A DNA stretch of 21,255 bases. Source: a virus. Shown in pieces: positions 1 through 21,255 of the stretch. The notes beneath the pieces are model-generated. The model was given only the letters and a program-made list of their open reading frames with translations, was not told the origin of the DNA and made no database searches. Location of the stretch: the IMG/VR virus record IMGVR_UViG_3300037134_000167, positions 1 to 21,255 of that record; one strand, given 5' to 3'. The stretch's first letter is position 1. Each line of letters begins with the position of its first letter. The translations under genes were made by a program, and so were the position numbers.

Positions 1-44
1 ACGATCCGCTACACATGCGGAAGCGGTTGCCGTAAGTCATTGAA

Positions 45-120
<76 letters not shown>

Positions 121-150
121 AATAAACCTATCAAAACAAAGAATTTATAT

Positions 151-185
151 GCCATCTGAGGTTAAAATACCAGATGGCCTTTTTC
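151..185 (+). terminator. Intrinsic terminator after the tRNA
   Basis: A perfect 8-bp stem, GCCATCTG (151-158) with CAGATGGC (171-178), has a 12-nt A/T-rich loop and is followed by CTTTTTC. It would end the tRNA transcript and insulate the integrase from host transcription. Confidence 0.85.
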
Positions 186-188
186 TTC

Positions 189-216
189 TGGTGGCTGTTT
201 TGGTGGCTGTTTTGGT
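189..216 (+). repeat. 12-bp tandem direct repeat, possible integrase arm sites
   Basis: Two exact copies of TGGTGGCTGTTT (189-200 and 201-212) are followed by the start of a third (TGGT, 213-216). They lie between the tRNA and the integrase, where tyrosine integrases bind direct-repeat arm sites. That role is inferred from position only. Confidence 0.6.
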
Positions 217-241
217 ACAGTAGATACATCTAGGAGGAGAA

Positions 242-1267
242 ATGGCTAAAGCAAGTGTGAGAGGGGTATTCGAGTTGCCAGCCGGGTCCGGTTGCTGGTG
301 GATCAATTACTATGCCAATGGGAAACGGCACAGAGAAAAAGTTGGACGCCGTGGTGACGCACTTGCTCTGTATCAGAAACGGAAGGCAGATTCCCGGCGA
401 AAGATGAAGATGCCGGAGTTGGTACCGGGGAAGGTGATTACGTTCGGGCAGCTATCCGAAATGGCCGTGAACCACGCGGAGACTCACCTCAAGTCGCTTG
501 AGCACTACAAAACCAAGGACTCGATACTGCGAGAGCCATTCGGAGAACGTCCGGCGGCTGAGATTACGCCACAACAGATTAACGAGTGGCTCACCAAGCA
601 CTGCAGGACGCCAGCAACGGCGAACCGCTATCGAGCGTTTATATCGCTTGCTTACCGGCTAGGCATGGAGAACGGGAAGGCAGACAGCAACCCCGCTCGT
701 CTCGTCCGACTGCGAGCGGAGAACAATGCACGGCTACGCTTCTTGAGCCGGGAGGAATACAAGAAGCTGTTGGACATTTTCAAACGTGACAATCCCGACC
801 AAATACCGGCGTTCGTCGTGTCCGTGTATACCGGGATGCGGTGGGGAGAACAATACTCGCTCACTTGGGCGCAGGTAGACCTGAAACGTAAAGTAGTCCG
901 GTTGACGACCACCAAAAACGGATCGGCGAGAAACGTGCCGCTCAACTCGGTGACTCTGGACGCGCTGTTAGGCCAACGAACGATTGTCCCGCATGAAGCG
1001 GAGGACATGGTGTTCCCACGTCCCGGCCCCAGCTCAGATTGTCGCTGGTGGTTCGCGCCTGCTTTGGTGGAGGCGAAGATCGCTGACTACACCTGGCACA
1101 ACAACCGCCATACGTTCTGCTCGTGGCTTGCCTTGGCCGGGGTGAGCATCAAGGAAATTCAAGTCTTGGCGGGGCACAAAACCATCACCATGGCAGCACG
1201 TTACGCGCACCTTTCGCCCGAGGCTACGGCCTCAGCATCGGAGCGGCTGGTGATAGCTCCAAAATGA
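242..1267 (+). CDS. int: Tyrosine site-specific integrase
   Basis: This 341-residue phage integrase would catalyse integration and excision at the neighbouring tRNA. The catalytic set of the family is visible: R200 in YTGMRWGEQ, K225 in TTTKNGSARN, H286-N-N-R289, H312 in LAGHKT, and nucleophile Y321 in AARYAHL. Residues about 1-55 form a small N-terminal arm-binding-like domain, about 65-155 the core-binding domain (ITFGQLSEMAVNH onward), and about 170-335 the catalytic domain. The start is supported by a strong AGGAGG 4 nt upstream of the ATG. The last 67 bp overlap the 3' end of the convergent HTH gene at 1201-1440, which could couple their expression. Length and motif order are normal for the family. 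Confidence 0.95.
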   Translation: MAKASVRGVFELPAGSGCWWINYYANGKRHREKVGRRGDALALYQKRKADSRRKMKMPELVPGKVITFGQLSEMAVNHAETHLKSLEHYKTKDSILREPFGERPAAEITPQQINEWLTKHCRTPATANRYRAFISLAYRLGMENGKADSNPARLVRLRAENNARLRFLSREEYKKLLDIFKRDNPDQIPAFVVSVYTGMRWGEQYSLTWAQVDLKRKVVRLTTTKNGSARNVPLNSVTLDALLGQRTIVPHEAEDMVFPRPGPSSDCRWWFAPALVEAKIADYTWHNNRHTFCSWLALAGVSIKEIQVLAGHKTITMAARYAHLSPEATASASERLVIAPK

Positions 1268-1440
1268 TTCGCCGATGCGTAACGGACCAGGGAGGCGTGG
1301 GTAACCAAAACTTTTTTACCGATTCTTCGTGTGTCAAGTCCTTTTGATGCAATGATGTAATCCAGGGACCGGACCGAGATTGATAGCTGGCGGGCAGCCT
1401 CTCTGCGATCATAAAGTAGCCTTGTGCTTGCGTCATTCAT
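1201..1440 (-). CDS. Small HTH DNA-binding protein, excisionase-like
   Basis: The product is 79 residues (MNDASTRLLYDRREAARQLS...). Residues about 9-60 match the pattern of the excisionase/MerR-type HTH_17 fold: DRREAARQLSISVRSLDYII for the helices, then RIGKKVLVTHASLVRYA for the wing. A small HTH protein beside an integrase suggests a recombination directionality factor, though other control roles are possible. The ATG at 1440 is chosen because it directly follows the same 18-nt element that precedes the GIY-YIG gene (1437-1454 and 2267-2284). There is no ribosome-binding site, so a leaderless start is likely. The frame stays open upstream to an ATG at 1617, which would give 138 residues, and that longer start cannot be excluded. 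The 3' end overlaps the integrase gene antisense by 67 bp. Confidence 0.65.
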   Translation of the reverse strand: MNDASTRLLYDRREAARQLSISVRSLDYIIASKGLDTRRIGKKVLVTHASLVRYASANHFGAITSRSDAEAVASGERCA

Positions 1441-1468
1441 GAAAATAAATACCCAGGCGGAGTGGCAT
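1437..1468 (-). promoter_or_regulatory. Promoter/leader element of the HTH gene, copy 1
   Basis: Read on the minus strand, GGGTATTTATTTTCATGA ends in the ATG of the HTH gene. It matches copy 2 (2267-2284) at 16 of 18 positions. TATTTA sits where a -10 box would place transcription start at or near the A of the ATG, suggesting a leaderless mRNA. ATACCC (1449-1454) faces TGGCAT (1463-1468) across 8 nt, a degraded form of the perfect palindrome in copy 2. Promoter function is inferred. Confidence 0.45.
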
Positions 1469-1617
1469 AGCCCAAATATCGCCCCAAAAGATAAGCCACC
1501 CTCGATATGGGGGTGGCTTTTGATGCGCCTGGCAAGCTCGCTGACGCGGATGGCGCCTTTGTGGGTCAGAAGCTGGGTGACCAGATCGGTGGGGTCTTTG
1601 CTGGCTGCAGGAGGCAT
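1441..1617 (-). other. In-frame upstream extension of the HTH gene, coupled to the GIY-YIG stop codon
   Basis: An ATG at 1615-1617 overlaps the stop of the GIY-YIG gene as TAATG and opens a frame (MPPAASKDPTDLVTQLLTHK...) with no stop before it enters the HTH gene. Its first 35 or so residues look coding-like and rich in helix-forming residues. It then runs through a terminator-like hairpin (1493-1519) and the repeated promoter-like element. Either the HTH protein has a long form of 138 residues, or this is the stub of an older gene that lost its end. I do not recognise a function. Confidence 0.35.
1493..1519 (-). terminator. Terminator-like hairpin inside an open frame
   Basis: A perfect 9-bp inverted repeat, AAGCCACCC (1493-1501) with GGGTGGCTT (1511-1519), has a 9-nt loop. 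On the minus strand it is followed by ATCTTTTGG, a weak T tract. It lies 52 nt before the HTH start at 1440, matching the 51-nt spacing between the terminator at 2322-2353 and the GIY-YIG start. Confidence 0.5.
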
Positions 1618-2270
1618 TACAGACCACCCGTGATGTTGTAGCCGTGCTCGGGGTCGTTGGCCTGGAGTTTCGATATCCAAAAGTTTTCCAAGTCCGTTAA
1701 CTCACTCAGCGTGGTCGTGGTGGCCACAACCTCCCAAACGAAAGTTTGCTCTCCATGCATACGCAACGCGGCGTGAAACTCCGCACCCTGCCCGTTATCA
1801 GCCAAACGTGTGTGAGCACGCCACCTTTTCACAACGCTTCCACCCGTTTGCCCTACATACACTTTGCCGTCTATCTTGTTGGTGACTCTATAGATATGAC
1901 CACAGCTCTGACTGGTGAGTGGAAGCTGCCTACTCGTTTTCCGTGTGGGGCACGCTAGACGGTGACTCTGGGTCAGGGCAGTTTGTATGAGCGCGGAGAG
2001 TGTCTCCTTGGCAGCCTCATCCAGATCAGGTTTTGTGCCGAGCTTTGACAACTCGATCTGCACGGGGTCACGGAGATCACGCTCCGCTTGCGCTACCTTT
2101 TCAGCCTGCTCCCAGGACCGCGTCTTGGCGGAGACAGTCGCAACCTTGCCATCCTCGTAAATGTAGAGTGATTTCCTGCAATTGCACCGCCTCCAGTTCC
2201 TGTCTTGTTTCTTCGGGCAATTAGCTGAATGCCTGGTGAAGACGGTAATTGATGCAGTGCTTCCGCTCAT
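1617..2270 (-). CDS. GIY-YIG endonuclease with an integrase-like N-terminal domain
   Basis: The 217-residue product has a C-terminal GIY-YIG nuclease domain at about 124-217: HIYRVTNK, then KVYVGQTG, then KRWRAH with the expected arginine, LENFWISKL with the expected catalytic glutamate (E195), and a final YNITGG typical of the family. The N-terminus (about 8-70) has HSANCPKKQDRNWRRC, CRKSLYIY and SAKTRSWEQAE. From memory this pattern resembles the N-terminal DNA-binding region of some tyrosine integrases, with C18, C29 and C31 as possible metal ligands. No recombinase catalytic core is present. The gene would thus make a site-directed nuclease, perhaps a homing-type enzyme. It has no ribosome-binding site, follows the promoter-like element at 2267-2298, and its stop overlaps the next frame as TAATG. 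Confidence 0.8.
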   Translation of the reverse strand: MSGSTASITVFTRHSANCPKKQDRNWRRCNCRKSLYIYEDGKVATVSAKTRSWEQAEKVAQAERDLRDPVQIELSKLGTKPDLDEAAKETLSALIQTALTQSHRLACPTRKTSRQLPLTSQSCGHIYRVTNKIDGKVYVGQTGGSVVKRWRAHTRLADNGQGAEFHAALRMHGEQTFVWEVVATTTTLSELTDLENFWISKLQANDPEHGYNITGGL

Positions 2271-2298
2271 GAAAAGAGATACCCGGACGAGGGGGTAT
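2267..2298 (-). promoter_or_regulatory. Promoter/leader element of the GIY-YIG gene, copy 2
   Basis: Read on the minus strand, GGGTATCTCTTTTCATGA leads directly into the ATG at 2270. Copy 1 before the HTH gene differs at 2 of 18 positions. Within it ATACCC (2279-2284) and GGGTAT (2293-2298) form a perfect 6-bp inverted repeat with an 8-nt spacer, which looks like an operator. TATCTC placed 5 nt before the ATG suggests leaderless transcription. The function is inferred from conservation and position. Confidence 0.45.
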
Positions 2299-2321
2299 TC
2301 CCCTGATTACGGCAATCAACA

Positions 2322-2355
2322 AAATAGCCGCCTCGGCATTGAAGCGGCTATTTTT
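2322..2355 (-). terminator. Bidirectional intrinsic terminator
   Basis: A perfect 10-bp stem, AAATAGCCGC (2322-2331) with GCGGCTATTT (2344-2353), has a 12-nt loop. The minus-strand 3' side reads GCGGCTATTTTGTTG and would end the two-gene unit that starts at 3858. The plus side has five T residues (2351-2355). Confidence 0.8.
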
Positions 2356-2371
2356 CGATCGGCCAGGCGCA

Positions 2372-2575
2372 TCAACGGAACATCGGCGATGAGTGGTAAT
2401 CGGTGGCCATGGTGGCCATGGCGGCCATCTCCTCAGCCGTGAAGCGGGGCTCAATCGGCCCCATGCTTGCTGCCACCTTGGGGGCGAGGTTGAATATCGG
2501 GGATGGGCTGGGCATGCGGCTGGGGATGCTGCCAGGAGTGCGAGCGATGTGGGAGAAAAAGCTTGGGTTGTACAT
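2372..2575 (-). CDS. Small protein translationally coupled to the winged-helix gene
   Basis: This 67-residue frame (MYNPSFFSHIARTPGSIPSR...) starts at an ATG that overlaps the stop of the upstream gene as TGATG, and it ends 17 bp before a clear terminator. That arrangement supports a real cotranscribed gene. The first half is rich in Ser and Pro; the second half has a short acidic and methionine-rich helix (TAEEMAAMATMATDY). No family was recognised. A role as partner of the upstream DNA-binding protein is plausible from coupling alone. Confidence 0.55.
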   Translation of the reverse strand: MYNPSFFSHIARTPGSIPSRMPSPSPIFNLAPKVAASMGPIEPRFTAEEMAAMATMATDYHSSPMFR

Positions 2576-3858
2576 CAGAGCACCTCCTTGGGCAATGCTG
2601 TGGCCAATGCATTCAGGCTGGCATCGATCTGTTTGGCGCTGCGCCCACCGGTAATGGCCTGAAGCAGCCGGGCACGATCCTCAGTCAATCGGGCCTCAAT
2701 GTCGAGCGCCTTGGACCGCAGCCGAGCGTACTCCTCTCTGGCGTCGGTGCCCAGGGCGCCACCAGCGGCCATGCTCGCAAGATGGCTGAGCAGATGCTGG
2801 CGCAGATAATTTCCCGCGAGATGCCAGCGGTAGCCAGCCCACTCATCCTCGTCTTGCGTCGCGTCCTCGTCACCGAGGTAGTCGGGATCGCCACTGATGG
2901 CCATCAGCAAATCACCACCGATGTAACAAGAATCTTCGATGCGCCCATCCGCCATTCGGCGCGTAGGCTCGGGGATGTGCTCATAATCTCGATATGTTGT
3001 GGGCGCTTGGTTCAACGCGGCCACCAATCGGCTATGCAGATCGCGAGAAAGTATCACTTCGGCCACGCCGCCATATTCGATCCGGATCGCATCGATCGCT
3101 GCATGGGCTTCCTGCCAGGTGTGTACCGCCGCCAGGGCCTCCAGCATCTTAGGCGCGATCGATGCGCTTACAGGAGGGACGGGCTGAGCCAGAGGATCGA
3201 CCAAAAAAGAGTAGCCTGCGTGCAGTGCGAACTCCCACAGGAATGGCAGGTCAGGATATGGAGCGGCGAAACAGTCAAACTCATCAAACTCCGGATAGCG
3301 CGAGTGCAGGCAAGCCTCAACAGCCGCCCGGCATCCCTCTACGGCGGCGGACACATATAAGGAGTGCTCGTGCCGTCCAGCATCCACCATTAAATCGGCC
3401 CAGAAGCTGGTGAGGTCTGTCTCGGGCTGAGATTTGCGGTAGGCTGCGCGGGCGGAGACGATGCGTGGGGCGGGTGAGGTATCGAGGGTGGTGGCTACTG
3501 TGTGCCACTTGGCTGTGGTCCAAAACACGAGGGAGACGCCGGTGGCATGGACCTTAGACGCCTGGCGCAGGAATCCATGCTCCTCCAGGTGTTTTAGACA
3601 CCGCTGAACAGAAGACTGGCTCAGCCCAGTCATTTCGGCCAGATCGGGCAGACTAAGGGACCAGCAGCTATCGCCGCTCCCATCATGCTCGCTGTGCATC
3701 AGTCTACCCAGGGTTGATATTAAGTGGGCAGATAGGGGCGCAAGTTGAGATTGTTTCCCTTCCGCGCTGGGTGGGAATGATAGTTTGATCTCTGGCCAGA
3801 GTCCTGCAGCCTGAGACGCACGCCAAAAATTGTTGCGGACAACGATTACTTCGGACAT
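2575..3858 (-). CDS. Winged-helix DNA-binding protein, possible replication initiator or regulator
   Basis: The 427-residue protein has a clear winged-helix domain at about 64-115 (WSLSLPDLAEMTGLSQSSVQ, then RCLKHLEEHGFLRQ, then a GVSLVFWTT wing). The long remainder is mostly helical with an acidic patch (DPDYLGDEDATQDEDEW) and a helical C-terminus. No enzyme motif is visible. The start at 3858 is preferred over the GTG at 3867 because GAGGTG lies 6 nt upstream of this ATG. The gene is transcribed away from the repeat field at 3971-4291, an arrangement common for replication initiators with iterons and for regulators with multiple operators. The specific role is inference; no close family was recognised. 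It is followed by a coupled 67-residue gene and a terminator. Confidence 0.75.
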   Translation of the reverse strand: MSEVIVVRNNFWRASQAAGLWPEIKLSFPPSAEGKQSQLAPLSAHLISTLGRLMHSEHDGSGDSCWSLSLPDLAEMTGLSQSSVQRCLKHLEEHGFLRQASKVHATGVSLVFWTTAKWHTVATTLDTSPAPRIVSARAAYRKSQPETDLTSFWADLMVDAGRHEHSLYVSAAVEGCRAAVEACLHSRYPEFDEFDCFAAPYPDLPFLWEFALHAGYSFLVDPLAQPVPPVSASIAPKMLEALAAVHTWQEAHAAIDAIRIEYGGVAEVILSRDLHSRLVAALNQAPTTYRDYEHIPEPTRRMADGRIEDSCYIGGDLLMAISGDPDYLGDEDATQDEDEWAGYRWHLAGNYLRQHLLSHLASMAAGGALGTDAREEYARLRSKALDIEARLTEDRARLLQAITGGRSAKQIDASLNALATALPKEVL

Positions 3859-3970
3859 GATTAACACCTCTGATCTAGCGATCCGGAAGTCGGATTCTCA
3901 TTCACTGTGATTTTTTAGGGCTCAACAGATTATTGGGGGCTGAATGAGGCGGGGTAAGGGTGCGAAGGGA

Positions 3971-4091
3971 CCATGGTCCAGTAGACCATGGGGCTGGTCC
4001 AGTAGATTTGACCCATGGTCTACTGGACTAGGGGGGTGGTCCAGTAGATTTGACCATGGTCCACTGGACCAGGGGGGTAGTCTACTAGACC
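3971..4091. repeat. Nested inverted and tandem repeats (GGTCCAGTAGA family)
   Basis: The core GGTCCAGTAGA occurs at 3975-3985, 3996-4006 and 4038-4048. Its reverse form TCTACTGGACC, with up to one change, occurs at 4019-4029, 4060-4070 and 4081-4091. A larger unit is repeated in tandem at 3996-4037 (42 nt) and 4038-4078 (41 nt), each ending in AGGGGGGT. Perfect short palindromes include CCATGGTC/GACCATGG (3971-3978/3984-3991) and GGTCCA-C-TGGACC (4058-4070). Such arrays are typical of initiator iterons or multi-operator regions. Confidence 0.85.
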
Positions 4092-4110
4092 ACCAAAGTA
4101 GATCAACGGG

Positions 4111-4162
4111 AGTAGAGCTTTTCGTAGAGCCGTAGGAGTATATCCGGGTAGTAGAGCTTTCC
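4111..4162 (+). repeat. AGTAGAGCTTT direct repeats
   Basis: AGTAGAGCTTTTC (4111-4123) and AGTAGAGCTTTCC (4150-4162) are near-identical, and GTAGAGC recurs at 4124-4130. They share the AGTAGA hexamer with the adjacent inverted-repeat array. Confidence 0.65.
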
Positions 4163-4200
4163 GGAGACCTGCCAGCGCTCCCGCCGCCGCGCCTTCGGCG

Positions 4201-4291
4201 GAAAACGAAAAACGAAAAAACGAAAAACGAAAGCAACAACAAACGCAACAGCAAACGCAAAGGCAAAAGCAAACGCAAAGGCAAAAGCAAA
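4201..4291 (+). repeat. T-free A-rich tract with an 18-bp tandem repeat
   Basis: No T occurs from 4201 to 4291. The first part is four spaced A runs separated by CG. The second part holds two exact copies of CGCAAAGGCAAAAGCAAA (4256-4273 and 4274-4291). Strong strand asymmetry and easy melting would suit a DNA-unwinding element, but this is inference. Confidence 0.75.
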
Positions 4292-4422
4292 TACAGCCTA
4301 CGGTTCCTCTCGGAACCTACGCCAGAAGCAAAAGCAAAAGCCAGACCCTGGCCGACCAGAGATTCGATCACTGTTATCCCCATACTCTGGAAGCCCACTC
4401 TGTTGCCCCGCTCCCATAGCGC

Positions 4423-4526
4423 CACATCCTCTGCCCACAGTCCGGATGCCACATCCAGATCAAAATCACATCCTCTGCCCGCAGTTCTTGCCACCCTTAC
4501 CAAAATCACAACTCTGCCCGCAGTTC
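4423..4526 (+). repeat. Three direct repeats with a 40-44 bp period
   Basis: A core close to CACATCCTCTGCCCGCAGT occurs at 4423-4441, 4467-4485 and 4507-4524. Copies 2 and 3 are both preceded by CAAAAT and followed by TC. They lie directly upstream of the first rightward gene, where an activator or repressor could bind. Confidence 0.7.
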
Positions 4527-4558
4527 GGACTTTCGCATCCATATATAAGGAGTCCTCC

Positions 4559-4744
4559 ATGCCCATCGACCCATCCTTCCACCGCCTGATCTATCGTCTG
4601 CTCCAACGCGAGTATTCGCCCGTATACATCAAATACCTCCTGCGACTGTCCGTTCCTCCGGATAAGGTGATGCAGGCAGTGGACGAAATACGCCCAACCA
4701 TACCTCCCAAAATCTGCCCCTGCTGCGGAGTGATTATGACTTAG
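4559..4744 (+). CDS. Small protein with a C-terminal CPCCG motif
   Basis: This 61-residue protein starts at an ATG with AAGGAG 6 nt upstream, which is better supported than the longer frame from 4403 that runs through the repeats. Residues 8-45 are predicted to be helical (HRLIYRLLQREYSPVYIKYL, then DKVMQAVDEIR), a compact HTH-like arrangement. It ends with KICPCCGVIM, half of a zinc-ribbon knuckle, which might complete a site by dimerising. It is the first gene of the rightward operon, just after three direct repeats, so a control role is plausible. No family was recognised. Confidence 0.7.
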   Translation: MPIDPSFHRLIYRLLQREYSPVYIKYLLRLSVPPDKVMQAVDEIRPTIPPKICPCCGVIMT

Positions 4745-4821
4745 CCATAAATCGCGACTACGAAACGAATCATAAGCGGACTTTTCAAACCTTAGGTGTG
4801 AGGGCTGCCATTTCCCCTCAT

Positions 4822-4866
4822 CCAGATTGGGTTGATCAAACACCTCCTCGGATCAACCCAATCTGG
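4822..4866 (+). other. Perfect 16-bp hairpin with a CCTCCT-bearing loop
   Basis: The left arm (4822-4837) and right arm (4851-4866, GATCAACCCAATCTGG) are perfectly complementary, with a 13-nt loop (4838-4850) containing CCTCCT. No T tract follows, so it is not an intrinsic terminator. The loop could pair with the AAGGAG ribosome-binding site at 4881-4886 of the next gene, or with other such sites. Confidence 0.8.
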
Positions 4867-4892
4867 CACCACAAAATCTGAAGGAGTCACAC

Positions 4893-5048
4893 ATGCTCAT
4901 CTACCTTGCTCTCTTTTCTGTAGGCATCGCCACCGGCTCGCTCGGCCATTTTGCCATCGCAGCTATCTTTGCCCGCGCTGCGGCTAAAGCCAAGTCTGAA
5001 GCGCTAGCATTGATCGCCTCGGCCAAAATTGAAGCTGGGAAGCTGTAA
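4893..5048 (+). CDS. Small single-span membrane protein
   Basis: This 51-residue protein, too short for many gene callers, has a strong AAGGAG 6 nt before its ATG. Residues about 2-28 form one hydrophobic segment rich in Gly, Ala and Leu; the rest is an alanine-rich helix with alternating charges (AAAKAKSEALALIASAKIEA). Its stop overlaps the next start as TAATG, so the two membrane proteins are probably made together. A small one-span plus two-span pair recalls holin or spanin-like accessory pairs, but no family motif supports naming it. Confidence 0.7.
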   Translation: MLIYLALFSVGIATGSLGHFAIAAIFARAAAKAKSEALALIASAKIEAGKL

Positions 5049-5359
5049 TGGCCGATCTCTCAACAATCACCGTCAGGATCAAGCTTATCGGCGCTTGGTT
5101 GCGGAGCTGCTACTCGGAGCCAGATGGCACCGGCAGCTCCACTCGGATACACATCTCGCTGCTTATCGCATTTGTCCTCAGCGTTGGCGCCTCATTTGCG
5201 CATCTAGTGCATCTGCATGTGATCTCCATCGAGCAGTTCTGCATATTTCTGGGCGCTGCTGCTACGTTTTTGGTCACCACCACCGGACCTCTATACGGTG
5301 CCAACAAATTGGCAGACTGGGCAAAAGGTAAGCACGATGACAACATATCAACCCAGTAA
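5048..5359 (+). CDS. Two-span membrane protein, possible holin
   Basis: This 103-residue protein has a soluble N-terminus of about 35 residues, then two hydrophobic segments at about 37-57 (SLLIAFVLSVGASFAH...) and 64-85 (FCIFLGAAATFLVTTTGPLY), and a short charged tail (DWAKGKHDDN). Size and topology fit a class II holin, yet no lysis enzyme is adjacent and the position before the packaging genes is not diagnostic. It starts inside the stop of the preceding membrane gene (TAATG). A membrane role in superinfection control is an alternative. Confidence 0.7.
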   Translation: MADLSTITVRIKLIGAWLRSCYSEPDGTGSSTRIHISLLIAFVLSVGASFAHLVHLHVISIEQFCIFLGAAATFLVTTTGPLYGANKLADWAKGKHDDNISTQ

Positions 5360-5501
5360 CCCGTGCCCACACATCCATACGTCTCTGGCGTGGTCGCCCG
5401 TCTCCCGCGCCAAGTGGGTATGCGTCGATTGCGGAGTCGATGTCTCGGCATCGAGGCAGCGACCTGTGCCAACCTCAGCACCTGCAGGATACGTGCACTG
5501 A
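5337..5501 (+). CDS. Small zinc-finger-like protein
   Basis: The ATG at 5337 lies inside the end of the membrane protein gene (23-bp overlap), with AAAGGT about 7 nt upstream. It encodes 54 residues. C10-P-H12 and C29-V-D-C32-G form a plausible metal-binding pair of knuckles around a 16-residue loop, and the C-terminus is proline-rich. Its stop overlaps the next gene start as TGATG. The cysteine spacing and the double overlap with neighbours support a real gene, although no family was recognised. Confidence 0.6.
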   Translation: MTTYQPSNPCPHIHTSLAWSPVSRAKWVCVDCGVDVSASRQRPVPTSAPAGYVH

Positions 5502-6286
5502 TGCCATCATCCCCCGGCGGTATTTGTAGATCGTGCAATAGCCGCGCCACTGCAGGAGGTTACTGCGATCGTCATCAGCACACAAAGCGCGAACAGGATC
5601 ATCTCTACGACAGGTATCGCGCTGATGATCCTGTACGTGCACTATATCGTTGCAAGCGCTGGCTGCGTGTAAGACAAGTTGTGCTGCGCCGAGATGCGCT
5701 GTGTGTGTCGTGCGGTCACCGAGCAGCCACTGACGTTGACCACATCTTGTCGGCGAGAATCGTGCTGGATAACTGGGGACGCGATGCGTTCTATGACGTG
5801 GATCGACTTCAAGGTTTATGTCATAAGTGCCATAGTCAGAAAACTGCTGTCGAATGCGGTTTCACGGGTAAGAAGGGCACGAAGATCACTGATCTCGGTG
5901 ATCGCAGCAACACAACAGTTGTGTGCGGACAAGCAGGGAGCGGCAAGAGCACCTACGTTGAAAACCACAAGCAACCTATGGATGCGGTGTTCGATTACGA
6001 CGTTATTATGCACGAGATTACCGGCTTGCCTATGCATCAAGGCTTGCCTGGCGCTGTAGGTAGTGTCCTTGCACAGCGCGATCAGTGGATCGAAGCTACG
6101 AGATACAACAACAACCACTGTTGGTTGATCGTCAGTTCGCCTAAGGCTGCCATCGTGGGAATGATGCGCGATGCTGGTGCCGCAGTGATCACGATGGACA
6201 CCTCTGATGAGGAGTGTCAGCGGCGTCTGAGACAGCGCTTTATCACTGAGACGATGCAACAAACCTCAGCAAACACGCACGTTTGA
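5501..6286 (+). CDS. HNH endonuclease fused to a P-loop (kinase-like) domain
   Basis: The 261-residue product starts at the ATG that overlaps the previous stop (TGATG). Residues 9-25 form a small Cys/His knuckle (CRSC, then CDRH). An HNH nuclease domain follows at about 65-112, with C68-V-S-C71, the D80-H81 active-site pair and C107-H-K-C110. After a short linker comes a P-loop domain: Walker A GQAGSGKS (143-150), then FDYDVI (164-169), and a late VITMDTSDEECQRRLRQR stretch typical of small nucleotide or polynucleotide kinase-like folds. HNH proteins next to terminase genes assist DNA packaging cleavage in several phages. The fused P-loop suggests end processing or ATP-dependent control, which is inference. 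Confidence 0.8.
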   Translation: MPSSPGGICRSCNSRATAGGYCDRHQHTKREQDHLYDRYRADDPVRALYRCKRWLRVRQVVLRRDALCVSCGHRAATDVDHILSARIVLDNWGRDAFYDVDRLQGLCHKCHSQKTAVECGFTGKKGTKITDLGDRSNTTVVCGQAGSGKSTYVENHKQPMDAVFDYDVIMHEITGLPMHQGLPGAVGSVLAQRDQWIEATRYNNNHCWLIVSSPKAAIVGMMRDAGAAVITMDTSDEECQRRLRQRFITETMQQTSANTHV

Positions 6287-6287
6287 T

Positions 6288-6388
6288 GCCCCGTGCGGGG
6301 CGGTGGTCGTGTTGGCCATATCGGACTACCCCGTGGGGGTCTCCATCTCTAAAAGGAGGTCGTCTGCGGCCCGGCGACGCACATTTTT
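6288..6388 (+). promoter_or_regulatory. Structured leader or attenuator before the terminase small subunit
   Basis: Hairpins GCCCC-GTGC-GGGGC (6288-6301) and ACCCC-GTG-GGGGT (6328-6340) are followed by AAAAGGAGGT (6351-6360), a near-ideal ribosome-binding site with no start codon at a usable distance. Next comes GTCGTC (6359-6364) pairing with GGCGAC (6373-6378), and TTTTT at 6384-6388. The GGTGGTC (6302-6308)/GACTACC (6324-6330) pairing competes with the second hairpin. This resembles an attenuator, but function is unproven. Confidence 0.4.
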
Positions 6389-6442
6389 CGCTACATAACC
6401 AACTTTTAAGTTTGAGAAATCGGCTTTTTAACCATTGGTCAT

Positions 6443-6832
6443 ATGCCAGGAAAACTACCCACAAGCATTTTAGAGGCAAAGGGAAGTTTCATCACCCATA
6501 AAAATCGGCGGCGGCCAAACGAGCCAACCGTTGATCGCCCGATAGGCAACGCTCCCACCTCAATGTCCAAAGCTGAGCGCAAAGTCTGGCGCGAGTTGGT
6601 GGGCCAGTGCGCTCCCGGCGTACTGATGGAGAGCGATCGCTTGATGTTCGCGGTGTTGGTCCGCCTCGCGAGTAAGTTCTACAACCATGAGCCGATGATG
6701 GTCATGGAGACCAACCAGATGATTTCACTGAGTTCAAAATTCGCCTTGAACCCCGCCGACCGCAGCAAGGTCAGTGTGGAAAAACCGAAGGCATCTTCGC
6801 TCAGTTTATTTCTTGCAAAAAAATCCGCATAA
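6443..6832 (+). CDS. terS: Phage terminase small subunit (P27-like)
   Basis: This 129-residue protein carries the pattern of P27-family small terminases: a basic N-terminus (MPGKLPTSILEAKGSFITHK, then NRRRPNEP), then APTSMSKAERKVWRELVGQC, then an aspartate-containing helix LMESDRLMFAVLVRLASKF, and a helical C-terminal part. It recognises viral DNA and hands it to the large subunit for packaging. The start lacks a good ribosome-binding site; only weak sequence precedes the ATG, and the strong AGGAGG upstream at 6353-6358 is too far away. The large subunit does not follow directly: the capsid gene and a homing-type nuclease lie between them. Confidence 0.85.
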   Translation: MPGKLPTSILEAKGSFITHKNRRRPNEPTVDRPIGNAPTSMSKAERKVWRELVGQCAPGVLMESDRLMFAVLVRLASKFYNHEPMMVMETNQMISLSSKFALNPADRSKVSVEKPKASSLSLFLAKKSA

Positions 6833-6961
6833 CTCAATTACAGATATTAACCATTGAGCAGATGCCCTGTTCCATGGCTCCTATGAGTCCGGCGAACGAG
6901 CCATGCGCCTATCACGCTCCAATGAGCGCCGAGGGTGACATCAACAACAGGATGTATCGCA

Positions 6962-8221
6962 ATGGACACCAAAGTTCTGAACAACCGCAAAAAGGAAATC
7001 CTCGACGCGCAGGAGAAGATGCTCCGCAATGCCTTCGAGACGAAGGTTGCGCTGACCCCCGCCGATGAAGCAACGTTTGCAGGCATGACCAGCGAGCTGG
7101 ACATCATCAACATCACTCTGAGCCGCGCCGCCGCCATCGATAAGGGTCGCGCCGAGGTAGGCGCCCCCCGTGAGTCCGCAGTTGTGACCAACTCCACAGC
7201 CGCGAAGTTTTTTGCCATGGGCGGCTACCACACTGCAACGCCTCTGGCCAATGCCACCCCCGAATATGTGCGCGGGTTTTGGGCATCCCTCCAGAGCAAG
7301 CAGGATCACGAGCGCTTCCTTATTCAAAACGCTTCCCTGGGTGAGGCTGGTTCAGCCGCAGCCGGTGGCGCCCTGGTCCCAGTCGAGGTTGATCCTTCGA
7401 TTCGCGCTCTGCAGATCGAAGAGACCATCGCTCGCTCGTTGAGCCGCGTGATAACCACCCAAATGAACCTGCAACTCCCCTTCCAGTCTGCCTTGACCGT
7501 CTCGGCGCTGAAGCCGGAGTCAAACAGCTCAGGCACCAACGCTTTTGCGTCCAATACGCCGTCCTTTGCTACCACGACTTTGTCCGCTTATGTGGTAGGC
7601 GACTCGGTGACTGCATCATGGGAGCTGCTTCAGGATTCCAAGGCTGCTTCCGATTTCATCACCATGGATTTGCAGCGTTCGATCAGAGTCAAAGAGGAAA
7701 ACCTCTTCGTAAATGGCACCGGCGTCTCGCAGCCCCAGGGTTATCTCGGCAACGCCACGACCGCGACCGGAGCTTCCATCACCGCTGGCGTAGCAACGCT
7801 GGGCATCAACCCAATTCTCGACACCATCGCCAGCCTGAACCGTGCCTACTACGTGGATGCGTCTTGGCTGTGCTCGCGTCAGGAGTTCAACCGCTTGCTC
7901 AAGGCGCAGATGGCGGCCAACCAGTATCAGACCTACGTCACGTTCAACCCGGACGGCACCGCAGCCATCCTCGGCTATCCCGTTGCGTTCTCGGGTGAAA
8001 TGCCCACGTATATCGCATCCCCTGCGACTCAGGGCGTGTGGCAATTCGGAGCGTTCAAATCGTTCGCTTGTATCGGCGACCGTGATGACAGCAACATTCG
8101 CATCAAGGTGCTCGATCAGGTTGCGGCTCTGAATGGTCAGACCGTGATTCTCGGATACCGGCGCACCGACCAGCGTATCTTGCTCGGCCAGGCCGTTGTA
8201 GCATTGAACACCAACGGATAA
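6962..8221 (+). CDS. HK97-type major capsid protein
   Basis: The product has 419 residues from the ATG at 6962; a GTG at 6935 in the same frame is less likely. Residues about 1-80 are helical and charged, like the scaffolding delta domain of HK97 capsid proteins. The remainder follows the HK97 fold pattern: AGGALVPVEV at the N-arm, the P-domain region, FVNGTGVSQPQGYL, the ILDTIASLNRAYYVDASWLC helix region, GYPVAFSGEMP, and a terminal IKVLDQVAALNGQTVILGYR. The delta domain would be removed by the prohead protease encoded at 12937-13824. A strong terminator follows. Lying between the two terminase genes is unusual, since this gene is normally downstream of the protease. Confidence 0.92.
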   Translation: MDTKVLNNRKKEILDAQEKMLRNAFETKVALTPADEATFAGMTSELDIINITLSRAAAIDKGRAEVGAPRESAVVTNSTAAKFFAMGGYHTATPLANATPEYVRGFWASLQSKQDHERFLIQNASLGEAGSAAAGGALVPVEVDPSIRALQIEETIARSLSRVITTQMNLQLPFQSALTVSALKPESNSSGTNAFASNTPSFATTTLSAYVVGDSVTASWELLQDSKAASDFITMDLQRSIRVKEENLFVNGTGVSQPQGYLGNATTATGASITAGVATLGINPILDTIASLNRAYYVDASWLCSRQEFNRLLKAQMAANQYQTYVTFNPDGTAAILGYPVAFSGEMPTYIASPATQGVWQFGAFKSFACIGDRDDSNIRIKVLDQVAALNGQTVILGYRRTDQRILLGQAVVALNTNG

Positions 8222-8242
8222 GTCATCCGCCACCCCAAGAGA

Positions 8243-8267
8243 GCCCACCAACACGGTGGGCTTTTTT
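8243..8267 (+). terminator. Intrinsic terminator after the capsid gene
   Basis: A perfect 7-bp stem, GCCCACC (8243-8249) with GGTGGGC (8255-8261), has a 5-nt loop and six T residues directly after it. It separates the capsid transcript from the nuclease and the large terminase. Confidence 0.92.
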
Positions 8268-8337
8268 GCGCCTACCGAAATTACACAACTCAGGAACGAC
8301 TCGACTTTTGGGTATCTACATTAGAGGCACTTATTCG

Positions 8338-9144
8338 ATGAGTGAGGAAAAACAGTTCTATACGTACCTGTATCTACGGGAGGATGGCACTCCCTTTTAC
8401 GTGGGTAAGGGGCATGGCAAGCGAGCGTATGTAAAACACCGCAATGGACCACCGGTAGATCATGCTCGCATCCTCATCCAGGATCACCCATCTGAGCAAG
8501 ATGCCCTTGCAGCCGAGATATTTTTGATTGCTTATTACGGTCGCAAAGATATAGGCACCGGGATACTCCGTAACCTCACGGATGGCGGTGAGAACCCGCC
8601 AAGCTCAAAGGGTAAACATGCCTCGGCAGCGACACGGGCTAAGATGCGCAAGCCCAAGCCATTGGGTCACGGGCAGGCTGTGAGCCGTGGCCGCATGGGG
8701 ATGGTTTTTACCGAGGAGCACTGCCAGCACATGCGTGAATCGCGACTCGGCGTGCCTAGCCAAAAAGTCATTAACCTCATTGGACAACAATTTGGCCGGT
8801 TGTATGTACTTGCCAGATCACACAATGTGGGTGTGGAGGCTGCATGGTTGTGTCGGTGTAATTGTGGCACCGAAAAAGTGATACGGGGGAGTGCTCTAAG
8901 AGAGCGCATGACGCGGAGTTGTGGCTGTCTGCATAGGGAGTTAACCTCGTTGGCCCACCGCAAAGACCTAACTGGACAAGTGTTTGGTCGCCTCACCGCC
9001 ATAAAGCGTGATGGGCACATCAACAATGAGATCGCTTGGCTGTGTCGGTGCGATTGTGGAAAAACAAGAAGGGTCGCCTATCCGCCTAAGTTTGCCTCCA
9101 CAAAAAAGTGCGGCTGCAACCGCCCGGGGGTTGTATGCCAATGA
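8338..9144 (+). CDS. GIY-YIG homing-type endonuclease with NUMOD3-like motifs and two CxCxCG repeats
   Basis: The 268-residue protein begins with a GIY-YIG domain (about 7-90): FYTYLYLREDGTPFYVGKGH, a basic helix, and AAEIFLIAYYG carrying the family glutamate. Two NUMOD3-like stretches follow (SKGKHASAATRAKMRK and FTEEHCQHMRESRLG). The C-terminal half has two copies of a roughly 60-residue repeat: IGQQFGRLYVL...WLCRCNCG...SCGCL and LTGQVFGRLTAI...WLCRCDCG...KCGCN. These probably bind metal and DNA. This is the layout of mobile homing endonucleases. The ATG at 8338 is preferred, with GAGG about 10 nt upstream. The gene sits between the capsid terminator and the large terminase, and its stop overlaps a terminase start codon. 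Confidence 0.85.
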   Translation: MSEEKQFYTYLYLREDGTPFYVGKGHGKRAYVKHRNGPPVDHARILIQDHPSEQDALAAEIFLIAYYGRKDIGTGILRNLTDGGENPPSSKGKHASAATRAKMRKPKPLGHGQAVSRGRMGMVFTEEHCQHMRESRLGVPSQKVINLIGQQFGRLYVLARSHNVGVEAAWLCRCNCGTEKVIRGSALRERMTRSCGCLHRELTSLAHRKDLTGQVFGRLTAIKRDGHINNEIAWLCRCDCGKTRRVAYPPKFASTKKCGCNRPGVVCQ

Positions 9145-10889
9145 CCCTCCTCTCCAACAACGGTATCCTTGGTGCTCCTCCCGCTGAGTACACCGCTGAG
9201 CAGTACATCGCTGGTGTACTTGATGGCTCTGTGGTTGTAGGCCCGTGGATCAGGAAAGCGATCCAGCGCCACATAGATGATCTCAGGCGCACCGACATCC
9301 GCTTCTCCCCAGAGGCGGGCCAGTATGTGATCTCGTTTCTCGAAACTTATTGCATTCCATCCGCTCAGACCACCCCCATTGTTTTGATGCCCTGGCAGCG
9401 TGCCGTCCTGTACGTCGTATATGGATGGCAGCGCCTGGATGGTTCCCGCCGCTTCCGCCGCTGTGCATTGGAGGTGGCCAAAAAACAAGGAAAAACGGGA
9501 CTCTGCGCTGGTTTGGCCTTATACCATCTACTCGCAGATGGCGAGTTAAGCGCCCGTGTTTTCTGCGCCGCCACGGCCCGCAAGCAAGCGATGGAGGTTT
9601 TCTCGGAGGCCGTCGCGATGCGCGACAAGCACCCCGAGTTATCAGCGGCTATCCACAAATATGGCAACTCACCAGTGCTGTCGCTGTATGTGCCCGATAG
9701 TAATTCTCGGCTCTCACCCCTTGCACGCGGCGCAGATTCAAGCGACGGCGCAATTGTGTCTGCCTCAATCTGCGACGAGATGCATCGTTGGCCGATGTCG
9801 AACAACCTATGGTCGATTTTGAGATATGGAGGAGATACCCGTCGCCAGCCTCTCATGTGGTTAATCACCACAGCCGGTAGCTCAGCTAATAAGTCCACAC
9901 TTTATTGGGGAGAGCACGAGTATTGCACCCGCATCCTTGACGGCATGGTCGAGGATGATGAGGTCGCAGCCTTCATTTTCTGTTTAGACCCCAAGGACGA
10001 CTACCGCGAAAAAAAGAATTGGGTGAAGCCCAACCCCTCCTTGGGGTACATCCTTCCCCTCAGTGCCCTGGAAAATCAGTTTGCTGAATCTCAAGGCAAA
10101 CCCACCGCGCTCGGTGAATTTTTACGCTTCAGAATGAATTTGTGGAGCGACCTAGCCAGCGATCCAGCCCTCGAAATCGAACGCTGGGACGCTTGCGCCA
10201 CCGAAGACCTCTCAACCCACCCGGACCCTAAGCGTCTCCGCGCCGATCTTATTGCCTCACTTAAGGGCCGCACCTGTTTTGGAGGCATCGACTTAGCCCC
10301 AAAAATCGACACTTCTGCCCTTGTTTTGCTGTTTCCGCCCGCTAAATCCGGCGAAAAGTGGTCAACTCTTGAGTATTTCTGGTGCCCCGGGGATAACATC
10401 CAGGATCGCGTGAAACGCGACCATGTTCCATATGATATTTGGTCGCGTGATGGCTTCATCGTTCCCACCCCAGGCAACCTCACCGATGTCCGTTATATCG
10501 CCGATCAGATCACCGAACTCACCAAGCAATTTGACCTTCGCGAGATTGCCTACGACTCCGCCTGGTCCTCAGAGCTAATTCGCATGCTCAGTGAGTCTGG
10601 CTTCGCGATGAACAAGCTCGTAGATTACCCACAATCCCACTTAAAAATGAATGCCCCTTGCTGTGAGCTTATGCGCAAGGTTCTGCGCCAAGAGTTCGCG
10701 CACGCAGGCAACCCAGTTATGCGCTGGCAAATTTCCAACCTCAGGTGGAACACGCAGCGCGGCACCGGATTCATCCGCCCCGCCAAAGATCGCAACCGGG
10801 AGAAGATCGACGGCTGCTCCTCTCTCATCATGGCCCTCGCCCGGGCCACTGACCCAGACAATCAACAAAAAAAGAAAGTGTGGTGGTAG
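9135..10889 (+). CDS. terL: Phage terminase large subunit
   Basis: The 584-residue packaging motor has both expected domains. The ATPase domain shows a Walker A variant LEVAKKQGKTG (112-122) and a Walker B IVSASICDEMH with D214-E215. The C-terminal RNase H-like nuclease shows three acidic sites: D386 in GIDLAPK, D474 in IAYDSAW and D559 in KIDGCSS. The ATG at 9141 overlaps the previous stop as ATGA and is an equally good start; a GTG at 9108 is less likely. It packages and cuts concatemeric phage DNA at the portal. Separation from the small subunit by the capsid gene and a homing-type nuclease suggests rearrangement. Confidence 0.93.
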   Translation: MPMTLLSNNGILGAPPAEYTAEQYIAGVLDGSVVVGPWIRKAIQRHIDDLRRTDIRFSPEAGQYVISFLETYCIPSAQTTPIVLMPWQRAVLYVVYGWQRLDGSRRFRRCALEVAKKQGKTGLCAGLALYHLLADGELSARVFCAATARKQAMEVFSEAVAMRDKHPELSAAIHKYGNSPVLSLYVPDSNSRLSPLARGADSSDGAIVSASICDEMHRWPMSNNLWSILRYGGDTRRQPLMWLITTAGSSANKSTLYWGEHEYCTRILDGMVEDDEVAAFIFCLDPKDDYREKKNWVKPNPSLGYILPLSALENQFAESQGKPTALGEFLRFRMNLWSDLASDPALEIERWDACATEDLSTHPDPKRLRADLIASLKGRTCFGGIDLAPKIDTSALVLLFPPAKSGEKWSTLEYFWCPGDNIQDRVKRDHVPYDIWSRDGFIVPTPGNLTDVRYIADQITELTKQFDLREIAYDSAWSSELIRMLSESGFAMNKLVDYPQSHLKMNAPCCELMRKVLRQEFAHAGNPVMRWQISNLRWNTQRGTGFIRPAKDRNREKIDGCSSLIMALARATDPDNQQKKKVWW

Positions 10890-10890
10890 C

Positions 10891-11241
10891 ATGGCCGATC
10901 GTGGACGCAAACGCAAACTGAGTTATGAGGCTGTAATCGCCTTCGCGGCAGCCAACCCCACCATGATTCAAGCAGAGATCGCAAATGCCTTTGCCACCAC
11001 GCAGAGCCGCATCAGCCACATCCTGCGCGAGGGTGGAATCCATGGAGTGCATTCTGGTCGCCCACTCAAGCAGCGCCCCGGCCAGTCCGATGAGGAATAC
11101 AAGTGGGAGCAGATACTGCATGATGCTGGGTTAGGCATGGATCGCGGCCTCCGCCTTCAAAACCAGCGCATCCTATATGGATACGATGCCGCAAAAGCTG
11201 CACTGGATGATAGCAGCGCCACCTGTAATGCAAATTACTAA
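10891..11241 (+). CDS. Small HTH DNA-binding protein between large terminase and portal
   Basis: The 116-residue product starts 1 nt after the terminase stop. It opens with a basic, AT-hook-like MADRGRKRK. An HTH follows at about 15-50: YEAVIAFAAANPTMIQAEIA, then NAFATTQSRISHILRE. The second half is helical with LHDAGLGMDRGLRLQNQRIL. No catalytic motif is visible. The position inside the packaging genes suggests a role in DNA recognition during packaging or late gene control, and a second small-terminase-like function is conceivable. No family was recognised. Confidence 0.8.
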   Translation: MADRGRKRKLSYEAVIAFAAANPTMIQAEIANAFATTQSRISHILREGGIHGVHSGRPLKQRPGQSDEEYKWEQILHDAGLGMDRGLRLQNQRILYGYDAAKAALDDSSATCNANY

Positions 11242-11261
11242 CCCTTAGGTTGAGAGTACAA

Positions 11262-12947
11262 ATGGGCCTATCCAGTCGTATTAGAGCGAGTTTTTCAGCT
11301 TTCCGAAATTCTGGGGAGAGCACACTAGCGTCCCCCAGCTCCGAGCTGGTGCATGCGCTCGTTGGTCTGCCCGCTGCCGCCGGAAAAGTTGTTACTCGCG
11401 AAACTGCTATCCGCGTGTCGGCATTTTTAGGCGGCGTGAAAATGCTGAGCAACGACCTCGCCAAGATGCCTCTGATTCTGCGTGAAACCAAGAAGGTGGC
11501 TGGCCGCCAGCGCACACAGCCCGCGATCGACGAGCCTCTGTATTCGCTGCTAAAGGACTGCCCAAACCAATACCAGACCTCCTATCAGATGCGCTGGTTC
11601 CTTGCCAGCCAGTTGATCATGAATTCAAATTGTTACTGCCAAAAAATCACCGACCAAGCTGGTGACATCACCGCACTTATTCCATTGAACGCCTGGCACA
11701 CGACCCCTTTTTGGGATCGAAGCACGAATCCTCCTACCCTCAAGTATCGGTACACCAATGCGGGCCAGGGCGGAATGACAGAGTTTACTCAGGATCAAAT
11801 CTGGCATGTGTCTGCACTCAACCTCGAAGGATTCGGCCTCGAAGGTTCCCCCACCATTCTTCTCGCCAAGGAGGCGCTGTCGCTGCTCATGGCAGCGGAG
11901 GAGGTAGCGGGGCGCAACTTTGCAAATGGCTTGGGCATGAGCGGCTTCATCTCATTTCCGGATGCCGACCAGGCACCGGATGAAAAGGCCGGACAAAACA
12001 TCATCGATCGACTGCGTAAGGACTTCGCCGGTTCGCAAAATGCGGGCAAGTTCTCGATCATCCCTGGTAACGGGAAGTTCGAGAAAATGTCATTTAACGC
12101 TGCTGAATCACAACTTCTGGAGTCGCGTAAGTGGTCAGAGCAAGAAGTCGTGCGCTTCCTCGGTGGCGCTCCGCTGCTGGTGAAGATGGGCCTCGGAGAG
12201 CAAAATTCCACCTACGCGAGTTCCTCAGCCTTTTTGGACGAATACTTCAACACTTCGTTGTTGCCCTATACAGCCGCGATAGAGCAGTCGATTACTCGCG
12301 ATCTCATCCCGCGCAAGAAGTGGGGTAAGCTCTATGCAAAACACAGTGCCGACATCATCCTTCGTGGTTCTCCAAAGGAGAGAGCCCAAACCAACTCGGC
12401 CCTGATCAATAGCTGGCAGATGACGCCGAATGAGGCACGCCTGCTTGAGGATCGTGACTCCATCGAGGGCGGAGACTTCTTATCAGGCCCGGCGAACGGA
12501 GCCATTTACAACCCAGTTACGGGTGAATTTTTCATCCCCGGCCAAAAGATACCTGATGCAGATGATCCGGACGATGCAAATGAGGAGTCAGGTGAGTCTG
12601 CTCCCGATGTGCCTGGCCCAGATGCAGCCGGTGATGGTGATGGCAACACGGAGCCACCTTTCAAGCATCCCGCGCCGCCAAAGCCAGCGAAGAAGCCCGC
12701 CAAGAAGGCTGTCCCGGCCAAGCCCAATAAGGCTAACGCCCGCCTTCAGGCCCTCGCCAACAGCATGGCCGACCGCGTGATGCGCAAAGAGTTAAAGTCA
12801 GCTCCGGATGCTAAATTCGTGGCCGAGGTATTGAGTGTCGACATCGAGGCTGCCACCGAATATGTTGAGTCGCGCAAAAGTTTGAACGATGAAGAGGCCC
12901 GCGCAGCATTAGTCGCTCTGGCCGTGGGAGACGACAATGACCAATAA
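11262..12947 (+). CDS. HK97-type portal protein
   Basis: The 561-residue portal forms the dodecameric channel at the capsid vertex. Family hallmarks are VSAFLGGVKMLSNDLAKMPL, the LLKDCPNQYQTSYQMRWFLA stretch, IWHVSALNLEGFGLEGSPTI, FANGLGMSGFI, GGAPLLVKMGLGEQNSTYAS, and the wing/stem helix with TPNEARLLEDRDSIEGG. After about residue 435 there is an extension not needed for the fold: an acidic stretch, a Lys/Pro/Ala-rich stretch (PKPAKKPAKKAVPAKPNK), and a helical tail. The ATG at 11262 is preferred over the TTG at 11250. The 3' end overlaps the protease start by 11 bp. Confidence 0.93.
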   Translation: MGLSSRIRASFSAFRNSGESTLASPSSELVHALVGLPAAAGKVVTRETAIRVSAFLGGVKMLSNDLAKMPLILRETKKVAGRQRTQPAIDEPLYSLLKDCPNQYQTSYQMRWFLASQLIMNSNCYCQKITDQAGDITALIPLNAWHTTPFWDRSTNPPTLKYRYTNAGQGGMTEFTQDQIWHVSALNLEGFGLEGSPTILLAKEALSLLMAAEEVAGRNFANGLGMSGFISFPDADQAPDEKAGQNIIDRLRKDFAGSQNAGKFSIIPGNGKFEKMSFNAAESQLLESRKWSEQEVVRFLGGAPLLVKMGLGEQNSTYASSSAFLDEYFNTSLLPYTAAIEQSITRDLIPRKKWGKLYAKHSADIILRGSPKERAQTNSALINSWQMTPNEARLLEDRDSIEGGDFLSGPANGAIYNPVTGEFFIPGQKIPDADDPDDANEESGESAPDVPGPDAAGDGDGNTEPPFKHPAPPKPAKKPAKKAVPAKPNKANARLQALANSMADRVMRKELKSAPDAKFVAEVLSVDIEAATEYVESRKSLNDEEARAALVALAVGDDNDQ

Positions 12948-13824
12948 GTTTTTCAACGCGGATCAATCGAACGGGACACTCACTCTGTCGTTCTACGACA
13001 TGATCGGCGATATGGGATACGGCGACGACGGTGACAGCGCTACACCTGCCATGGTCGCGAACGCACTAAAGGGTGACTTCGACAACATCGAGCTACACCT
13101 CAACTCTCCTGGGGGGGACGCTTTCGCGGGCGTGGCAATTTACAACCTGCTTAAGGCGTGCTCCAAGCCGGTCAACGTGATCGTTGACGGCCTGGCTGCG
13201 TCTGCTGCATCGATCGTAGCAATGGCCGGTGACAACATCACGATGTGCGCTGGGAGTACCCTCATGATCCACGAGGCTATGGCCATGGCGTTTGGCAACG
13301 CCGCCGACATGACCAAGATGGCGGACACGCTGACCACCGTTACGAGTGGCATTGCCGACATCTACGTTGCGCGGACCGGTCTGCCAAAGAAGGACGTGCT
13401 CGCGATGCAAGCCGAAGAGACATGGATGAGCGCGGACGACGCTGTGAAGAAGGGTTTCGCGACCTCGGTCAACAAGGACCAGTCCGCCGTCAAAAACTGC
13501 TTCGACCTGAAGCGATTTCGCAACGCGCCTGCCGCTCTCAAGATTGAGGCAAAGGTTGAGGAGCCGCCTGCCCCACAATGCACGTGCATCATGGATGGCT
13601 CGGTGCATTGCAATATCCACCCCGACGGTCCAGTAGTCACCAATATCAAAGCCGCCACCGAGTGTGAGTGTGAGTGCCAGCCCTGCGTTGACGGTGACTG
13701 CACCGGTTGCACGGGCGATCCTTGTGACTGCGTTGGATGCACATGCTCGCAGCATACGCAGGCAGCAGGCAACTCCAACTTGACCCTGTTCAGGCTGCAA
13801 CTGGAGCTAAATAGGAGGAAGTAA
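12937..13824 (+). CDS. ClpP-type prohead protease with a cysteine-rich C-terminal tail
   Basis: The 295-residue protein has a ClpP/S49-like serine protease domain at about 1-175: LNSPGGDAFAGVAIYNLL for the oxyanion region, GLAASAASIVAMAG with the likely nucleophile S89, and MIHEAM with H112. EETWMSADDAVKKGF fills the place of the third catalytic region. It would cleave the capsid delta domain during prohead maturation. Residues about 204-262 form a separate tail with 13 cysteines in CxC and CxxC spacing (CTC, ECECECQPC, DCTGC, PCDCVGCTC), resembling a metal-binding module. The ATG overlaps the portal 3' end by 11 bp, so translation is coupled. Confidence 0.88.
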   Translation: MTNKFFNADQSNGTLTLSFYDMIGDMGYGDDGDSATPAMVANALKGDFDNIELHLNSPGGDAFAGVAIYNLLKACSKPVNVIVDGLAASAASIVAMAGDNITMCAGSTLMIHEAMAMAFGNAADMTKMADTLTTVTSGIADIYVARTGLPKKDVLAMQAEETWMSADDAVKKGFATSVNKDQSAVKNCFDLKRFRNAPAALKIEAKVEEPPAPQCTCIMDGSVHCNIHPDGPVVTNIKAATECECECQPCVDGDCTGCTGDPCDCVGCTCSQHTQAAGNSNLTLFRLQLELNRRK

Positions 13825-13827
13825 TCC

Positions 13828-14541
13828 ATGTTTGAGCAGATCGTCACACCTCGATCGCAGCCCGTCATCACACCCGAGCGCCTCGCAGCCTTCGGTCGTT
13901 TTGACGTCCCACAAAAGTATCAATATGGCATCTCCCCGGCTGTGTACACGGATGACTATCAACTCTTGCTGGATATGATCTCGGCTGCCAGCGACGAAGT
14001 AGAAAACATGGCTGCCACGGCCTGTCTCAATGAACAAGTGCTGCTGACGTTCGACTTTTTCCCAGGCCAAGCTGACCCGCGCCAGGAGTTCCTCGCGTTG
14101 AGTTACGCGTATGCCACCAATCTCTGGTGGTACGGTTTCCCCACGCTGGACAGCATCGAGCTGGTCCGCCGCCCGGTCGTCGTTCCGTCAGGTTCGCCGC
14201 TCATCAACGCGGTGACGGTTACATACAACGATACCAACGGTGTGGTGCAAACGCTCGACCCATCCACCTACACCGTCTTCGCGGACAAGATCACGCTCAA
14301 CGTCGGCTTGGCTTGGCCCCTGACCGATCGCAGACAAGACTGCATCCAGATTCGATACTCTTGCGGATACTCCGCCACCGATCCAACCGAGGTTCCTTCA
14401 CGCCTCATCATGGCGATTTTGTACCTCGCAAATCACATGCATGATGTGCGCCAGATCATCAGCGTGGAACCTACGAGCGAAGTCGGTATGACGTTGCGCA
14501 GGATGTTGTCATCTTTCCGATCGATGCGTATCCCGAGGTGA
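13828..14541 (+). CDS. Head-tail connector protein (HK97 gp6-like)
   Basis: The 237-residue protein is preceded by AGGAGG at 13813-13818, 9 nt before the ATG. The middle holds the pattern of phage connector proteins: LLLDMISAASDEVENM near the N-terminus, RRPVVVPSGSPLINAVTVTY, a beta-rich VVQTLDPSTYTVFADKITLN stretch, then CIQIRYSCGY and a helical LIMAILYLANHMHDVRQI end. It would form the ring beneath the portal that seals the packaged head. The order portal, protease, connector, closure protein supports the call. Confidence 0.82.
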   Translation: MFEQIVTPRSQPVITPERLAAFGRFDVPQKYQYGISPAVYTDDYQLLLDMISAASDEVENMAATACLNEQVLLTFDFFPGQADPRQEFLALSYAYATNLWWYGFPTLDSIELVRRPVVVPSGSPLINAVTVTYNDTNGVVQTLDPSTYTVFADKITLNVGLAWPLTDRRQDCIQIRYSCGYSATDPTEVPSRLIMAILYLANHMHDVRQIISVEPTSEVGMTLRRMLSSFRSMRIPR

Positions 14542-14544
14542 TTT

Positions 14545-14916
14545 ATGAAGTTGCCGAAGCAGGCGTGCGGTTCCCGGTACCTCGGTTCAACGGAGTATAC
14601 CGAGCAGGTCACATTTACGCAGCCCTCCAACGGCAACGGTGTGGACGGTACACCGCTCCCGGAGACGGCTGTGGCTACCGTGTGGGCCAACGTGTCCATG
14701 TGGAGGGGCAAGCAGGAGGACAAGACGCAGACCCTCCAGGCCGTAAGCAGCTACAAGGTAATCATCCGAGCGCCCAAGACCTGGAGCCTCGACACCGGCA
14801 TGAACCTACTTTGTCGTGGTCAAAGGATGAATTTGGAGTCGTTTTCCGACCCCGATGGTTCAAGGGTGGAAACACACCTGTGGTGCTGGGTGGGTGACGA
14901 CACGATCAACAAATAA
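14545..14916 (+). CDS. Head closure / head-tail adaptor protein
   Basis: The 123-residue protein fits the short beta-barrel adaptors of the SPP1 gp16 type: EYTEQVTFTQPSNGNG, then TVWANVSMWRGKQEDK, then SYKVIIRAP and a GMNLLCRGQRMNLESFSDPD-like strand pair. It follows the connector with 3 nt between stop and start, and GAGG lies 6 nt before the ATG. It would plug the connector ring and join the tail. Assignment rests on pattern and position, not on a catalytic motif. Confidence 0.78.
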   Translation: MKLPKQACGSRYLGSTEYTEQVTFTQPSNGNGVDGTPLPETAVATVWANVSMWRGKQEDKTQTLQAVSSYKVIIRAPKTWSLDTGMNLLCRGQRMNLESFSDPDGSRVETHLWCWVGDDTINK

Positions 14917-14954
14917 ATCACAACGAGCGGGAACAAAAGCCTGAAGGTATCACC

Positions 14955-15377
14955 ATGATCGAGCAAGGTTTATTCACTTTAATCACACAAGCCCCAACAG
15001 TCGCCGCTGCGGTTGGCGCCGACTCGAACGGCATCGCCCGCGCATGGTGGGTTCTCGCGCCCAAGGGAGCAACACTTCCATTCCTCATCTTCAGCCGCGT
15101 CTCCACCACCGACACAAACGCCATGTCCGGACTGATGGGCCTCCGCGAGGGTTTGTTCCAAGTTGTCTGCTACTCAACCACCTACTATGGCAGCCGCAGC
15201 GTTGCCAAGGCAGTCCGCAAGTTCCTCGGCAGTTACAAGGGGACGCTGCCTGATACAGATGCGACCGTCGTTCAAGGGGTGCTCATTGAAAGAGATTGGG
15301 ACGACCGTTACGAGGAGGGAGCAAAGTCCTTCATCTACGGCGCCTACTTGCAATTCAGGATTTTCTATTACGACTAA
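14955..15377 (+). CDS. Tail terminator / tail completion protein (DUF3168-like)
   Basis: The 140-residue protein shows the DUF3168 pattern: LFTLITQAPTVAAAVG at the start, WVLAPKGATLPFLIFSRVST in the middle, then LREGLFQVVCYSTTYYGSRS, AKAVRKFLGSYKG and a late DWDDRYEEGAKSFIYGAYLQ with terminal FRIFYYD. Proteins of this group cap the tail tube and join it to the head. A GAAGGT ribosome-binding site lies 6 nt upstream. It is followed by a 162-bp gap that holds a strongly structured element. Confidence 0.82.
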   Translation: MIEQGLFTLITQAPTVAAAVGADSNGIARAWWVLAPKGATLPFLIFSRVSTTDTNAMSGLMGLREGLFQVVCYSTTYYGSRSVAKAVRKFLGSYKGTLPDTDATVVQGVLIERDWDDRYEEGAKSFIYGAYLQFRIFYYD

Positions 15378-15397
15378 GCAACGGTTATATAGAGCAC

Positions 15398-15524
15398 CGC
15401 GAACACGATCACGAATACCGCGCCACGAAGATAAGCTCATCCCCACCTGTAGAGGCCATCAGCCTCTCCTGCATCGGCCAGATGCAACCCGCTTGTCTTC
15501 CCTCTATTCAAGATCGTGTTCGCG
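15398..15524 (+). ncRNA. Candidate structured RNA element with a three-way junction
   Basis: Nested pairings cover nearly the whole gap between two tail genes. The outer stem CGCGAACACGATC (15398-15410) pairs perfectly with GATCGTGTTCGCG (15512-15524). The inner stem GAAGATAAGC (15427-15436) pairs with GCTTGTCTTC (15491-15500) over 10 bp with one G-U. Inside are two hairpins, AGAGGC-CATCA-GCCTCT (15451-15467) and GCATC-GGCCA-GATGC (15471-15485). It ends 15 nt before the next start codon. It may be a regulatory RNA, a ribozyme-like element or a MITE-like insertion. No known RNA family was recognised. Confidence 0.6.
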
Positions 15525-15539
15525 CCATACGAGGCGTGC

Positions 15540-15950
15540 GTGAGTGATGCTGTCCAAATCGAGGGGCTCGCTGAGTTATCCGATCTCCTGCAAAACGAGA
15601 CTGTACGGGCCGCGAAACGATATTTGCGCAATTGCATCGAGCCTTGTTCTCAGATCGTTTTAGATGCCGCCGCCGAGACTGTACCCGTCGGCCATGGAGT
15701 CCTCGAAGAGGCACTCGGATACGAGGTTGGCCGCTGGCAGAACGATGACGGAGAGTCAAGCATCGAGATTCGGATTGGACCGTTGAAGGGTTATTTTTGG
15801 GGGTCAATACAAGAATTTGGATCGGTCACAAACCCGGCGCAACATTGGCTACAACGCGCCTGGGAGTCTTGCAAGGATGCAGTTCTGAATGAGTTTTCAA
15901 CCAACGCGGTGGGCCTACTTTTAGACCTCCAAAACAAGAAGGGTAACTGA
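15540..15950 (+). CDS. HK97 gp10-like minor structural protein
   Basis: The 136-residue product begins at a GTG with GAGG 5 nt upstream and reads MSDAVQIEGLAELSDLLQNE. That start is typical of HK97_gp10 family proteins, so it is preferred over a GTG at 15516 inside the structured element. Later marks are AAAETVPVGHGVLEEALGYE, RIGPLKGYFWGSIQEFGS and AQHWLQRAWES, matching the family G-x-Y-x-x-x-x-E-x-G-t pattern and the final helix. It would sit at the neck or upper tail. The stop overlaps the next start as TGATG. Confidence 0.82.
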   Translation: MSDAVQIEGLAELSDLLQNETVRAAKRYLRNCIEPCSQIVLDAAAETVPVGHGVLEEALGYEVGRWQNDDGESSIEIRIGPLKGYFWGSIQEFGSVTNPAQHWLQRAWESCKDAVLNEFSTNAVGLLLDLQNKKGN

Positions 15951-16186
15951 TGGCAAACGCTGTGGCAGGTCCTGGATGTGCGGTATATCGAGCGTTGAGT
16001 GGTCTTGGAGTCGTCCCCGGCCATTGTAAAGAGATCACCATCAAGATCGCCTGCGATCATGCGGTCACCATCACCTACGAGTGCTGGCTGATCGATGAGA
16101 TCGATGGCCCGATTGCTGAGGCAGTGATCTCAGACGCTCGCGATGCCAAGTCGAAAATAAACTATACCAGACCGGAGGAGCTGTAA
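15950..16186 (+). CDS. Hypothetical small phage protein
   Basis: This 78-residue protein is coupled at both ends (TGATG before, TAATG after), which supports expression with the tail genes. Residues about 25-55 are beta-rich (HCKEITIKIACDHAVTITYE), followed by an acidic helix (AEAVISDARDAKSKIN). It has three cysteines and no signal or membrane segment. No family was recognised. Its location directly before the glycosyltransferase makes a related role possible but unproven. Confidence 0.75.
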   Translation: MANAVAGPGCAVYRALSGLGVVPGHCKEITIKIACDHAVTITYECWLIDEIDGPIAEAVISDARDAKSKINYTRPEEL

Positions 16187-16923
16187 TGTCGGATTTGCCT
16201 CAAGTTAGTGGGATTCTCCCAGTCGGGTACGGCGACAAATACTTTCGCGTTGCCGCTGATGCGTTTCTCGCCTCTACATATGACGGCGAGATTGAGCTGG
16301 TGATCCTCGACAACAACGAGTCTCCACTCGATCCAAGCCTGCTGCCTGACGATCCGCGTGTGAAGTATTACCATTGCGATCGCATGCCTGTAGGCGCCCT
16401 ACGCAACCTCGGCACGAGTTACGCAACCGGCGATATCTTCGTCACGATCGACGAGGACGATTTCAGCGGCCCGGAGCGTGTGAGCAAGCAGGTCGATCGC
16501 CTCCTCAGCACGGGTAATTCTGTAACCGGCTTCCATTCGATCTTTTACTACGATATGAGCAACGGCCAGACGTACAAGTACTGGTATGAGCCCAACCGGC
16601 CTCACCCACCCTACGCGTGCGGCAGCAGCCAGATGTACACCCGCGCCTGGTGGATGGAGCACAAGTTCCCGGAGACCGGCATCGAGGATTACCTCTTCCA
16701 GCTTGAGGCCCTCAACGCCAACCAGCTCGACAGCATCGACGGAGCAGAGCTGCTGGTCGCCCGCGCCCACGGCGATTCAGTTTGCGCCCACGACCAGTAT
16801 GGCCGCCACAGGCAGTTTCCTCCGGTTCCGAAGGATGAGTTACCCGCAGAGTTCTATGCCGCGATCGCCCCTAAGGTCATCGCTAAAACCAAATCCGAAA
16901 CCAAAAGCAAAGCAGGAGTATAA
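16186..16923 (+). CDS. Family 2 (GT-A) glycosyltransferase
   Basis: The 245-residue protein has a GT2-like nucleotide-sugar domain: YFRVAADAFLASTYDGEIEL, then VILDNNES, then RVKYYHCDRMPVGALRNLGT, SYATGDIFVTIDEDD with the metal-binding D89-x-D91, and ERVSKQVDRL. Acceptor-side residues follow (GSSQMYTRAWWMEHKFPETG, then IEDYLFQL). The C-terminus is lysine-rich and probably flexible. It would transfer a sugar from a nucleotide donor. The gene sits within the tail operon, joined by TAATG to the previous gene and 3 nt before the first tail tube gene, so a tail protein is a likely acceptor. Host surface modification is an alternative. Confidence 0.85.
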   Translation: MSDLPQVSGILPVGYGDKYFRVAADAFLASTYDGEIELVILDNNESPLDPSLLPDDPRVKYYHCDRMPVGALRNLGTSYATGDIFVTIDEDDFSGPERVSKQVDRLLSTGNSVTGFHSIFYYDMSNGQTYKYWYEPNRPHPPYACGSSQMYTRAWWMEHKFPETGIEDYLFQLEALNANQLDSIDGAELLVARAHGDSVCAHDQYGRHRQFPPVPKDELPAEFYAAIAPKVIAKTKSETKSKAGV

Positions 16924-16926
16924 CCC

Positions 16927-17343
16927 ATGTCCAACCCCATCGTAGGCATCGGAGCGCAGTTTGAATTTGCGACTGTTATTTCCCCCACCGTATTCACAGC
17001 GCTTGCTGGCGTAGACTCAATCACCTTCAGCGGCGACAAAGTACAGGTTGAGAAGACCACAACAATGGCCACCACCAATGGCGTAGATACATTCATCGGG
17101 TCAACTCAAGACCCAGGTTCTTGCGACGTCAAGGCATTCTTTCTCCCTGGAGACACTTCGCAGGTAGCGCTTGAGGCGATTCGCCTGGCAACAATTGCCG
17201 TCCAGATGAAAGCTCTGTACGGCACCTCGAACAGCAGGACCTTCTCCGGCATCGTCGAGTCGATAACTCCGAGTTTTCCCCTCGAAAAGCCTGCCCGTCT
17301 TGACGTCAAAATCAAACTCTCTGGCCCATGGACCATCGTTTAA
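16927..17343 (+). CDS. Tail tube protein, first copy
   Basis: The 138-residue protein is about four-fifths identical over its last 110 residues to the next gene product, so the two arose by tandem duplication. The shared core runs from LAGVDS through FSGDKVQVEKTTTMATT, DVKAFFLPGD, EAIRLA and SFPLEKPARLDVKIK. A short beta-rich protein just before the tail chaperone and tape measure is the expected place and size for the tail tube subunit. AGGAG lies 9 nt before the ATG. Differences are concentrated at the two termini and at surface-like positions, including an extra cysteine (GSCDVK). Confidence 0.75.
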   Translation: MSNPIVGIGAQFEFATVISPTVFTALAGVDSITFSGDKVQVEKTTTMATTNGVDTFIGSTQDPGSCDVKAFFLPGDTSQVALEAIRLATIAVQMKALYGTSNSRTFSGIVESITPSFPLEKPARLDVKIKLSGPWTIV

Positions 17344-17356
17344 TTAAGGAGCTACC

Positions 17357-17776
17357 ATGTCTGTTCTCCCTGATGTTGGACTCGGCGATGCGTTTTCTTA
17401 CGCGACCGTCGCCGTCCCTGGAACTTACACCGTACTTGCAGGAGTTGATTCATTTGCCTTCTCCGGCGACAAAGTACAAGTCGAGAAGACCACAACGATG
17501 GCCACAACTGGAGGCGTAGACACCTTCATGGGTTCCACCCAGGACCCAGGCTCCCTTGATGTCAAGGCATTCTTCCTCCCTGGAGATACTACCCAGGTGG
17601 GGCTTGAGGCCATTCGTCTGGCGGGTGTCGCCGTCAACATGAAGGCGGCCTACGGCACGTCGAATACCTGCACCTTTGCTGGCATCGTGGAATCTATGAC
17701 TCCGAGTTTTCCGCTCGAAAAGCCAGCCCGACTTGACGTCAAAATCAAAGTGACGGGCGCAAAGGTATACGTCTAG
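17357..17776 (+). CDS. Tail tube protein, second copy
   Basis: The 139-residue paralogue of the preceding protein starts with AAGGAG 7 nt before its ATG. It keeps the whole central core and differs mainly at the N-terminus (MSVLPDVGLGDAFSYATVAV) and the last residues (VTGAKVYV). Two co-expressed tube subunits could co-assemble, or one may be a minor or specialised form. Which copy is the main subunit cannot be told from sequence. A very stable hairpin follows at 17794-17809. Confidence 0.75.
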   Translation: MSVLPDVGLGDAFSYATVAVPGTYTVLAGVDSFAFSGDKVQVEKTTTMATTGGVDTFMGSTQDPGSLDVKAFFLPGDTTQVGLEAIRLAGVAVNMKAAYGTSNTCTFAGIVESMTPSFPLEKPARLDVKIKVTGAKVYV

Positions 17777-17793
17777 TAACCCATGACATGGTT

Positions 17794-17809
17794 GGGGGCT
17801 ACGGCCCCC
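17794..17809 (+). other. Stable hairpin with a UACG tetraloop
   Basis: GGGGGC-TACG-GCCCCC forms a 6-bp all-GC stem closed by a C(UACG)G tetraloop, one of the most stable RNA loop types. No T tract follows, so it is more likely an mRNA end-protecting or partial termination element after the highly expressed tail tube genes. Confidence 0.7.
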
Positions 17810-17844
17810 TCCTGCATAACTGACGACGCAAGAGGATGAGACAC

Positions 17845-18261
17845 ATGCCCGACGAGACAGTTCTAAAACTGGCTATCACCCCACACTTCAAGATTTCGAT
17901 CGACAAAGAAGATGGCACCGAGCCCGAGGTATGGCGTCTCTGCCTCGATTACCGTGCGCTTGCTCGCATCGAAGATGCCATCGGCCTCGACTTGAAGAAG
18001 ATCGACGTGTGGAAGGACATCAGCTCGGGCAAGCACTTCCCCAAGATTATCTGGGGATCGCTCCAACGCTTCAACCCCGAGGTTACTGCGGATCAGGTAC
18101 TCGACATTTTGAACCCCGAAGCTCAGCGCATCCTGTCCGACAAACTGTTCGATCTATGCTTCCCCGGCGTAAAAGATGCCTATGCAAAGCTCCTCGCTGA
18201 ACAAAAAGAAACGGGTGCATCAGCCGACCCAAACTCACAGGCGGTCCCGACGACCGCATAG
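17845..18261 (+). CDS. Tail assembly chaperone, short form (gpG-like)
   Basis: The 138-residue protein occupies the position between tail tube and tape measure where tailed phages encode the chaperone for tape measure assembly. Its pattern fits this group: LCLDYRALARIEDAIGLDLK, then WGSLQRFNPEVTADQVLDIL and LSDKLFDLCFPGVKDAYAKL. The ATG at 17845 is chosen because AGAGGA lies 6 nt upstream; an ATG at 17836 is too close to it. A slippery heptamer lies nine codons before the stop and allows a fraction of ribosomes to make the long fusion with the next frame. Confidence 0.85.
   Translation: MPDETVLKLAITPHFKISIDKEDGTEPEVWRLCLDYRALARIEDAIGLDLKKIDVWKDISSGKHFPKIIWGSLQRFNPEVTADQVLDILNPEAQRILSDKLFDLCFPGVKDAYAKLLAEQKETGASADPNSQAVPTTA
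18228..18257 (+). promoter_or_regulatory. Programmed -1 ribosomal frameshift signal
   Basis: CCCAAAC (18228-18234) lies in frame as C-CCA-AAC, the X-XXY-YYZ form that lets both tRNAs re-pair after a -1 slip. A 6-nt spacer (18235-18240) is followed by the perfect stem-loop GCGGTC-CCGAC-GACCGC (18241-18257). The -1 frame is open from 18201 to 18716. CGAC in the loop could also pair with GTCG downstream at 18282-18285 as a weak pseudoknot. Confidence 0.85.
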
Positions 18262-18716
18262 AGCAGGCGCCGGAGACGTGGGTCGATTACTTCGCGATGG
18301 CGCGATATGACCTGGGCCTCACGGCGGATGAATTTTGGGACTTAACGCCTGGTATGTTTCAGGCCCTTTGCAAGCGCCGCAATGTGGGCATCCGCTACGA
18401 CAGGTATGCCAACGCTCTAACCGCATCTGCTGTATACAATGTGCATCGCGGCAGCGAAGATTCCCCCACGGTATGCGCCTTCGATTTCATCCGCGATGAA
18501 AAAGAGGCGGCGAAGCTTGAGAAGTTACGCGAAGGCAAGCAGCACATCAAAAAGGTCATCGGTCAACTCCCTATGACAACGACTCGCGAGAAGTATTTGG
18601 ATGTGCGCTTGAAGGTCATCGCTGATCTGACGGCGAGTAAGTTTGAAAACCCAGAAGCATTATTCGACAGCGTGTGGCCGCACCTGAAGCCAACCACGGA
18701 AGAGGTTAAAAATTGA
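18234..18716 (+). CDS. Tail assembly chaperone, frameshifted C-terminal part (gpT-like)
   Basis: This region is read in the -1 frame after slippage, giving a fusion of about 290 residues (17845-18234 joined to 18234-18716). The extension begins LTGGPDDRIEQAPETWVDYF and continues through AMARYDLGLTADEFWDLTPG, the typical start of chaperone T domains, then a helical region with REKYLDVRLKVIADL. An internal ATG at 18297 could be mistaken for a gene start, but the coding pattern clearly continues upstream of it and no ribosome-binding site is evident. The fusion binds the tape measure protein during tail assembly. The stop overlaps the tape measure start. Confidence 0.85.
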   Translation, partial: LTGGPDDRIEQAPETWVDYFAMARYDLGLTADEFWDLTPGMFQALCKRRNVGIRYDRYANALTASAVYNVHRGSEDSPTVCAFDFIRDEKEAAKLEKLREGKQHIKKVIGQLPMTTTREKYLDVRLKVIADLTASKFENPEALFDSVWPHLKPTTEEVKN

Positions 18717-21004
18717 GCGAAATCGGGAGTCTGATCGTATCTTTAAAAGCCGAGACCGCTCAATTTACTTCTGATCTCGGGAAGGTTAAGTCTGATCTCG
18801 ACGACCTAAAGGATAAGTCCGGAGAGGCCGGTCAGGGCATTTCGGCTTCGATGCACGAGGCCACCGGTGGCTTAATGCTCGTTGAGGACAGCGTCGGTGT
18901 CAGACTTCCCCGGCATCTCAACTCTCTCATTGCAACAATCCCCGGTGTTGGCCAAGCCTTCGCGATGATGCTGCCCATCGCTGGCGTAGTTGTCGCGATC
19001 AAGATCATCGCCGATCTAATTGAGAAACACGAGAAGGCCGCAGAAGCAGCGAGAGAGTTGGGATTCGCCGAGCAAGAATCTGGTATCAAGGGCCAGCAGG
19101 CTCTGAACAGCTTGGACGACAAACTCCTCACCGTCCAAAAGCGCACTGATGAGTTGGCTGGCGACCACCTCGGTGCCCTCAAGCGCGAACTAGAGCTGAT
19201 CGATCACCAATCCCTCAACGAGTTGATCAACGAGTTCGATCGATTCGGGCACACGGCAGAGAAGATCATCAACGATATCCAGGCGAGTATCGGCAAGATG
19301 GACATCTTTGAGTCGGGAGTCAAAGGTGTAAAGAGCGCATACCAGGAGTTCACCGCCGCCTATGAGGGATACCTCACAACCGCGACCAAAGCAAATGGCA
19401 ATGAGGCAAAGGCGGAAGCTCTGCGTCAGAATACCTTACGGTCCGCCCAGGCGGTATTGACCGCGCAAAAAGAGATCGTCGCCATCACGAGCGATCAAAT
19501 CCAAGTCCAAGATTCGTTAAACACGGTCAAGAAGGACATGGCCATCATCGATGCTGCGGGCATCGGCGCCTCCGAGAAGGACATCGCCGCGCAACAGGCA
19601 TGGGTAAACGTACTCAACCTCACTGGCCAAGCCAAGGAGAAGATTGCAGCCATCAGTAAAGGTGAGGGTGGCAATGCTCGCACCTCTGCCGCCATTGCGG
19701 GAATGACGGATGAGGCGAACCTCCAAAAGACCCTCGCAGCCGGTGTAGAGCAGCATAGCCAGGCACTGATCAAGCTTGCTCGCACCCAGGCTGAGTCCAC
19801 CATGGCCGCGACCAAAGGTGGGGAAGACGATAACATCGACGCCAAGTTGGCGAAGCAGAAAGCCGCGATTTCCGCCGAGAAACAGGACTCTATCGATGCC
19901 GCCGACACTACCCTAAAAGCGAAGCAGGCCGTATTCAATGCCGAGTTGAAGGCCGCCAGTAACAATGCCACGAAGATCAAAGAGCTGGATGCGCAATGGG
20001 CAAACGATGTCCGGGCCAACGCCGACGCGGTAATACAAATTACGGCCAACGCCGACAAACAAACTGTTGAGGCCGATCGATCTGCTGCGCTTCAACGTGC
20101 GGCAATCGCAAAAGCCCTGCAGCAGGCAACCGCTGACGATGCGATGAAGGCCGCCATCTCCTCCGCTGAGCGGCTAAAGAAGATTGCCGAGCAAGCAGCC
20201 AAGGATGATGCGGCCCTGCACCGCCGGACGGAAGCACAGACTCTGCAGGCTGAGGTTGCCGCGAACAATGCCGAGGTTCAGGCAGAGGTACACGCGTATC
20301 AAACCCGCCTCAAAAACCTCGATAAGTTCGACAAAGATTACGAAAAGCAGGTCAAGCAGTTAAACGACAAAATCGTCGAAACAACTCGCAAGGGTCAAGA
20401 CCAAGAAACCTCCATCATCGCCGCCGCCGCTCAAAAGCAGGCGATGGAAATCAAAGCTTCCGAAGACAAAATGAAGGAGGCCATCGCCGGAGACATCGCG
20501 AACAGCATCGTGATGAATAAGTCCCTCGCCGCATCGTTCCGCCAGACCGGTGAACAGATGGCCGAGCAAATGATAAAAAACTTGATCATGATGGAATTGA
20601 CCGGCGATAAAGAAAAGTTGATCCATGCGAAGAACGCGTATGGCAAAGCGTTCGACGCGATGTCAGGCATTCCTCCTGCTCCCGCGTGGGGGTATGTAGC
20701 GGGCGCGGCAGCCTTCGCAGCGGTGATGAGCTTTGAAGAGGGCGGTAAGATTCCTGGCTCAGCAGTGGGTTCTGCTGGCGCTGTCCCGATTATCGGGCAT
20801 CAAGGGGAAACGATAATCACAAAAAGTTTGACGGATAGAGTTGAACGCGCCGAGCGGGGTGGTAACAACGGTGCAGCACCTAACATCAGCTTCTCGCCGA
20901 CCATCCACGCCGTCGACGCAAAAGGTGTCGACGAGATGCTCTCCAAGCACGCTTCCATCTTTCAACGTCATATCACTGCCGCTATGCGAAGGAGTAACCG
21001 CTAA
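18713..21004 (+). CDS. Tail tape measure protein
   Basis: The 763-residue protein starts at a TTG that overlaps the previous stop (TTGA) with GAGGT 7 nt upstream. The N-terminus (MSEIGSLIVSLKAETAQFTS, then DLGKVKSDLDDL) is characteristic of tape measure proteins. A hydrophobic segment lies at about 76-100 (GQAFAMMLPIAGVVVAIKII). A long alanine- and lysine-rich coiled-coil region runs from about 105 to 640. A second hydrophobic stretch (WGYVAGAAAFAAVMSF) precedes the usual GGKIPGSAVGSAGAVPIIGH end motif. The protein sets tail length; at about 1.5 angstrom per residue this predicts a tail near 115 nm. Confidence 0.93.
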   Translation: MSEIGSLIVSLKAETAQFTSDLGKVKSDLDDLKDKSGEAGQGISASMHEATGGLMLVEDSVGVRLPRHLNSLIATIPGVGQAFAMMLPIAGVVVAIKIIADLIEKHEKAAEAARELGFAEQESGIKGQQALNSLDDKLLTVQKRTDELAGDHLGALKRELELIDHQSLNELINEFDRFGHTAEKIINDIQASIGKMDIFESGVKGVKSAYQEFTAAYEGYLTTATKANGNEAKAEALRQNTLRSAQAVLTAQKEIVAITSDQIQVQDSLNTVKKDMAIIDAAGIGASEKDIAAQQAWVNVLNLTGQAKEKIAAISKGEGGNARTSAAIAGMTDEANLQKTLAAGVEQHSQALIKLARTQAESTMAATKGGEDDNIDAKLAKQKAAISAEKQDSIDAADTTLKAKQAVFNAELKAASNNATKIKELDAQWANDVRANADAVIQITANADKQTVEADRSAALQRAAIAKALQQATADDAMKAAISSAERLKKIAEQAAKDDAALHRRTEAQTLQAEVAANNAEVQAEVHAYQTRLKNLDKFDKDYEKQVKQLNDKIVETTRKGQDQETSIIAAAAQKQAMEIKASEDKMKEAIAGDIANSIVMNKSLAASFRQTGEQMAEQMIKNLIMMELTGDKEKLIHAKNAYGKAFDAMSGIPPAPAWGYVAGAAAFAAVMSFEEGGKIPGSAVGSAGAVPIIGHQGETIITKSLTDRVERAERGGNNGAAPNISFSPTIHAVDAKGVDEMLSKHASIFQRHITAAMRRSNR

Positions 21005-21255
21005 TGGCATATCCAGTAATGCCGACAATGCCACTGTCCATGGCCGCCGGACTCAAAAAGAGTCCCCGGTGGAATACGGTGCGGCAAAAGGGCCCAGCCG
21101 GTATCAACGCGGCTATCGCTTTGATGCCGTTTTGCGTCTGGGATTTTGAGTTCTCCCTTGATAACATCACCGGCCACGAGCACACCGCCTCCTCCGTAGT
21201 CGCGCAGATGCTCGGCACCTTCATGGCCACTGCAGGCGGCGCAGGATTGTTCCTG
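21004..21255 (+). CDS. Distal tail protein, DUF2460-like (partial)
   Basis: The ATG overlaps the tape measure stop as TAATG and the frame stays open for 84 codons to the edge of the window. The visible N-terminus (MAYPVMPTMPLSMAAGLKKS, then PRWNTVRQ, then INAAIALMPFCVWDFEFSLD) matches the start of DUF2460 tail proteins, which begin with a Pro-rich stretch, a K-x-P-x-[FW]-x-T strand and a W-x-[FW]-E-[LF]-x-[YF] strand. They form part of the tail tip next to the tape measure. The C-terminal part is outside the window. Confidence 0.75.
   Translation, partial: MAYPVMPTMPLSMAAGLKKSPRWNTVRQKGPAGINAAIALMPFCVWDFEFSLDNITGHEHTASSVVAQMLGTFMATAGGAGLFL

What the first reader, a model, noticed from the sequence alone, without database searches (positions are those of the whole stretch)
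1617..2270. GIY-YIG nuclease carrying an integrase-like DNA-binding N-terminus
The C-terminal half is a full GIY-YIG domain with arginine and glutamate in place. The N-terminal 70 residues resemble the arm-binding region of tyrosine integrases and there is no recombinase core. Such a swap could direct a nuclease to attachment-site-like sequences, perhaps to cut competing elements at the same tRNA, to promote recombination, or to spread as a homing gene.
Basis: partly seen in the sequence, partly recalled or inferred. Interest (0 to 1): 0.7.

Follow-up and report, generated by a model that had tools for sequence, protein, structure and literature searches.

The report
Integrase-headed GIY-YIG nuclease in prophage
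A prophage, probably of a soil bacterium, carries a small gene that joins the DNA-recognition head of a phage integrase to an intact DNA-cutting domain, so it probably makes a nuclease aimed at the attachment sites of other mobile elements, though only one copy is known and nothing has been tested at the bench.

Summary
ORF 2270..1617 (-), 217 aa, is one intact frame with two separately supported parts. Residues 4-77 are 64% identical (E 2e-30) to the N-terminus of a 421-aa tyrosine integrase from another virus contig, and related to the integrase of the acidobacterial phage Tunturi_4. Residues 123-216 are a GIY-YIG domain with the I-TevI active-site residues in place. There is no recombinase core in it. 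The order is reversed against ordinary GIY-YIG homing endonucleases, whose nuclease is N-terminal. The closest characterised design I found is Odn of phage ICP1: a replication-initiator DNA-binding domain fused ahead of a homing-type nuclease, which cuts the origin of the satellite it resembles. I read the window gene as the same trick with an integrase arm-binding domain, aimed at arm-type sites in attachment regions. Whether it defends the phage against competing elements or spreads by homing cannot be told from sequence. The chimera is a single instance: no second copy turned up in IMG/VR, phage records or one genome scan. Host genomes of the likely phylum could not be searched for the N-terminal domain alone. 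New variant of a known kind.

The parts
1617..2270 (-). Chimeric nuclease gene, 217 aa (ATG at 2270, TAA at 1619-1617)
2040..2261 (-). Integrase-type N-terminal (arm-binding-like) domain, residues 4-77; predicted beta-beta-beta-alpha; H14, C18, C29, C31 invariant in all integrase relatives (possible metal site)
   Evidence: 64% identity to the L022 integrase; alignments A2 and A5; AlphaFold2 models
1905..2039 (-). Linker, residues 78-122: predicted helix 85-105, then low-confidence 104-119. The first part aligns weakly with the Tunturi_4 integrase up to residue 100
1620..1904 (-). GIY-YIG nuclease domain, residues 123-217, active-site residues Y127, Y138, G140, R149, H153, E195, N212
   Evidence: Pfam E 1.9e-9; I-TevI alignment; Foldseek to 1ln0, TM 0.79 normalised by target
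2267..2303 (-). Leader of the nuclease gene, imperfect direct repeat of the HTH gene's leader; core GGTATCTCTTTTCATGA, possible leaderless promoter
1201..1617 (-). Downstream HTH_17 / excisionase-like gene: long form starts at ATG 1617 overlapping the nuclease stop (TAATG), short form at ATG 1440
   Evidence: Pfam HTH_17 E 6e-4, below cut-off; TIGR01764 E 0.017; sequence
1437..1473 (-). Second copy of the leader, at the ATG of the short HTH form (GGTATTTATTTTCATGA)
2321..2354 (.). Inverted repeat with A/T-rich ends, terminator-like, between the upstream gene and the nuclease gene
   Evidence: I7
242..1267 (+). The prophage's own tyrosine integrase, different N-terminus, convergent with the nuclease operon
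   Evidence: Pfam Phage_integrase 6.8e-26
45..120 (+). tRNA-Met (CAT), likely attachment gene of the prophage
189..216 (+). 12-bp tandem repeat TGGTGGCTGTTT, 2.3 copies, between tRNA and integrase: likely arm-type sites of the own integrase (inference)

Best explanation
The gene encodes a site-directed nuclease made by fusing the N-terminal, probably arm-binding, domain of a phage tyrosine integrase (of a kind seen in an acidobacterial phage) to a homing-type GIY-YIG catalytic domain. The integrase head binds arm-type repeats in the attachment region of elements that use an integrase with that head. The GIY-YIG domain, on a flexible tether, then cuts nearby. The most likely benefit is Odn-like: inactivating the attachment region of a competing prophage or satellite in the same cell. 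Shown by sequence: the two-domain chimera, intact active-site residues, reversed domain order, integrase ancestry of the head. Inferred: DNA binding by the head, target, cutting, benefit.
For: Head homologous to integrase N-termini only: every N-terminal relative found in viral contigs and phage records is the head of a tyrosine integrase, apart from one truncated or misjoined contig, L037. The chimera shares all 19 invariant columns of the five-sequence alignment, and head-to-head comparison shows pN 0.23-0.29 against pS 0.81-0.82, so the head has not decayed. The nuclease keeps the I-TevI active-site residues and its predicted fold matches I-TevI. Predicted head topology is three strands and a helix, as known for arm-binding domains. 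In the contig relatives read, the GIY-YIG domain is N-terminal, and the window holds such a canonical homing-type gene at 8338-9144 (sequence), so the reversed order here is unusual and matches Odn. The gene sits in the integration module beside an excisionase-like gene with a similar leader.
Against: One instance only; no close relative of the prophage to show conservation of the gene. Target elements not identified. Arm-binding domains can bind weakly alone (own knowledge). Structure search did not list a known integrase arm-binding domain for the head (inconclusive).
Confidence: 0.45

Rival explanations
1. A free-standing homing endonuclease that captured an integrase head as its DNA-binding domain. 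It cuts attachment or integrase regions lacking the gene and is copied in by repair, perhaps dragging the neighbouring integration module along.
For: GIY-YIG domain best matches homing endonucleases; domain shuffling among homing genes is documented (PMC10448857); location in the integration module; a second homing-type gene in the same window.
Against: No empty or occupied relatives to show homing; no canonical C-terminal DNA-binding repeats; a head borrowed from a different integrase type than the phage's own points to a target outside its own locus.
Confidence: 0.3
2. A non-functional or recently formed accidental fusion, an integrase remnant overrun by a nuclease gene, or an assembly join.
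For: Single copy; a short contig (L037) shows a head of the same type joined out of frame to a portal gene, so truncations or misassemblies of this head occur.
Against: Frame intact through both domains and linker; invariant head residues and nuclease active site kept; in-frame ATG/GTG/TTG codons occur at 1, 70 and 74 and then not until 137, so the nuclease has no start of its own between head and catalytic motif; no other integrase remnant downstream.
Confidence: 0.15
3. An integration or excision regulator of this phage itself: the head binds the phage's own attachment arms together with the excisionase-like HTH protein, and the nuclease nicks DNA or is a vestigial part.
For: Overlapping TAATG stop-start with an excisionase-like gene and a similar leader repeat; proximity to attachment tRNA and integrase.
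Against: The phage's own integrase has a different N-terminus and its own arm-like repeats; active site intact, so vestigial use is unlikely.
Confidence: 0.1

Closest known systems
Odn (Gp88), origin-directed nuclease of phage ICP1, and its putative coliphage counterparts (PMC8263062, PMC10448857)
   Same: N-terminal DNA-binding domain shared with a mobile element's own site-recognition protein, C-terminal GIY-YIG-type nuclease from a homing family, gene under 700 bp, phage-encoded.
   Different: Head is an integrase N-terminal domain, not RepA_N, so the expected target is an attachment region, not an origin; nuclease is a classical GIY-YIG domain rather than T5orf172; target element and activity not identified here.
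I-TevI and free-standing GIY-YIG homing endonucleases
   Same: Catalytic domain fold and active-site residues.
   Different: They carry the nuclease at the N-terminus and DNA-binding parts at the C-terminus; here the order is reversed and the known C-terminal modules are absent.
Arm-binding-domain tyrosine integrases (PMC8138268), type of Tunturi_4, L022, L033, L034, L036
   Same: N-terminal 75 residues.
   Different: No core-binding or catalytic domain; replaced by a nuclease.

Membership tests
GIY-YIG nuclease superfamily | GIY-YIG domain over curated cut-off with catalytic Tyr, Arg, Glu, Asn | tested here: met
   Pfam 38.1 bits vs 22.6; residues aligned with I-TevI; fold match
Tyrosine recombinase / integrase | Catalytic domain with R-K-H-R-H pentad and tyrosine | tested here: not met
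   No Phage_integrase match in the ORF; the related integrases align significantly with the locus only over their N-terminus
Integrase N-terminal domain of the Tunturi_4/L022/L033 type | Homology to the N-terminus of integrases and conservation of its invariant residues | tested here: met
   64% identity, E 2e-30; 19 invariant columns shared
Arm-binding domain (function) | Binds arm-type DNA sites | not testable with these tools
   Predicted three strands plus helix; no experiment
Arm-binding domain (fold) | Structural match to solved integrase arm-binding domains | tested here: inconclusive
   Only weak matches, best Z 4.8, including dsRBD- and AP2-like chains
Odn-type chimeric anti-element nuclease | N-terminal DNA-binding domain shared with a mobile element's own protein, ahead of a homing-type nuclease | tested here: met
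   compared with PMC8263062
Odn-type chimeric anti-element nuclease | Cuts the site recognised by that protein and protects the phage | not testable with these tools
   needs cleavage and infection assays
Odn-type chimeric anti-element nuclease (strict: RepA_N head, T5orf172 nuclease) | RepA_N DNA-binding domain and T5orf172 domain | tested here: not met
   Pfam reports GIY-YIG PF01541 and neither RepA_N nor T5orf172 at E up to 1; so it works like Odn at most, it is not an Odn homologue
Homing endonuclease | Spreads its own gene into empty alleles | tested here: inconclusive
   No related prophages found to compare occupied and empty loci

The most novel reading that the evidence does not exclude
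A nuclease directed to attachment-site arms: a phage has taken the arm-recognition head of rival elements' integrases and tied it to a GIY-YIG cutter, making an Odn-like weapon against the integration region rather than the replication origin.
Probability: 0.35. Interest if true: 0.75.

Novelty: new variant of a known kind. Interest (0 to 1): 0.52.

Why it matters
If it works as proposed, borrowing a rival's DNA-recognition head to build a nuclease would not be a peculiarity of replication initiators. Attachment-region proteins would be a second source, and one could look for such chimeras systematically by searching for integrase heads that lack a recombinase core. It would also be a natural nuclease with a modular aiming domain, testable with simple cleavage assays.

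Tried and rejected
Profile libraries for the N-terminus (Pfam, PHROGs, NCBIfam): no integrase family recognises it, so absence of a profile hit would have been a false refutation. PADLOC gave only homing-endonuclease and UzuA matches to the GIY-YIG part; a paper search for Uzume with GIY-YIG found nothing. PDB profile search with the head alignment: no match. Foldseek and VIA-align on the head listed no integrase arm-binding domain; weak dsRBD/AP2-like and other matches only, inconclusive. Plasmid search with the head: no match. Host genomes: the single genome scan used the full protein and gave a GIY-YIG relative only; a phylum-wide search needs a handle that could not be obtained. Close relatives of the prophage through its replication-like gene, integrase and HTH gene: none in IMG/VR by these pattern scans. 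Plasmid GIY-YIG relatives: the one annotated as a ribbon-helix-helix protein has the GIY-YIG domain first. Direct repeats upstream of the Tunturi_4 integrase (TTGGGAAAGT) are candidate arm sites, but 37% head identity is too low to transfer them. A mobile cassette bounded by the 830-bp-spaced leader repeat was considered; it is explained equally well by two similar promoters. Paper searches for a GIY-YIG nuclease with an integrase arm-binding head found none; the library holds open-licence papers only.

Full report
What was checked. The window is a 21,255-base virus record of IMG/VR that starts in host DNA at a tRNA-Met (45-120) and runs through a tyrosine integrase (242-1267), an early region, and head and tail genes (capsid, terminase, portal and protease by Pfam). 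It is the left part of an integrated tailed prophage. The finding lies on the minus strand, 2270 to 1617.

The protein. The 217-aa frame has no internal stop. Residues 123-204 match Pfam GIY-YIG well above the curated cut-off and PHROG homing endonucleases. The I-TevI alignment places Y127, Y138-V139-G140, R149, H153, E195 and N212 at the catalytic positions known for I-TevI; the 'GIY' motif reads HIY. The AlphaFold2 model of the whole protein has mean pLDDT 80, with block means of about 81-95 over the nuclease domain, and Foldseek returns I-TevI first.

The N-terminus. No profile library names residues 1-77, but direct searches do. They are 64% identical to the head of a 421-aa integrase (L022) and 64% to a 445-aa one (L033), about 55% to two more (L034, L036), and 37% to the integrase of Tunturi_4, a phage of the acidobacterium Tunturiibacter. 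L022, L033, L034 and Tunturi_4 carry a Phage_integrase catalytic domain above cut-off; L036 is a close relative of L034 by its translation. Nineteen columns are invariant across the chimera and four integrases, among them H14, C18, C29 and C31, which look like a metal site (inference). The predicted fold is strand-strand-strand-helix. Structure libraries did not list an integrase arm-binding domain, only weak resemblances, some of them to double-stranded-RNA-binding and AP2 domains; this is inconclusive. That the N-terminal domain of many phage integrases recognises arm sites is established for the class (PMC8138268), not tested for this subfamily.

Artefact or gene. In-frame start codons ATG, GTG or TTG occur at codons 1, 70 and 74 and then not until 137, so the nuclease could not have been translated from its own start between head and catalytic motif. 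Codon scores favour the same frame in head, linker and nuclease, weakly for the linker. Head comparison gives pN 0.23-0.29 against pS 0.81-0.82. A short contig, L037, shows what a broken version looks like: a head of this type runs out of frame into a portal gene. Misassembly at the junction is unlikely but needs the reads.

Surroundings. The nuclease stop overlaps the ATG of a downstream HTH gene (TAATG at 1619-1615), which resembles excisionases weakly. An internal ATG of that gene, at 1440, and the nuclease ATG, at 2270, lie in the same leader sequence, GGTAT-N-T-N-TTTTCATG, found only at these two places with up to two mismatches, 0.09 expected by chance. A TATCTC or TATTTA hexamer five bases before the ATG suggests leaderless promoters (inference). 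The prophage's own integrase has a different head and tandem repeats TGGTGGCTGTTT between tRNA and gene, likely its own arm sites.

Reading. In the thirteen genome- and virus-contig relatives of the nuclease domain that I read, the GIY-YIG domain comes at or near the likely start of the protein. In this prophage a second homing-type gene at 8338-9144 has the usual order, with zinc-type repeats after the nuclease (sequence; PHROG matches). The chimera reverses this order and takes its head from a protein whose job is to recognise attachment regions. The precedent is Odn of ICP1, whose RepA-type head guides a homing-derived nuclease to the satellite's origin (PMC8263062); coliphages appear to have evolved the same design separately (PMC10448857). 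By analogy the window protein should be guided to attachment arms of elements with that type of integrase. It is not an Odn homologue: neither RepA_N nor T5orf172 matches. The evidence reaches as far as 'a chimeric nuclease with an integrase head and an intact active site'. Target, activity and benefit are inference.

Limits. My recollection that integrases with this head are common in Acidobacteriota is a lead, not a test.

Noticed in passing
window 1437-1473 and 2267-2303: 37-nt imperfect direct repeat (73%), each copy holding the ATG of a minus-strand gene; looks like a shared leaderless promoter or operator.
   Followed up: partly
window 1520-1533 and 2362-2375: 14-bp perfect inverted repeat bracketing the nuclease gene; a pair this long appeared in 5 of 200 shuffles of the region, so possibly chance.
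   Followed up: partly
window 8338-9144 (+): Second homing-type gene between capsid and large terminase: GIY-YIG-like N-terminus followed by two CxC/CGC zinc-type repeats; its leader also holds GGGTATCT.
   Followed up: partly
window 5363-6286 (+): HNH endonuclease domain fused to a P-loop ATPase (AAA_33), matching a PHROG labelled terminase small subunit.
   Followed up: no
window 3969-4095: Three 42-bp imperfect repeats built of CCATGGTCCAGTAGACC-type palindromes, upstream of the replication-like gene; possible origin iterons or operator array.
   Followed up: no
window 16186-16923 (+): Glycosyltransferase family 2 gene inside the tail-gene region.
   Followed up: no
L037 1-420: Integrase head next to a tRNA-Ser, joined out of frame to a portal gene: truncated or misassembled contig.
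   Followed up: partly
L023 5678-5936: Repeats TTGGGAAAGT, doubled twice, upstream of the Tunturi_4 integrase; candidate arm-type sites for this integrase type.
   Followed up: no
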